Shown piece after piece: positions 1-57,307 of a DNA stretch of 57,307 nt (its first letter is position 1; each line of letters opens with the position of its first letter). The notes under the pieces were generated by a model. That model had not been told where the DNA came from. It saw only the letters and a list, made by a program, of their open reading frames with translations, and did no database searches. This stretch comes from Burkholderiales bacterium (GTDB lineage Bacteria > Pseudomonadota > Gammaproteobacteria > Burkholderiales > Casimicrobiaceae), in contig JADYZP010000019.1 of NCBI GenBank assembly GCA_020853025.1, forward strand, positions 1 to 57,307, written 5' to 3'. The translations under genes and the position numbers were made by a program.

Positions 1-202
1 CGCGCGCTACAGCAACTACATGAACATCAACACGCTGGAGGAAGCCGACACGCTGCCCGCCGCGGAGATCGAACGGCGTCTGGCGCTGACCCGAGAAATC
101 CTGCGCAAGGCAGGTGCGCACTACGTCATCGACAGCCTCGTCGACTTGCCCCCGGTGATCGACGACATCAATGCCCGCCTGGCCCGCGGCGAGCGTCCCT
201 GA
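1..202 (+). CDS. phnX: Phosphonoacetaldehyde hydrolase, C-terminal part (5' end outside window)
   Basis: The window opens inside this gene; the reading frame starts at base 2 and ends with TGA at 200-202. About 66 C-terminal residues are visible. They match the tail of PhnX, a HAD-superfamily enzyme that hydrolyses phosphonoacetaldehyde to acetaldehyde and phosphate in 2-aminoethylphosphonate catabolism. The recognisable parts are the NTLEEAD segment, the AGAHYVIDS strand and the VIDDINARL end that closes many PhnX proteins. The catalytic nucleophile and Lys lie upstream and cannot be checked. The last 38 bases belong to a 109-bp sequence repeated at 2249-2357, so the final dozen codons of this gene occur twice in the window. 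Confidence 0.8.
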   Translation, partial: ARYSNYMNINTLEEADTLPAAEIERRLALTREILRKAGAHYVIDSLVDLPPVIDDINARLARGERP

Positions 203-273
203 CGAGGTGCCGACGGAGGAGGACTCGCTTTCGATCAATCGCGGTGGACCGGACATGCGTTGCGGCAACGTCC
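165..273 (+). repeat. Direct repeat copy A (109 bp), 3' end of phnX
   Basis: These 109 bases recur at 2249-2357 in the same orientation with six mismatches and no gap by hand alignment. The copy holds the last codons and stop of phnX plus 71 bases of flank. The IS91-like transposase remnant begins within a few bases of its right end. Confidence 0.9.
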
Positions 274-615
274 TACGGCGTGCTGGCGCCCCATGCGCCC
301 CTGCGTCAGGCGGTGACCGTGATCGCGAGCGCGCCAGACACACCGGCACGCGTCGCGAATCCGCACCCACCCAACGGGCACCGCGGCGCCGCTCGCTATG
401 CCTGGGCGCAGCTGCTCGCGCGCATCGACGAAGTGTTGCCACTGCCGTGTCCACTCTGCGCAGCACAGATGCAGATCGTCACCTTCATCATCGAACCCCC
501 CACCGTGCGCGCGATCCTCGCTCACCTCGGCGAACCGATCCGCCCACCGATCATCGCCCCGCCGCGCTGCCCGCCGCTCTGCGACCTGCCCGGGGCCGCG
601 TGCGCCCTCCGAGCC
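271..615 (+). pseudogene. IS91-family transposase, C-terminal remnant
   Basis: The frame starting near 271 encodes the end of an IS91/ISCR-type rolling-circle transposase: a YGVLAPHAPLRQAV segment, then RYAWAQLLARI, a zinc-ribbon-like CPLC pair and a GEPIRPP-PP tail. These are characteristic of the C-terminus of this family. The N-terminal HUH domain with the paired catalytic tyrosines is absent, no start codon belongs to it, and similarity fades after about 615. It is therefore a 3' fragment of an inactive element. It abuts direct repeat copy A and lies tail-to-tail with the Fic gene, so it may record how the Fic gene arrived. Confidence 0.72.
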
Positions 616-638
616 GGCGTTGGATTTCCAATCCGTCG

Positions 639-2039
639 TTACTGCTGTTTCGCCTTCCAGTCCCGGAACTCCGCGAGACGCAATCGATAGCGGGCAATGT
701 TGCCTTCGTGCAGGCCCTTTAATTCATCCCTGGCCAATTCCACGAACCGCGCCCGATCTTCTGCCGGGACCAAGCTCGCCGCTTCCCGCTCGACGACTGG
801 CCGTTCGGCCGGCCACCCCTTGCGTACGATTTCCCCGATGACATCCGCGAGCGCCTCGCGATACGTTCTTCTGAACGGGTCCGGCTGTGGAAGTGAGCCG
901 GCGATGGCGCGGTATTGCTGGCAGGATCGCTCATAGGCCCACGTGAATACATCGGCGAGCAACTCGACCCTGTTCAGCTCGTAGACAGCCAGGGTTCCTT
1001 CGATGTATGCGCGCTCAGGCACTTCGACAAAGGACAGCGGACAAAGGTTGTACTCGAGCAACGGAATGTTGGCGCCCAGCCGTGAAACCCGCTTGTTCAC
1101 GTCTTCGAATGGCTGCAGATAGGGAACCTGCACCATCAGGAAGAAGGCTTGTTCGAACGGGTCGCCGATCGCCGCTACCTTGTCGAGAGCGACACGAAAG
1201 AATTCGTCAATCTGCTGCGGGATGGCCAGCGGACGAAACACCGTGCCCGAGATATCCACGATGCGCTCACGCAGTTTGCCGCTCGCGCCGGGGTCGGCGA
1301 GCAGATTCTCCGACAGCAGCGCATGCAGGTTTTGAAAGATGTGGATGTCATAGCCGAGCTCGTCGGCGCCATCCATCAGGTACTCGATGGCGCGCTTGTG
1401 GTTCAGGATCATCTGCGTTTCGCGCGCGTCCTTGCCGGTCGCCGCTTCACCGTGCTCGATCAGGCGTTGGGTGTCCAGCCGCGTGTAGGTGTTGCCTTCA
1501 AGTTTGGACGAAGCCCAGGAGAGGTCGATCAGCAGCCGCCCGAGCACGTAGCGCGCATAGGTGCCCGCCTGCCGCTCGGGCGTTGGGGCTTCGCCCAGGC
1601 CGCGCAGGCGAGCTCGCGTTTCGCTTGGCAGATACCAGGTTTCATTGGGCCGGTAGTCGAGCAGGAATTCGCGCCGGTAGCCGACCGGCGTTCGCTGTGT
1701 GAGCGGGCGGCGCACGAGGTCGCGCAGGCGCGAACCCTCGGCGGACACCGGGACATAGATCTGCGCCGCGATTTGCCCGATCTCGCCCTTTGCTTCGACC
1801 CCTCCAAGCTGAACTGTGACCCGAGGTTGCGATGGCAAGCGATACAAGGCACCACGTCTGCGGCCCTCGGCAACGAGACGGCCCTGCTTGACCAGTTCGT
1901 GCAGCCGGCGTTGCAGCGTTCGTCTGGCCACGCCATCGCCCAGGACCGAGTGAATCATCTCGAAACTCGCGCCGTCCGGCCGCGTGCGGACCGCGTTCAC
2001 GACGGCTTCGTACTCGGCCGTTGAGATGATCTTCGGCAT
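639..2039 (-). CDS. Fic-domain protein with N-terminal winged helix; Gln in place of the Fic-motif His
   Basis: A protein of about 466 residues. Residues 1-75 look like a helix-turn-helix region (EYEAVV, ARRTLQRRLHELVKQGRL). A SSKLEGNTYT segment fits the inhibitory-helix motif S/TxxxEG/N of self-inhibited Fic proteins. The Fic core reads LQPFEDVNKRVSR, so the general-base His of HPFx(D/E)GN(G/K)R is Gln; the codon is CAG on the minus strand. Fic enzymes usually transfer AMP or another nucleotide to hydroxyl side chains. I believe the same QPFEDVNKR variant occurs in a subset of HTH-Fic proteins, so activity is uncertain. I chose ATG at 2039 over the in-frame ATG at 2105 because five copies of a TGGCGCAA-like motif at 2065-2148 look like an operator upstream of it. 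The gene lies inside the direct-repeat-flanked segment, so it was probably acquired. Confidence 0.8.
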   Translation of the reverse strand: MPKIISTAEYEAVVNAVRTRPDGASFEMIHSVLGDGVARRTLQRRLHELVKQGRLVAEGRRRGALYRLPSQPRVTVQLGGVEAKGEIGQIAAQIYVPVSAEGSRLRDLVRRPLTQRTPVGYRREFLLDYRPNETWYLPSETRARLRGLGEAPTPERQAGTYARYVLGRLLIDLSWASSKLEGNTYTRLDTQRLIEHGEAATGKDARETQMILNHKRAIEYLMDGADELGYDIHIFQNLHALLSENLLADPGASGKLRERIVDISGTVFRPLAIPQQIDEFFRVALDKVAAIGDPFEQAFFLMVQVPYLQPFEDVNKRVSRLGANIPLLEYNLCPLSFVEVPERAYIEGTLAVYELNRVELLADVFTWAYERSCQQYRAIAGSLPQPDPFRRTYREALADVIGEIVRKGWPAERPVVEREAASLVPAEDRARFVELARDELKGLHEGNIARYRLRLAEFRDWKAKQQ

Positions 2040-2064
2040 GAATGTCTCGAATGTTGGGTACCAA

Positions 2065-2148
2065 TTGCGCCATATCTTACAACTGTTTTGGCGCAAATCC
2101 AACAATGCGCCAGTTAAAGTGGCGCAATACTTCCGCTATCTGACGCAA
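2065..2148. promoter_or_regulatory. Five-copy TGGCGCAA operator-like array upstream of the Fic gene
   Basis: TTGCGCCA at 2065-2072, TGGCGCAA at 2089-2096, ATGCGCCA at 2105-2112, TGGCGCAA at 2120-2127 and TGACGCAA at 2141-2148. The first four alternate in orientation and form two inverted pairs. They lie 26-109 bp upstream of the chosen Fic start. Because the Fic protein has its own helix-turn-helix region, self-regulation is plausible. No clean -10/-35 pair was identified. Confidence 0.6.
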
Positions 2149-2149
2149 T

Positions 2150-2377
2150 GGCAATTCAATACGGCAAACTGATTTCATCCACGACTGTTCAATGAGCAAC
2201 TCGACGACATGCTGGGCGTGGGTCGCTTCGAAAACCGCGACGGCGCGCACATCAATGCCCGCCTGGTCCGCGGCGAGCGTCCCTGACGAGGTGCCGGCGC
2301 AGGCGGAGGCGCTTTCGATCAATCGCGGTGGACCGGACATGCGTTGCGGCAACGTCCGGCGGGTCTCGAAATTCGTG
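2150..2377. other. Intergenic stretch with a short coding-like scrap joined to the phnX tail copy
   Basis: No gene assigned. On the plus strand the frame from 2185 reads LFNEQLDDMLGVGRFENRDG and runs in frame into the duplicated PhnX tail, ending at TGA 2284-2286. I do not recognise the LFNEQ segment; it may be a scrap of another transposase or protein. The rest is repeat copy B and 20 bases before the stop codon of the next gene. Confidence 0.4.
2249..2357 (+). repeat. Direct repeat copy B (109 bp)
   Basis: Second copy of the sequence at 165-273 with 103 of 109 identical positions. It contains the last 12 codons and stop codon of phnX without the rest of the gene. It marks the right border of the segment carrying the transposase remnant and the Fic gene. 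Confidence 0.9.
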
Positions 2378-3346
2378 TCAGCGCGGCAGGCGGATGCCGA
2401 GACCCCTCGCCAGCGCCGCTTCGTACACCGCCTGCGCGGCGGCAAGGTCGGCCAGCGCGTGTCCGGAGAACATGAACATCGCGCGTTGTGCGGGTGACGT
2501 GCGTCCGGCAAAGTTCCCCGACGCAATGTCGGCCAGGTCCGCGGCATACGGGCCGGCGTAGGACATGCGCCCGATGCCGGCCATCATCCGCGTCTGCTCG
2601 TGTTCGTCGGTGGCGAGGATGTCGAGCTTTGCATAGCCGGTCCGGTCCCAGGAGCGGCCCAGGTCGACCGCCGCCACGAACGCGCCCGGCGCCAGCCAAG
2701 CGGGATCGAGGAACCCCAGCGTGCTCGCGCTTTCGGGCACGGTGCTGACGATGACGTCGAGGCTCTCGACCGCGTCGCGCGGCGCGTTCACGGTCCGTGC
2801 GTTGAATCCCTGTGCGCGCGCGGCGTCGGCAAAGCGCGCAGCGCTTGCCGCAGTGCGGCTGTAGGCGACCACATCGGTCAATTGCGGCAGGACCAGGCGC
2901 AGCGCGTCGAGGTGGCTTGCCGCCTGGACGCCGCAGCCGACGAAGCCGATCGTCGCGCTGTCGGCGCGCGCCAGCGAGCGCGCAGCGATGGCGCTCATCG
3001 CGGCGGTGCGCGTCGCGGTGATCGTATCTCCGCCGATAATCGCCAACGGACGTCCGGTGGCGACATCCGACAGCACGATCAGGCTGCAGATCGTCGGACC
3101 CGTGGTCTGCTCGCTCGGAACGAGGCCGAACCACTTCATGCCCGCGAGGCCCGCATCGCGCAGCACTCCCGGCTTGGCCTGGAACACGTGTCCCGGTCCC
3201 AGCGACAGCACCGACTTCGATGCGATCTGCGCGGTTCCGCGCGCCTGCGCCGCGAAGGCCGCGGCGACGACCTCGCGCAGGCGATCCAGCGACACTCCGG
3301 CATCTGCCACGGCGGCTTCCGACAGATAGAGGATCGGGTCGCGCAT
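2378..3346 (-). CDS. Ornithine cyclodeaminase / mu-crystallin family protein
   Basis: 322 residues, the usual length for this family. A Rossmann nucleotide-binding stretch is seen around residue 130 (IGFVGCGVQAASHL), preceded by the family's TATRTAAMSAIAARSLA helix. Members are NAD(P)-dependent and include ornithine cyclodeaminase, alanine dehydrogenase and ketimine or cyclic-imine reductases, so the substrate cannot be read from sequence. As the last gene of the long CoA operon, 42 bp after the binding-protein gene, it probably handles an imine or amino-acid intermediate of that pathway. That would fit a nitrogen-containing substrate, but this is inference. Confidence 0.8.
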   Translation of the reverse strand: MRDPILYLSEAAVADAGVSLDRLREVVAAAFAAQARGTAQIASKSVLSLGPGHVFQAKPGVLRDAGLAGMKWFGLVPSEQTTGPTICSLIVLSDVATGRPLAIIGGDTITATRTAAMSAIAARSLARADSATIGFVGCGVQAASHLDALRLVLPQLTDVVAYSRTAASAARFADAARAQGFNARTVNAPRDAVESLDVIVSTVPESASTLGFLDPAWLAPGAFVAAVDLGRSWDRTGYAKLDILATDEHEQTRMMAGIGRMSYAGPYAADLADIASGNFAGRTSPAQRAMFMFSGHALADLAAAQAVYEAALARGLGIRLPR

Positions 3347-3388
3347 GTCTGGGACCGTGCCTGGCCGTCGCCGATCAGCTTGGTCGGC

Positions 3389-4540
3389 TCATTCCTTGAT
3401 CATCCGCCAGTTACCGTCCTTGACGACGATCAGGACGCGGCCGCGATCGTCGAAGCCCGAATGGTCGGCCGGCGTCATGTTGTACACGCCCTGCGTTCCG
3501 ACCAGCTCGCGCGTGCTCTCGAGTGCGTCGCGCAGCGCCGCACGAAACTCCGGCGTGCCGGGCTTGCCCCGCTTCGCCGCCTCGGGAATTGCGCGCTGCA
3601 GCAGCAGTCCGGCGTCGTAGACGTTGGCGCCGAAGGTCGCGGGCTTGGCGCCGTACATCTTCTCGTAGGCCGCGACGTAGTTCTGGGCGACGGCCTTCGA
3701 CGGCACGCTGTCGGGCACCTCGGGAAGCACGAGCATCAGGCTCGCCGCCAGCACGGCGCCTTCGACTTTCTTGCCGCCCGAGCTCAGGAAGTTGGGGGCG
3801 GCCGCACCGTGCGTCTGGTAGATCTGGCCCTTGTATCCGGCGTCCACCAGCGTCGTGTGCGGCAGCACCGTCGGCCCGCCGGCGGCGGCGACCAGCACGG
3901 CGTCGGGTTTCGCAGCCATCAGCTTCGCGACCTGGCCGACGACCGACCCGTCGGAGCGCAGGTAGCGCTCGCTGGCGACGATGCGGATGCCGGCTTTCTG
4001 CGCCTGTTCGCTGAAGACCTTGTACCAGTTCTCGCCGTAGGGGTCGTTGAAGCCGATGAAACCGATCGTCTTCACGCCGTGCTTGCGCATGTGCGCGATC
4101 AGCGCATCGGAGATCAACGCATCGTTCTGCGTCGTCTTGAATACCCAGCGCTTCTTGTCGTCCATCGGCAGGACGACCGCCGTCGTGCCGACGGGTGCGA
4201 GCATCGGCGTACCGGTCTCGGCCATGAACGGCAGGACGCCAACCGCATTGGGCGAGCCTGACGGGCCGATCAGCGCGTCGATGTTCTCGGCGAGCAGTTT
4301 TTTCGCGTTCATGACCGTCTGCGTGGGATCGCTCGCGTCGTCGAGCACGATGTACTCGACGGTGAAATCACCGATCTTCTTCGGCAGCAGCGCCACCGTG
4401 TTCTTCTGCGGGATGCCGACAATCGCCGTCGGGCCGGTGGACGATGCAATCACGCCGATCTTCACCTGCGCCGTGGCAGCCGTGGTCGCGATGGCCAGCA
4501 ACAGTGCCAGCGCGGTGCTCGTCCAGTTCGTGGGCTTCAT
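3389..4540 (-). CDS. Periplasmic binding protein of a branched-chain amino acid type (LivK-like) ABC transporter
   Basis: 383 residues. The start is ATG at 4540 with GGAGGA about 6 bases upstream. An N-terminal signal peptide (TALALLLAIATTAATAQ) is followed by a type I periplasmic-binding fold beginning VKIGVIASSTGP, with the typical VLDDASDPTQTVMNAKKLL segment and a central GFNDPYGENW loop. Such proteins bind amino acids or small carboxylates, including aromatic acids. No Liv permease or ATPase genes are nearby, so it must use a transporter encoded elsewhere. Its place in the operon suggests that it scavenges the pathway's substrate. Confidence 0.88.
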   Translation of the reverse strand: MKPTNWTSTALALLLAIATTAATAQVKIGVIASSTGPTAIVGIPQKNTVALLPKKIGDFTVEYIVLDDASDPTQTVMNAKKLLAENIDALIGPSGSPNAVGVLPFMAETGTPMLAPVGTTAVVLPMDDKKRWVFKTTQNDALISDALIAHMRKHGVKTIGFIGFNDPYGENWYKVFSEQAQKAGIRIVASERYLRSDGSVVGQVAKLMAAKPDAVLVAAAGGPTVLPHTTLVDAGYKGQIYQTHGAAAPNFLSSGGKKVEGAVLAASLMLVLPEVPDSVPSKAVAQNYVAAYEKMYGAKPATFGANVYDAGLLLQRAIPEAAKRGKPGTPEFRAALRDALESTRELVGTQGVYNMTPADHSGFDDRGRVLIVVKDGNWRMIKE

Positions 4541-4595
4541 GGTCGTCTCCTCCAGGGTTGGTTCTTGTCGCTTCGTGCGCCCCAATGGCGCGAAA

Positions 4596-5792
4596 TCAGC
4601 TTCCCGCCGTCACGCCCGCCTGCGCGAGCGCGGAGATCTCGGCGTCGGTGCATCCGGCTTCCGCGAGAACCGCGCGCGTATGCGCGCCGTACTTCGGCGG
4701 AAACGGGTACTCGCTTCGCATCTCCGGCAGGTGTGTCGCCGCCGGTTGCATTCGTATGGTACGTCCGTCGGGAGTACGCGTGGTCGTCAGCGCGCTGGCG
4801 AGCGCCGCCATCTCCCGTACCTGACGGATGTCGTTGATTGCCGCCCACGGAATCGTCGCCTGCGACAGCGTCGCCGACACCTGGTCGGTCGTGTGCTGCT
4901 GCGTTACCGCGGTCATGTCGCGCTTCAACGCAACGCGATCCTGCTGTCGGCCCGCGTTCGTCGTACGCAACGCCGATGCAACCGGCGCGAACATCGGCGT
5001 CGCGGTCAGCCGCTTCCACTGGACGTCGGAGCCGACCGCGACGTAGACAAAGCCGTCCTGCGTCGGATAGACGTTGGTCGGAATGAATTTGCGGTGCTCG
5101 TTGCCGGCGCGGGTGATCTCGGCAGGATCGCAGTCGAAGTCGACCAGCGGCAGCGTCGTGATCAGCCACGAAGCGGCCGCCTGCAGCATCGACACGTCGA
5201 TGCGCTTGCCCTGACCGGTCTCGCCGCGTTCGAGCAGCGCCAACAGCACGTTGGCGTAGACCTCGTCGCCGGCCTTCAGGTCGACCAGCGGCACGCCGGT
5301 GACGGTCGGCGGGCCGTTCGGGTCGCCATTGATCTCCATCAGTCCCGCCATCGCCTGCAGCACCGGATCGTAACCCGGTACATCCGGATAGGCGGGGCCG
5401 AGTGCGGAGATGCCGGCCCAGATCAGGTCGGGCTTCGCGGCGGCGAGCGTCGGATAGTCGATGCCGAGTGCCTCGTATCGCGACGGCAGCACGTTGCAGC
5501 AGAAGACGTCGACGTCGAGCGCGCGCAGGAGCCGCTTCAGCACCTCGCGCCCGCGCGGCTCCTTGAGGTTCAGTGCGATCGCTTCCTTCCCCACGTTGGG
5601 GGCGACGAAGTAGGTGCGGCGATCGTCATCGACGGCATTGCGGCCGATGTAGCGATTCGGATCACCTGGAAGGCCGTCGCCCGATGGTGTGGACTCGATG
5701 CGGATGACGCGCCAGCCGAGCTGTACGAAGCGCAGCGTCGCCGACGGCAGCGACAGCGCCTGCTCCAACGACAGGACGGTGCGCGGGCGCAT
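4596..5792 (-). CDS. Family III CoA-transferase (CaiB/BaiF)
   Basis: 398 residues, standard for the family. Family III enzymes move CoA between carboxylic acids through an aspartyl-CoA intermediate. The expected Asp is present in [10 protein letters not shown], followed by the conserved [17 protein letters not shown] stretch. The extreme N-terminus is short and lacks the usual LDL(T/S)R...AG opening, so the start may be elsewhere; this start overlaps the stop of the molybdenum subunit as TGATG, which favours coupled translation. In this operon it probably activates an acid substrate or recycles a CoA ester. Confidence 0.85.
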
Positions 5793-8179
5793 CAGTCACC
5801 GCCAGTCGGGCCTGCCGGCACACCGGCACGATGCAGTGCACGATAGACCTTCTCGGGCGTGAACGGCAATTCGCGGATGCGCACGCCGGTCGCGTTGCAG
5901 ATCGCGTTGGCCGTCGCCGCCGCGATGCAGATCGCCGGCGCCTCGCCGACACCCTTGGCGCCCTGCGGCCCTTCGCCGTCCATCGTCTCGATGAAGCGAA
6001 CTTCCATCTCCGGGATCTCCGGCGCGGTGACCAGCTTGTAGTCGCGAAACCCCGGATTGCGCACGACGCCGCCGTCGACCATCAGGTCCTCGGTGATCGC
6101 GTAACCCTGACCCATGACGATCCCGCCTTCGATCTGGCCTTCGATACCCAGCCGGTTCAGCACGCGTCCGACGTCGTGCGCACCGGTGACCTTGAGCAGG
6201 CGAACGACGCCGGTGTCGGTATCGACCTCGACCTCGACGACCTGCGTCGCCCACGCGTAGGCGGCTGAGACGTCGCCCTTGAACGACTTGTCCTGGTGCT
6301 TCGACGGCGGCTCGTAGTAGAACGTCGTCATCACCAGCTCGGCCTTGTCGGAAAAGTGCAGCGAGCGCAAAAGCTTCGCCAGGCTGACGAGCGCCTCGCC
6401 GGTGGCGGTGCGGACGATGTGCCCGGCGCGAAGCTCCAGCTCGGCCTCGGGAATACCGGTGGTTTTTGCCGCGGCGGCGAGCACCTTGGCCTTCGCCTTG
6501 CGCGCCGCGCCGATCGCCGAGTTGCCGCCGATGAACGTCGTCCGGCTGGCGTGCACGCCGACGTCCCACGGCGTGATGTCGGTATCGTTGTTGACGACGC
6601 TGACCGTGTCGAGGGGGATGCCGAGCTCCTCGCAGACGAGCTGCGCCAGCACGGTCTCCGAGCCCTGGCCGATTTCGGACGCGCCGGTGATCAGCGTGAC
6701 GTGCGCGAAATCGTCGATTTTGAGGATCGTGCCGCAGCCGTCGGACGGATAGATTTTCGCTCCGCCGCCGACGTGCAGCATCGACGCCATGCCCACGCCG
6801 CGCTTGTAGCGCTGTGGCGAATGCTGTGCCGCCAGCGCCGCGGCGTGCCTGGCGCGGTAGTCCGAGACCTCGGCCGCCGTCCGCAGGCACTCCTTGAGGC
6901 CGCAGGTCTGAAAGTGCATCCCCTGCGGCGTGATTTCGCCTGGATCCTGCGCGTTCTTGAGACGCATCTCCAACGGGTCGATGCCAAGCTTCTCGGCGAG
7001 CTCGTCGATCTGCTGCTCGACGGCGAAGGTCGCCTGCAGGTTGCCGTAGCCGCGGAACGAGCCGGCGTAGGGATTGTTGGTGTAGACGGCGGTCGTGTGG
7101 TACTTGCAGTGCGGGACCCGGTACAGCGAGCTGATCGTCTGCATCATCACGAACGGCGTCGTGGCACCCCACGACGTGTACGCGCCATTGTCGTGCAGCG
7201 TCTCGCAGTCGCGGAAGGTGAGCGTTCCGTCCTTCTTTGCGCCGCTGCGCAGGCGCAGCAGCACCGGCTGCCGCGTCGGCGACGCGATGAACTCCTCCTC
7301 CCGCGAGAAGACGAGCTTCACCGGCCGCCGGGTCGCCTTGGCGAGGAACACGCAGATCGGCTCGAACGGGTAGATGTCGAGCTTCGAGCCAAAGCCGCCG
7401 CCGATCGGCGGCTGGATGATGCGGATGCGTCCCGGGTCCATGCCGAGGATCTCGGCGAACTCGCGCTTGTGCAGGAACGGCACCTGCGTGTTCGAGTGCA
7501 GCGTCAGGTTGCCCGAGCGGTCGAACTCGGCAATGATGCCCGACACACCCATGCAGCAGTGCGTGACGTAGTGCAACCGGAACCAGTCGTCGACGATCAC
7601 GTCGGACTCCGCCTCGCCGGCGGCGAGGTCGCCTTGCGCATAGTCGAAGGTCATCGCGACGTTGTGCCGGTGCGCTTCGGCGTCGCCCGGCTCGCCCGGC
7701 TTCAGCGCGTCGTGCGGCGCAGGCGACGCCAGCGTCTCGCCGTGGATCACCGGCGCGCCGGGCTTCAACGCATCGGCCGGGTCGGTGAGCGTGGGCAGGT
7801 CCTCGTACTCGACATCGATCAGCGCAAGCGCGGCTTCGGCGATCGCCTCGGTGTCGGCGGCGACCGCGGCGATCTCGTCGCGCAGGCTGCGTACCTTGTC
7901 GCCCTTCAGCGGCAACTGGTCCTTGCCCACGCCCAACGGGCGCTGATAGGGCACATCCGCCGCGGTCAGCACCGCATGCACGCCGGCGAGCGCCCTGGCT
8001 CGACGGGTGTCGATGCGCTTGATCCGTGCGTGGACGCGCGTCGAGCGCAGGATCCTGGCGTGGAGCTGCCCCGGCAGGTCGAGGTCGTGGACGTAGCGCG
8101 TCATGCCGGCCGCCTTCTCCGGCGCGTCGAGTTTCGCGATGCGCTTGCCGATCAGCGTGCTCTTCTCGATCACCTTCAT
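5792..8179 (-). CDS. Molybdenum hydroxylase large (molybdopterin-binding) subunit, xanthine dehydrogenase family
   Basis: 795 residues. I start at ATG 8179 ([13 protein letters not shown]), which has AGGA upstream and lies 11 bp after the iron-sulfur gene; longer starts would overlap that gene. The opening [17 protein letters not shown], the GGFGSK loop, the [10 protein letters not shown] loop and the C-terminal KGVGEAP with the catalytic Glu are all family hallmarks. With the two downstream-numbered genes it forms an L/S/M enzyme that hydroxylates a carbon next to nitrogen or a CoA-activated ring. It resembles aryl-CoA or heteroaromatic hydroxylases such as 4-hydroxybenzoyl-CoA reductase or furoyl-CoA dehydrogenase; the substrate is not deducible. 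Confidence 0.88.
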
Positions 8180-8190
8180 CGCGTCTGTCC

Positions 8191-8664
8191 TCAACGATCC
8201 GCGCGCGACGCGGCTTCGATGGCGTCGATGATCTTCACGTAGCCGGTGCAGCGGCACAGGTTACCCTCGATGCCGCGCTTGATCTCGTCGCGCGTGGGCT
8301 GCGGATGCGTTTCGAGAAAATGCTTTGCCTGCACCACCATTCCGGGCGTACAGAACCCGCACTGGACCGCGCCGCAGTCGACGAAGGCCTGCTCGATTTT
8401 CGCGCCCAGAGGGTCGCCGGCAACCCCCTCGATGGTCGTCAGCGTTCGGCCGTCGCAGTCGACGGCGAACTGCAGGCACGAGCAGGTCGATACGCCGTCG
8501 ACGACAATCGTGCAGGCGCCGCACTCGCCCTCGCCGCACGCGTACTTGGTGCCGGTGAGGCCGAGGAGGTCGCGCAGCATCGAGAGCGCGCTCAGGTCGA
8601 CGGGTACCGTCGCGTGGGTCTCCACGCCGTTCAGCAGAAAGCCGATTTCACGCTTCAGCGACAT
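8191..8664 (-). CDS. Molybdenum hydroxylase small subunit with two [2Fe-2S] clusters
   Basis: 157 residues. All eight cluster cysteines are present: the ferredoxin-type set in CGEGECGACT with C(T)CSC following, and the C-terminal set CGFCTPG and CRCTGY. It passes electrons from the molybdenum centre to the FAD subunit. Its start overlaps the FAD subunit stop by 17 bases, and AGGAGG lies about 11 bases upstream of ATG 8664. The family is clear; the natural electron acceptor is unknown. Confidence 0.92.
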   Translation of the reverse strand: MSLKREIGFLLNGVETHATVPVDLSALSMLRDLLGLTGTKYACGEGECGACTIVVDGVSTCSCLQFAVDCDGRTLTTIEGVAGDPLGAKIEQAFVDCGAVQCGFCTPGMVVQAKHFLETHPQPTRDEIKRGIEGNLCRCTGYVKIIDAIEAASRADR

Positions 8665-9511
8665 CGTGCAGGATCCTCCTGGTCATGTTGAACACCAGTT
8701 CCTTGCGATACCACGCCGACGCGCGAAGATCGTCGATCGGACGCACCTCGTCGCGGGCGGTCGCGGCAACCCCGTCCGCGGTCGCCGCGTCGAGCGCTGC
8801 GCCTTCGAGTGCCGCCTCGGTCCTGCGGGCCCGCAGCGGGACCGCCGCCACTGCGCCGTAGGCCACGCGAGCCTGCACCAGCGTGCGGCCGTCGCGGACG
8901 CCGCCGATGCCGATCGAGATCGCGGCAATGTCGAGCGCCGGGCGCGTGCCGAATTTGAAAAAGCGGCCGACGAAACCCGGAGGCGGCAGCGGCAGCCGGA
9001 TCGCGCACAGGAGTTCGTCCGGAGCGCGCCGGGTCCGGCCGGGACCGACAAAGAAATCGGCGAGCGGCACGCGGCGGCGTTCGACGCGCGCGCCCGGCTT
9101 CGACGCAAGCTCGGCTTCGGCGTCGAGTACCAGCAGCGGCACCAGCGTGTCGCCGGCCGGCGAGGCGTTGCAGACGTTGCCTCCTATCGTCGCCGCGTTG
9201 CGCAGCTGGTCGCTGGCGAAGTGGTCGCAGGCGTCGGCCAGCATCGCGAAGTGCTCGCCGACCAGCGGGTCGCGCATGATTTCGGTAATCGTGCACAGCG
9301 CGCCGATGCGCACCGCGCCATCGACCCTTTCGATCCGGTGCAGCTCCGCAACACGACGGACGTTGAGCAGCCCGCGCTCGAGACTCACTCGTCCCGCCTG
9401 CGTCTGCGGCATCAGATCGGTGCCTCCCGCCAGGACCGTGACGTCGCCTCCGCGCAGGTGCTCGAGCGCGTCGGAAAGCGACGTAGGAGCCCAGTAGTGC
9501 TCGACGGCCAT
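8648..9511 (-). CDS. Molybdenum hydroxylase FAD-binding (medium) subunit
   Basis: 287 residues, matching CoxM/HcrB-type subunits. The two FAD motifs are visible: VLAGGTDLMP around residue 27 and ATIGGNVCNASPAGD around residue 107. It lacks the roughly 40-residue extra [4Fe-4S] loop of true 4-hydroxybenzoyl-CoA reductase beta subunits, so electrons probably flow outward and the enzyme is an oxidising hydroxylase. It begins 2 bp after the mutase gene and overlaps the iron-sulfur gene, making one translational unit of three subunits. Confidence 0.9.
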   Translation of the reverse strand: MAVEHYWAPTSLSDALEHLRGGDVTVLAGGTDLMPQTQAGRVSLERGLLNVRRVAELHRIERVDGAVRIGALCTITEIMRDPLVGEHFAMLADACDHFASDQLRNAATIGGNVCNASPAGDTLVPLLVLDAEAELASKPGARVERRRVPLADFFVGPGRTRRAPDELLCAIRLPLPPPGFVGRFFKFGTRPALDIAAISIGIGGVRDGRTLVQARVAYGAVAAVPLRARRTEAALEGAALDAATADGVAATARDEVRPIDDLRASAWYRKELVFNMTRRILHDVAEA

Positions 9512-9513
9512 GG

Positions 9514-11130
9514 TCAGTCCTCGAAACGCACGGGCTCGCGGTAGCGCCCGACTACCGCGGTCAGCACGGCCGTGATCTCGCCCACACTCGCGTAAGCCTT
9601 CACGGCGGTGACGATCGCCGGCATCGTGTTGACGCCTTCGGATACCGCGCGGCGCACTTCGTCGAGCGACCGGGCAACCGCGGCGTTATCGCGCGTCGTG
9701 CGCACGTCGGCGAGTCGCGCGACCTGCGCACGGGCGTCGGCGGCGTCGTAGGGATGAAATTCGACCTGCGGATCCTCGCCTTCGGTCCGGTAGCAGTTGA
9801 CGCCGACCTTGCGCATACGGCCCGACTCGAGGTCGCGCTGCCGGCGGTAGGCCTGCGCCGACACCTGCGACTGGATCGCGCCGCTGGCGATCAGCGAGAC
9901 GATGCCACCACGGGCGTCGACGTCGGCGACGACATTCTCCATCTCGCTGCGCATCTGGTTGGTCAGCGTCTCGATGTAGTACGAGCCGCCCAGCGGATCG
10001 ACGGTGTCGCACAGTCCCATCTCCTCGATGAGCAGCTGCATCGTCCGCAGCGAGATGCGCTGCGCGTATGCGCTCGGGATCGTGTACGCCTCGTCGTAGC
10101 AGCACAGCGCCATCGTCTGCGCGCCCGACAGCGCGCTGATCAGCGCGTAGTAGGCGCCGCGCACGATGTTGAGTTCGGGTTGCTCGTGTGTCAGTCCGCT
10201 GCCGCCGCCGCCGGCGATCATCCGCAGCCACATCGAGCCCGGCTTTTGCGCCGCGTAGCGCTCGTGGACGATTTTCGCCCACAGGCCGCGGCCGGCACGG
10301 AATTTCGCGACCTGTTCGAAGAGGTTGCCGAAAATATTGAAATTGAACGAGAGGCGGCCGGCGAACTCGTCGATGGCCATACCCCGCCGCAGCACCTCGT
10401 CGGCGTAAGCGCAGGCGATGCAGAACGCGTAGGCCATTTCCTGCGCCGGATTCGCACCGGACTCGCGGATGTGGTAGCCGCATACCGACACCGGGCTGTA
10501 CTTGGGCGCGTGCTCGGCGCAGTACTCGATGGTGTCGCCGACGAGCTTCAGCGACGGCTCGACCGGGAAGATCCACGTTCCCCGGCCGATGAACTCCTTC
10601 AGGATGTCGTTCTGTGCGGTTCCGCGCAGCTTGCGCAAGTCGAAGCCCCGCCGCTCGGCCATCGCGAGGTACATCGCGATGAGGATCGCCGCGGCGCCGT
10701 TGATCGTCAGCGACACGGTGATGCGGTCGAGGTCGATGCCGTCGAAGGCGGTCTCGAAGTCGCGCAGCGTGTCGACCGCCATGCCGACGCGGCCCACCTC
10801 GCCTTCGGCCTGCGGATCGTCGGAGTCCATGCCGCACTGGGTCGGCAGGTCGAAGGCGACGTTCAGCCCCGTCTGTCCGTTGGCGATCAGGTACTTGAAG
10901 CGTGCGTTGGTGTCGGCGGCGTTGCCGAAGCCCGTGTACTGCCGCATCGTCCACGGCTGCTTGCGAAACATCAGCGGATGGATGCCGCGGGTGAACGGGT
11001 ATTCGCCGGGCAGCCCCAGCATCGAGAGTCCGCCGCTGGCGGCGACGTCGTCCCCGGTGTAGAGCGGCTGGATCGAAATGCCGGACTCGTTGACCACCGC
11101 TGCGATATCCGGAGGAAGGCGATCGTTCAT
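9514..11130 (-). CDS. B12-dependent acyl-CoA mutase, large (catalytic) subunit
   Basis: 538 residues, the catalytic TIM-barrel half of a methylmalonyl-CoA-mutase-family enzyme without the cobalamin domain. Visible signatures are RQYTGFG (Tyr65), GTAQNDILKEF, GRGTW (Arg183) and CGYHIRESGA (His220). Tyr65 and Arg183 align with Tyr89 and Arg207 of methylmalonyl-CoA mutase, with identical spacing to the His. Those residues hold the substrate carboxylate, whereas isobutyryl-CoA mutases have Phe and Gln. This points to a substrate like methylmalonyl-CoA or another dicarboxylic acyl-CoA. The ATG at 11130 overlaps the stop of the B12-binding subunit gene (ATGA), so the split subunits are made together. 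Confidence 0.9.
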   Translation of the reverse strand: MNDRLPPDIAAVVNESGISIQPLYTGDDVAASGGLSMLGLPGEYPFTRGIHPLMFRKQPWTMRQYTGFGNAADTNARFKYLIANGQTGLNVAFDLPTQCGMDSDDPQAEGEVGRVGMAVDTLRDFETAFDGIDLDRITVSLTINGAAAILIAMYLAMAERRGFDLRKLRGTAQNDILKEFIGRGTWIFPVEPSLKLVGDTIEYCAEHAPKYSPVSVCGYHIRESGANPAQEMAYAFCIACAYADEVLRRGMAIDEFAGRLSFNFNIFGNLFEQVAKFRAGRGLWAKIVHERYAAQKPGSMWLRMIAGGGGSGLTHEQPELNIVRGAYYALISALSGAQTMALCCYDEAYTIPSAYAQRISLRTMQLLIEEMGLCDTVDPLGGSYYIETLTNQMRSEMENVVADVDARGGIVSLIASGAIQSQVSAQAYRRQRDLESGRMRKVGVNCYRTEGEDPQVEFHPYDAADARAQVARLADVRTTRDNAAVARSLDEVRRAVSEGVNTMPAIVTAVKAYASVGEITAVLTAVVGRYREPVRFED

Positions 11131-11567
11131 GAGTGCGTGTCCTCGAGCTTGCGCAGCGCATCGCCGGCGTGGCTTTCTATGAAAGCAGTGATGTCGTCGA
11201 GGCGCGAGCCGGTCGGGAACACACCCGCAAAGCCGAGCGCGCGCAACGCCTCGTGGTCCTGCCTGGGCAGGTTGCCGCCGATGATCCACAGCTTGTCGTC
11301 GAGCCCGGCGTCGTCGAGCAGCGGCTTCAAGCGACGGCAGAACGCGAGGTGCGATCCCGCCATGCTGGACAGCGCGATCACGTCGACGTCTTCCTCGAGC
11401 GCGATCTGCGTCACCGCCTCCGGGGTCTGGCGCAGGCCGGTGTAGATGACCTCCATGCCGGCGGCCAAGAGCGCGCGCACGACGACCTTCGCACCCTGGT
11501 CGTGCCCATCGAGCCCCGGCTTGGCGAGGACCACCTTGATCGGCCGCTCGCGCGCTGTCGTACTCAT
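11127..11567 (-). CDS. B12-binding small subunit of acyl-CoA mutase
   Basis: 146 residues forming only the cobalamin domain. The base-off/His-on motif DGHDQG has the cobalt-ligating His at residue 22, followed by ALSSMAG and IIGGN loops that hold the nucleotide tail. It is the partner of the large subunit immediately downstream, with a 4-base ATGA overlap. Separate small subunits of this kind occur in isobutyryl- and 2-hydroxyisobutyryl-CoA mutases and in archaeal methylmalonyl-CoA mutases. It starts 4 bp after the acyl-CoA dehydrogenase gene. Confidence 0.93.
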   Translation of the reverse strand: MSTTARERPIKVVLAKPGLDGHDQGAKVVVRALLAAGMEVIYTGLRQTPEAVTQIALEEDVDVIALSSMAGSHLAFCRRLKPLLDDAGLDDKLWIIGGNLPRQDHEALRALGFAGVFPTGSRLDDITAFIESHAGDALRKLEDTHS

Positions 11568-11571
11568 GCTG

Positions 11572-12705
11572 TCACCTCGACATCTCCTTGGCGATGATGA
11601 GCTTCAGGATCTCGCTCGTGCCGCCGCCGATGAGCGTGAAGCGCACGTCGCGCAGGTAGCGCTGCACCGGGAACTCCATCGCGTAGCCGTACGACGCCAG
11701 CACGCGCGCCGCCTGGTCGCAGATGCGCGCCGCCGCTTCGCTGGCGAAGAGCTTGGCCATCGCCGCCTCCTTCTGATGCGGCACGCCGGCATCGTGGCAC
11801 CATGCGGCATGATGCACCAGGTGAATGGCCGCCTCGCAGTCGGTTGCCATTTCCGCCAGCTTCGACTGGATCGCCTGGAAGCGGTTGATCGGCTTGCCGA
11901 ACTGCTGCCGCTCGCCGGCGTAGCGCGTCGCCTCCGCGAGTGCCGCGCGGGCGACACCCAGCGCCATCGCGCCGGTGACGATGCGGATTTCCGCCAGCGT
12001 CGTCTTCAGATGCACGTCGCCGTCGCCGTCGGCACGCGACAGCCGATGGCTGTCGGGAACGAAGCAGTCGGCGAACGCGAGCTCGGAGGTCGGCAGCGCC
12101 CATACGCCCATTTTCTCGATCGGCCGCCCGACGGTGACGCCGTGAAAATCGCGCTCGACCAGGAAGATCGTGAGCTTGCGCGCCTCGCCGGCGCGGGCGA
12201 ACACCGTGAAAAAGTCGGCGACCGGCGCGGCGGTCACCCAGGTCTTCTGGCCATCGAGCACGTAGCCGCCCTCGACCTTGCGCGCCGTCGTCGCGATGCC
12301 GTCGAGGTCCGATCCGGCGTTGGGCTCGGTCATGCAGATCGCGCCGATCTTCTCGCCGGCAAGCGCGGGGACAAACAGCCGGTCGATGATGTCGGCGTTG
12401 CCGAGCAGCTGCAGGAACTTGGTCCCCATCAGCGCCTGCATCGCCGCGCAGCCGGCGAGCGACAGCGAACCGCGGGCGATTTCGGCAAGCGCCAGGCAAA
12501 ACGTCGACAGGTCAAGACCCAGTCCGCCGGAAGCCTCCGGGTAGCGCATCCTGAAGAATCCCAGGTCCGCGAGCTGGCGGACGAATTCGCGCGGGTACAC
12601 GTGTGCGTCGTCGATCGCCGCAGCGCGAGGCGCCACCTCCACGTCGACGAAGCGCGCGAAGGTGTCGCGGATCTGCTGCTGTTCCGGGGTCAGCGCGAAG
12701 TCCAT
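11572..12705 (-). CDS. Acyl-CoA dehydrogenase family protein with unusual active-site Glu position
   Basis: 377 residues with the usual three-part fold: an N-terminal helical domain, the CMTEPNAGSD strand near residue 124, WVTAA near 156, and the C-terminal RQQFGKPI helix. It should form a trans-2,3 double bond in an acyl-CoA using FAD and pass electrons to ETF. The C-terminal motif reads IGGGTSEI, so Gly361 replaces the catalytic Glu of the IYEGT motif. The alternative Glu of isovaleryl- and long-chain enzymes aligns with Ile240; the nearest Glu is residue 239. The base may be shifted by one residue, or the reaction may differ from simple dehydrogenation. Confidence 0.85.
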   Translation of the reverse strand: MDFALTPEQQQIRDTFARFVDVEVAPRAAAIDDAHVYPREFVRQLADLGFFRMRYPEASGGLGLDLSTFCLALAEIARGSLSLAGCAAMQALMGTKFLQLLGNADIIDRLFVPALAGEKIGAICMTEPNAGSDLDGIATTARKVEGGYVLDGQKTWVTAAPVADFFTVFARAGEARKLTIFLVERDFHGVTVGRPIEKMGVWALPTSELAFADCFVPDSHRLSRADGDGDVHLKTTLAEIRIVTGAMALGVARAALAEATRYAGERQQFGKPINRFQAIQSKLAEMATDCEAAIHLVHHAAWCHDAGVPHQKEAAMAKLFASEAAARICDQAARVLASYGYAMEFPVQRYLRDVRFTLIGGGTSEILKLIIAKEMSR

Positions 12706-12717
12706 CGCAGTGCCTGC

Positions 12718-14499
12718 CTACTCGGCGCCCGCCGAACCCGCCCGTGGACGCTCGTCCACCGCAGCGGAGGCGCCCGGATCGAGCGGCAACGGGAGGTCGT
12801 CGGTCAATCCGTAGACGGAGCGCGCCGCGGCCTCCGAGATCACGCCGTTGCGAACCTCCTCGCGGACCAGCGCACGCTCGCGCCGCAACGGGTCGCCGTA
12901 GCCGCCGCCGCCGCCGGCCTGCTGGTGGTAGATCGTTCCCATCGGCACGCCGGTGATGAGATCCTTGTTCTTCGGCACGACGGTGCGCCCATCCGGATAG
13001 GTCAGGCGGATGAAATTGAGCGTCCCCTTGCCGCCGCCGAAGAGCCCGAACGCAGGCTCGAAGTCGCCGTCGCCGAAGGTGACCAGCTGCGTGTCGGCCG
13101 ATCCGATCCGAAACAGGGTCTCGACGCCAAGGCCCCCGCGCCACTGCCCTGCACCCGCCGAATCCTGCAGGTACTCGTGGCGGAGAAGCAGGTGCGGCGT
13201 CTGCTGCTCGAACATCTCGTAGTCCTGGTCGAGCAGGCCTCCCGACGCGTCGATCATCCCGATGTGATCGTAGCCGTCGGTGCCACGCATCGCGCCGGAG
13301 CCTCCCTTCAATCCCATGAAGCCGATGTCGACGTACTTGTCTTTTTTTTCCGGATCGATGCCGGTCGTCAGCGAGCAAAGCAGGTTGTTCCAGCCGGCGG
13401 TGACGCGGTCGGGGAGCGCGGGGGCAAGCGCGCGCTGGATCGCGTCGGCGTTCGGTGGACACAGGTGGTTGCCGAAGGTGGTCGCCTTCGGGTACGAAGC
13501 GTTGAGCAGCGTGCCCTCGGGGATCACGATCTCGACCGGCTCGACCATCCCCTCGTTGTGCGGGATGTCGGGATTGATCATCTGCAGCAGCGTCAGGATC
13601 GTCGCCGATGCGCTCGACGTGAAGGTTCCGTTGACGAAGCCGTTGGTCTGCGCGTCGGTGCGCGAGTAGTCGAAGCGGATACGTCGATCCTCGACGTCGA
13701 TGTCGACGCGAATCGTGAACTTCGAGCCCTCGTGGCGGCCGTCGTAGTAGACCAGGCCCTCGCCCGAGTAGCGGCCGTTCGGGATGTTCGCGATCTCGGC
13801 CTCCATCATCCGGCGCGTGGCCTCGAACAGCGCCGACTTGTGCGCGTCGAAATGCCTGTGGCCGTACTTGCCGAGCAGCTCGACGAAGCGCCGTTCGCCG
13901 ATCGTGCAGGCGCCGATCTCGGCTTGCATGTCGTGGCGCACGATGTCGAAGCGGATGTTGGCGAATATCAGCTCCCAGACGTCGCGGCGCAGCTTGCCCT
14001 TCTCGATCACCTTGATCGCCGGGATGCGCAGCGCCTCCTGCCACACTTCGGTCGCGTTCGGGTTGTAGCCGCCGGCGACCGCGCCGCCGATGTCGGCCTG
14101 GTGACCCTTGACCGCGGTCCAGGCGACGAGCCGGCCCTCGAAGAACACCGGCTTGAAGGCGGCGACGTCGTTGTTCTGGTTGCCGAGACTGAACACGTCG
14201 TTGTGGAAAAAGACGTCGCCCGGGTAGATCTCGTCGCCGAAGGTCGCCTTGATGTGCTTGCACACGGGCGCCAGCGAGAAGGCGAGGATCGGCAGGTTCT
14301 CGGTCTGCTCCAGCATCCTGCCGTCGGAGTCGTAGAGGCCGGTGACGAAGTCCTTCGCCTCGCAGAGGATCGGCGAGCGCGTCGTCTGCTGCATCGAAAT
14401 GCTCATCTCGTCGGTGATCGACTTGAAGGTCCTCGCGTACACCGACAACAGGATCGGGTCGATCTTCACGCTGTCGTCCTGCATGCCGTCCGCTTTCAC
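12718..14499 (-). CDS. Hydantoinase B / acetone-carboxylase alpha-type subunit (HyuB family)
   Basis: 593 residues. I choose GTG at 14499: it has GGGAGG 7 bases upstream and overlaps the hyuA stop as GTGA. An ATG at 14484 is the alternative. The family opening is visible (KIDPILLSVYARTFKSITDEM), as are GDVFFHND, GHQADIGG and a glycine-rich C-terminus (GGGGGYGDP). HyuA/HyuB-family pairs either open cyclic amides (hydantoin, 5-oxoproline) or carboxylate ketones (acetone, acetophenone) with ATP. The CoA-ester context suits either a lactam-opening or a carboxylating role; sequence alone does not decide. Confidence 0.88.
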   Translation of the reverse strand: MKADGMQDDSVKIDPILLSVYARTFKSITDEMSISMQQTTRSPILCEAKDFVTGLYDSDGRMLEQTENLPILAFSLAPVCKHIKATFGDEIYPGDVFFHNDVFSLGNQNNDVAAFKPVFFEGRLVAWTAVKGHQADIGGAVAGGYNPNATEVWQEALRIPAIKVIEKGKLRRDVWELIFANIRFDIVRHDMQAEIGACTIGERRFVELLGKYGHRHFDAHKSALFEATRRMMEAEIANIPNGRYSGEGLVYYDGRHEGSKFTIRVDIDVEDRRIRFDYSRTDAQTNGFVNGTFTSSASATILTLLQMINPDIPHNEGMVEPVEIVIPEGTLLNASYPKATTFGNHLCPPNADAIQRALAPALPDRVTAGWNNLLCSLTTGIDPEKKDKYVDIGFMGLKGGSGAMRGTDGYDHIGMIDASGGLLDQDYEMFEQQTPHLLLRHEYLQDSAGAGQWRGGLGVETLFRIGSADTQLVTFGDGDFEPAFGLFGGGKGTLNFIRLTYPDGRTVVPKNKDLITGVPMGTIYHQQAGGGGGYGDPLRRERALVREEVRNGVISEAAARSVYGLTDDLPLPLDPGASAAVDERPRAGSAGAE

Positions 14500-16640
14500 G
14501 CTGCCGCCTCCCACGCTTTCGCCTCCGTCCGGCGCGAGCGCGATACCGACGCGATCAGGTCTTCGCGGTCCTTGCAGTAGAGCACGAGCGAACCGTAGCG
14601 GTCGACGATCGCGTCCCAGCCCGCGGTCAGCACGATCGCGGTCGTCACTTCCTCGACGATCGCGGGTCCGGAGATGCGCTGGCCGAAGCGAAGCTTGTGA
14701 CCGTCGTAGACCGCGACGCTGCGAAACGCGCCGTCTTCGGGCACATACGCGTCGCGCCGGCCTTTGATCGCGGCCGACGCGTCGTCGTCGCACCAGTCCT
14801 CTTCGGGATGGCGCGGCTTGTCGACCGCCCCGGTCGCCTGCACGCGAATGTTGATAATCTCGACCGGCGCGTTCTCGTGCTCGAGCGAGTAACCGTAGAG
14901 CCGGTTGTGCTCGCGGTGCAGCCCCGCGGCGACCGCTGCCGCGTCGCGGCTGGCGATCGCCTCGCGCGACACGTCGACGCCGACCTCGTGGTACTGCTTG
15001 ACGTAGCGGCAGTCGAGGCGCACGGCGTAGCGGCGTCGCGACTGCGAAATTCCCTCGGCTTCGAGCTGCTGCTCACCCTCGGCGATCATGGCGTCGACGA
15101 GCGCGCCCAGGCGCGACCAGTCGAGTGTCGCGAGCGTGGACACGAAGGTGCGCACGAAGTCGTGCTGCAGATCCGAAAGCAGCATCCCCATCGCGCACAG
15201 CACCGACGACTCGCGCGGCACGATCTGCAACGGAATCTCGAGTTCGTTGCAGATCTGGCAGGAGTGGATCGGGCCGGCGCCGCCGGCGGCGACGAAGGGG
15301 AACTCGCGCGGATCCCATCCACGCTTGATCGTCACCTCGCGCACGCCCTGCGCCATGTTGTTGCAGACGACCCGGAACATGCCTGCCGCCGCATCCTCGA
15401 TCGAGAGACCCATCGGTTCGGCGATGTGGCGGCGGATCGCCTCGCGCGCGGCGGCGACCGACAGGCGCATCCGGCCGCCGGCGAAGTAGTCGGGATCGAG
15501 ATAGCCGAGCACCAGGTTGGCGTCGGTCGATGCCGGCAGCGTGCCGCCCTTCTGGTAGCAGGCGGGGCCGGGATCGGCGCCCGCACTCTGCGGTCCCATC
15601 CGCAGCATGCCGCCCGGGTCGAGCCAGCCGATCGATCCGCCGCCGGCGCCGATGGTGTGGATGTCGAGCATCGGCAGCGCGATCTTGTGGCGCGCGATCT
15701 CGCCGTCGCTGACCTGCAGCGGCGCGCCGACCGCCGCCGAAGCCTCGAAGCTCGTGCCGCCCATGTCGGTCGTGATCGCACGATCGGCGCCCAGCGCCTT
15801 CGCGTAGAACAGGCCGGCAACGGGTCCGCCGGCCGGTCCCGACAGCAGCGTCAGCGCGGGAGACGACCGCGCGACTTCGGGCGCCATCACGCCGCCGTTG
15901 CTCTGCATGATGAGCAGCGTTCCACGAAAGCCCGTGCCCGCGAGCCGGCGCACGAGCTGCTCGACATAGCGGTTGAGCTTGGGGCCGACGTAGGAGTTGA
16001 GCGCGGTCGTCGAGACGCGCTCGTAGAAGCGGATCGACGGCAGCAGCGTCGACGAGACGGTCAGGAATGCGTCGGGCATCGCCGCGCGCACGCGGTCGGC
16101 CGCCGCGGCTTCGTGCGCGGCGTTGGCGTAGGAGTGCATGAAGCAGATCGACACCGCCTCCACGCCTTCGCGTTGAAACTCCGCGATCGCCGCGTCGATG
16201 CCGTCGAGGTCGAGGGGAACGATCTCGCGACCGCCACGGTCGAGGCGGCCCTTGATGCCGGCGCGCAAATGTCGCGGCACCAGCGGTTTCACGTTCGTGT
16301 AGGTGTTGTCGTACTGCTCCTCGCGGATGCCGCGCCGCATCTCGAGCGCGTCGCGCACGCCTTCGGTCGTCAGCAGCGCCGACCTGGCACCCGTTCCGGT
16401 CAGCGTGGCGTTGGTGGCGACGGTCGTGCCATGGACGATGGTCTCGATCGACGCGGCGAAGGCATCGACACTTCGCGCCGGTTCGACCATCGCCGCCAGC
16501 TCGGCAAGGCCCGTCACCACGGCGATCGAAGGATCCCCCGGCGTCGAGAGCACCTTGTGCAGCAGCGGCGGCGCATCGTCGCGGGTCAGGATGAAGTCGG
16601 TGAACGTTCCGCCGACGTCGATGCCGATTCTCGCGCCCAT
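14496..16640 (-). CDS. Hydantoinase A / oxoprolinase family ATP-dependent subunit (HyuA family)
   Basis: 714 residues from ATG 16640, which has AAAGGAA upstream. The ASKHA-type ATP fold is clear: GIDVGGTFTDF at the N-terminus, VHGTTVATNA, TTDMGGTS, a GAGGGSIGW loop and AAGGAGP. This subunit activates the substrate by phosphorylation; HyuB, encoded immediately downstream with a 4-base overlap, completes the reaction. Relatives include N-methylhydantoinase, 5-oxoprolinase and acetophenone carboxylase. It starts 19 bp after the acyl-CoA synthetase gene. Confidence 0.9.
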   Translation of the reverse strand: MGARIGIDVGGTFTDFILTRDDAPPLLHKVLSTPGDPSIAVVTGLAELAAMVEPARSVDAFAASIETIVHGTTVATNATLTGTGARSALLTTEGVRDALEMRRGIREEQYDNTYTNVKPLVPRHLRAGIKGRLDRGGREIVPLDLDGIDAAIAEFQREGVEAVSICFMHSYANAAHEAAAADRVRAAMPDAFLTVSSTLLPSIRFYERVSTTALNSYVGPKLNRYVEQLVRRLAGTGFRGTLLIMQSNGGVMAPEVARSSPALTLLSGPAGGPVAGLFYAKALGADRAITTDMGGTSFEASAAVGAPLQVSDGEIARHKIALPMLDIHTIGAGGGSIGWLDPGGMLRMGPQSAGADPGPACYQKGGTLPASTDANLVLGYLDPDYFAGGRMRLSVAAAREAIRRHIAEPMGLSIEDAAAGMFRVVCNNMAQGVREVTIKRGWDPREFPFVAAGGAGPIHSCQICNELEIPLQIVPRESSVLCAMGMLLSDLQHDFVRTFVSTLATLDWSRLGALVDAMIAEGEQQLEAEGISQSRRRYAVRLDCRYVKQYHEVGVDVSREAIASRDAAAVAAGLHREHNRLYGYSLEHENAPVEIINIRVQATGAVDKPRHPEEDWCDDDASAAIKGRRDAYVPEDGAFRSVAVYDGHKLRFGQRISGPAIVEEVTTAIVLTAGWDAIVDRYGSLVLYCKDREDLIASVSRSRRTEAKAWEAAA

Positions 16641-16659
16641 CAAGGTTCCTTTCGGTCTT

Positions 16660-18192
16660 TCACGCGGGATCCACCGCGCTCGCGTGTCGCGCCAGGCGCT
16701 TCAATTCCTCGCGCTTCACTTTGCCAAGTGCGGTGCGCGGCAGCGTCTCGGCGAAAATGACTTCGCGCGGATGCTTGTAGCGGGCGACGCGTCCGTCGAG
16801 CAATGCGCTGATCGCCTCCTGCGAAAGTTGCGCCCCATTCGCCGGCACGACGATCGCGACCACCGCCTCCCCCCAGCGCTCGTCGGGCCGGCCGACGACC
16901 GCCACCTCGGCGATCTCGGCGCAGGCGACGAGCACGTTCTCGATCTCGGCCGGGTAGACGTTCTCGCCGCCGGAGATGATCACGTCGCGGCGGCGGCCGT
17001 CGACATAGAGCCAGCCGTCGGCATCGGCGTGCGCGACGTCGCCGGTGTGGTACCACCCTTGGTCCATCGCCGCCGCGGTTTCCTCCGGCTTGTCCCAGTA
17101 GCCTTCCATGACGTTCGGGCCGCGGACCCAGATCTCGCCGCTGGTGCCGGCCGCGACGTCCCTGCCCGACTCGTCGACGAGTCGCAGTTCGCAGTGCAGC
17201 GCGGACTTGCCGATCGATCCCGGGTGGTGCGGCGCATCGTCGATACGCTGGTAGGCGGCGATCGGGCAGGTCTCGGTCGCGCCGTAGACCTGCAGGAACG
17301 GCACGCCGCGATGGAAGTTCTTGCGCACGAACGGCTCGCCGATGATCGTCGATCCGGTGGTGATCGCGCGCAATCGACTCAAGTCCGCGTGCTGCCAGCG
17401 TGGATCGCGAGCCAGGAGTTCGAGCTGCGCGGGGACGAGCACGGTCAGCGTGATGCCTTCGCGCTCGATTTCGTCGATGACCTGCGACGGCTCGAAGCGC
17501 GGATGCAGCACGACGCTCGCCCCGGCGTGCAGCGCCGGCAGTGTCTGGATGTTGAGACCGCCGACGTGGAAGAGCGGCAGCGTCGTCAGCACGACATCGG
17601 TGCTCACGAGGTCGTGCATGTGCGTGCTGTTGACGGCGTTGTGGTACAGCGCGTCCTGCGTCAGCACCACGCCCTTCGGCTGACCCGTCGAGCCCGACGT
17701 GTAGCACAGCAGCACCGGTGCTCCTCCGGCATCGTCGATCCGGTCCGGCTTCGCGCCTTCGCCGCAGTCGATGAAGCATTGCCAGGGCATCCAGCCGTCG
17801 GGGCAGGAGCCCATGGAGACGCGCACGAGGTCTGCCTTCGCGCCGGCGATCGCGGCGGTGGGTTCAACGAAGGGATCGGTCGCGACGAGCACGCGCGGGC
17901 GGCAGTCGGCGAGCATCGTGCGGTGCTCGGGAGGCGCCAAGCGCCACGATAGCGGCACGAACAGCGCGCCCAGCCGGGCACATGCGAAGAGAAGCGCGAT
18001 CTGCTCGATGCCGTTGTAGCCCAGGTGCGCGACACGATCGCCACGACGCACGCCGCAGGCCGCCAGCGCGGCCGCCGTTGCGCCGATCTCGCGCGCGAGG
18101 TCGGTGTAGCTCAAGCGGCGTCCGGCGCTGCCAAGCGCCGCCTTCGCGGGGGCGAACGCGGCCTGATGCACGATCCAGTCGGACAGGTCCAT
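16660..18192 (-). CDS. Acyl-CoA synthetase (AMP-forming, ANL superfamily)
   Basis: 510 residues, the usual size. The P-loop-like motif CYTSGSTGQPKG, the YGATE motif, the YHTGD motif, the hinge GRRRDVIISGGENVYP and the C-terminal catalytic Lys in TALGKVKREE are all present. It converts a carboxylic acid to its CoA ester with ATP, and with the CoA-transferase gives the operon two ways to activate acids. AGGAGGAA lies 5 bases before ATG 18192, one of the best ribosome sites in the operon. The substrate is probably the acid that the molybdenum hydroxylase later modifies, but this is inference. Confidence 0.92.
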   Translation of the reverse strand: MDLSDWIVHQAAFAPAKAALGSAGRRLSYTDLAREIGATAAALAACGVRRGDRVAHLGYNGIEQIALLFACARLGALFVPLSWRLAPPEHRTMLADCRPRVLVATDPFVEPTAAIAGAKADLVRVSMGSCPDGWMPWQCFIDCGEGAKPDRIDDAGGAPVLLCYTSGSTGQPKGVVLTQDALYHNAVNSTHMHDLVSTDVVLTTLPLFHVGGLNIQTLPALHAGASVVLHPRFEPSQVIDEIEREGITLTVLVPAQLELLARDPRWQHADLSRLRAITTGSTIIGEPFVRKNFHRGVPFLQVYGATETCPIAAYQRIDDAPHHPGSIGKSALHCELRLVDESGRDVAAGTSGEIWVRGPNVMEGYWDKPEETAAAMDQGWYHTGDVAHADADGWLYVDGRRRDVIISGGENVYPAEIENVLVACAEIAEVAVVGRPDERWGEAVVAIVVPANGAQLSQEAISALLDGRVARYKHPREVIFAETLPRTALGKVKREELKRLARHASAVDPA

Positions 18193-18215
18193 TTCCTCCT
18201 CCGTCGCCCCTGTCG

Positions 18216-19424
18216 TTAGTGTCTGTCCTTCACCTCGAGCACGACCGCCATCGCGGAATCACCCGCCGCGCAGCCGGCAAACAAGCCACGGCCGCCACCG
18301 CGCAAGGCAAGCTCCTCGATCAATTCGATCACCGACCGCGTGCCCATCGGCGCCTGCGGATGCCCCCACACCAGCGACGAACCGTAGTTGTTCATCGTCG
18401 CGACGTCCACGCCCATTTCGCACGAGAAGACGAGATCGTTGAGCGCGAAGGGATTGTGCGTCTTGATCGCATCGATGTCGCCGATCGCAAGGCCCGCGCG
18501 CTCGAGCGCACGCTGCGCCGCGGGTACCGTCGCCTCGGGCATCCTCGCCAGCGGCGCTCGCGCCTGGCCGAAGCCCAGGAGGCGCACCGCGATCTTCGGT
18601 TGCGGCGAAAGCTCCGCTGCGCGTTCCGGCGTCGCGACGAGCATTGCGGCATTGCCGTCGGCCGGGTGCGTCTGCCCGCCGAAGGTGACGGTGCCGCCGG
18701 ATTTCACGGGTTTCAGCCGCGCGAGCCCGTCGGCCGTCGACGTGCTGATGCCTTCGTCGCCGGCAAGCGTCGTCTGAACCTTGCGGAAATTCGCGGACGG
18801 CACGTCGAAGGGCAGCGTCATGAAGCGCTTGAGGAACGCCGATTCGTCGGCAAGCGCGCTCCGGTACTGTTCCTCGCGCTGAAGGACGATCTCGTGCTGC
18901 TGCTCGGTGGTGTAGCCGTGCGCTGCCGCGACATGCTCGGCGGTGTCGATCATCGCGTGCGGTCCCTGCGGGTCGCAATCGAAGTTCTCGAGCACCCAGT
19001 CCTCGTGCGCGCCGGTGCCGCCGGGGCCCCTGGGATTCGGGTAGTACAGATGCGGACCGTTCGACGTGCGGTCGCAGGTGACGCCCAGCGCGACTTCCGC
19101 CATGCCGGCCTCGATCTCCTGTGCGGCGGCGAGCAGCACGCGCGCGCCGGTCGCGCAGGCCTGCATGATCGTCGGCCCGGCGACACGGCCCGCGCCGGCC
19201 ATTCCGGCGAGCCACGGCATGCCGTAGAACGCATGCGGCTGCGGAACCGACAGCCCGAGGACGCCGTAGTCGATTATTTCCGGAGCGATGTCCCGCCGGG
19301 CGAGTTCGGATCTTGCGACGTGCGCGGCGAATTCGATGCTGTGCAGATGTGCGAGGCTGCCCTGCCAGCGCGTGAACGGCGTCGACCAGTAGGCACCGTA
19401 GGGAATTTCGGCGCGCAATGCCAT
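18216..19424 (-). CDS. Thiolase family protein (SCP2-type)
   Basis: 402 residues. It has the nucleophile Cys90 in MQACATGA, His323 in THNPF, His355 in WGHP and Cys385 in GCAAGD, so a full thiolase active set is plausible. The second half resembles the C-terminal domain of SCP2/sterol-carrier-type thiolases rather than FadA. It should cleave a 3-ketoacyl-CoA with free CoA at the end of the pathway. It is the first structural gene after the GntR regulator, with an 8-bp gap. Confidence 0.85.
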   Translation of the reverse strand: MALRAEIPYGAYWSTPFTRWQGSLAHLHSIEFAAHVARSELARRDIAPEIIDYGVLGLSVPQPHAFYGMPWLAGMAGAGRVAGPTIMQACATGARVLLAAAQEIEAGMAEVALGVTCDRTSNGPHLYYPNPRGPGGTGAHEDWVLENFDCDPQGPHAMIDTAEHVAAAHGYTTEQQHEIVLQREEQYRSALADESAFLKRFMTLPFDVPSANFRKVQTTLAGDEGISTSTADGLARLKPVKSGGTVTFGGQTHPADGNAAMLVATPERAAELSPQPKIAVRLLGFGQARAPLARMPEATVPAAQRALERAGLAIGDIDAIKTHNPFALNDLVFSCEMGVDVATMNNYGSSLVWGHPQAPMGTRSVIELIEELALRGGGRGLFAGCAAGDSAMAVVLEVKDRH

Positions 19425-19432
19425 GGCGGGGG

Positions 19433-20152
19433 CTAGCGCGAACCCGTGCCCACGGAGGCGCCGGATGGTTCCGTCGACTCGCGCACGATGGCGTCGAGGA
19501 CGTCGTGCAGATGCCGCCGTGCCACCTGCAGGTGCTCGCGCATCACCAGCGCAGCGCGCTCAGGGTCGCGCGCCTTCAGCGCAGCGAGGATTTTTTTCAT
19601 GCCGGCCAACGCCGCCTTGCGCGCGGCGGCGTCGTTGAGCGTGAGTACGCGCAGGTAGCGCACGTGACCGGCGGATAGCGCGATCGCGCGCAGCAAGCGC
19701 CTGTTCGCGACCAACGCATGCCACGACGCATGGAAGCGCGCATTGCCCTCGATGAACGCGTCGGCATCGCCGGCGCGCTCGGCTGCCTCGGCCTGCTTCA
19801 GCGCGGCGGCGATGCTGGCGAGCGCGCGGGCGCCGGGAGCGGAGGCCGCAACCTGCGCGAGTGCGGCAGGCTCGAGCAGCCCGCGCAGCTCGTAGATTTC
19901 GTCGACGTCGGCGTCGGACAGCACCGGAACGGTGAAGCTGCGGCCGTCGGCGACGATGACGCCTTCGCTTTCCAGGCGCGCAAGCGCCTCCCGTACCGGC
20001 GTGCGCGAGACGCCGAGCTGGATCGCGAGCAGCGCCTCCTGCAGGCGCTGGCCCGGCACGATCACGTGGCTGCCCAGGTAATCGCGCAGCGTCCGGTAGA
20101 CCTGATCGCCCAGGCCTTCGGGACGGTCGACCGGCTTCAGGATCGGCGCCAT
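19433..20152 (-). CDS. GntR-family regulator, FCD (FadR/VanR) type
   Basis: 239 residues from ATG 20152. The N-terminal winged helix is clear (VYRTLRDYLGSHVIVPGQRLQEALLA, then LGVSRTPVREALARLESEGV), followed by an all-helical FCD ligand domain with the metal-binding-like HASWHALVANRR stretch. Such regulators usually repress catabolic operons and are released by the substrate or an intermediate. A strong inverted repeat lies 110-136 bp upstream of the start. The frame stays open further upstream, but that region contains the likely operator and does not look like protein. No good ribosome site precedes ATG 20152, so the start is uncertain. Confidence 0.88.
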   Translation of the reverse strand: MAPILKPVDRPEGLGDQVYRTLRDYLGSHVIVPGQRLQEALLAIQLGVSRTPVREALARLESEGVIVADGRSFTVPVLSDADVDEIYELRGLLEPAALAQVAASAPGARALASIAAALKQAEAAERAGDADAFIEGNARFHASWHALVANRRLLRAIALSAGHVRYLRVLTLNDAAARKAALAGMKKILAALKARDPERAALVMREHLQVARRHLHDVLDAIVRESTEPSGASVGTGSR

Positions 20153-20261
20153 CGGATCGTTGTCGGGAGCGGATAGAAGGCTCGTGGTCGGGGCCTGCAC
20201 GCGATCACTCGTCGTGCGGAGCAGAGTGCGCCGAGAAAATCCCTGCTCCGGGTGATTGCGC

Positions 20262-20288
20262 GTATGCCGTATTGAGGGTACGGTATAC
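20262..20288. promoter_or_regulatory. Inverted-repeat operator candidate for the GntR regulator
   Basis: GTATGCCGTA at 20262-20271 and TACGGTATAC at 20279-20288 are inverted copies matching at 9 of 10 positions around a 7-bp spacer. The GGTATAC core resembles FCD-type GntR sites. It lies in the 272-bp divergent region between the regulator and nnrS, so it could control both directions. Nothing else in 20153-20424 was recognised. Confidence 0.62.
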
Positions 20289-20424
20289 ATTCGATTGAGT
20301 GGTGTCAACCGCCGGGTGTCAACGACTGCGAACGACTGCGCGAGGCCGACTGCGGCGTCGACCGGCACCGGCAATTTTTCGTTCCCCATCCGATCGAGCC
20401 ACGCTGACGCGATAATTTCGCCCG

Positions 20425-21645
20425 ATGGCCTCGCCGACGATACCGCTCGCCTCGCTGTGGGTGAGCCCATTCCGACCGTTCTGCGTGCTGGGCGTGGCCT
20501 ACGGCGTCGCGCTGATGGCGGCGTGGATCGTCTTGAGGCTGGGCGTCTTCGCCGGTACCGCGGGATCGCCGGTCACGCAGGGTTGGCACGGCCACGAAAT
20601 GCTCTATGGCTTCGCAGGCGCGATCGTCTGTGCGATCGCACTGACGGCGCTGCCGGGCTGGGCCGGGACGCGCGAGATCCGCGGCGCACCGCTGGCGGGC
20701 TTGGTCGCGCTCTGGATTGTCGCGCGCATGGCGTTCTGGTGGCGCGATGCGCTGCCGACGTGGCTCGCCGTGGCAGGTGTCGTGACCTTGTGGGTGGTAC
20801 TCGCGGCGATCCTCGCGTGGCAGCTCGCGCGCGCCGCCCGCCGCGCCTGCCTCTGGATCATCGTCGTGCTCGGCGCAATGGTCGCAGGCGATGCCCTGTT
20901 CATGATCGGGGATGCCGCCACAGGCATCCTGATGGGAGTCTACGCGCTGCTGCTGCTCTACGCGCTGGTCGGCGGTGTCTTCACGCCGGTGTTCACCGGC
21001 AATCACCTGCGCGCGACCGGACGCGGCGAGCAGCCGCCCTCCGTAAAGTCGCTCGACGCGGCGTCGATCGGCGCGATCGTCGTGCTGGCGTTCGTCGACC
21101 TGTCAGGGGCGCCGCTCGCCTGGCGGGCGGCTGCCGCGTTCGCCGCCTGCGCGCTCAACGGTGCGCGCTTGTGGCGCTGGCAAGGTTGGAGGGTGCTCGA
21201 CGCGCCGCTGCTGTGGACGCTGCACGCGGGATACGCGTGGATGGTCGTCGCTTTGGCGTTGTTGGCGCTGGGCGATCTGGGGAGCACGGGTGCCGCCAGG
21301 GCCTGGCTGCATGCGTTCACCGTCGGCGCGCTCGGCTCCGCGATGATCGGCCTCATGACGCGCGTGGCGCTCCGGCATACCGGCCGCCCGCTGACGCCGT
21401 CGCCTGCGGTCGTTGCCGCGCACCTGCTGGTCCAGGCCGCGGCGCTCGCTCGCGTCGGAGCCGCGTTCGCCGACGGCGACACCGCATGGGTCGTCGCCGC
21501 GGGGTCCGCCTGGCTTGCCGCGTTCGCGATCTATCTCGCGAACTTTGGCCCGATCCTCGTCCGGCCGAGTCTCCCGCGCATCGTTGCCGGTCCGCTCGAC
21601 GCCGACCCGCCAACAATGACCACGCACTTTCCCGACCGCTCGTGA
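20425..21645 (+). CDS. nnrS: NnrS family membrane protein
   Basis: 406 residues with about 12 hydrophobic helices. NnrS signatures are present: WHGHEMLYGF near residue 54, TPVFTGNHLR and HAFTVGALGSAMIGLMTRVALRHTGRPL. NnrS is a haem- and copper-containing inner-membrane protein linked to nitric oxide stress and denitrification. It is divergent from the GntR regulator. The fusion gene follows 7 bp downstream and is probably cotranscribed, although no functional link between NnrS and CoA chemistry is obvious. Confidence 0.88.
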   Translation: MASPTIPLASLWVSPFRPFCVLGVAYGVALMAAWIVLRLGVFAGTAGSPVTQGWHGHEMLYGFAGAIVCAIALTALPGWAGTREIRGAPLAGLVALWIVARMAFWWRDALPTWLAVAGVVTLWVVLAAILAWQLARAARRACLWIIVVLGAMVAGDALFMIGDAATGILMGVYALLLLYALVGGVFTPVFTGNHLRATGRGEQPPSVKSLDAASIGAIVVLAFVDLSGAPLAWRAAAAFAACALNGARLWRWQGWRVLDAPLLWTLHAGYAWMVVALALLALGDLGSTGAARAWLHAFTVGALGSAMIGLMTRVALRHTGRPLTPSPAVVAAHLLVQAAALARVGAAFADGDTAWVVAAGSAWLAAFAIYLANFGPILVRPSLPRIVAGPLDADPPTMTTHFPDRS

Positions 21646-21652
21646 GGACCCC

Positions 21653-23668
21653 TTGAACACCCGCTACGCGAATCCCCTCATCGCCGCGCCGACCCGTCCG
21701 CTGCCGCGCCACGTCGCGATCATCGGCGCCGGATCGATCGGTCCCGATATCGGCTATTACCTGAAAAGTGCGCTGCCCGATGTGGCGTTGACGCTGGTCG
21801 ACGTCGCGCAAGCGCCGATCGATGCGGCGCTGAAGCGCTTCGCCGACTATGCGCAGAAGGCTGTCACGCGCGGCAAGATGCAAGCGCGGGAGGCGGCGGC
21901 CGTGACGCGCGACGTGCACGGCACCACCGACTACGACACGATTCGCGGGTGCGACTGGGTGATCGAGGCGGCGACCGAGAACCTCTCGCTGAAGCGCCGG
22001 ATCTTCGCGGACGTCGAAGCGCGAGTCCACGACGACGCGATCGTCACGTCGAACACGAGCTCGCTTCCCGCCGCGCGCATCTTCGCCGAGATGCGACATC
22101 CCGGACGGGCGACGGTAACGCACTTCTTCGCACCCGCGTGGCGCAATCCCGCCGTCGAGGTCATCGACTGGCCGGGGGCCGCCACCGGTCTGGTCGATCA
22201 CCTGCGGCGCGTCTTCTGCGTCACCGGCAAGCTGCCGCTGGTCACGTCGGACGCGGTGTGCTTCATGCTCGACCGGGTCTTCGACAACTGGTGCAACGAG
22301 TCGGCGCGGCTGCTCGATCGGGCGACGGCTGCCGAGGTCGACAGCGTCGCCGGCGAGTTCGTGCACGCCGGCCCGTTTTTTGTGCTCAACCTCGCACGCG
22401 GCAATCCGATCATCGTCGAGACCAACACGCTGCAGGCCGCCGAAGAGGGCGAGCATTACCGGCCCGCGCGCATATTCCGCTCGGTCGATCACTGGGCGAC
22501 CGTGGCGCCGGGGACGCGGATCGACGTCGCGCCGCAGCAGGCGTCCGCGATCCGCGACCGCCTGCTCGGCGTGCTGTTCTCGCAGGCGGTCGACATCCTC
22601 GACCGCGGCATCGGTAGCGAAGCGGATCTCGATCTGGGTTGCCGCATCGCGTTGGGCTTCAAGCGCGGGCCGCTCGAGCTTCTGCGCGCAACCGGCGACG
22701 CCGAAGCAACACGCATACTCGAACGCTTCGCAAGCGAGCGTCACGGCATGCCGATGCCGAAACGCGCGCTGCCCGAGTACCAGCACGGGCTGCGCCACAT
22801 CCTCGTCGACGACGTCGACGGCGTGAAGGTCGTCACGCTGCGCCGCCCCGAAGCGATGAACGCGCTGCACGACGAAATGACCGACGAGATCCTCGGCGTC
22901 ATCCGGCGCCACGAGCACGATGACGCGGTGCGCGGCTTCGTGATCACCGGCTACGGGACGAAGATGTTCTGCGCTGGCGGCGACATCGGAAAGTTCCCGT
23001 CGATGCTGGGGGACGCCCAAGCGTCGGCCCAGTACGCGCGCGACTGCTCGCGGCTGCTGGTCCACCTCGACGCGATGACCAAGCCGGTGGTCGCGGCGTT
23101 GAACGGCAGCGCGCTGGGCGGCGGCTTCGAGCTTGCGATGCGCTGCCGTGCGATCGTCGCAATGCGCGGTGCGTCGATGCAGTTTCCCGAGATCACGCTC
23201 GGCATCCTGCCGGGAATCGGCGCGATGGTCGTGCCGTATCGCCGCTGGCCGAACGCCGCCGCGGTATTCCACGGCATGCTGCGGCAGGCCGAGACGCTCA
23301 CCGCCGTGCGCGCACACGAACTCGGCATCGTCACCGCGCTCGCCGACGATCCGCAATCGTTGATCGCCGCCGCGGTCGCGCAGGTCCGCTCGCTCGCGCG
23401 GCACCCGGGGGCGTTGGCGCCGGGTGCCGTCGCGATACCCGACCTGACGCCGATCGCGCCGGTGGCCGCCAACGGCATGGCGCTTTCCACGACCGCGATC
23501 GCGCTGATGGACGAGGCGATCCGCGAGGCGGCCGCCGCACCGACGCTCGCCGCAGCGCTCGAGGTCGGCTACCGCGCCTTCGGCCGCAGCGCCTGCACCG
23601 CTGCCGCCCGCGAGGGCATCGAGGCCTTCGGCGAACGCCGGCGCCCCGATTTCACGCAGACGGGCTGA
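21653..23668 (+). CDS. 3-Hydroxyacyl-CoA dehydrogenase / enoyl-CoA hydratase fusion
   Basis: 671 residues; TTG start with GAGGA about 5 bases upstream. Residues 20-380 are a 3-hydroxyacyl-CoA dehydrogenase: IGAGSIG nucleotide loop at 24-30, EAATE near 105-109, catalytic-type His157 in VTHFFAPA, and a helical domain. Residues 385-665 are a crotonase: FCAGGDIGKF oxyanion loop, GGGFELAM and FPEITLG carrying both catalytic Glu positions of enoyl-CoA hydratase. The domain order is the reverse of FadB and like that of archaeal crotonyl-CoA hydratase/dehydrogenases. It supplies the two steps between the acyl-CoA dehydrogenase and thiolase of the neighbouring operon. Its 3' end overlaps the convergent qhpE by 17 bp. 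Confidence 0.9.
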   Translation: MNTRYANPLIAAPTRPLPRHVAIIGAGSIGPDIGYYLKSALPDVALTLVDVAQAPIDAALKRFADYAQKAVTRGKMQAREAAAVTRDVHGTTDYDTIRGCDWVIEAATENLSLKRRIFADVEARVHDDAIVTSNTSSLPAARIFAEMRHPGRATVTHFFAPAWRNPAVEVIDWPGAATGLVDHLRRVFCVTGKLPLVTSDAVCFMLDRVFDNWCNESARLLDRATAAEVDSVAGEFVHAGPFFVLNLARGNPIIVETNTLQAAEEGEHYRPARIFRSVDHWATVAPGTRIDVAPQQASAIRDRLLGVLFSQAVDILDRGIGSEADLDLGCRIALGFKRGPLELLRATGDAEATRILERFASERHGMPMPKRALPEYQHGLRHILVDDVDGVKVVTLRRPEAMNALHDEMTDEILGVIRRHEHDDAVRGFVITGYGTKMFCAGGDIGKFPSMLGDAQASAQYARDCSRLLVHLDAMTKPVVAALNGSALGGGFELAMRCRAIVAMRGASMQFPEITLGILPGIGAMVVPYRRWPNAAAVFHGMLRQAETLTAVRAHELGIVTALADDPQSLIAAAVAQVRSLARHPGALAPGAVAIPDLTPIAPVAANGMALSTTAIALMDEAIREAAAAPTLAAALEVGYRAFGRSACTAAAREGIEAFGERRRPDFTQTG

Positions 23669-24290
23669 GCGTCTCGAGACGGCGCCGCGCGAGGTGCACG
23701 AGCGCGCGCGCGCACGCAAACGAATGCCCGTTGAGGTTCGACGCGCCCGGCCAAGACCCCAAATCACGCGGCGCACCGCATGCCTTGAGATGCAGGTCGT
23801 CGCATTCGCGCACGTCTTCGGCTGCGAGCGAAACATCGGCCGTGACCGCGTGCACCCCGGGCAGCGACGCCGGCAGCCAGCCGGGTCGATCGGGGTGCGC
23901 CGAGGCGACGATGACGCAACCGGCGTCGAGCGCCGCACTGCAGGCTGCCGCGACGGCCTGCGCGCCCGGACCGGGAGGCACGGCGAGACTCAGGTTGACG
24001 AAGTCGCAATCCGCCCCCGCAGCGCGCAGGATGCCGCGCGCGACCAGCGACGGCCAGGTCGTGCCTTCATCGCCGAAGACGCGTACCGCGTAGATCGCCG
24101 CGTCGGGAAATGCGCTGCGGATGACGCCGGCGACGGCGGTGCCGTGACCGATCACATCGCGGAAGTCGTCGTCCTCGTGAACGACGCCATCCGCCGTCGC
24201 GTAGATCCGGCAGCCGTCGACCGTCCCTCGCACGTGCGAGTGCCAGGCGTTGACGCCGGTGTCGACGATGCCGATGCGCAGCGGTCTCAT
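23652..24290 (-). CDS. qhpE: QhpE-like subtilisin-family protease (leader peptidase of QHNDH gamma subunit)
   Basis: 212 residues, short for family S8 and without a signal peptide or propeptide, so cytoplasmic. The triad is Asp10 (IVDTGVN), His49 (GHGTAVAG) and Ser190 (GHSFACARALVHL). The usual oxyanion Asn loop reads SAHPD, so it is atypical, as described for QhpE. QhpE removes the leader from the gamma subunit after thioether formation. The gene is the last of the qhp run and overlaps the ABC transporter gene by 4 bases (ATGA). Context and size make this assignment strong. Confidence 0.85.
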   Translation of the reverse strand: MRPLRIGIVDTGVNAWHSHVRGTVDGCRIYATADGVVHEDDDFRDVIGHGTAVAGVIRSAFPDAAIYAVRVFGDEGTTWPSLVARGILRAAGADCDFVNLSLAVPPGPGAQAVAAACSAALDAGCVIVASAHPDRPGWLPASLPGVHAVTADVSLAAEDVRECDDLHLKACGAPRDLGSWPGASNLNGHSFACARALVHLARRRLETLSPSA

Positions 24291-26020
24291 CGTGTCGGCC
24301 TCGCGTTCGCCACCGGCAGTGCAAAGGCTTCGGCGAACGACATGAGCTCGCCGGGGGCGACGGTTGCGAGACGTCCTTCACGGAGGAACAGGATGCGGTC
24401 GATGTCCTGCAGGCCCACGGGCCGGTGCGAGATCAGGATCGCGGTCCGTTCGGGGAACGCCTGCCAGAGATGTCGCCTGATCCGGACTTCGGTGTCGAGG
24501 TCGAGCGCCGAGAACGCCTCATCGAGGACGAGGATGCGCGGATCGCGCAGGAAGAGCCGCGCGAGCCCGAGTCGCTGCCGCTGGCCGTCGGACAGGGCGA
24601 GCCCGCGACCGCCGATGACGGTGGCGTAGCCTTCGGGAAGCGCATCGATGAACGCATCGGCCTCGGCCAGCGCGGCCGCACGCGCGACGTCGACGTGCGT
24701 CGCGTGCGGATTGCCGTAGCGCAGGTTCTCTTCGATCGACGCGTGCAGCAGGTAGGGTTCGGCGCCGGCATAGCCGATCCCGGCCGGTGCCGACGTCCGC
24801 CGCGGCCGAGCCGCCGGGCGGCCCTCGATGAGCACCCGCCCGCCGGTGGGCGCACGCACACCGAACAGCAGGTGGACCAGCGTGGACTTGCCGGCACCCG
24901 AGGCGCCGAAGAGCGCGATGCGCTCGCCGCGCGCGACTGCGAGATCGACACCGCGCAACACCGGAGGCTTGCCGGCGTAGGCGAAGGAAACATCGTCCAT
25001 TTCGATCGCGTTAGCGTGAGGTGCAGCACGGTTTGCGTGAGCGGGCGGATCGGCATCGGTGTCGACATCGCCTTGTCCAAGGACCTCGGTCACGCGCGCG
25101 AGACTCACGCGCGCTTCCTGCAGGTGGCGGACGAGCCCGAGCAGTCCCTGCGCCGGTGCGAACAGGCGGCCCTGGTAGAGGACGAACGCGACAAAGGTCC
25201 CGAGCGTGATGGTTCCGGATTCGAGCAGCCGGCCGCCGATTAAGTAGATCCAGGCGAGCGCGAGCGTCAGCACGAGCCCCGGAACGCCGCTCGACACCGA
25301 GTCGATGAGCTGGAAACGCACGACCTCACGCTTGAGGCGCGCATTGGCGGCGTCGAGCGTCGCCGCCTCGTCGCGTCCGGTACCGTGCAGGCGGATCGCG
25401 CGCAACGCGGCCAGACGCTCGGAAAGAAAGTGCGAGAGTTCGACCATCGCGTCGCGGATACGCTTAGTCCCCGCCTCGACCGGCATGCGAAACGCATTGG
25501 TGGTGACGAGTGCGAGCCCGAGTCCCGCGAAACTCCACAGCGCGAGCACCGGCGAGAGATTGAAGGTGATCACCGCGGCCACCGCGAGAAACAGGACGTT
25601 CTGCAGCGCGCCGAGCAGGCCGTCGACAAGGAGGCCCTGGATGCGCGGAATATCGCTGCCGAAACGGGTCAGCAGGTCGCCGTGGCGATACGGCTCGATC
25701 GCGGCCAATGGGCCGTCCGTACAGCGCGCGAAAAGCGCCGAGCGCAGGCCGGCGAGCACATCGGCGGATAGCCGTACATGCACACGACCGGACAGCGTGG
25801 CCAGTGCCAGGTCGGCGAGGGCGAGTGCGACGAGTGCCGCGGCGATCCACGGAATCGACGAGTAGTCGTGGTGCGTCGCGACGGCGTCGACAAAAGCCAT
25901 GCCGAGCAGCGGCGTGGAGAGCGAGACCGCGGCACCTGCCAGGCCGAGCACGAAGACGACGGCAAGCGCGCCTTTGTGTTCCGAAAGATGCGGCAGGTAG
26001 CGCCGCAGGAAGATCAGCAC
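24287..26020 (-). CDS. qhpF: QhpF-like ABC exporter (fused permease and ATPase)
   Basis: 577 residues; GTG start overlapping the upstream U32 gene by 7 bases. The N-terminal half has six membrane helices of the ABC exporter type. The ATPase half has Walker A in FGASGAGKST, the signature LSDGQRQRLGLARL, Walker B ILVLDEAFSALD and the H-loop ISHRP. In known qhp loci this exporter carries the modified gamma subunit across the inner membrane to join the alpha and beta subunits. The half-transporter layout implies a homodimer. Confidence 0.86.
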   Translation of the reverse strand: MLIFLRRYLPHLSEHKGALAVVFVLGLAGAAVSLSTPLLGMAFVDAVATHHDYSSIPWIAAALVALALADLALATLSGRVHVRLSADVLAGLRSALFARCTDGPLAAIEPYRHGDLLTRFGSDIPRIQGLLVDGLLGALQNVLFLAVAAVITFNLSPVLALWSFAGLGLALVTTNAFRMPVEAGTKRIRDAMVELSHFLSERLAALRAIRLHGTGRDEAATLDAANARLKREVVRFQLIDSVSSGVPGLVLTLALAWIYLIGGRLLESGTITLGTFVAFVLYQGRLFAPAQGLLGLVRHLQEARVSLARVTEVLGQGDVDTDADPPAHANRAAPHANAIEMDDVSFAYAGKPPVLRGVDLAVARGERIALFGASGAGKSTLVHLLFGVRAPTGGRVLIEGRPAARPRRTSAPAGIGYAGAEPYLLHASIEENLRYGNPHATHVDVARAAALAEADAFIDALPEGYATVIGGRGLALSDGQRQRLGLARLFLRDPRILVLDEAFSALDLDTEVRIRRHLWQAFPERTAILISHRPVGLQDIDRILFLREGRLATVAPGELMSFAEAFALPVANARPTR

Positions 26021-27072
26021 GATTCGCCCGGCGCCGTCGAGAGCGTGGGGAGTGCTTCGACGCGGATAGGCACGACGCGCCGGCTTCCGGCCCGTGCGGC
26101 GGATGGCGACTTCTGGCGCGGCTGCGGGCGCGCATCGGTCCAGACGTCAGGGTAGTAGCACAGGTGCGCGTTCTCGCAGAGCTCCGGTGCGCCGCGCTCG
26201 GCGACGACGGCATCGCGTATGGTCTCGCGCGTGGCGCCGTCCTCGGCGAGTCGCAGCGCCAGTGCGGCCAGGCGGACCGATCCCAGCTTGCGCGCGAGCG
26301 GCGCCTCGCGGCCGACGACCTTGAGGCTCGCGACGCCGGCGTGCTTGAGCCGCGTCAACGCGCAGAGGCCGCAGGGTCCGAGCATGTAGCCGCGACTGGT
26401 CTGGCAGCCGCAGTTGTTGAGCGTCCATTTCCAGAACGCGTAACGCTCGTCCAGGCGCCCCTGCGCGTGACCGACCTGGTCGTCGATGCAGTAGGGACGG
26501 AAGGCGTGCGTCGTCGAGCAAGTGCCTTCCTCGAACGCGCAGCCGTCGTTCAACAAGAAGACTTCGCATTCGAGCCCCGGGATCATCGTCTGCTCGATTT
26601 CGGCGAGCGTCATGTGGCGCGGCAGGATCACGCGCGACACCCCCAGGCTCCTGTAGAACGCCGCAGCCCCCGGGTTGCGGCAGGTCGCGAGGCTCGACAC
26701 GTGCACGCGGTCCGCCAAGCCTCCGTCACGCAGCGCGAGGATGAGCTCCATCTCCGCGACGATCAGCGCGTTCACTCCCATCGCGTCGACCAGCATGCGA
26801 CCGAACTCGACCAGATGCGGGATCGCGCCTGCCGGATACGACGCCGCATTGAGTGTCACGAACACCGGAGCATCGCCCGCCAGACGGACGATTCGTTCGA
26901 GGTCGGACAGACCGGATACACCCGCGGATCGGGCGCTTCGGCGGTGAACCGCGGCCTGGCCAAACGCCGCCTCCCAGCCGGGCGGCGTCACGCCGCAATA
27001 GAACTCGCCCGCCCCCGCCTCGAGCAACGGCAACACCTCGTCGGCGCCCTTGAGTGGCGCGAGGATTTTCAC
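26014..27072 (-). CDS. U32-family protein, UbiU-like; candidate O2-independent hydroxylase subunit
   Basis: 352 residues from GTG 27072, which overlaps the preceding gene as GTGA. It begins KILAPLKGADEV and GAGEFYCGV like U32 proteins. The family signature is near residues 168-191 (ECEVFLLNDGC, then GTC, HAF), and the C-terminal GPCGLCAL...HAGVASLKVVGRE matches the end of the U32 core. Cys178 and Cys185 have the spacing of the first two iron-sulfur ligands of UbiU; further candidates are Cys195, 221, 223, 234 and 237. UbiU/UbiV hydroxylate ubiquinone precursors without oxygen. Their presence inside a qhp operon, with no qhpG in the window, suggests a role in hydroxylating the cofactor tryptophan. 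That role is inferred; a peptidase label would be misleading. Confidence 0.75.
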   Translation of the reverse strand: MKILAPLKGADEVLPLLEAGAGEFYCGVTPPGWEAAFGQAAVHRRSARSAGVSGLSDLERIVRLAGDAPVFVTLNAASYPAGAIPHLVEFGRMLVDAMGVNALIVAEMELILALRDGGLADRVHVSSLATCRNPGAAAFYRSLGVSRVILPRHMTLAEIEQTMIPGLECEVFLLNDGCAFEEGTCSTTHAFRPYCIDDQVGHAQGRLDERYAFWKWTLNNCGCQTSRGYMLGPCGLCALTRLKHAGVASLKVVGREAPLARKLGSVRLAALALRLAEDGATRETIRDAVVAERGAPELCENAHLCYYPDVWTDARPQPRQKSPSAARAGSRRVVPIRVEALPTLSTAPGESC

Positions 27073-27908
27073 GCTGCCGCCATCGCGTGGATGACCAGTC
27101 GATCCGCGTGCCGCAACCACGTGCGCATCGCCTGCTGCGGCGGCTCGTAGAACAGCGTGTTGCCTGCACGCCAGTGCGGCAACGCCGTGTCCTCGCGACG
27201 GACGGACAGCGGCTTGCCCTGGCACGGAGCGGGACAGGGGTCGGCAAAGACATGCGCGAAACCGCCGCCGTCCGGATACAGCGCCGCCTTCAGCGGACAG
27301 CCGCGTCCCGATGCGGCGTAGGTGAACGGGAAGTGCAGTGTGCGGCGCATCGGTATCTCGCCGCATTCGGCGCCGTCGCCCAGGTAGCCACCCTCGAAGT
27401 CGGCGTCGGTTTCGATCGCCTCGACGCCCTGCTCCTGGAGCAAAACGCGCAACCTCGCGAAGCGCGATCCGTCGCGCCTGGCGGCGCCGCCGGGCGCGTC
27501 GCGATACGCGCGCGGATCACGCAGCGACCGGTTGACCAGACGACCGGCACGACGCGGCAGGCAGCGATGCCGTTCACGAAGCAGTTCGAGCACGCCCCAG
27601 TCGTTGAAGACGACCGCCGGACGCCAGCCTCTCGCCGTCAGTCCGTCGAGCAACCGGTCCACGTTCAGCAGTCCCGCCGGGGACAGGAGCGGCGTGGCCA
27701 GCGTCGCTTCGAGACCGCGATCGCGGGCGGCGACGCAATACGCATTCGCCTCGTCGAGATCGGGTAGCCGGTCCTCGCAGAACTCCGAGCCGAAGTACAG
27801 CGCGACGGTGCACCCCTGCGGAAGCAGGTCGCGCCACCCGGCCGGGCACGCCTCGCGCGCGTCGGCCGGAACGTCGCCGGGTGTCGTCAGTCGCAGTCCG
27901 TATTCCAC
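27069..27908 (-). CDS. UbiV-like U32-type partner protein
   Basis: 279 residues; GTG start. It looks like the TIM-barrel part of UbiV: ALYFGSEFCEDR aligns with UbiV's YLGEAVCSKR region, AVVFNDWGVLEL with its SDLGV strand, and FPFTYAASGRGC with its LPLAYSARC. Cysteines 44, 204, 225 and 229 reproduce the spacing style of UbiV's four [4Fe-4S] ligands (39, 180, 193, 197), including the last C-x3-C. The gene overlaps the UbiU-like gene by 4 bases, so the two products probably form a heterodimer. It lies between the qhp structural genes and qhpF. The family is recognised from memory of UbiV, not from a search. Confidence 0.68.
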   Translation of the reverse strand: MEYGLRLTTPGDVPADAREACPAGWRDLLPQGCTVALYFGSEFCEDRLPDLDEANAYCVAARDRGLEATLATPLLSPAGLLNVDRLLDGLTARGWRPAVVFNDWGVLELLRERHRCLPRRAGRLVNRSLRDPRAYRDAPGGAARRDGSRFARLRVLLQEQGVEAIETDADFEGGYLGDGAECGEIPMRRTLHFPFTYAASGRGCPLKAALYPDGGGFAHVFADPCPAPCQGKPLSVRREDTALPHWRAGNTLFYEPPQQAMRTWLRHADRLVIHAMAAA

Positions 27909-27929
27909 CGGTGCTCGACCTGTCTCATA

Positions 27930-28008
27930 GCCTTGTTCGACAAGGCTTCAGCTTTCCATGTGGACAAGGCCTCGGCATTGCTTGTGGGCAAGGCTGAAGC
28001 CGGGCCCG
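27930..28008 (+). repeat. Three imperfect 24-bp tandem units with a 6-bp stem-loop
   Basis: Units at 27937-27960, 27961-27984 and 27985-28008 share CAAGGC at exactly 24-bp spacing. Units 1 and 2 agree at 18 of 24 positions; unit 3 has diverged (14 of 24 against unit 2). GCCTTG at 27930-27935 and CAAGGC at 27941-27946 form a perfect stem around TTCGA. The array fills much of the 131-bp gap between qhpB and the UbiV-like gene. Confidence 0.6.
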
Positions 28009-28039
28009 CCTGCTGGGGAGCGCTTTGCATGGCGTCGAT

Positions 28040-29059
28040 TCATTTTTGGAAGCGGATCTTGCGCACGTCCATGCCGTCGGACGTCATCTGCAGCACCTTG
28101 ATCGGCTTCAGCGTCCGGGCGTCGAAGACCGTCAGCGTCGACCCTCCCCCGCCGACGTATATTTTCTTTCCGTCGGACGAGACGTTCACTCCGTAGGACG
28201 TGCCCTCCCCGAGAGGCACCGACGCGCCGTAGGTCTTGTTGACGAGGTCGATGACGGTCAGGTCGTCCATCACCGCATAGGCTTGCTTGCGGTCGGGCGC
28301 GAGCACCACCGAGTAGGCCATCGCCGGCTCGCCCTTGAGCACGATGTCGTCGATGGCGCCGGTGCGCTGATCGACGAGCATCACCCCCATGTACGTCGGC
28401 GTGTAGTAGGGCATGCTGGCGATGCCGCCGTTGTCGAACGCATAGTCCCAGAAAGGCAGCATGTTCACGCCGCGGTCGAACATCGGAATGGTTGCGACAA
28501 TCCGCATATCGGCGCCGGTCGTGTCGATCTTGTAGAGGTCCTGGCCAAAGGCAAGGATCTCCTTGCCATCGCGGACGCCGACCAGGTGCGCGACGCCCCA
28601 AGGTACCTCGACGCTGCGCACGATCTTCCCGGTGTCGAGCTCGAACTGGGCGACGACCGGCTTGCCGACGACGGCCTCGCCGTTTTGTGTCCGGCGCGAC
28701 ATGAATCCGCCGTAGCCGGTACGGCCGTCCTGCGCGAGTACGAAGCCGAACATCACCCGGTCCCAGCCGTCGTTGCTCACATCCGCGGTCGAGACAACGC
28801 GATTGCGTGCAAGGTCGACCTTGTGCACGAGGTGTCTGTTGGTCGTCACGTACATGAACTTGCGGTCCGGCGTGACGTCGGCTTCGCGCGTCGCGCCCTT
28901 GATCGGGATGTCGGCGACGATGGTGTCGGTGTCGCCGTCGATCACCTGGATCACGCCGTAGCCCAGATGGTAGTAGCGGTCGCCGGCGGCGGCGGGAGGC
29001 GCCGCAGCGACGCACAGGACTGCGGCGAGCGCAGGCAACAGCGAATGGAGCCGTATCAT
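28040..29059 (-). CDS. qhpB: Quinohemoprotein amine dehydrogenase beta subunit (beta-propeller)
   Basis: 339 residues with a clear signal peptide (LLPALAAVLCVAAAPPAAAG). The mature part is a seven-bladed propeller of YVTN type, with repeated DRKFMYVTTN, LVGVRDGKEILAF and SDGKKIYVGGGGS blades. In QHNDH this periplasmic subunit packs against alpha and gamma and helps form the active site around the CTQ cofactor. GGAGG precedes ATG 29059 closely, and the gene starts 9 bp after qhpC. Confidence 0.9.
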   Translation of the reverse strand: MIRLHSLLPALAAVLCVAAAPPAAAGDRYYHLGYGVIQVIDGDTDTIVADIPIKGATREADVTPDRKFMYVTTNRHLVHKVDLARNRVVSTADVSNDGWDRVMFGFVLAQDGRTGYGGFMSRRTQNGEAVVGKPVVAQFELDTGKIVRSVEVPWGVAHLVGVRDGKEILAFGQDLYKIDTTGADMRIVATIPMFDRGVNMLPFWDYAFDNGGIASMPYYTPTYMGVMLVDQRTGAIDDIVLKGEPAMAYSVVLAPDRKQAYAVMDDLTVIDLVNKTYGASVPLGEGTSYGVNVSSDGKKIYVGGGGSTLTVFDARTLKPIKVLQMTSDGMDVRKIRFQK

Positions 29060-29068
29060 GCTGCCCTC

Positions 29069-29392
29069 CTAGTCGTACTTGAGTTTGCGCCAGTCGCGCG
29101 CGACGTTCGGGCACTGCTCGTCGAAATCGCGGTGGTTGGTGAGCCCGTCGGGCATCTGCGCGGGCCACCAGCAGTCGCCGACGCAACCGTGAAAGTCGCG
29201 CGCCGAAGCCTGGCAGTTGCCGACCGGGTAGGTCGGCCGCGGGTTTGTCTCCCAGCCGGTATCGAAGATCGTCGTGCAGCCCTGCGGCATCCTCAGCTCT
29301 GCCTGCGCTTCGGCGGATCGCTGCTCGCCGTCGGCCAGGCGTTCGATCGCCTTCGCCTTTTCGTTCAGTGCTTCGATGAGCTTTTTTTTCAT
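29069..29392 (-). CDS. qhpC: Quinohemoprotein amine dehydrogenase gamma subunit precursor (CTQ- and thioether-bearing peptide)
   Basis: 107 residues: a charged leader (about 1-35) and a core starting near GCTTIFD. Counting from ATG 29392, the crosslink spacings of the Paracoccus protein are all reproduced: Cys39-Glu48 (9), Cys60-Asp66 (6), Cys74-Asp82 (8) and Cys70-Trp76 (6). The last pair would become cysteine tryptophylquinone; a WWPAQ motif follows Cys74. Cys94 is an extra fifth cysteine. The core should receive three Cys-to-carboxylate-side-chain thioethers from QhpD, lose its leader to QhpE and be exported by QhpF. AGGA precedes the start, and qhpD ends 10 bp upstream. Confidence 0.93.
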   Translation of the reverse strand: MKKKLIEALNEKAKAIERLADGEQRSAEAQAELRMPQGCTTIFDTGWETNPRPTYPVGNCQASARDFHGCVGDCWWPAQMPDGLTNHRDFDEQCPNVARDWRKLKYD

Positions 29393-29402
29393 CGTGCGTT
29401 CC

Positions 29403-30830
29403 TCATGAGGATGCATCGTCATCGGCGCGCCGCGACAGAAAGGCGAGCACCGGGTGGTCGGGGTCGGCGCGCAACGTGCCGTAGGTGCGGATACCGAGCT
29501 CGATCCAGCGCCGGATGAAATCGCAGGAACCGCCCTGTGCCAGGCCGAGTACCGACTCGCGCTGGTGGTTTTCGTAGTGGCAGCCGCCGGCGCACAGGCT
29601 GCGCGCCCAGCACGAAGCGCACGCGTCCTCGCGCGGGGCAGCCTGCTCGTCGAGGCAGGCCCTGACCTTCGCGTGGTCGATGCCCGCGTCGAGGTCGCCG
29701 ATGCGGAAGTCGCCGTTGCCGGCGAAGCGGTGGCAGAGGAAGAACGCACCTTCGGCATCCATCGCGACGTAGCCGAGTCCGGCGCCGCACGGCACGGGCT
29801 TGACCTGCCCGAGATGGAGCCTCGCGAGCAGGTCGAGCAGGTTCGAAAACGGCAGCACGCGTCCGCGCGCTGCGTCGTCGACGAAACGCTGCGCGAGGCG
29901 CGAGAAACCTGCGAACAGCGCCTCGTCCTGCTCGGCTGTGGGCAGCAGCGTCGCGCTGACAGGGCTGGTCGGCGCAATTCCCACTTCGACGAAGCCCAGA
30001 TCCAGCAAATGCTCGAATACCTCGGGAATACGCGCCCACTGATCCGGCTTGAGCGTCACCCGCGCGGCAGGACGCCTGCCGGTGCGCTCGCGCAATTGCC
30101 GCACGCCTTCGACAACGTCGGCGTAGCTGCCGCGCCGCTTGCCGCCGACGTACGGGCGATTCGCATCGTGGATATCCGGTGGCCCGTCGATGCTGACCGA
30201 CACACCGATTCGATGTTCGGCCAGGAAATCGAGAGCCTCGGGCGTGAAGCGCGTGCCATTGGTCGTCATCGAGACGACGAGCTTCTTGCCCCGCGCGGCG
30301 GCTGCCGCTTCCCCCTCGAGGACGGCGGCCTCGAGCGCCGGAAAATTCAGCAAGGGCTCGCCGCCGAAGAGCACCAGCGTCACGGTATTCCGATCGCCCG
30401 AGGCTTCGACCAGATGGCGCGCGGCGCGGGCGGCGAGTTCAGCGCGCATCACGCGCGATGGGCCGCCGTAGGCGCCGCCGCCAGCGTAGCAGTAGGTGCA
30501 GCGGAGGTTGCAGGCCTGCGCGGCTTCGAGCACCAGCGTTGCCATTGGAACCGCAGCCGGGTCGATCGGCGCGCGCGGCGAACGACGCAGCCACGCCGAC
30601 GGAACGAGCAGCTGTGCATCGGCGAGCGCGTCCAGGACCTCGCGATCGGTCTCCGGCACGTCGTCGAGGTCGATCGCCTCGCGCTGCCGCCAGCGGGCGA
30701 TGACGTCGCGCGTCGCGCTGTCGATGGCGAACAGGCTCGCCTGGTCGGCGCCGAAGAGCAGCATCTCGCCTTTCGCGCCGGCGGGCGGCGCGAACACGCG
30801 ATGGTCCGCAAGCGTCCAGGTCTGCGTCAC
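29403..30830 (-). CDS. qhpD: Radical SAM/SPASM thioether-forming maturase QhpD
   Basis: 475 residues; GTG start overlapping the qhpA stop as GTGA. The radical SAM cluster motif is Cys107, Cys111 and Cys114 (CNLRCTYC), followed by GGEPLLN and SIDGP strands. The C-terminal SPASM domain carries CGAG, LCHRF, CASCWARSLCAGGC and further cysteines for two auxiliary [4Fe-4S] clusters. QhpD joins cysteine sulfurs to the beta or gamma methylene of Asp or Glu in the gamma subunit. Its position next to qhpC supports the assignment. Confidence 0.92.
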   Translation of the reverse strand: MTQTWTLADHRVFAPPAGAKGEMLLFGADQASLFAIDSATRDVIARWRQREAIDLDDVPETDREVLDALADAQLLVPSAWLRRSPRAPIDPAAVPMATLVLEAAQACNLRCTYCYAGGGAYGGPSRVMRAELAARAARHLVEASGDRNTVTLVLFGGEPLLNFPALEAAVLEGEAAAAARGKKLVVSMTTNGTRFTPEALDFLAEHRIGVSVSIDGPPDIHDANRPYVGGKRRGSYADVVEGVRQLRERTGRRPAARVTLKPDQWARIPEVFEHLLDLGFVEVGIAPTSPVSATLLPTAEQDEALFAGFSRLAQRFVDDAARGRVLPFSNLLDLLARLHLGQVKPVPCGAGLGYVAMDAEGAFFLCHRFAGNGDFRIGDLDAGIDHAKVRACLDEQAAPREDACASCWARSLCAGGCHYENHQRESVLGLAQGGSCDFIRRWIELGIRTYGTLRADPDHPVLAFLSRRADDDASS

Positions 30831-32389
30831 CGGATCCTCGCGATGTAGTCGGGCATGGTAACGGCCAGCCTGGCTTGCGCGTCGTAGGTCCGACCGCCGC
30901 GCTTGTAGCGTGCGAGGACCTTGACCAGTCCGCTGTTCTCACCCTGGTAGCTGCGATTGGGGTTGACGGCGTAGTCGACCATCGGCAGGTAGGCGCCGTT
31001 GGGTCTGATCGTGCCGAGCCACGTCATGTCGTCGTCGCCGGGGCGCGTTTTCAGCTCTGCCAGCCGGAACGTCGCGGGGACCGGCCCCAACGCGACAGCC
31101 ACCGCGTTCTTGCCGATGCCGCGCTTCGCATACGCAATCGCCTCGAACTGCACGCCCTCCGCCGGATAGTGCACGCCTCCGGAAAGCCGCGCGCGCCCAA
31201 CCTCCGGCACGATAGCGATGCGATCGATGCCCGGCGCGAGCGTGACGACCCCCGCGTCGACGCCCTTGACCGAAACCCTCGCCGTGCCGAGCGTCGGCGC
31301 GTTGTTGACGACGGTCAGCTCGAGTGCTTCCGGTCCGATCCGCCTGACACCCTGCACCTTGACCGCACCGCCTGCGAACGTGATGTCGGACGGCTTCGCA
31401 TCGGGCAGATTGATGCCTTCGACGGTGACCGTTGTCTTTTCCCCGGCAAGCAGGAACCCGGGCACGATCCGCGCGACCTTCGGCTGGTCGCCGACGCGAA
31501 TCCACTTCGAACGCGAAGTGCGGAAGTCCGGCGCCGGCAGGTGCCACTCGCCGCTGATCTCGTCGTTGGCTGCGATGAACGCACCCTTCGTGGCGAAGCC
31601 GTTGTTGCTCGTCCGCGTCCGCAGCGCGTACCCGCCGTAGAGCGTTCCCTCGCCGGCAAAGCTCTCGGCGGTACCGTCGGAGTAGGTGACGCTGCCGGAA
31701 AGCTTCAACTCGGCATTGCCCGCATCGGTGATCTGCGCACGGCCGCGATAGGTGCCACGTCCGGGCGCATCGCCGAACACGGCCCACGCGCCTTCGAGCT
31801 TCGTCGGCGGCGCCGTCCACGCCTTGCCATAGGGCAGCTTTTTCGCGAAATACGCGAGCGCGGCGTCGGCCTCGGCGAGCCAGCGCATCTCGCGCATCTG
31901 GTAGACGACCGTCGGCACGATATAGAGATGGAAATCCCGATGCTTCATCCACAATTCCGGCGTCATTCGATACGAGTGGATCTTGCCGGCCGTATGGCAA
32001 CGCACGCAGGTCGCGTAGACCTTCTCCTCTTCCTTGCCGGCGGGTGCCTCGACCTGCTGCGAGTTGTGCCACAGCGAGAGGTAGGCCACCTGCGCCTGCT
32101 CGTCGGGGGTCAGGCCTTGCGTCGCGGCAAGCTCCTTCAGCAACCGGTCCATGTCGCCTGGACCCATCGGCATGTCGTGCAGCCGGTGCATGCGGTCGAC
32201 GATGACCGTCCATTCCTCCGGTGTCGTCCGCAGGTCCTCGACCTGCGGAATCCGGCCTTCCGCCGTCGGTACGTGGCAGCTACCGCACTTGCTGCGGACG
32301 AGCGAGTCGCGGTCAAAGGTCCACGCGTCGCCGCTGGCGGCGGCGAGTGCCATGCCGAGCGCCAGCGGTGCCATCCAGTCGTGTCGCAT
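30827..32389 (-). CDS. qhpA: Quinohemoprotein amine dehydrogenase alpha subunit (dihaem cytochrome c)
   Basis: 520 residues from ATG 32389, with GGAG 8 bases upstream. A signal peptide (MAPLALGMALAAASG) precedes a cytochrome domain with two haem c sites: CGSCH at 35-39 and CVRCH at 128-132. The rest is three beta-rich domains, including IPT/TIG-like segments, as in the known four-domain alpha subunit. In the periplasm it takes electrons from the CTQ cofactor and passes them to a cytochrome c or azurin. The amine substrate cannot be predicted. Confidence 0.93.
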   Translation of the reverse strand: MRHDWMAPLALGMALAAASGDAWTFDRDSLVRSKCGSCHVPTAEGRIPQVEDLRTTPEEWTVIVDRMHRLHDMPMGPGDMDRLLKELAATQGLTPDEQAQVAYLSLWHNSQQVEAPAGKEEEKVYATCVRCHTAGKIHSYRMTPELWMKHRDFHLYIVPTVVYQMREMRWLAEADAALAYFAKKLPYGKAWTAPPTKLEGAWAVFGDAPGRGTYRGRAQITDAGNAELKLSGSVTYSDGTAESFAGEGTLYGGYALRTRTSNNGFATKGAFIAANDEISGEWHLPAPDFRTSRSKWIRVGDQPKVARIVPGFLLAGEKTTVTVEGINLPDAKPSDITFAGGAVKVQGVRRIGPEALELTVVNNAPTLGTARVSVKGVDAGVVTLAPGIDRIAIVPEVGRARLSGGVHYPAEGVQFEAIAYAKRGIGKNAVAVALGPVPATFRLAELKTRPGDDDMTWLGTIRPNGAYLPMVDYAVNPNRSYQGENSGLVKVLARYKRGGRTYDAQARLAVTMPDYIARIR

Positions 32390-32415
32390 CCGGGATCTCC
32401 GTTGGAACAGGCGGC

Positions 32416-32670
32416 TCACACCGCCAGCATCACGGACTTGGTCTCCGTGAACATGTCGAACGCGGCGTGTGCCGCACGCACCGCGCGATCGATGTCCGCC
32501 GCTCCACCCGCGGGCTCCCGCGCGAAGACCTCGCCGTCGGCGGGATTGCGGACCTCGAGCTGCTTGCCGTCGGCGGCGTCGACCCAGTCGGCGCCGATCA
32601 GCATTTCTTGCGGTGCCGCGAGAAAGCGGGTCGCGGCTTCACCGACCGGGTAGCGGGTTTTCATGTCCAT
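32416..32670 (-). pseudogene. Internally deleted aldehyde dehydrogenase (N-terminus joined to C-terminus)
   Basis: An 84-codon open frame with GGAG before ATG 32670. Residues 1-72 match the N-terminus of an NAD-dependent aldehyde dehydrogenase (LIGADWVDAADGKQLEVRNPADGEVF, then IDRAVRAAHAAFD). The next residues, MFTETKSVMLAV, are the typical last residues of the same family. About 400 residues, including the catalytic Cys and the NAD fold, are missing, with the frame preserved. It sits 26 bp before qhpA. An aldehyde dehydrogenase would naturally oxidise the aldehyde made by QHNDH, so this is probably an ancestral operon member lost by deletion. Confidence 0.8.
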
Positions 32671-32733
32671 GGGGTGTCTCCGATGTGTAGTAGTGGGGAG
32701 AGGAAGCGCAAAGGCAGTCAGGACCGCGGCCAT

Positions 32734-33717
32734 TCACGGGGCAGAGAGCGAAAGGATGGCGATGCCGGCGAGCCCGGCAACGACGAGCTGTCCCGGCTGG
32801 CCGATCGTTACGGCCGAAAAGGTCTGGCGCTCCGGGCGGATCGTCGTCCGCAACGCGCGCCCGTCATTGGAGCTCCTCGCGACCGCACCGCCCAGGCCGA
32901 CGAGCACGATCGTTCCGTCGGCGGCCTGCAGGCCGGCGGTCCACGACTGATCGGTTCCGGTCGGCACGTCGATCCAGGTCTTGCCCTCGTCTGGCGAGCG
33001 CAGCACGTGGCCGCGCATGCCGTAGACGAGCACGCCGCGGTCCTCGAGCGCGATGCCGCCCCAGAGCGAGCCCTCGTAGGGGGGGTGCAAGGTGATCCAG
33101 GTCTTGCCGCCGTCGCCGGAGCGAAATATCGTGCCCGCCTCGGCGGCGATGAAGATCGGCCCGCCGGGCAGCGCGAAGACCGCGTTCAAATGCCGGTCGC
33201 GATTGTCGCCCTCGCCCGGCGCGAACTCGCGCCACGTGCGGCCGCCATCGTCGGTTGCGATCGCGAAGCCGAATGAGCCTGCGGCGATGCCGTGATCTGC
33301 ATTCGCGAACCAGACGGTCAGCAGCGCGACGTCCGCACCGGCGTCGTGATTGCGCGTCCAGGTCTCGCCGCCGTCGCTCGTCTCGAGCACGGTACCGCCG
33401 TGTCCGACCGCGAAGCCGCGCAGCGCATCGATGAAGCTCACGGAGGTCAGCATCGATCGCGCCATGACCGACTTCGCCTGGCGCCAGGACTTGCCGTTGT
33501 CGTCGGACAGCAGGATCACGCCCCAGTCGCCGACCGCGACCAGGCGCGCTCCCGCGTGCGCGAGGGCGAGCAGCGGTGCCTTGGTGGCGTGCACCGCGCG
33601 GAAAGCGGTCATCGGCGCAGGCTCGGCGGGTGCGGGCTGTGCCGACGCCAGCAGCGCCGTCACCGACCCGAAGACGAGCAGGCAGCCAAGTCGAAGGCGC
33701 GTCACGCCTGCGATCAT
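32734..33717 (-). CDS. YCF48-like / BNR-repeat secreted protein
   Basis: 327 residues from ATG 33717, overlapping the TerB-like gene stop as ATGA. A signal peptide is present (LGCLLVFGSVTALLASAQPAPA). The mature part has five Asp-box turns: SDDNGKSW, TSDGGETW, TDDGGRTW, SGDGGKTW and SPDEGKTW, each in a propeller blade. Family members fold like the photosystem II assembly factor YCF48. In proteobacteria they recur beside DUF1302, DUF1329 and RND genes, as here. The biochemical role is unknown; a periplasmic scaffold for the transport system is plausible. Confidence 0.82.
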   Translation of the reverse strand: MIAGVTRLRLGCLLVFGSVTALLASAQPAPAEPAPMTAFRAVHATKAPLLALAHAGARLVAVGDWGVILLSDDNGKSWRQAKSVMARSMLTSVSFIDALRGFAVGHGGTVLETSDGGETWTRNHDAGADVALLTVWFANADHGIAAGSFGFAIATDDGGRTWREFAPGEGDNRDRHLNAVFALPGGPIFIAAEAGTIFRSGDGGKTWITLHPPYEGSLWGGIALEDRGVLVYGMRGHVLRSPDEGKTWIDVPTGTDQSWTAGLQAADGTIVLVGLGGAVARSSNDGRALRTTIRPERQTFSAVTIGQPGQLVVAGLAGIAILSLSAP

Positions 33718-34211
33718 TCGGCCTCCGCCGCGCCCGGCGTGCCGCCACGCAAGCGTTTGCTGCGCGCGAACGCCTGCGCCCGCGCGGCTTCGCGCTCCAC
33801 CTCGCCGATCCCGATCTCGTTGGCGACCCGGCGCATCAGCGATTCCTCGAGTCGCGCGAGCTTCCCGTCCGCGTAGACGACCTCCCACAGGAGTTCGACG
33901 ATCTCGAGTCGCTCGCGTGCGTCGAAGCCCTCGCGCACGGCGTTGGCGAAGACCCAGTCTTCCAGCGCGGCGTCGAGTTCGGCGCGTGCCGCGGCGATCA
34001 AGCGTCCGGCGGTGGCCGCATCGAGGCCGAAACGCTCGCGGACGATGCGCTCGACCGTGACGAGTTCCCCGGTTGCCAGCGTCCGGTCGCTTTGCGCCAT
34101 TTCGACCAGCAGCGTGACGACGGCGATCTCCCGCCGCTGGAACGGCGCGCCGACGGTATCGGGCATCGGGGTCGGCGATGTCTTCAGCAGAGCAAGCAGT
34201 CGGTCGAACAT
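33714..34211 (-). CDS. TerB-like tellurite-resistance-type helical protein
   Basis: 165 residues, predicted all-helical and soluble. It has the acidic TerB pattern: VTLLVEMAQSDRTLATGELVTVERI in the first half and VELLWEVVYADGKLARLEESLMRRV in the second, each with the Asp/Glu residues that in TerB bind metal. It overlaps the YCF48-like gene by 4 bases and starts 13 bp after the RND permease. The link of TerB-like proteins to this envelope set is not explained by known function. Confidence 0.75.
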   Translation of the reverse strand: MFDRLLALLKTSPTPMPDTVGAPFQRREIAVVTLLVEMAQSDRTLATGELVTVERIVRERFGLDAATAGRLIAAARAELDAALEDWVFANAVREGFDARERLEIVELLWEVVYADGKLARLEESLMRRVANEIGIGEVEREAARAQAFARSKRLRGGTPGAAEAE

Positions 34212-34224
34212 GGCGGCCAGCGCA

Positions 34225-36585
34225 TCAGTGGGAGAGTAGCGGCGATCGCACCGGACGCCGCCGCGGAATCAGAATGTCGAGCATCACGGCCAGCGACGGC
34301 AACAGCGTGATCGCCATCAGCATGTTGACCATGAACATGAACGTGAGCAGCAGGCCCATGTCCGCCTGGAACTTGAGCTCCGAGAACGACCACGTGGCGA
34401 CGCCGACCGAGAGCGTCAGCGCCGTGAAGATCGTGGCGATTCCGGTCTCGCGCAGCGATTGCTTGAACGCCGTCACGATGTCGACGCCCTGCGCGAGATA
34501 GAGCTGCAGGCGGTTGTAGATGTAGAACGCGTAGTCGACGCCGATCCCGACCGCCAGCACCATTACCGGCAACGTGGCCACGGTCAGCCCGATGTCGAGC
34601 GCCTTCATGAACCAGTAGCCGAGCAGCGTCGCCAGCGTCAGCGGCAGGCAGCACGCGACCATGGCGCGCCAGTCCCGGTAGGTGAAGAAGACCAGCGCGA
34701 CGATCGTCAGGTAAACGTACAGCATCATCTTGAGTTCGGTGGTCTCCAGCACCTCGTTCGTTGCCGCCTGCACGCCCACGTTGCCGCTCGCGAGTCGCAC
34801 GCGCAGCCGCGGATCGGGATTCGCTTCGCGGAACGCCTTGACCGCGTCGGTGACCGCCTTGATCGTCGTCGCCTTGTGGTCGGCGAGATAAAGGTGGACC
34901 GGGAGCACCGTGCAGCCGGGGTTGTAGAGCGCCGAGCCCTCGGGTGCGAGGCTGATCGCGTTGGCGAGCGACTTCGGGTCACGCGGCAGCGCCGCCCATT
35001 TCGGGTTGCCCTCGTTGAAGCCGGAAAACGCCTGCTTGGCGAGCGATGCCGCGGAGGCCACCGAAACGACGCCCGGAACGTTCGCCATCTGCCAGTCGAA
35101 CTGATTGAGGTACTCCATGACCGAATGGTCGTAGCAGCCATCCTTCGGCGTCTCGACGACGACCGACAGCACGTCGAGCCCCAGGTCGAATTTCTCGACA
35201 ATCCGGTCCGCGTCCAGGTTGTAGCGCGAGTCGGCGCGCAACTCCGGCGCGCCCGGCCGCAGGTGGCCGACGTGCCGGCCCTGGCTCTGGTGCCAGGCGG
35301 TGGCGAACAGCACGGCGCACACCAGCGTGCCGATCGCCGCATTGCGCGGCTCGGCGACGCGTCCGAGCACCCCCATCCAGCGGCCGCGCCGCTCGCGCAG
35401 CTTGTTGACGCGACCGACGTAACGATCGTCGAAGCGGATGTACGAGGCCGCCACCGGCAGCATCACCAGGTTGGTGACGATCTTGTACGCGACGCCGATC
35501 GCCGCGGTAATGCCGAGTTCGCGAATCATCGGAATCGGGATCAAAGTGAGCGTGGCGAAGCCCACGAACGCCGTCACCAGCGCCATCGCACCGGGGATCA
35601 GGAGCCCCGTGAAACTGCGCCTCGCCGCCGTCATCGTGCCGACGCCGGTGCAGACTTCCTTCGAGATGTAGTTGAGCTGCTGGACGCCGTGCGACACCCC
35701 GATGGCGAAGACGAGGAACGGCACGAGCACCGCCAGCGGATCGAGTCCGTAGCCCAGCAAAGTCAGAGTGCCGAACTGCCAGACGACCGACACCAGCGAG
35801 CACAGCAGCGCCAGCGCGGTGAGCGCCCACGAGCGCGAGTAGACCCAGACCGACAGTGCGGTGAGCCCGAAGGCGAGCAGGAAGAACCAGGCGACGCTTT
35901 TCGCGCCTTCGGCGATGTCGCCGATCTGCTTCGCGAAGCCGATGATCTGGATCTCGAAGTCCGCGGTTTCGTGCTTCTGCCGGATCTCGCGCTCGAGACG
36001 GGAGGCGAGGTCCAGGTAGTCGAGCGGTTTTTTGGTGACCGGATCGCTGTCGAGGAGGTCGGCGACGACCATCGCACCCGAGTTGTCGTTGGCGACCAGC
36101 TGCCCGATATAGCCGCCGACGATGGCATTCCTGTGGATTCTCGCGATTTTCTCGGGTGTCAGCGCATCGGGCGTGATATCGCCGCCGATCACATCCTCGG
36201 ACTCGAATCCTTCCTCGGTGATCTCCAGCACGCGCGTCGTCGGGGTCCACAGCGAACTCACCGTGCGCCGGTCGACGCCGGGCATGAACATCACCGCCTG
36301 CGTCACGTCGTTCAACTTGCGAAGGAACGGCACGCTCCACATGTCGCCGCTCTTCGCGTGGACGACGACGATGATCCGGTTCGCTCCGAAGACCTGGTCG
36401 CGATACTCGTAGAACGTCTTGATGTACTCGTGCTCCTGCGGCAGCTGCTTGTCGAAGCCCGCGGACATGCGCAGCTGCACGGCGAACACGCCCATCACGA
36501 TGGTCACCAGCGCCAGCACCGCGAGCGTCGCCGCGCGGTGCGCGAAGAACAGGTTTTCGAGGCGGGCGACGAGGCGGGCGAGCAT
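34225..36585 (-). CDS. RND-superfamily transporter (MMPL type)
   Basis: 786 residues with 12 predicted membrane helices in two halves: one helix, a large periplasmic domain, five helices, then a repeat. The MMPL/patched-like membrane parts read LVPFLVFAIGVSHGVQQLNY and LAVGIGVDYAFYIYNRLQLY. Proteins of this branch export or shuttle hydrophobic molecules using the proton gradient, without a separate membrane-fusion protein. The adjacent DUF1302 and DUF1329 genes commonly accompany it. No clear ribosome site was found before ATG 36585, and a strong hairpin lies 26 bp upstream of it. Confidence 0.86.
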   Translation of the reverse strand: MLARLVARLENLFFAHRAATLAVLALVTIVMGVFAVQLRMSAGFDKQLPQEHEYIKTFYEYRDQVFGANRIIVVVHAKSGDMWSVPFLRKLNDVTQAVMFMPGVDRRTVSSLWTPTTRVLEITEEGFESEDVIGGDITPDALTPEKIARIHRNAIVGGYIGQLVANDNSGAMVVADLLDSDPVTKKPLDYLDLASRLEREIRQKHETADFEIQIIGFAKQIGDIAEGAKSVAWFFLLAFGLTALSVWVYSRSWALTALALLCSLVSVVWQFGTLTLLGYGLDPLAVLVPFLVFAIGVSHGVQQLNYISKEVCTGVGTMTAARRSFTGLLIPGAMALVTAFVGFATLTLIPIPMIRELGITAAIGVAYKIVTNLVMLPVAASYIRFDDRYVGRVNKLRERRGRWMGVLGRVAEPRNAAIGTLVCAVLFATAWHQSQGRHVGHLRPGAPELRADSRYNLDADRIVEKFDLGLDVLSVVVETPKDGCYDHSVMEYLNQFDWQMANVPGVVSVASAASLAKQAFSGFNEGNPKWAALPRDPKSLANAISLAPEGSALYNPGCTVLPVHLYLADHKATTIKAVTDAVKAFREANPDPRLRVRLASGNVGVQAATNEVLETTELKMMLYVYLTIVALVFFTYRDWRAMVACCLPLTLATLLGYWFMKALDIGLTVATLPVMVLAVGIGVDYAFYIYNRLQLYLAQGVDIVTAFKQSLRETGIATIFTALTLSVGVATWSFSELKFQADMGLLLTFMFMVNMLMAITLLPSLAVMLDILIPRRRPVRSPLLSH

Positions 36586-36610
36586 GGATGAGGAAGGCGG
36601 CCCGCCGGAG

Positions 36611-36639
36611 CCTGCACCCCGGCGCAGCCGGGATGCAGG
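36611..36639 (-). promoter_or_regulatory. GC-rich hairpin between the DUF1302 and RND genes
   Basis: CCTGCACCCCGGC at 36611-36623 and GCCGGGATGCAGG at 36627-36639 pair at 12 of 13 positions around a 3-base loop. No T-run follows in either direction, so it is unlikely to be a simple terminator. An RNA stability or attenuation element after the barrel gene is more likely. Confidence 0.6.
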
Positions 36640-36645
36640 CGACGA

Positions 36646-38457
36646 TCAGAATGAGTAGGAGGCGGTGACGGCGAGGTAGTCGCGGTCGGCCATCAGGTTA
36701 TTGGTGCCGCCGCCGGCGAAGCTCGTATACGAAATCGACGCCCGCCACTTGTTGAGATACTCGAAGTTGAGCGACGGCGTGACGGCGATTCTGCCCTCGA
36801 CGAAGGGAATCGTGTTCGGACTCGTTCCGCTGATGTCGTACAGGAAGTCGATCTGCGGCGTCATGTTCACCGCACTGCCGAATATGTGCGGGTAGACGAG
36901 GTTGAACGACGTTACGAAGCCGGTCGACCACTTGTTCGGCAGCTCGTAGTTGGGCAGGAGGATCGGGTACTTGCCGGACAGATCGAGGTCCGGGTAGTAC
37001 GCGGTCGCGATCTCGAACAGCAGCGTGCCTTCGGCGGCACCGGACCCGCGCAGCACCCACCCGAGGTCGCCGGAGGGGCCCAGCAGGTAGATCGCCGTCA
37101 AGTGCGCCTGCCATTTCTGGAAGTCGACGTAGCCGTTGACCTCCCCCGGGCCGCAGAACACGCAGTACGGACCCTGGAGCGGCACCGTCGGATCGATGGC
37201 GACGCCGTCGCGCGGCCGATACGACACCTCGGCCCCGACCGCCCAGTCGCCGATGTTGCCGTTTGCCGAGGCGCCGAACAGGTCGCGGTTCTTGCCATAC
37301 TGGAGAAAATAGCCGAGCCCGAACGGGTTCCAGGTGATCGACGATGGATCGTTGACGAATCCGAGGAACGGGATCTTGTCGTTGTAGTGGATGTAGTAGA
37401 AGCCGAACTCCGCGTTGAAATCCTCGGGCTTCCAGCGAGCGGCGAAGCCGAACTGGTTCAGATCCGGCGCCGACTGCGTCGGTTTTGCCGGAACGACGGT
37501 CCCGGCGGCGATGAGGTCGTCCATCGTGAAGCGCTGGCCCGCGGGAATGATCGCGCCATTGCTGACGGTGCCGGGGTCGCCGACGGTTCCGGGAGGCTCG
37601 CCCAGGACCGAGCTCGGGATGAACGCCGACATCTGGCCGTTGCCGATCACGTCGCCGATCGAGAACGGCGTGCCCACGGGATCGAAACGGAAGTTGACGT
37701 TGCCGAACTGCCAGAAACCCTCGACGCTCCAGGTCTTGCTGACGCCGAGGTTGAACGACGCCATCGGGGCGGGCCGGACAATCTCCTTGAGCTGGACGCC
37801 CGCCTTGTGCGCACGCGTGAGATCGAAGGAATTGATGACGTTGATACCGCCGTAGATGAAGATGTCCTCGCCCCAGGAGAGCACCTGGTTGCCGACCTTG
37901 ATCTTGCCGGGTATGTCCTGGATTTCGAATGTCTTCGCGACCCAGAGATCGAGCAGCGTGACGTCCTGCGCGGCGACCCGCTTCGCGTCGGAGGCGAGCG
38001 GCGTGCGCTCGGTCTGGTCGACGGCAGGGTCGTAGAGCCACGTGAAGCGCCCGAGTGCGCTCCAGCCGTCCTTGAAGTGGAGCGAGAGCTCGTGGTTACC
38101 CTTCAGCGCCGCGGAAATCAACTGGTTCTTCTTGTAGTTCAGGTTGCCGTTGTCGGACTGCAGGTAGTTGAAGTCGGGGGGTGACGTCGAACCGTAGCCC
38201 GGACCGTTGACTAGCTCACCCAGCGTTCCCGTGATCGGCACGCAGCCGCCGTTGTCGTTGCCGACGAACCGGCAATCGGTTCCCGACATGCGCCACTGCA
38301 TGCCGAACGAGATCGTCGAGTCGAAGGTCCCCTTGACGTTCTCCGTCTCGAATTCCACTGCGAGCGCCGCGGAGCTTGCGATGCCCAGGGCGCAGCCCAT
38401 GGCGAGCGCAAACGTGCTGCGGGCGATTCGCGGCGCGAAGTGAGTCCTTCCGTTCAT
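36646..38457 (-). CDS. DUF1302 family outer-membrane protein
   Basis: 603 residues with a signal peptide (TFALAMGCALGIASSAALA) and an alternating beta-strand pattern throughout. It ends AVTASYSF, with the C-terminal Phe used for outer-membrane barrel insertion. DUF1302 proteins are large porin-like barrels found in operons for uptake or turnover of hydrophobic compounds. GGGGAG lies 7 bases before ATG 38457. The substrate is unknown; the amine dehydrogenase operon downstream on the same strand suggests an amine or its hydrophobic precursor. Confidence 0.85.
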   Translation of the reverse strand: MNGRTHFAPRIARSTFALAMGCALGIASSAALAVEFETENVKGTFDSTISFGMQWRMSGTDCRFVGNDNGGCVPITGTLGELVNGPGYGSTSPPDFNYLQSDNGNLNYKKNQLISAALKGNHELSLHFKDGWSALGRFTWLYDPAVDQTERTPLASDAKRVAAQDVTLLDLWVAKTFEIQDIPGKIKVGNQVLSWGEDIFIYGGINVINSFDLTRAHKAGVQLKEIVRPAPMASFNLGVSKTWSVEGFWQFGNVNFRFDPVGTPFSIGDVIGNGQMSAFIPSSVLGEPPGTVGDPGTVSNGAIIPAGQRFTMDDLIAAGTVVPAKPTQSAPDLNQFGFAARWKPEDFNAEFGFYYIHYNDKIPFLGFVNDPSSITWNPFGLGYFLQYGKNRDLFGASANGNIGDWAVGAEVSYRPRDGVAIDPTVPLQGPYCVFCGPGEVNGYVDFQKWQAHLTAIYLLGPSGDLGWVLRGSGAAEGTLLFEIATAYYPDLDLSGKYPILLPNYELPNKWSTGFVTSFNLVYPHIFGSAVNMTPQIDFLYDISGTSPNTIPFVEGRIAVTPSLNFEYLNKWRASISYTSFAGGGTNNLMADRDYLAVTASYSF

Positions 38458-38491
38458 GTTTTCTCCCCTGGAACCTGTTGGTCGTCCGGGC

Positions 38492-38517
38492 GGCGCCGCG
38501 AGACCAGTCGCGGCGCC
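38492..38517 (-). promoter_or_regulatory. Perfect 10-bp stem-loop between the DUF1329 and DUF1302 genes
   Basis: GGCGCCGCGA at 38492-38501 and TCGCGGCGCC at 38508-38517 are perfect inverted copies around a 6-base loop. It lies in the 69-bp gap just after the DUF1329 coding region ends in transcription direction. No U-tract follows, so an mRNA-stability hairpin is more likely than a terminator. Confidence 0.6.
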
Positions 38518-38526
38518 TCGTGGCGT

Positions 38527-39915
38527 CTAGCGTTCGCCCATCCGACGCAACTCGTCGGGATTGAACTTCCGCGGATCGATCCGGCCGTCGCGGCCGGCGA
38601 GCCAATCGCTCTCGGGCCGCTCCTGCGTCGCGTTCTCGGCGATGTAGCGGCCTACCGACAGGTCGTAGGAGACCAGTTCCTGTCCGACGCAGGCCGGCAG
38701 CTCGGGCGCCGGAAAGATGCTCGATTCCTGCACGCGCCACAGCTTGCCCTGCGCATCGTAGTTGTCCGCGACCATCAGCGCCCAGCTGTCCTCGTCGAGA
38801 TAGAACACGCGCTTGGCGATCTGGTGACGCATCCCCTTCTTGACGGTCGCCTCGACTTTCCATACGCGGTGCAGCTCGTAGCGCATGAGGTCGCGATTGA
38901 CGAATTCGCCTAGATAGACATCCTTGTAGGTGCGGCTCTTGTCGATCAGCTTGAAGCTGTTGTACGGGAGGAAGAGCTCCTGCTTCCCGACGAGCTTCCA
39001 GTCGTAGCGGTCCATTGCGCCGGCATACATCGGGTACGCATCGACCGTCTCGAGGTTCTCGTAGCCCGGCACCGGATTGTCGTAGGCGAAGCTCGGCGCG
39101 CGGCGCGTGCGGCGCTGGCCCGGGAAGTAGAGCCACGCGTCGGAGGGCTCGTTGAAGAACCAGTGCGCGAGGATCATTTCGCCGGCGCGGGCGGCCGGCG
39201 AAACGACGACGTTGAGCAGCTTCATTTCGACGCCATCGACCTCCTCGACGCCCTTGTTCTTCGGCGAATGGAACGGTATCCACGCCCACTGGTCCTGCAC
39301 CAGCGGCGTGAAGTTGCCATCCTTGTTCGAGAAGATCGTCGCGTAGTGCTCGATGCGCCCCTCTCCCATGTAGCGGATCTTGTGGTTCCACACCGCCTCG
39401 GCGCCCGTCTTCGGAATCGGGAACACGACCGCGGCGCCGATAGCCTTCTCGAGACCCCAGCCGTTGGCGGCGAGCCGCGATTCGCGCGCGTTGGACTTCG
39501 TGCGCTCGTAGACGAAATCCGGGAACCCGCAGCTTCGCCGCGTCGGGTAGACGTCCATCCGGTAGCCCTTGATCTGGCGGATGAGCGCCGCCTGGCCTTC
39601 GGACAGCTTGTCCTTGTACTTGTCGACGTTCGACGCATCGATCGCAAACAGCGGCTTGTCGGCCGCGAAGGGATCGATGCGCTTTTGCCCCGGCTTCCAG
39701 CCCGCGGGAGCGCTGGTCACCCCGCCCTTCCACTCGGGAATCGTGCCGTCCTTGTTTGCCGCTCGCTCGGCGCCGACCGGCGTCAGCGACTTGCCGAGTT
39801 GTGCTGCTTCCTGCTCGGTGACCGCGGCATGCGCGGCGGGCGCCAGCGCGACGGTCAGGGCGAGCGCAAGCCGGCTGGCACGCGCGAACGATGCGTATTT
39901 GCGGTTCATTCCCAT
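38527..39915 (-). CDS. DUF1329 family periplasmic/outer-membrane lipoprotein-sorting-like protein
   Basis: 462 residues with a signal peptide ending near AHAAVTEQEA. DUF1329 hallmarks are the early LTPVGAERAANKDGTIPEWKGG motif and a long beta-rich domain with WAWIPFHSPKN and YELHRVWKVEATVKKGMRH. The fold is LolA/LolB-like and probably binds a hydrophobic ligand in the periplasm. GGGGAG lies 5 bases before ATG 39915. It is the first gene of the long minus-strand run and diverges from the AraC-type regulator. Confidence 0.85.
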   Translation of the reverse strand: MGMNRKYASFARASRLALALTVALAPAAHAAVTEQEAAQLGKSLTPVGAERAANKDGTIPEWKGGVTSAPAGWKPGQKRIDPFAADKPLFAIDASNVDKYKDKLSEGQAALIRQIKGYRMDVYPTRRSCGFPDFVYERTKSNARESRLAANGWGLEKAIGAAVVFPIPKTGAEAVWNHKIRYMGEGRIEHYATIFSNKDGNFTPLVQDQWAWIPFHSPKNKGVEEVDGVEMKLLNVVVSPAARAGEMILAHWFFNEPSDAWLYFPGQRRTRRAPSFAYDNPVPGYENLETVDAYPMYAGAMDRYDWKLVGKQELFLPYNSFKLIDKSRTYKDVYLGEFVNRDLMRYELHRVWKVEATVKKGMRHQIAKRVFYLDEDSWALMVADNYDAQGKLWRVQESSIFPAPELPACVGQELVSYDLSVGRYIAENATQERPESDWLAGRDGRIDPRKFNPDELRRMGER

Positions 39916-39963
39916 TCCATCTCCCCTCTTGCTGCTCGTTCCGATGCTTCGGTGCGGCCGCTT

Positions 39964-40008
39964 GGCAAGTTGCCCCGCGTACCTCGTACGTCTTGTTGCG
40001 ACGCAACA
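39964..40008. promoter_or_regulatory. Two palindromes in the divergent DUF1329-AraC region
   Basis: TGTTGCG-A-CGCAACA at 39994-40008 is a perfect 7-bp inverted repeat, and GGCAA-G-TTGCC at 39964-39974 is a perfect 5-bp one. Both lie 50-95 bp upstream of the DUF1329 start in the 330-bp divergent region 39916-40245. They are candidate regulator sites. No convincing -35/-10 pair was assigned. Confidence 0.5.
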
Positions 40009-40245
40009 TCCCGGACATGCGGCCGGGATCGACGGTGCGCGGTGACGCGGATTGCGGTTGGTACGGCGCGCGCGTGACGTGGAGTATTGCCGCTCCGTTC
40101 AGCGGCCGTTATCCAAAATCGGCAATCGCGAGCACGGGTTCTTGTGCCACATCAAGGAATCGAGAGATGGTTGGCGCGACCGTAGGCGGTCATCGGCAAG
40201 GGCGGCGCGAGATCGCCTGTGCCGCACGTCAAGGAGGAACGCAAG

Positions 40246-40269
40246 ATGCACGATCCGGCGGGCCGCTGA
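40246..40269 (+). CDS. Leader peptide (7 codons) coupled to the AraC-family regulator
   Basis: AAGGAGG at 40230-40236 precedes an ATG that opens a seven-residue frame, MHDPAGR, ending in TGA at 40267-40269. The last base of that stop is the first base of the regulator's ATG (TGATG). The regulator itself has no good ribosome site, so its translation probably depends on ribosomes finishing this leader. Confidence 0.55.
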   Translation: MHDPAGR

Positions 40270-41312
40270 TGGCCCCGGCAGTGGCGTACGTCGCGGATGA
40301 GGTATCGGCGCGTCATGGGCGCGGCGCCGACATCGCGTCGTTCTCGGTCACGCGCAAGACCAGCTCGGACATCGAGGAACAGGCGGCTTCCCTTCGCGAG
40401 TGGAACCAGGTCTACGAGCAGATGACGCCGGGGCGCTTCGTCGGCGCTTTGCACGAGACGCGCTTCGGCGGTGTTCAGGTGTTCCGCGAGTCGACCAACC
40501 AGGCGGTGCACGAGGCCGGCGCGCCGTGGATCGGATCGCGCGCGATCGGCCTGCCGCTCCGGATGGAAGGGCCGGCCCGCTTCCGCGGCGAAGCCGTCGA
40601 CACCGACGCGCTGGTGACGCTCGGTTCCGCCGATGAACTGGACTTCTACACGCCGCGCGACTTCGAGATCCTGGGGCTCGTCGTCGACGAGAACGCGCTC
40701 GATGCGCACGCACGCCAGGTCGAGCACTGCGATCTTGCCGTTGCACTCGCCGGCCAACGGGTATTCAGGCCCGGGACCGCGCGCCTGTCCGAATTTCGCC
40801 GGTTGCTAATGTCGGTACTGCAGTCGCTCGAAGTCAATCCGACCGCGCTCCAGTATCGCCAGACGCAGCGCGTCCTCGAGGAGTCGATGCTGAAAGCGGT
40901 GGTCGCCGTCGTCACCGACGACACCGGTGCGCCGAAGGCCACGTCGGCCTGCGCGGGAAGACGCCACGTCGTCGACGCTGCAAAGGCTCTCATGCAATCC
41001 TGCATTGCCGAGCCGATCACCGTTGCCGACCTCTGCCGTCAACTTGGCGTGAGCCGCCGCACGCTGCAGTACAGCTTCCAGGACGTGCTGGACATCAATC
41101 CTGTGGCGTTTCTACGCGCGATGCGCCTGAACGGCGTGCGGCGCGACCTGAAGGCCGCAACGTGCCCCGGCGACACCGTGGCTGACATCGCTGCGCGCTG
41201 GGGATTCTGGCACCTCGGCCACTTCGTCACCGACTTCAAGAGGATGTTCGGCGAACTTCCTTCGGAGACCTTGCGCGGCAAGCGCGGCGCTCGCGGCGGC
41301 GCGCGACACTAA
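40269..41312 (+). CDS. AraC-family transcriptional regulator
   Basis: 347 residues. The N-terminal 200 residues form the ligand-sensing domain of the AraC_binding_2 type. The C-terminal part has two helix-turn-helix motifs: ITVADLCRQLGVSRRTLQYSFQDVL with the following NPVAFLRAMRLN, then TVADIAARWGFWHLGHFVTDFKRMFGELPSETL. The start at 40269 is favoured by coupling to the leader peptide. Being divergent from the DUF1329-to-qhpE run, it is the likely activator of that run; as I recall, the qhp regulator QhpR is also of AraC type. Confidence 0.88.
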   Translation: MAPAVAYVADEVSARHGRGADIASFSVTRKTSSDIEEQAASLREWNQVYEQMTPGRFVGALHETRFGGVQVFRESTNQAVHEAGAPWIGSRAIGLPLRMEGPARFRGEAVDTDALVTLGSADELDFYTPRDFEILGLVVDENALDAHARQVEHCDLAVALAGQRVFRPGTARLSEFRRLLMSVLQSLEVNPTALQYRQTQRVLEESMLKAVVAVVTDDTGAPKATSACAGRRHVVDAAKALMQSCIAEPITVADLCRQLGVSRRTLQYSFQDVLDINPVAFLRAMRLNGVRRDLKAATCPGDTVADIAARWGFWHLGHFVTDFKRMFGELPSETLRGKRGARGGARH

Positions 41313-41317
41313 AGCCG

Positions 41318-42424
41318 CTATTGCGGCGCGACCGGGGACGCGATCACGCCGAAGCGGCGCAACAGGCTCAGCACGAGCCCGACAAAGGTCGCCGTCCACG
41401 CGATGAGCGCGATGTAGACGAAGGTTTGCGGCAGCAAGTCGAGGAAATCGAAACCCATCGCCTCGATCAATTCGTGCGTGCTGACCGCGTACATGCCGAG
41501 CGGAAAGACGCCGCCCCAGTAGAGCGGGTCGTATTTCAGCGGGAAACGCATGTAGACGTGGCGCCACAGCGCGAGCAGCAACAGCATCGGTATCCACCAG
41601 GTGCCGGTCGCCCAGTAGAAGACCGTGAAGCCCTTGATGAAGGGCTGGAGCGAGAGCAGGAACGGCGCGTCGGCCACGTTGATGATGAGCAGCGATCCGG
41701 CCAGCGTCGAGATCGCCATCGCGCCCATGTTGATCCAGTACGGGGGCGCCAGATCGCCTGGCGCCAGCGGGAAGAAGTTGTAGCGGTAGAAGATCAGCGA
41801 CATCATCCAGATGTAGAGCATGCCGCCCCACAGCCACATCGACAGCGCGAAGAAGTTGATCTCGAGTTTGTAGGGTTGCCCGACGTGCGCCGCGAGCAGC
41901 GCGCTCAGCACGGCGATCGATTGCGTCGACACGACCGCGAGCAGCCAGGCGCCGCTGATGCCCTTGTCGAGGGTGGGCTTGTTCGTCTTGACGGCAAAGC
42001 CCGTGAAGATCGTGTAGGTCACGGCGACCCACAACACGATTGCCAGGCCCCAGAGGACGGCTGCGACGTGGAAGTTGGCCACGAGCAGCACGCACTGGCT
42101 GCCGAGGACCCCGGTCCCGGCGACGGTCGTGAAGAATCCGGGGCCACGCAAATGATCGATCATGTCGCCGAAAAAACGCCGCGGGTAGCGCAGCATGCGC
42201 AGCACGGTCAGCACCCACAGCACGGTGTAGACGACGATATTGAGCCCGAAGAGGCCGTTCGCGATGGTCGGCATGTCCGAAAGATGCGCGGCGAGCGAGA
42301 CGATGCCCGTAGCCATGACCATGCCGAAGTACGCCGGCGACAGATCGGACAATCCGGCAAACCAGCGTTCGCCGGCCAGTCCGTGCTGCGTCGGCCGATG
42401 CGATTTGACGGGCTCAGAGTTCAT
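41318..42424 (-). CDS. TDT-family (TehA/SLAC1-like) transporter
   Basis: 368 residues with about ten membrane helices. Family features include LSPAYFGMVMATGIVSLAAH at the N-terminus and repeated aromatic-rich helices. Members move tellurite, malate or other dicarboxylates, sulfite or anions. ATG 42424 has GAGGAAG upstream and overlaps the IclR gene by 11 bp, so the two are coexpressed. Beside a phthalate-like decarboxylation operon, uptake of an aromatic dicarboxylate is possible but unproven. Confidence 0.8.
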   Translation of the reverse strand: MNSEPVKSHRPTQHGLAGERWFAGLSDLSPAYFGMVMATGIVSLAAHLSDMPTIANGLFGLNIVVYTVLWVLTVLRMLRYPRRFFGDMIDHLRGPGFFTTVAGTGVLGSQCVLLVANFHVAAVLWGLAIVLWVAVTYTIFTGFAVKTNKPTLDKGISGAWLLAVVSTQSIAVLSALLAAHVGQPYKLEINFFALSMWLWGGMLYIWMMSLIFYRYNFFPLAPGDLAPPYWINMGAMAISTLAGSLLIINVADAPFLLSLQPFIKGFTVFYWATGTWWIPMLLLLALWRHVYMRFPLKYDPLYWGGVFPLGMYAVSTHELIEAMGFDFLDLLPQTFVYIALIAWTATFVGLVLSLLRRFGVIASPVAPQ

Positions 42425-43283
42425 CACGACTTCCTCGATCCTGATTGGCGCGCGCCAATCCCGCAAGCATACGCTCCAGTTCGTCGATTTCATTGCGCAG
42501 CAGTACCACGAGCTCTGTCCGGCGCGCCAGCGACATGCGCGCCTCGATCGCGCCGATGCTGATGGCGGCGAAGGGGTCTCCGAAGCGCGTACGAATCGAC
42601 AATGCAAGCGAGACGGCTCCATGCGTATGATGCACGTCGTTGAGCGCATAGCCTGCACCCTTGGCCCGCTTCACGAGAGCGGCGAGGCGCGGCACAGTGA
42701 GTCCGGAGTAGGCGGAAAGACGCGTTGCATTCGCCTGCAGAATCTCGTCGACCGCCGCGTCGGCAAGCGGCATGAGCAGCGCGAGACCGCCGGCGCCGAT
42801 GCCGAGCGGCCGGCGTGTGCCGATGTCCAGTAGCAGCGCCTTGATCGGAAACGTGCCTTCGCGGCGGTCGATGCACACGGCGTCGTAACCGCTGCGTACC
42901 GTCAGGAACACCGTGTCTCCCGATAGCTCGGCGAGACGCGTCAGCGACCGGGCGCAGAGCTCCCGCAGGCTGAACTGAGGTGCAGCCGCGAGACCCAGCT
43001 CGAAAGCGAGATGGCCCAGGTGATAGCGTCGCGACGCCGGATCCTGTGCCGCGACGCCCTCCTCGCACAAGCATTTCAGGATGCGATGTGCGGTCGGTCG
43101 CTCGAGCCGCAGGTGGCGTGCGATCTCGGCGAGCCGCAGGCCGGCATGGCCGCGCGAGGCGAGGATGCGCAACACGGCCACTGCACGCTGGATGGACTGC
43201 GTGCCCGAGCCGCGTGCCGTGGCGTCCGGCTCGCGCACGGTGGGCGTGTCCTGGCGGGAAGCGTTGATGGCTCGTTGTTCCAT
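42414..43283 (-). CDS. IclR-family transcriptional regulator
   Basis: 289 residues. The N-terminal winged helix is AVAVLRILASRGHAGLRLAEIARHLRLERPTAHRILKCL, followed by the IclR effector domain (YHLGHLAFELG, then GDTVFLTVRSGYDAVCIDR and GIGAGGLALL). IclR proteins often control aromatic-acid catabolism. It is divergent from the UbiX/UbiD operon, with a palindrome in the 114-bp gap, and is probably its regulator. Confidence 0.9.
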   Translation of the reverse strand: MEQRAINASRQDTPTVREPDATARGSGTQSIQRAVAVLRILASRGHAGLRLAEIARHLRLERPTAHRILKCLCEEGVAAQDPASRRYHLGHLAFELGLAAAPQFSLRELCARSLTRLAELSGDTVFLTVRSGYDAVCIDRREGTFPIKALLLDIGTRRPLGIGAGGLALLMPLADAAVDEILQANATRLSAYSGLTVPRLAALVKRAKGAGYALNDVHHTHGAVSLALSIRTRFGDPFAAISIGAIEARMSLARRTELVVLLRNEIDELERMLAGLARANQDRGSRDEL

Positions 43284-43293
43284 ATTCTGGAAT
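43284..43293. promoter_or_regulatory. Palindrome in the IclR-UbiX divergent gap
   Basis: ATTC-TG-GAAT directly abuts the IclR start codon. A second GATTCC at 43379-43384 sits before the UbiX start and is the inverse of GGAATC at 43289-43294. The arrangement would let one regulator bind at both ends of the gap. Confidence 0.4.
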
Positions 43294-43397
43294 CAATTTC
43301 TCGACCCCCAGGTTGCCCGAAGTCGAAGAATGCGGCTAAATCTACTCTTCGTGACACGCCTTTTGCAAATGCCGTCAAGATTCCGCATGTCGGACAC

Positions 43398-44027
43398 ATG
43401 AATCCACCCAGGAAACGCCTGATCGTCGGCATCACCGGCGCGACGGGCGCCATTTTCGGCGTCCGGCTGCTGCAGGCGCTGCAGGCGGCCGCTGTCGAGT
43501 CGCATCTGGTCATCAGCAAGTGGGGGTTGCAGACGCTCGAGCACGAGACGTCCTATACCGGGCAGCAGGTCCGCAACCTGGCCGCCGTCTGCCATGAACA
43601 GGGCAACATGGGCGCCTCGGTGTCGTCGGGCTCGTTTCTCACCGAGGGCATGGTGATCGCGCCCTGCTCGGTGCGCACGCTGGCGGCCATCGCGCACGGC
43701 ACCGGCGACCACCTGGTGCATCGCGCGGCCGACGTGATACTCAAGGAGCGCCGCAGGCTGGTGCTGCTGGTGCGCGAGACGCCGCTGTCGGAAGTGCACA
43801 TCGAGAACATGCTCAAGCTCGCGCGAATGGGCGTGACCATCATGCCGCCGATGCCGGCCTTCTACAATCACCCGCAGTCGCTCGACGACATGGTCGACCA
43901 CATCGTCGCACGGATGCTCGACCAGTTCGGCATCGAGGCCGATTTCGCAAAGCGCTGGAACGGCGAGATGCATCGCGAATCCGCGGCGCGGTGCAAGACC
44001 AACCCCACCAAGGAGGATCGATCGTGA
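43398..44027 (+). CDS. ubiX: UbiX-like flavin prenyltransferase
   Basis: 209 residues. The family features are GITGATGAIFGVRLLQ at the start, the FMN-binding SGSFLTEGMVIAPCSVRTLAAIAHG stretch and LVLLVRETPLSEVHIENM. UbiX makes prenylated FMN, the cofactor of UbiD decarboxylases, from FMN and dimethylallyl phosphate. Its stop overlaps the UbiD-like gene's GTG start (GTGA), so enzyme and cofactor supplier are translationally coupled. It is a pathway-dedicated copy rather than the ubiquinone gene. The ribosome site is weak. Confidence 0.9.
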   Translation: MNPPRKRLIVGITGATGAIFGVRLLQALQAAAVESHLVISKWGLQTLEHETSYTGQQVRNLAAVCHEQGNMGASVSSGSFLTEGMVIAPCSVRTLAAIAHGTGDHLVHRAADVILKERRRLVLLVRETPLSEVHIENMLKLARMGVTIMPPMPAFYNHPQSLDDMVDHIVARMLDQFGIEADFAKRWNGEMHRESAARCKTNPTKEDRS

Positions 44028-45601
44028 GCAGCGCCATGAAGCCCGTTTCCACCAGCCACACCGAGAACATCACGAGCCTGCGTGCCACCATCGAGTGGCT
44101 GCGCGCCGAGTCGCTGTTGATCGAGACCGACAAGGAGGTCGACCCGGATCTCGAGATCACCGGCCTGCAGAAGCATTTCGACGGCAGCCTGCCCATGCTT
44201 TTCAACAAGGTGAAGGGCAAGCCGCACGCGCGCGCGATCACCAATCTCTTTGCTGATATGCGCATCGTCGACCGCTACTTCGGCTGGGACGGCCCGACCG
44301 ACCGCACGCGCAAGCTTGCCCGCGCGCTCACTCGTCCGTTGAGGCCGGTCGAGATCGCGCAGAAGGACGCACCGTGCCAGGAGCACGTCATCACCGACGA
44401 TCTCGACGTCAACAAGTGGATCACGGCGATCCGTCACACGGCGCTCGAGCCCGAACTGACGATCGGGTCGGCCATCCGCTGCATCACCGGCGACTATTTC
44501 GACGGCGGCTCGGACTTGGGCTACAACCGCATGAACTTTCGCTGGGGCAACGTCGGGACGTTCCAGATCTCCCCGGGTTCGCACATGTGGCAAGTGCTGA
44601 CCGAGCACTACAAGGACGAGAAGCCGATCCCGATCACCATGTGCTTCGGCGTCCCGCCGGCCTGCACGCTGCTCGCGGGCGCCGGGTTCGACTACGTGAT
44701 CCTGCCCAAGGGTTGCGACGAGATTGGCATCGCCGGCGCGGTGCAGGGTTCGCCGATCCGGCTGGTCAAGGCGCGCACGGTCGATGCCCTGGCGCTCGCC
44801 GATTGCGAGTACGTGCTCGAGGGCCACATCCACCCGCGCGACAAGCGCTACGAGACCGCCGAGGCCGAGGCCGCCGGCGTGCAGGGCAAGACCTTCTTCC
44901 ACCCCGAGTGGGCCGGCTATATGGGCAAGGCCTACAAGGCGCCGACCTTCCACGTATCGGCGATCACGATGCGCAAGCTCGAGTCGAAGCCCGTGATCTT
45001 CCCGCTAGGCGTGCACACCTTCGACGACAGCAACATCGACACGACGGTACGCGAAGCGGCGATCTACGAGCTTTGCGAACGGCTGCAGCCCGGCATCATC
45101 CAGGACGTGCACATCCCGTACAGCATGACCGACTGGGGCGGCTGCATCATCCAGGTGAAAAAGCGCAACCAGATCGAGGAAGGCTGGCAACGCAACTTCC
45201 TGTCGGCGATTCTCTCCTGCTCGCAGGGCATGCGGCTGGCCATCGCGGTGAGCCCGGACGTCGACATCTACTCGATGGACGACATCATGTGGTGCCTCAC
45301 CACGCGCGTGAATCCGCGCACCGACATCCTCAACCCGATTCCGGGCGGGCGTGGCCAGACGTTCATGCCGGCCGAACGCATGACGGCGGGCGACAAGGCC
45401 TGGACCGCGTCGAACACGCAGTTCGAGGGCGGCATGGGCATCGACGCGACGGTGCCCTTCGGCTACGAGGACGATTTCCATCGCCCGGTGTACCCGGTGG
45501 ACCGCGTGAAGCCCGAGGACTTCTTCTCCAAGGACGACGTTGCCAGGGCGCGTGCACGCATGGAAGGCTGGGTGCTGTCGCTCGCCAGGACCGGGCGCTA
45601 G
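44024..45601 (+). CDS. UbiD-family decarboxylase, phthaloyl-CoA-decarboxylase-like by context
   Basis: 525 residues from GTG 44024, with AAGGAGG 7-8 bases upstream; ATG 44036 is an alternative. UbiD features include NRMNFRWGNVG, ITMCFGVPPACTLLAGAG and the CEYVLEGHIHP segment, which supplies the active-site glutamates. It needs prenylated FMN from the coupled UbiX. With the two following family III CoA-transferases this is the gene set described for anaerobic phthalate degradation: succinyl-CoA:phthalate CoA-transferase, then decarboxylation of phthaloyl-CoA to benzoyl-CoA. Substrate assignment rests on context; other aryl-CoA or phenolic acids remain possible. Confidence 0.83.
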   Translation: MSSAMKPVSTSHTENITSLRATIEWLRAESLLIETDKEVDPDLEITGLQKHFDGSLPMLFNKVKGKPHARAITNLFADMRIVDRYFGWDGPTDRTRKLARALTRPLRPVEIAQKDAPCQEHVITDDLDVNKWITAIRHTALEPELTIGSAIRCITGDYFDGGSDLGYNRMNFRWGNVGTFQISPGSHMWQVLTEHYKDEKPIPITMCFGVPPACTLLAGAGFDYVILPKGCDEIGIAGAVQGSPIRLVKARTVDALALADCEYVLEGHIHPRDKRYETAEAEAAGVQGKTFFHPEWAGYMGKAYKAPTFHVSAITMRKLESKPVIFPLGVHTFDDSNIDTTVREAAIYELCERLQPGIIQDVHIPYSMTDWGGCIIQVKKRNQIEEGWQRNFLSAILSCSQGMRLAIAVSPDVDIYSMDDIMWCLTTRVNPRTDILNPIPGGRGQTFMPAERMTAGDKAWTASNTQFEGGMGIDATVPFGYEDDFHRPVYPVDRVKPEDFFSKDDVARARARMEGWVLSLARTGR

Positions 45602-45639
45602 GCGAGCAAGCGAAGCGCCCGCGAGCTGACCACGACGCC

Positions 45640-46773
45640 ATGCTTGGCGGCATTGCCGTTCTCGACGCCACCGACCGCCTGGGATGGCTGGCCGGGCGGG
45701 TGCTGGCGGACCTCGGCGCCGACGTCACCAAGGTGGAGGCGCCTGGCGCCGATCTTGTCGACGCCGAGTGGCGCGCGCTGAACGTCAACAAGACGCTGGT
45801 CGAACTCGACTTCGAGCGTACGGCGGATGGCGAGCGTTTCGATGCGCTCGCCGCAGCCAGCGACATCCTGCTCGCAACCCCCGTCCCCGGCGCCGCCGCC
45901 GCGCGTCTTTGTGACTACGCGCGACTCGCGCCACGCTGTCCGCGGCTCGTCGTCGTTACGATCACGCCGTTCGGCCTCATGGGCCCGAAGTCCGGATGGC
46001 AGGCAAGCGACATCGAGTTGATGGCGGCAGGCGGCGCGATGTCGCTCGCCGGCGAACCCGGCAAGACACCACTGCGCGTCAGTGCGCCGCAGGCGTACGC
46101 GTGGACCGGTGCACAGGCCGCGATCGGCGCGCTGGTCGCGCTTCACCATCGCGCAGCGAGCGGCCGCGGACAGCAGGTCGACGTTTCGGCACAGGCTGCC
46201 GTGATCACCGCACTTTCGCACGCGCCGGCGTTCGTCAGCGTACAGGGCCAGACGCCGACGCGCGCCGGCGCCTACATGACCGGGCGTTCGGTGACCGGCG
46301 CGCGGTTTCGCGTATTCTGGCCCTGCCGCGACGGCTACATCAACTTCATTCTCTACGGCGGCGTGGCCGGTCGCCGCACCAACGAGCAGCTCGTGGCGTG
46401 GATGCGCGCAAGCGGCGCGGAGCTCGGCGCGCTGGCGTCGATCGACTGGGAAAAGTGGAGCCCGACCGGCGTCACGCAGGAAGAGGTCGACGACATCGAA
46501 GCGCCGATTGCGCGTTTCCTCGCCGGCATCGGCAAGCGGGAGTTCCTCGACGAAGGGCATCGCCGCGAAATGCTCGGCTATCCGGTCGCCGACGTCGCCG
46601 ATACGGCCTCCGATGCGCAGCTCGCGGCGCGCGGCTTCTGGCAGGACATTGCCGGACCCGATGGCCGCATCGAGCGCCATTGCGGATGCTTCGCGATCGT
46701 CGACGGCAAACGCGCAGCACTTCGAGCAGGCGGCACCCCGGCGGCGCCGGTCGGACAAGTGAAGCGGACGTGA
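45640..46773 (+). CDS. Family III CoA-transferase, subunit lacking the catalytic Asp
   Basis: 377 residues. It follows the CaiB/BaiF pattern (LADLGADVTKVEAPG, LHHRAASGRGQQVDVSAQAA). Where active members have the CoA-carrying Asp, this one reads APQAYAWTG, with Tyr at the position by hand alignment. In heteromeric enzymes such as benzylsuccinate CoA-transferase, one subunit lacks the Asp and the other keeps it. The next gene keeps it and overlaps this one as GTGA, so the pair probably forms one enzyme, analogous to the phthalate CoA-transferase SptAB. Confidence 0.82.
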   Translation: MLGGIAVLDATDRLGWLAGRVLADLGADVTKVEAPGADLVDAEWRALNVNKTLVELDFERTADGERFDALAAASDILLATPVPGAAAARLCDYARLAPRCPRLVVVTITPFGLMGPKSGWQASDIELMAAGGAMSLAGEPGKTPLRVSAPQAYAWTGAQAAIGALVALHHRAASGRGQQVDVSAQAAVITALSHAPAFVSVQGQTPTRAGAYMTGRSVTGARFRVFWPCRDGYINFILYGGVAGRRTNEQLVAWMRASGAELGALASIDWEKWSPTGVTQEEVDDIEAPIARFLAGIGKREFLDEGHRREMLGYPVADVADTASDAQLAARGFWQDIAGPDGRIERHCGCFAIVDGKRAALRAGGTPAAPVGQVKRT

Positions 46774-47984
46774 CCGCGCAGGCGCTCGCCGACGTCAAGG
46801 TCGTCGAGTTCGGCGGCTATGCGGCCGGCCCGCATATCGGCAAGCTGCTCGCCAACTACGGCGCGACCGTCGTCCACGTCGAGTCCAGGGCGCGACCCGA
46901 TGGCTTCCGGCTGCAATACCCGCCGTTTGCGGACGGCAAGCCGGGCATCAACTCGAGCGGCTGCTTCGCCCACTTCAACGATTCCAAACGCGACATCACG
47001 CTGAACCTCAAGAACGCGCAGGGCATCGCGCTCGCGCGCCGCCTCGTCGACTGGTGCGACGTCGTGATCGAGAACATGCGCCCCGGCGTGATGGCGCGTG
47101 TCGGATTGGGCTACGACACGCTGGCGACGACGAATCCCCGACTCGTGATGCTGTCGACGTGCAACATGGGCCAGACCGGACCGCGTGCCGACACGCCCGG
47201 CTTCGGCTCGCAGCTCACTGCACTCGCCGGCATGTGCAATCTCACCGGATTTCCGGATGGCCCGCCGATGCTGCTCTACGGACCCTATATCGACTACATC
47301 GCATCGACGCTGGGTGCGTCCGCGGTGCTCGCGGCGCTCGAACGGCGGCGCGCGACCGGTCGGGGCGCCTGCATCGACGTCTCGCAATACGAGTGCGGGT
47401 TGATGTTTCTCGCCGGAGCGTTGTTCGAGCATCACCGTTCGGGAAAGATCGCGCAGCGCTGCGGTAACGCCGATACGGCCGCCGCACCGCACGGCGCGTA
47501 TCCGGCGCGCGACGATGGATGGATCGCGCTGTCCTGCTGGTCGGACGCCGAGTTCGCTTCGCTATGCCGGGCGATGGACCAGGCCGCACTCGCCAACGAT
47601 GCCCGTTACGCGACACTCGCCTCGCGGCAGGCGAACGCTGCGGCGCTCGATGCAACGCTCGCGGCGTGGACGCTCGCGCAGGACGCCGCCGCCGCAGCCG
47701 GTCGATTGCAAGCGGCCGGTGTGCACGCGCATCCAGTCGCTACCGTCGCCGACCTCTTCGACGACCCGCAGTTGGCGCAGCGCCGGCTGTGGCGCCGCCA
47801 ACCGCATGCGGTGTTCGGCGAGCAGGTGTGCTGCTTTCCGGCCTTCGATTTGTCGGACACTCCCGGCGAGATCACCTGCGCCGCACCGCTGCTGGGCGAG
47901 CATACCGAGCAGGTCTTGCGCGAGCTGCTCGGCATGAGCGCGGAAGAGGTCGCCGCGCACGAAGCCGCCGGCGCGCTCGACTGA
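46770..47984 (+). CDS. Family III CoA-transferase, catalytic subunit
   Basis: 404 residues from GTG 46770. It has the standard LLANYGATVVHVES opening, the NSKRDITLNLK-like stretch DSKRDITLNLKNAQG and the catalytic Asp in YGPYIDYIAS, followed by RRRATGRGACIDVSQYE. It should exchange CoA between a donor such as succinyl-CoA and an aromatic acid, working with the Asp-less partner encoded immediately upstream. Confidence 0.85.
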   Translation: MTAQALADVKVVEFGGYAAGPHIGKLLANYGATVVHVESRARPDGFRLQYPPFADGKPGINSSGCFAHFNDSKRDITLNLKNAQGIALARRLVDWCDVVIENMRPGVMARVGLGYDTLATTNPRLVMLSTCNMGQTGPRADTPGFGSQLTALAGMCNLTGFPDGPPMLLYGPYIDYIASTLGASAVLAALERRRATGRGACIDVSQYECGLMFLAGALFEHHRSGKIAQRCGNADTAAAPHGAYPARDDGWIALSCWSDAEFASLCRAMDQAALANDARYATLASRQANAAALDATLAAWTLAQDAAAAAGRLQAAGVHAHPVATVADLFDDPQLAQRRLWRRQPHAVFGEQVCCFPAFDLSDTPGEITCAAPLLGEHTEQVLRELLGMSAEEVAAHEAAGALD

Positions 47985-47995
47985 AACCACAGGCG

Positions 47996-48466
47996 ATGGC
48001 TGCGGACACGCTCGCCGTGCGTATCCAGGCGTTTCTCGATGCGCACCACGTGATGACGCTCGCCACCGGAGCCGACGGCGTTGCGCACGCCGCGTCGCTC
48101 ATGTACGCGCGCACAGACTTCACGCTCTACTGGACCTCCGATCCGGCGGTGCGCCATTCGCGCGCGCTCGAGAAAGAGCAACGGGTCGCGGCGACGATCG
48201 CGCCCGACTACACCGATTTCCGGACGATACGCGGGCTGCAGATTGCCGGGTGCGCGCAGCGCCTTGTCGTGGATGCGGACGTCATGCGTGCGCGCTCGGT
48301 GATGGAGGAGCGCTACGCTTTCCTGCACGAACTCGGGCAGGGACCTGAGGCGCTGAGCGCGGCCTACGCCAGAGCGGGTTTCTATGTGCTGCGACCAGCG
48401 CGCATCACCCTCATCGACAACGCGCGCGGCTTCGGAAGCAAGGAGACGCTGGAGCTCGCGAGCTGA
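47996..48466 (+). CDS. Pyridoxamine-phosphate-oxidase-fold (split-barrel FMN) protein
   Basis: 156 residues. The split-barrel pattern is visible: FLDAHHVMTLATGADGVAHAASLMYARTDFTLYWTSD, then a core ending in FYVLRPARITLID. Such small proteins bind FMN, F420 or haem and include reductases; no specific function can be assigned. It is 11 bp after the CoA-transferase pair and is the last gene of the operon. It may help in FMN or prenyl-FMN handling, which is inference only. Confidence 0.72.
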   Translation: MAADTLAVRIQAFLDAHHVMTLATGADGVAHAASLMYARTDFTLYWTSDPAVRHSRALEKEQRVAATIAPDYTDFRTIRGLQIAGCAQRLVVDADVMRARSVMEERYAFLHELGQGPEALSAAYARAGFYVLRPARITLIDNARGFGSKETLELAS

Positions 48467-48566
48467 CCTGCGGCGCCGCACGCCACCGCTGGACGACCGA
48501 CCCATCGGAACACGGCATCGTGCATTGCAGCCCGCTCCTTCCTGAATCGCGACCAGGCGAACGCGC

Positions 48567-49373
48567 CTACCCATGCGCAGCGAGCACCGGAGTGCGGCGC
48601 GACGCCGGACTGTCGTGCCATCGGTCGACAAAGCGCAGCAGGCGTTCGAAAGCGAGATCGACGACGATCGCCAGCAGGCCGACGACGACGGCGCCCTGGA
48701 TGATGTAGGCGGTGTTGAAGCCGGCGAGGCCGACGATGATCGGCGTGCCGAGGCTCTTGGCACCGACCGTCGAGGCCAGCGCCGCCGTACCGATGTTGAT
48801 GATCACCGACGTGCGAATGCCCGCGATGATGACCGGCATGGCCAGCGGTAACTCGATGCGCCGCAAGATACGCGCCGCGCCCATGCCCAGGCCTTCGGCT
48901 GCCTCGCGCGCCGAGACCGGAACCGACTCGATGCCCGCCACCGTATTCTGCACGATGGGAAGCAGGCCATAGAGCGCCAGCGCGATCAGTGCAGGCGCTT
49001 GGCCGAATCCGAGCAAGGGTGCCGCCACGGCAAGAACCGCAACCGGTGGAAATGTCTGCCCAATCGCGACCATTCTTTCCACCGGCGGGCGAAATTCCCG
49101 TCCCCACGATCGGGTAACGAAGATCCCTGCGCCGACACCGATGATCACAGCTGCCGCGCTCGACAGCGCCACCAATTCGATATGCGCCACGGTCAGCGCG
49201 AGAAAGCTGTCCTGCGTGAAGATGGGCCGATCGAGTGTCGGAAAGGCTGCGGCGAAGAGAGGACGCAACTCGTCCATGCCGAACACGAAAAGCAACAGCA
49301 GGGCCGTGAACCACGCCAGCGGATCGCGCGCGAGTGCGATGAGTCGAAGGCGTGCCGGACGGTCAGCGTTCAT
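48567..49373 (-). CDS. yehW: Osmoprotectant ABC transporter permease (YehW-like)
   Basis: 268 residues, about six membrane helices. The ABC permease EAA loop is EAAEGLGMGAARILRRIELPLAMPVIIAGIR. AGGAGG precedes ATG 49373. It is the fourth gene in a set ordered binding protein, large permease, ATPase, small permease, the same order and approximate sizes as yehZYXW of enterobacteria, which imports glycine betaine-type solutes. Confidence 0.82.
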   Translation of the reverse strand: MNADRPARLRLIALARDPLAWFTALLLLFVFGMDELRPLFAAAFPTLDRPIFTQDSFLALTVAHIELVALSSAAAVIIGVGAGIFVTRSWGREFRPPVERMVAIGQTFPPVAVLAVAAPLLGFGQAPALIALALYGLLPIVQNTVAGIESVPVSAREAAEGLGMGAARILRRIELPLAMPVIIAGIRTSVIINIGTAALASTVGAKSLGTPIIVGLAGFNTAYIIQGAVVVGLLAIVVDLAFERLLRFVDRWHDSPASRRTPVLAAHG

Positions 49374-49416
49374 CTGGGTTCGCCTCCTGCTTCGCAAAAC
49401 CGCTCGGTGTGGCGAC

Positions 49417-50349
49417 TCACGGCCGCGGCTTCACAACGTCGGACAAGGTAATCGCGCCCACGGTTCGACCTTCGTCGTCGGCGACCGCAAGCCGGTCGAC
49501 TTGGCGTACGACAAACATCGACAACGCCTCGCGCAGACTGGCGGTCATCGCGATCGGCTCGCCGGCGGCGGTCTCGCCGTGACGGACGTACGCGGCCACC
49601 GTGTCGAGACCGAGGAGTTTGATGCCGATGTCGCTGCCGCCGACGAAATCGGAGACGAACTTGCTGGTGGGATGCGCGAGGACCTCGCGCGGGGTTCCGA
49701 CCTGAACCACCCGTCCACGGTCGAGCAACACGATACGTGTGGCCAAACGCAGCGCCTCGTCGATATCGTGCGTCACGAACAGGATGGTCTTTCCCGAGGC
49801 CTCGTGAATGCGGGCGATCTCCTGTTGCAGCGAGTCCCGGGTGACCGGATCGAGCGAGCCGAAAGGTTCGTCCATCAGCAGCACCGCGGGGTCGCCCGCC
49901 AGCGCCCGGGCAACGCCGACGCGTTGCTGCTGACCTCCCGACAACTGGTGGGGATAGCGGCGGCGATACGTTTCCGGCGCGAGTTTCAGAAGCTCCATCA
50001 ACTCGGTGACGCGATCGCGGACGCGCGGCCGCGGCCACGCCAGCAGGTCGGGTACCGTCGCAATGTTCTGTTCCACCGTCCAATGCGGAAACAGCCCGAT
50101 CGACTGGATCGCGTAACCCATCCGGCGACGCAGTACCTCCGGCTTGAAGCGCCGGATCTCCTCACCGGCAAACACGATGCGGCCGTGATCGTGCTCGACC
50201 AGCCGGTTCAGCATCCTGAGCACCGTCGACTTGCCCGATCCGGACGGGCCGATAACGACGATGAACTCGCCTTCGTCGATCGCCAGCGAAAGGTCGTCGA
50301 TCGCGACGTTGCCGGCGAACGCCTTGCCGACATGCTCGAAGCTGATCAT
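49417..50349 (-). CDS. yehX: Osmoprotectant ABC transporter ATPase (YehX-like)
   Basis: 310 residues. Walker A GPSGSGKST near residue 37, signature LSGGQQQRVGVARAL, Walker B AVLLMDEPFGSLD and H-loop VTHD are all present. The last 60 residues look like a CBS-type sensor segment (SLREALSMFVVRQVDRLAVADDEGRTVGAITLSDV), as in OpuA/ProV-like ATPases. Its ATG overlaps the large permease stop (ATGA). Confidence 0.87.
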   Translation of the reverse strand: MISFEHVGKAFAGNVAIDDLSLAIDEGEFIVVIGPSGSGKSTVLRMLNRLVEHDHGRIVFAGEEIRRFKPEVLRRRMGYAIQSIGLFPHWTVEQNIATVPDLLAWPRPRVRDRVTELMELLKLAPETYRRRYPHQLSGGQQQRVGVARALAGDPAVLLMDEPFGSLDPVTRDSLQQEIARIHEASGKTILFVTHDIDEALRLATRIVLLDRGRVVQVGTPREVLAHPTSKFVSDFVGGSDIGIKLLGLDTVAAYVRHGETAAGEPIAMTASLREALSMFVVRQVDRLAVADDEGRTVGAITLSDVVKPRP

Positions 50350-51548
50350 CCGCGCGGCGTACTGCGTAGGTTCTCGAGGATCCGGAAGACGGCATCGACC
50401 ACGACCGCCAACGCGACGACGGGAATGACGCCGAGCAGAACCAGGTCGAGCGCGCCGCTGGCGAGACCCTGGAACACGAGCGCGCCCAATCCCCCGGCCC
50501 CGATCAGCGCGGCAACGACCGCGAGGCCGACGGCCTGCACCCCGGCGATTCGCACGCCGGAAAGGAAGACCGGGAGCGCGATCGGCAACTCGACCTTGCG
50601 CAACACCTGCCCTTGCGTCAGGCCCATGCCGACGGCCGCGTCGACGACCGGTCGCGGTACCTGGGCGAGGCCGGCCACCGTGCTGCGCACGATCGGCAAC
50701 AGCGAATAGAGTATCAACGCGATCACCGCGGGTGCCATGCCGATACCGCCGACGCCAAGCTGACGCAAGCCCGGAAGCGCGGTGGCAAGCAGCGCGAGCG
50801 GCACCATCAAGAGACCGAACAGCGCAATCGACGGCACGGTCTGAATGACATTGAGCACGGCGAAAACGCTCGCCTGCGACTTCGTGTGGCGAAACAAAAC
50901 GATGCCGAGCGGAATGCCGACCAGCAGCGTCGGCAGCAGCGCGGCAACCACGATCTGTACGTGCCTGGCCAGCGCGACGAAAAAGACGTCCTTGCGTATC
51001 GAGTATTCCTTGAGCAGCGAAAGATGCTGGAGTTCGCCGGCGAACAGCAGCACGACGACGGGTAGCAGCACGCAAAGATGAGCGACGACGGAGGCCACCG
51101 GACCGAGGCGAAGCCGCTCGATCGCATCGCCGGCGGCAAGCCACGCGATGAGCGCGAGTAGCCAAAAGCCACCTCCAAGCGCAGTCCGGCTCGTCGCAGA
51201 CGCGGTCTTCGCCAGGCGAGCCGCTTCGGCGCCGGCAAGCCACACGAGGCCCGACAACAACAACGCTGCGGTAACGCCGACAACCGCGTGCGTGCGCATT
51301 CGTTGCGGCAGCAGCACTCCCAGCACAAGGATCACCGCTGGCAGGAGAAGCGCATCGCGCCACGGCGTCGAGATTTGCGCGAGAGGGATCGCGGTTCCGG
51401 TCAGCAGGCGGTTGGGAGCGACGGTCAGGAACGCGAGGCCCCAGGCTGTGGCCGCGGCGACGATCACGAGGACCAGAAGAACGCGGTTCTTCACGACTGG
51501 ATGAGCCTCCCGATGCGTCGCTTCGCGCCGCGCCTGCCCAGCCGTCAC
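50346..51548 (-). CDS. yehY: Osmoprotectant ABC transporter permease (YehY-like, extended)
   Basis: 400 residues; GTG start overlapping the binding-protein gene as GTGA. It has an N-terminal extension of about four extra membrane helices before the permease core, as in YehY. The EAA loop reads DAAVGMGLTQGQVLRKVELPIALPVFLSGVR. A second GTG at codon 20 is an alternative start. Confidence 0.84.
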   Translation of the reverse strand: MTAGQARREATHREAHPVVKNRVLLVLVIVAAATAWGLAFLTVAPNRLLTGTAIPLAQISTPWRDALLLPAVILVLGVLLPQRMRTHAVVGVTAALLLSGLVWLAGAEAARLAKTASATSRTALGGGFWLLALIAWLAAGDAIERLRLGPVASVVAHLCVLLPVVVLLFAGELQHLSLLKEYSIRKDVFFVALARHVQIVVAALLPTLLVGIPLGIVLFRHTKSQASVFAVLNVIQTVPSIALFGLLMVPLALLATALPGLRQLGVGGIGMAPAVIALILYSLLPIVRSTVAGLAQVPRPVVDAAVGMGLTQGQVLRKVELPIALPVFLSGVRIAGVQAVGLAVVAALIGAGGLGALVFQGLASGALDLVLLGVIPVVALAVVVDAVFRILENLRSTPRG

Positions 51549-52471
51549 TTGATGAAGCCCTTGGCCTTCAGGTAGGTGGCAGCGACTTGTTTCGCGTCCT
51601 GGCCTTCGATGGCGATCCTGGCGTTGAGCGCCTGCAGCGTCGATGTGTCCAGCGAGCGAAAGACCGGTGCAAGCGCATCCTTGATCCGGGGATAGCGAGC
51701 CAGCACGTCGGCGCGAACGATGGGCGCCGGCGCGTAGACCGGCTGTATACCTTTGGGATCGGTCATGATGACAAGACCCAGAGCAGCCAGCGCGCCGTCG
51801 GTGCCGTAGGCCATCGCGGCGTTGACGCCTGACGTTCCCTGAGCGGCAGCCTTGATGGTCGTCGCCGTGTCACCGCCAGCCAGCATCAGGATCTGGTCCT
51901 GGCCAAGCTTGAAACCGTACGCCGCCTCGAACGCCGGCAGCGCGTCCGATCGCTCGACGAATTCGGCCGAGGCCGCGAGCTTGAACTGGCCACCGTCCGA
52001 AATCCACCTGCCGAGGTCGGCCAGCGACTGGAGCTTGTCGGTGGCGGCGACGTCCTTGCGTACCGCAATCGCCCAGGTGTTGTTGGCCGGTGCCGGTGCG
52101 AGCCAAACGACCTTGTTCTTCTCGAAGTCGAGCGCCTTGACTCGTTCGTAGCCCGCCTTGGCGCTTTTCCACGTCGGATTATTTTCATCCCCGAAGAAGA
52201 ACGCGCCATTGCCCGTGTATTCCGGGTAGATGTCGATTTCGCCGGAAGTGATCGCGCCGCGGAGGATCTTGGTCGTCCCCAGTTGCAACCTGTTCTCGAC
52301 CTTGATGCCTTCGGCTTCCAGCACCTGGACGATGATGTTCCCGAGCAGCGACCCCTCGGTGTCGATCTTGGACGCCACGCGAACCGCCGGCATCGATTGC
52401 GCCGCCGCGAGGCCCGCCGTCGCCGCGATCACGAAGATGCCTACTGCAAGACGTGCAAGGAAGGCGTTCAT
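51545..52471 (-). CDS. osmF: Osmoprotectant-binding periplasmic protein (OsmF/YehZ-like)
   Basis: 308 residues from ATG 52471 with AGGA upstream. A signal peptide (VGIFVIAATAGLAAAQ) leads into an OpuAC/ProX-type fold: VASKIDTEGSLLGNIIVQVLEAEG, GEIDIYPEYTGNG and GVNAAMAYGTDG. Binding proteins of this type recognise glycine betaine, choline or similar quaternary amines. It is the first gene of the four-gene operon. Confidence 0.86.
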   Translation of the reverse strand: MNAFLARLAVGIFVIAATAGLAAAQSMPAVRVASKIDTEGSLLGNIIVQVLEAEGIKVENRLQLGTTKILRGAITSGEIDIYPEYTGNGAFFFGDENNPTWKSAKAGYERVKALDFEKNKVVWLAPAPANNTWAIAVRKDVAATDKLQSLADLGRWISDGGQFKLAASAEFVERSDALPAFEAAYGFKLGQDQILMLAGGDTATTIKAAAQGTSGVNAAMAYGTDGALAALGLVIMTDPKGIQPVYAPAPIVRADVLARYPRIKDALAPVFRSLDTSTLQALNARIAIEGQDAKQVAATYLKAKGFIK

Positions 52472-52642
52472 GGCGGGTCCTGTCCAACGATTGTGAATGC
52501 GCTCGGGCCGACGGCTAATCAAGCTCTTGCAACACGCGCCGCATTTCGAGAGCAGCGGAACGAAGGCTGGACCGAGCCTATCGAAGCCAAGAAGAGTTAC
52601 GACATGGCCACGACACCCATCGTTCAACGCGTCGGAAGTCGC

Positions 52643-52984
52643 TCAGGCGAAGACTATCCACAGCCGGCCGTCTTTCCGCGACCGTGGCGCCGCTTTGACG
52701 ACGATCTGTACGTCGCGTCCAAGCTTGACCAGACAGTCCATTAATCGGCGCTCGGAAACGCCGCGGAACCGACCACTCAGCAGGTTGGAAAGCTTGGGCT
52801 GAGGCATCCCCAGCAACTGCGCGGCCTGAGTCTGAGTCAGACCTGTGCGTTTGATGATTTCGGCAATCTTGTTCACGAGCTGGGCCTTGATCAGCATTTC
52901 GTCGGCGTCAGCAAATCCGAGATCGGCGTAGACGTTGCCGGTGCCCATCTCCACTTCCACGGCCTTCACTTTGGGGTTGCTCAT
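52643..52984 (-). CDS. XRE-family antitoxin (HigA-like)
   Basis: 113 residues. The helix-turn-helix is IIKRTGLTQTQAAQLLGMPQPKLSNLLSGRFRGVS. AGGAG precedes ATG 52984, and the start overlaps the toxin stop as ATGA. It should bind and neutralise the co-encoded toxin and repress their shared promoter. The toxin-first gene order is typical of higBA systems. Confidence 0.82.
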   Translation of the reverse strand: MSNPKVKAVEVEMGTGNVYADLGFADADEMLIKAQLVNKIAEIIKRTGLTQTQAAQLLGMPQPKLSNLLSGRFRGVSERRLMDCLVKLGRDVQIVVKAAPRSRKDGRLWIVFA

Positions 52985-53355
52985 CTTGCCAGCTCCTTCG
53001 CCATCTGCTCCGCCACTTTCAACCGTTCCCTGATCAATTCCATGTCCTGCCTCGGAGTGGCGATTCCGTGCTTGGCTTTCTTCTGAAAGACGTGCAATAC
53101 GAACACCAGGGCCGAGAAGCGCACGGTATGAACAGCGCGGTACGCGCTCCCTCGACAGTCCTCGACAATCTCCAGAACGCCCGCAGATCCAAAGCCGTGT
53201 AGCGCCTTGGCATTTGCGTGCTTCTTGCCCGCCTGCGCGACATATAGAGCGTACCCGAAGGTATCGATCACTTCCTCTGGCAACGCCAGCATATCCCTCT
53301 TCGCGCTGCCGACCCATGCCCGCGGCTTCAACTCAGCAGCAGGCCTCGCCGTCAT
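52981..53355 (-). CDS. RelE/HigB-like toxin (Gp49/DUF891 family)
   Basis: 124 residues. The family pattern is visible in WVGSAKRDMLALPEEVIDTFGYAL, the strand VLEIVEDCRGSAYRAVHTVRF and the C-terminal LHVFQKKAKHGIATPRQDMEL. Homologues are ribosome-dependent mRNA interferases. The start ATG lies only 5 bases after a TATAAT box, so the transcript is probably leaderless. No ribosome site is present. Confidence 0.82.
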   Translation of the reverse strand: MTARPAAELKPRAWVGSAKRDMLALPEEVIDTFGYALYVAQAGKKHANAKALHGFGSAGVLEIVEDCRGSAYRAVHTVRFSALVFVLHVFQKKAKHGIATPRQDMELIRERLKVAEQMAKELAR

Positions 53356-53360
53356 GGCAA

Positions 53361-53389
53361 ATTATACCCATATAGATATGTTGACGCAA
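53361..53389 (-). promoter_or_regulatory. higBA-type promoter with internal palindrome
   Basis: On the minus strand, TATAAT (53366-53361) is preceded by a 17-bp spacer and TTGCGT (53389-53384). The spacer contains CATAT-CT-ATATG (53380-53369), a perfect 5-bp inverted repeat suited to antitoxin binding. The -10 box ends 5 bases before the toxin ATG, so transcription should begin at or next to the start codon. Confidence 0.7.
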
Positions 53390-53534
53390 GGCCGCGGGCG
53401 CTTGGTGCCCCCGATTGATCCGGCGACGTTTGCGAAGGCGCCGCCTGCGCACCACTGCTCGGCGGTTACGATCGGGCTACTCTGGAGAAAAAAACGAAAT
53501 CAGCGAACAGCGCCAACCCCTTGCAATCATTGGG

Positions 53535-53607
<73 letters not shown>

Positions 53608-53840
53608 AAGACCGCGATTATAGCAAAGCCGGGCGTCGGATCCGCACGGTGGAATGCGTGCAACCTGAACCATCGTCCGCTCTTGACGCGGCCCCCGCCA
53701 TGGCGTCTTGGCGGCAAAAGCGCCCGCGACTCGCCCAGCGTCGCCTCCGGTGCTTCCTCCGCCAGCCAATGCTCCGAAGGCAGCGCGCATCCTCGCACCC
53801 GTGCGTACGCGGCGGGTTGCGCAACCCGGGAATCGTTCGC

Positions 53841-56522
53841 TCATGGTTGCCCCCTTGCTCGTGCTGCATGCAACGCGCGCAGCCGCGTGGCAACCAGCGG
53901 CGCCAGGGCCTCGGGAGACAATTCCGCGGCTACGGTCGCGAGTCCGCGCGCACCCAGTCGCGCGCGCAACTCGGCCGATTGCGCGACCTTTCGCATCGCA
54001 TCGGCGGCGGATGTCAGATCCGGCTCCGCCCAGACCTGACCGCGCCGGTAGGGGCCCAGATCGCGCTGCAGTTCGACCAGCGTGTAGTCGACCAGCAACG
54101 CATTTTCCACGCGTGTGAAGTCGACGTTACCGGACCACGGCGTGGCGATCACCATCTTGCCGCAGGCCATCGCTTCGGCCATGCCCAGCCCGAAGCCTTC
54201 GGCGCGATGCAGCGACACGAAGCAATCGATGCTCGCCATCAGCGCCCACAGGTCGGACCGCGCCAGATAGCCTTCGAGCAGCGTGATGCGGGAGTCGGCA
54301 CGTGCGAGCTCGCCAAGCCGGGACTTCAGATCCGGCTGGAACTCCAGGTTACCGATTTTGAGGAAAAGCCGCACGGCTTCCGACCCGGGAAACGCCCTGG
54401 CGAAGGCCTCGGCCACACCGAGCGGATTCTTGCGCTCGGGGACGGAAAGGATGTCGCACATCGCGAAGAACGCGACGTCGCCAGCGGCGATGCCGAAGCG
54501 TGCACGATCCGGCGCGGGCGGCGGCGCCGTGACCGAATGCGGGACGCGCAACACCGGCACCGGCGACTTGACGGCGATCGCCTGCTGGCAGAACGACGAC
54601 GGCACCCAGACCTCGTCGACCAGGTCGAAGGCGGGCAGCCAGGCATCGGGAAAGTCGCGCAGTTCCCAGGCCCAGAAGCCGATGTTGTAGCGACCTTCGA
54701 ACAGCGACTCGCCGAGGCTGTCGCGCGCGACGTACATCTGGTCGGCGTTGATGTGAAACAGGTTGATCGCGTGCAAATGCTCGGTCGCCGCCACGCCGGG
54801 AATCGATTCGCGCATCCGCGACATGTTGCCGACGCGAAAATTGATCGGAGCCACCGGCACGCCGGCAGCATGGATGATGCGCAGCATCGACCTTGCCGAC
54901 TCGCCGATGCCGCTTTCCGCGGCGAGATAGCCGACAACGTTGACGCCTTCGTCGTCCGGATTCGCGATGGCACCGTGCCGACGCACGTGCACCGGAAACT
55001 TCACTACCGGCGGTCCGGCGGCACCGGTCGTCGAGCCGGCGGGCGTCACCAGCGGCGGCGTTTCGTAGTCATCGTCGAAATAGGCGCGACGCAACAGTGC
55101 ATGCCGCACGCGATGCCGGAACGCCTGCGTGGTCAGCGGCTTGACCATGCCGCGAATGCCCCACGCGATGCGGTAGGCGACCCGGTACGCGCCGCGCCGC
55201 GGACCCTTGTCCTCCGCATCGAGCGCATCCGCGTGCGCCGCCGGAATGCCCGCTGCTGATGCGTCACGTGGCTCGAAGGCAGCGGCCTGCCCTCCGCGGC
55301 GTCCTTCGAGCGCCGCACGCACCGGCGCGGTGAACAGCTCCGGGAGCAGCGCCTGCGCGGCCGATTGCTCGACGAACCAGTGCGCGTAGCTCTTGCCGTG
55401 CTTGCCGCCGACATCGGGAAACGCGGCTTGCAGGTCGGGGCGCGTGCGATAGAGTGCCAATGCCAAACGCGTCAGCCACGGCGAGCGGCCTTGCGCCGGC
55501 GCCGGCCGGTTGAGCCAATCGACGACGAAGCGCTCACCCTCGGCGGTCCACAGGTCGGGGTGCGGTTCATCCCAGGGAAAATCTTCTCGATAACAACGAC
55601 GGACAAGATCCGGAATGGCAACACCGCTCGGCAAACGTCCGAAGGCATAGGCAAGCTGCCGGCATTCATCGAGCCCATTGCGGGCGAGGTCTTGCGCGTA
55701 ACCATCGGCCAATGCGCGCACCGCCGGCGGCACGTCGTCGATCGTGTAGCGATCCTGATGCTTGCTGAAGAGCCTGGCGCCCGGCGTAAACCCCGAGAAA
55801 TGAAAGAACAACAGCGGCTGCCCGTCGACGCGGATCCGGCCGTCGTCATCGGTGGTCAGCACACGATGCTTGAGGTTCCAGTACGCAACGTTCCAGCCGC
55901 TGTCGCGTTCGATGGCGACACCCGGGTACATGCCGGGCACCAGGTCGATCCACTTCTGGTCGGTGAAAAGGCCGCGCGGGATATCGACGACGCAGTCGCG
56001 TTCGAGCTTGCCCTGCCACCACGCGACAAAGCGCCGCGTCTCCTCGGTGCGTCGTAGGGCGACGAAGCCCAGGTTGTAGCTGCCCGACTGCAGGATCTGC
56101 AGCTCCGTCGGTTTCCTGCCGTCGTCGAGCTGGCCGGTCAGGTGCGGCGTCAGCACAATCTGCGCAGCATCGAGGCGTGCGAGTATCGGATCGAGTCGGC
56201 CGTAGACCTTGATGTCGGGATCGAGATAGATGACACGCTCGTAGCCGCGCGCAAACAGTGCGGCGAACACCCAGGGCTTGATCGCGGTGTTGAGCTCGAG
56301 GATCGTGTACTGGAACGTGAAGCGGTCGAACTGCGGCAGTCCGAGTTCGCGAATCGGAATTTCGGTAAAGGCGTCGCGCGAATCCGGCGCGACAAGCGGT
56401 TCGTCGCAGATCGCGACATAAGCGTCGATATCGGGGTCGTGCGCGCGAACGCTCGCCACCAGCGAACGCGCGAAGTGCCGGTAGTTGTTGGAAACGATGG
56501 TGAAAAAGCAGGTCTTGCTCAT
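53841..56522 (-). CDS. Two-domain glycosyltransferase (GT8-like plus GT4-like)
   Basis: 893 residues. The first 300 resemble a nucleotide-sugar transferase with the DxD motif in VIYLDPDIKVYG and an acceptor-side FHFSGF loop. The last 380 are a GT4/GT-B domain: GYLAAESGIGESARSML opening, WAWELRDFP, and the nucleotide-sugar site FVSLHRAEGFGLGMAEAMACGKMVIATPWSG. The middle has low similarity to anything I recognise. Such proteins build surface polysaccharide or glycosylate surface proteins. It lies 3' of the SPINDLY-type gene on the same strand, so the two may belong to a surface-glycosylation cluster extending past the window. No good ribosome site precedes ATG 56522. Confidence 0.82.
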   Translation of the reverse strand: MSKTCFFTIVSNNYRHFARSLVASVRAHDPDIDAYVAICDEPLVAPDSRDAFTEIPIRELGLPQFDRFTFQYTILELNTAIKPWVFAALFARGYERVIYLDPDIKVYGRLDPILARLDAAQIVLTPHLTGQLDDGRKPTELQILQSGSYNLGFVALRRTEETRRFVAWWQGKLERDCVVDIPRGLFTDQKWIDLVPGMYPGVAIERDSGWNVAYWNLKHRVLTTDDDGRIRVDGQPLLFFHFSGFTPGARLFSKHQDRYTIDDVPPAVRALADGYAQDLARNGLDECRQLAYAFGRLPSGVAIPDLVRRCYREDFPWDEPHPDLWTAEGERFVVDWLNRPAPAQGRSPWLTRLALALYRTRPDLQAAFPDVGGKHGKSYAHWFVEQSAAQALLPELFTAPVRAALEGRRGGQAAAFEPRDASAAGIPAAHADALDAEDKGPRRGAYRVAYRIAWGIRGMVKPLTTQAFRHRVRHALLRRAYFDDDYETPPLVTPAGSTTGAAGPPVVKFPVHVRRHGAIANPDDEGVNVVGYLAAESGIGESARSMLRIIHAAGVPVAPINFRVGNMSRMRESIPGVAATEHLHAINLFHINADQMYVARDSLGESLFEGRYNIGFWAWELRDFPDAWLPAFDLVDEVWVPSSFCQQAIAVKSPVPVLRVPHSVTAPPPAPDRARFGIAAGDVAFFAMCDILSVPERKNPLGVAEAFARAFPGSEAVRLFLKIGNLEFQPDLKSRLGELARADSRITLLEGYLARSDLWALMASIDCFVSLHRAEGFGLGMAEAMACGKMVIATPWSGNVDFTRVENALLVDYTLVELQRDLGPYRRGQVWAEPDLTSAADAMRKVAQSAELRARLGARGLATVAAELSPEALAPLVATRLRALHAARARGQP

Positions 56523-56628
56523 CGTGCAGAGGCCGTCGGTGCCTGTCGTCGTGGATTGATGCGCGACCGCGAAGGTGGCCCCGGCTGCGCATTACAACAC
56601 ATCGACCCAGCGCCCGGCAGGATGCGCA

Positions 56629-57307
56629 TCACGACGCGCTTGGCACCGCGAAATCGGCAGGTGGCAGAGCGCGCTGGCTGCGCTCCCACATCGTCGCGTA
56701 CGCCGCCTCCAGGTGCCGCGCAAAGCGCTCACTGTCGAACAGCGGCTGCGTCAACCGGTTCGCCTCGAGCTTCGCCTTCACCGCCTTCCGGCGCTGCGGA
56801 CTGCGCAACAACTCCAGCGCCAGCGCCTCGTACTCGGCAAGCGTCGACGTCACCAGCTCCCCCATCCCCACCGCCCTCAGCAGACTCCCCGCCACCCGCC
56901 CCGCAAACGTCCCCCCCAGACACGTCACCACCGGCAGCCCCGCCCACAGCGCATCGCTCGCCGTCGTGTGCGCATTGCACGGCAAAGTGTCCAGAAACAG
57001 GTCCGCCACCCGCTGCCGCGCCAGGTGCTCCGCCAGCCCCACCCGCGGCGCAAACACCAGCCTCGCCCCCGACACCCCTGCCGCCTCCGCCTCCCGCCGC
57101 AGATTCACCGGCGCCGCCGCATTCCCTTCCAGCAACCACAGCACGCTCCCCTCCACCTGCCGCAACAGCCGCATCCACAGCGCAAACACCTCCGGCGTGA
57201 TCTTGTAGTTGTTGTTGAACGAGCACAGCACCACCCCCGCCTCCGGCAACCCCAGCTCCGCCCGCGTCGGCGTCCGCACCGCAATCTCCCGCTGCCGGTC
57301 GTTCGCC
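56629..57307 (-). CDS. SPINDLY-type O-GlcNAc transferase-like glycosyltransferase (GT41), C-terminal part
   Basis: About 226 C-terminal residues; the frame continues past the window edge, so the TPR repeats and start are outside. The GT41 catalytic region is clear: VVLCSFNNNYKITPEVFALWMRLL, LLEGN, RVGLAEHLARQRVADLFLDTLPCNAHTTASDALWAGLPVVT and GTFAGRVAGSLL. In bacteria these enzymes glycosylate proteins such as flagellin or adhesins. The coding strand is unusually rich in G with almost no C in long stretches (56850-57250), unlike the neighbouring glycosyltransferase gene. Confidence 0.87.
   Translation of the reverse strand, partial: ANDRQREIAVRTPTRAELGLPEAGVVLCSFNNNYKITPEVFALWMRLLRQVEGSVLWLLEGNAAAPVNLRREAEAAGVSGARLVFAPRVGLAEHLARQRVADLFLDTLPCNAHTTASDALWAGLPVVTCLGGTFAGRVAGSLLRAVGMGELVTSTLAEYEALALELLRSPQRRKAVKAKLEANRLTQPLFDSERFARHLEAAYATMWERSQRALPPADFAVPSAS

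Follow-up and report, generated by a model that had tools for sequence, protein, structure and literature searches.

The window analysed here, a stretch of 57,307 nucleotides from a Burkholderiales bacterium, carries an operon for quinohemoprotein amine dehydrogenase that holds two U32-type genes and no gene for QhpG, the peptidyl tryptophan dihydroxylase. The operon is complete in the window, with qhpA-qhpD-qhpC-qhpB, the two U32-type genes and qhpF-qhpE (Table 1), and the six qhp genes claimed by the initial annotation are all present in open frames on the minus strand. Membership in an amine dehydrogenase operon is evident from QhpC, which has the residues for three thioethers and CTQ, and from the adjoining qhpA, qhpB, qhpD, qhpE and qhpF. 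The frames of the U32-type genes, for which the names qhpV and qhpU were coined in the present analysis, overlap by four bases (GTGA). Among the eight operon genes, Pfam and NCBIfam revealed no UbiT-like protein, and a scan for promoters and terminators gave no more signals than were found in shuffled sequences.

Table 1. Genes of the amine dehydrogenase operon in the window
Gene and product	Position	Strand	Evidence
qhpA, diheme alpha subunit	30827..32419	-	TIGR03908 280 bits, above cut-off; PF09098, PF09100
qhpD, radical SAM crosslinking enzyme	29403..30830	-	TIGR03906 is best NCBIfam match, 346 bits (below cut-off 453)
qhpC, gamma-subunit precursor	29069..29392	-	NF037958 122 bits (cut-off 50)
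qhpB, beta subunit	28040..29059	-	TIGR03907 111 bits, below cut-off
qhpV, cryptic U32-type protein, 279 aa, likely hydroxylase Fe-S subunit	27069..27908	-	invariant Cys, predicted model
qhpU, U32 protein, 352 aa, likely catalytic partner	26014..27072	-	PF01136 1.2e-24; hhalign to UbiU 99.2%
qhpF, ABC exporter	24287..26020	-	PF00664, PF00005
qhpE, subtilisin-like leader protease	23652..24290	-	NF049966 122 bits (below cut-off 165); PF00082

Trp76 of the window QhpC lies within a CWW motif and corresponds to the position of the CTQ tryptophan. Aligned to the mature numbering of the P. putida protein, the crosslinks are presumably C39-E48, C60-D66 and C74-D82, with C70-W76 as the CTQ pair. These eight residues are kept in 34 of 34 QhpC sequences and then in another 15 of 15, from operons of both the U32 and the QhpG type. 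Most U32-type QhpC have an extra cysteine, C94. It does not hold up as a signature of the U32 mechanism, because L103 and L135 have the pair without this cysteine, and L153 has the cysteine together with a flavoprotein.

QhpG takes both oxygens from O2, according to PMC7876137. As the initial annotation had noted, no qhpG is found at the locus, and none elsewhere in the source assembly (completeness 93.9%), where the best QhpG protein match covers 72 residues with an E-value of 0.0015 and NF049967 gave nothing at 1e-20. Elsewhere, the same genome encodes a true ubiUV pair, whose products score 544 bits as UbiU (cut-off 440) and 378 bits as UbiV (cut-off 275), and QhpU and QhpV form clades of their own, apart from UbiU/UbiV, TrhP and RlhA. 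The "UbiU/UbiV-like U32 pair" of the initial annotation is thus not ubiU and ubiV themselves.

QhpU matches the Pfam family Peptidase_U32 (87.4 bits against a cut-off of 22.4) and has the spacing C178-X6-C185 as in UbiU, in agreement with the U32 signature and the first UbiU cysteine spacing described initially. It aligns with UbiU by hhalign (Table 1) and scores 44 bits with the UbiU equivalog NF047963, against a cut-off of 440. QhpU is a distant homologue of UbiU. Its second NCBIfam match is TrhP, which is named prephenate-dependent. Seven cysteines (C178, C185, C195, C234, C237, C299 and C305) are invariant in 55 of 55 aligned sequences, all of which have an eighth cysteine at position 221 and/or 223. 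The predicted model of QhpU has a U32 protein as its best Foldseek match, with a pLDDT below 50 over residues 178-200, the region of candidate cluster ligands. A sequence search against solved structures gave no relevant match for QhpU, and a plasmid search with QhpU returned 10 records, all of them partial matches whose coverage did not exceed 57% (29% identity).

QhpV is more cryptic: it matches no Pfam family and no NCBIfam model at 1e-3, and two distant orthologues match no Pfam family at 0.01. The UbiV equivalog NF047965 did not reach its cut-off, there being no NCBIfam match for the window QhpV or three orthologues, and a sequence search of QhpV against solved structures gave no relevant match. 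However, its candidate ligands C44, C204, C225 and C229, which lie at the positions given by the initial annotation, occur in every one of the 59 aligned sequences, so that both QhpU and QhpV display the cluster-type pattern of at least four invariant cysteines seen in Fe-S U32 hydroxylases. The QhpV model has a pLDDT of 85.7, and its top Foldseek match is the U32 protein 5d88, tied with other TIM barrels. The proposed likeness of QhpV to UbiV therefore draws on the arrangement of the cysteines and, tentatively, on the fold of the model, but not on sequence, where hhalign gave a probability of 1% with the two-sequence UbiV profile; the comparison with the UbiU profile, also of two sequences, was likewise uninformative.

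The initial annotation had named a test of replacement: among genomes with qhpC, qhpG and the U32 pair should exclude each other. Six QhpC scans, of 369, 399, 199, 195, 248 and 248 genomes, yielded 31 distinct qhpC genomes; they were centred on the source genome (two) or on genomes reached with the window QhpD (four, two of them pair-bearing), and consequently the survey favours the branch of the window. All 31 genomes were tested for QhpG by NF049967 (cut-off 240 bits) and for QhpU by a QhpU profile, the genome-wide scoring of the pair resting on the QhpU searches. QhpU alone was present in 22 genomes and QhpG alone in eight, none had both, and the single genome with neither, in which the contig ends inside qhpD, is undecided. 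QhpU orthologues score 291-551 bits, compared to at most 72 bits for other U32 proteins in the eight QhpG genomes (limit 1e-15). Eight more genomes reached via QhpD (G001-G005, G007, G008 and G011) have QhpU without QhpG; a QhpG-like match of 180.8 bits in G008 fits best with the halogenase model CmlS and was thus not taken as QhpG. In the Geobacter class, 11 of 11 qhpC genomes (among 195) are of the QhpU type, and the life style of this class makes an O2-dependent step unlikely. Altogether, the pair occurs in qhp gene sets of at least three phyla, including Geobacter relatives and Bacillaceae. Several of the hosts, such as Bacillaceae, can also live with O2. The pair-bearing genomes also hold other relatives of flavin monooxygenases, below the QhpG cut-off, and an unrecognised O2-dependent enzyme may be present in them.

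The distribution also bears on the reading that the pair is a U32 hydroxylase of the ubiquinone or RNA type merely located in the operon. QhpU is indeed homologous to UbiU, and the true UbiU and UbiV work as a pair as well; but the genome's separate UbiU and UbiV, the distinct clades of QhpU and QhpV, the fact that Bacillaceae and relatives of Geobacter carry the pair alongside qhpC, and the absence of QhpU from eight of eight qhpG genomes make this reading very improbable. To our knowledge, Bacillaceae and Geobacter relatives make no ubiquinone. A ubiquinone role for the pair was rejected on the grounds that the genome has its own UbiU and UbiV elsewhere.

The layout of the locus recurs. Of the 29 U32-type loci that could be followed up to the pair, 27 have it between qhpB and qhpF, and since 26 other loci share the arrangement of the window, chance or a mis-read frame was ruled out. 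Two genomes, G345 and G1242, have qhp genes of the QhpG branch without QhpG, and both have the U32 pair: in G345 it lies outside the operon, 31 kb from qhpC, and in G1242 behind a qhpF-qhpE fusion. In trees of QhpD plus QhpA, the type label changes three times (two without the weak row L153), and two changes are forced by well-supported branches in both versions, whereas the QhpD tree has one independent swap of type; with so few independent swaps, the Fisher value of 1.7e-7 overstates the exclusion. The QhpD tree was built without L140 (a short QhpD piece) and with L013 as outgroup; the QhpD plus QhpA tree was built without L005 (no qhpA), L140, L157 and L159, and in a second version also without L153. 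Thirteen of 60 loci (L004-L016) were used; in the other 47, neither QhpA, QhpB and QhpC nor the U32 pair gave a match. Among them, L013 is QhpD-like with no other qhp gene, its genome G013 being included in the QhpG and QhpU tests, and L015, a fragment of a contig, holds just qhpA and an incomplete qhpD. In addition, 11 of the 26 plasmid records with qhpC were examined, and no named isolates such as Aromatoleum are among the 120 protein matches listed.

Relatives of QhpU carry database names such as "U32 family peptidase" or "putative protease", and by its family name the pair might be a peptidase that processes QhpC. Nevertheless, the leader protease QhpE is retained at U32-type loci wherever the contig is long enough (L005 and L118 end before), and is even fused to QhpF in G1242; moreover, the invariant cysteines fit clusters, and the function missing from these operons is that of a hydroxylase, not of a protease. 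We regard a peptidase role as extremely improbable and rejected it, as QhpE is kept.

It might also be that the pair takes part in qhp maturation in another role, as an electron-transfer or folding partner of QhpD, with the hydroxyls coming from O2 via an unrecognised enzyme or autocatalysis, as is supposed for further proteins with a tryptophylquinone. In PMC7876137, QhpG is described to aid QhpD crosslinking as well, by holding QhpC, so that a replacement might inherit that role alone, and an autocatalytic origin of the first hydroxylation is considered for MADH and LodA/GoxA. The conserved cysteines of QhpU also exceed the four of UbiU. By contrast, among frames of at least 100 aa, 13 representative U32-type loci have in common only qhpA, qhpB, qhpC, qhpD, qhpV, qhpU and qhpF/qhpE. 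The uniform pair type of the Geobacter class, where an O2-dependent step is unlikely, also argues against this explanation. Moreover, hydroxylation is the reaction that U32 Fe-S proteins are known to carry out (PMC11574389). We thus consider a maturation role without hydroxylation unlikely.

With exclusion upheld in the genomes examined, no genome with both and no qhpG found elsewhere in the source assembly, the replacement of QhpG by the U32 pair, as initially proposed, is supported. We think it likely that the QhpU/QhpV pair, found in QhpG's stead across a wide range of qhp operons, dihydroxylates Trp76 of QhpC without O2. The first step would be thioether crosslinking of QhpC by QhpD, which is known for QhpD and assumed here. 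QhpU and QhpV would then form a heterodimer with [4Fe-4S] clusters on the invariant cysteines; once bound to crosslinked QhpC, this heterodimer would carry out two oxygen transfers, with prephenate as the probable donor, to give 6,7-dihydroxy-Trp. Prephenate is the reported oxygen donor of other U32 hydroxylases. A PNAS paper of 2024 reportedly describes an organic oxygen donor. Finally, QhpE would cut off the leader, QhpF would serve as the exporter of the peptide, and QhpA with its hemes would help oxidise the catechol to CTQ. More tentatively, and with some doubt on our side, CTQ might first have been made without oxygen: QhpU-QhpV would be the original system and the first known U32 hydroxylase acting on a protein, a second Fe-S site of QhpU would support two transfers from prephenate, and the O2-dependent QhpG would later have replaced the pair in a branch of aerobic proteobacteria, the two having been exchanged more than once.

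As described so far, tryptophan-derived quinone cofactors are made with the help of O2 or of products derived from it, as in the case of QhpG (PMC7876137). If the pair acts as proposed, CTQ is within the reach of anaerobes; this would account for the presence of amine dehydrogenase operons in relatives of Geobacter and for the reported anaerobic use of such enzymes in Aromatoleum. For Aromatoleum aromaticum EbN1, Schmitt et al. 2019 (PMID 31138631) reportedly describe two quinohemoprotein amine dehydrogenases that are used anaerobically. Among the titles and abstracts listed from the open literature, none links U32 proteins to CTQ or amine dehydrogenase, though Schmitt et al. 2019 may already discuss it. 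As the substrates of characterised U32 hydroxylases are ubiquinone precursors and RNA (PMC11574389), a protein substrate would be new for U32 enzymes if the pair hydroxylates QhpC. The pair would then also lend itself to the study of O2-free C-H hydroxylation, since its substrate is a small gene-encoded peptide that is readily followed by mass spectrometry.

Compared to known systems, the pair resembles MauG, LodB and GoxB in its proposed part in finishing the tryptophan-derived quinone of a dehydrogenase or an oxidase, whereas those are heme or flavin enzymes that act on monohydroxylated Trp (PMC7876137), no U32 protein being described there. The RNA hydroxylases TrhP and RlhA share the U32 family and, as proposed here, hydroxylation with the pair, but take RNA substrates, are single proteins and fall outside the QhpU clade. 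The pair would serve the same Trp in the same peptide after QhpD as QhpG does; however, QhpG has an unrelated FAD fold using O2, and does not exceed its cut-off in any QhpU genome. In contrast to UbiU and UbiV, the O2-independent ubiquinone hydroxylases, QhpU and QhpV are linked to the gene of a peptide substrate and belong to separate clades, with QhpU far below the equivalog cut-off and having eight conserved cysteines compared to the four ligand cysteines of UbiU. Nevertheless, both are adjacent U32-type pairs, with the C-X6-C plus X38 spacing of UbiU in the window QhpU and the C-Xn-C-Xn-C-X3-C layout of UbiV in QhpV, and QhpU and QhpV would likewise make a quinone by ring hydroxylation, allowing anoxic use of the amine dehydrogenase.

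In the qhp operon of the window, the end of qhpV overlaps the start of qhpU by GTGA. Pfam places QhpU in the U32 family, and a family search with QhpV gave no match. The initial annotation described two U32 genes between qhpB and qhpF and no qhpG, the gene for the O2-using flavin monooxygenase of other qhp operons. The same gene order was seen here, and a search of the assembly, which is 93.9% complete, revealed no qhpG. The operon is adjoined by a gene for a fused 3-hydroxyacyl-CoA dehydrogenase/enoyl-CoA hydratase and by nnrS, whose earlier assignment agrees with a match to PF05940 (1.4e-81). Contig C33 of this genome carries its own ubiU and ubiV, which are a genuine ubiquinone pair separate from qhpU and qhpV; the open frame after them resembles UbiT by eye.

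A search for QhpC with NF037958 in six genome sets (2/369, 5/399, 7/199, 11/195, 1/248 and 6/248, the window's genome being in the first two) gave 31 distinct genomes. Scored by NF049967 (cut-off 240) for QhpG and by 291 bits or more for a QhpU orthologue, 8 of the 31 have only QhpG (0/4, 3/10 and 5/17 by batch), 22 have only QhpU, none has both and one has neither, which bears out the mutual exclusion of qhpG and the U32 pair envisaged initially. In the one exception, G1562, the qhp genes lie on a 9.9 kb contig ending inside qhpD, so that the region which holds qhpG in its nearest relatives is cut off. All eight genomes reached with QhpD possess QhpU and none has QhpG above the cut-off. Since the scanned sets were built around the window's genome or around genomes to which its QhpD had led, these counts do not reflect how common each type is in nature. 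Among 26 plasmid records with qhpC, 11 were read; all 11 encode a QhpG-type flavoprotein according to a profile built for this analysis, and none carries the U32 pair. One flavoprotein is weak (L153, Novosphingobium sp. RL4; 59.9 bits against the NF049967 cut-off of 240), and the gene for this divergent protein occupies the position between qhpB and qhpF where other loci have the U32 pair.

When genome contigs were scanned with QhpD of the window, 11 loci spanning qhpD to qhpF were obtained, all with the U32 pair between qhpB and qhpF, in Beta- and Gammaproteobacteria, one Geobacter, one Sericytochromatia bacterium and three Bacillales. The pair is likewise placed in 15 further loci from genomes found by QhpC, which, window counted, brings the total to 27 of the 29 U32-type loci read. 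The two exceptions are G1242, where the pair is downstream of a qhpF-qhpE fusion, and G345, whose pair shares a contig with qhpC at a distance of 31 kb. Beyond the qhp genes and the pair, no gene is common to all 13 representative loci of these 29.

A second full-length QhpU-like protein is encoded away from qhp in four Geobacter-class genomes (189-200 bits), with no QhpV match in the three stretches read; in one, L143, it is preceded by a gene resembling, by eye, a precorrin-type methyltransferase. On a Mesorhizobium plasmid, a QhpD-like radical SAM gene overlaps a QhpG-like flavin monooxygenase gene in the vicinity of genes for multicopper oxidase, tyrosinase and cytochrome P460; qhpA, qhpB and qhpC gave no match there, and the cluster is possibly another quinone-type maturation cluster. 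An Azoarcus sp. KH32C plasmid, absent from the set of qhpC-bearing plasmids, encodes a QhpG relative (50% identity) near phenylphosphate carboxylase genes.

Coordinates of the qhp operon, its surroundings and related genes
Feature	Location	Strand	Remark
qhpA, qhpD, qhpC, qhpB, qhpV, qhpU, qhpF, qhpE	window 32419 to 23652	minus	tightly packed
qhpC	window 29069-29392		
nnrS and fused dehydrogenase/hydratase gene	window 20425-23668		
ubiU and ubiV (C33)	L149:8286-10697		
qhpF-qhpE fusion (G1242)	L135:10810-13149		single 779-aa frame
Novosphingobium flavoprotein gene	L153:11541-12899		
Second QhpU-like protein	L143:9748-10707		also L144, L145
Mesorhizobium gene pair	L066:6884-9647		
Azoarcus QhpG relative	L161:9935-11269		

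In the QhpD tree, the qhpG loci group in a single clade (96/96), and G345 and G1242 branch immediately outside it. U32-type loci flank the qhpG branch on either side, and rooting by the outgroup, over very long branches, makes the U32 type the older one, a result that is no more than suggestive. A QhpD+QhpA tree with more plasmid loci needs three label changes, and well-supported branches force two of these; when the weak row L153 is left out, it needs two, both forced. On these trees, qhpG and the pair have perhaps been exchanged independently one to three times, not thirty. In the U32 tree, the G345 and G1242 pairs are sisters in both the QhpU and QhpV parts, so the pair may have been transferred.

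In P. putida, eight QhpC residues make up three Cys-Asp/Glu thioethers and the Cys-Trp bond of CTQ, and we take their positions from the P. putida QhpC numbering. They are conserved in 34 of 34 loci and kept in 15 further ones, including G1242. We therefore expect the same cofactor, whose two hydroxyl oxygens must have a source. An additional Cys (C94 in the window's QhpC) occurs in most U32-type QhpC and is missing from most QhpG-branch QhpC. It tracks lineage rather than the pair, because G345 and G1242 lack it and L153 has it.

In QhpG systems, O2 supplies both hydroxyl oxygens (PMC7876137). We propose that QhpU-QhpV would receive crosslinked QhpC from QhpD and hydroxylate its Trp76 at C7 and C6 without O2. 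The reaction would rely on Fe-S clusters and draw its oxygen from an organic donor, probably prephenate, by analogy with other U32 enzymes (PMC11574389, PMC10470549 and the NCBIfam name of TrhP). In G345, the opposite strand carries, at 1.7 kb from the pair, a gene for DAHP synthase, the enzyme that begins the route to prephenate; this may be chance. A literature search found no link between U32 hydroxylases and QHNDH maturation, and a 2019 study on anaerobic QHNDH may contain the idea. U32 hydroxylases and QHNDH maturation are each known; what would be new here is the proposed joining of both, with a protein as the substrate.
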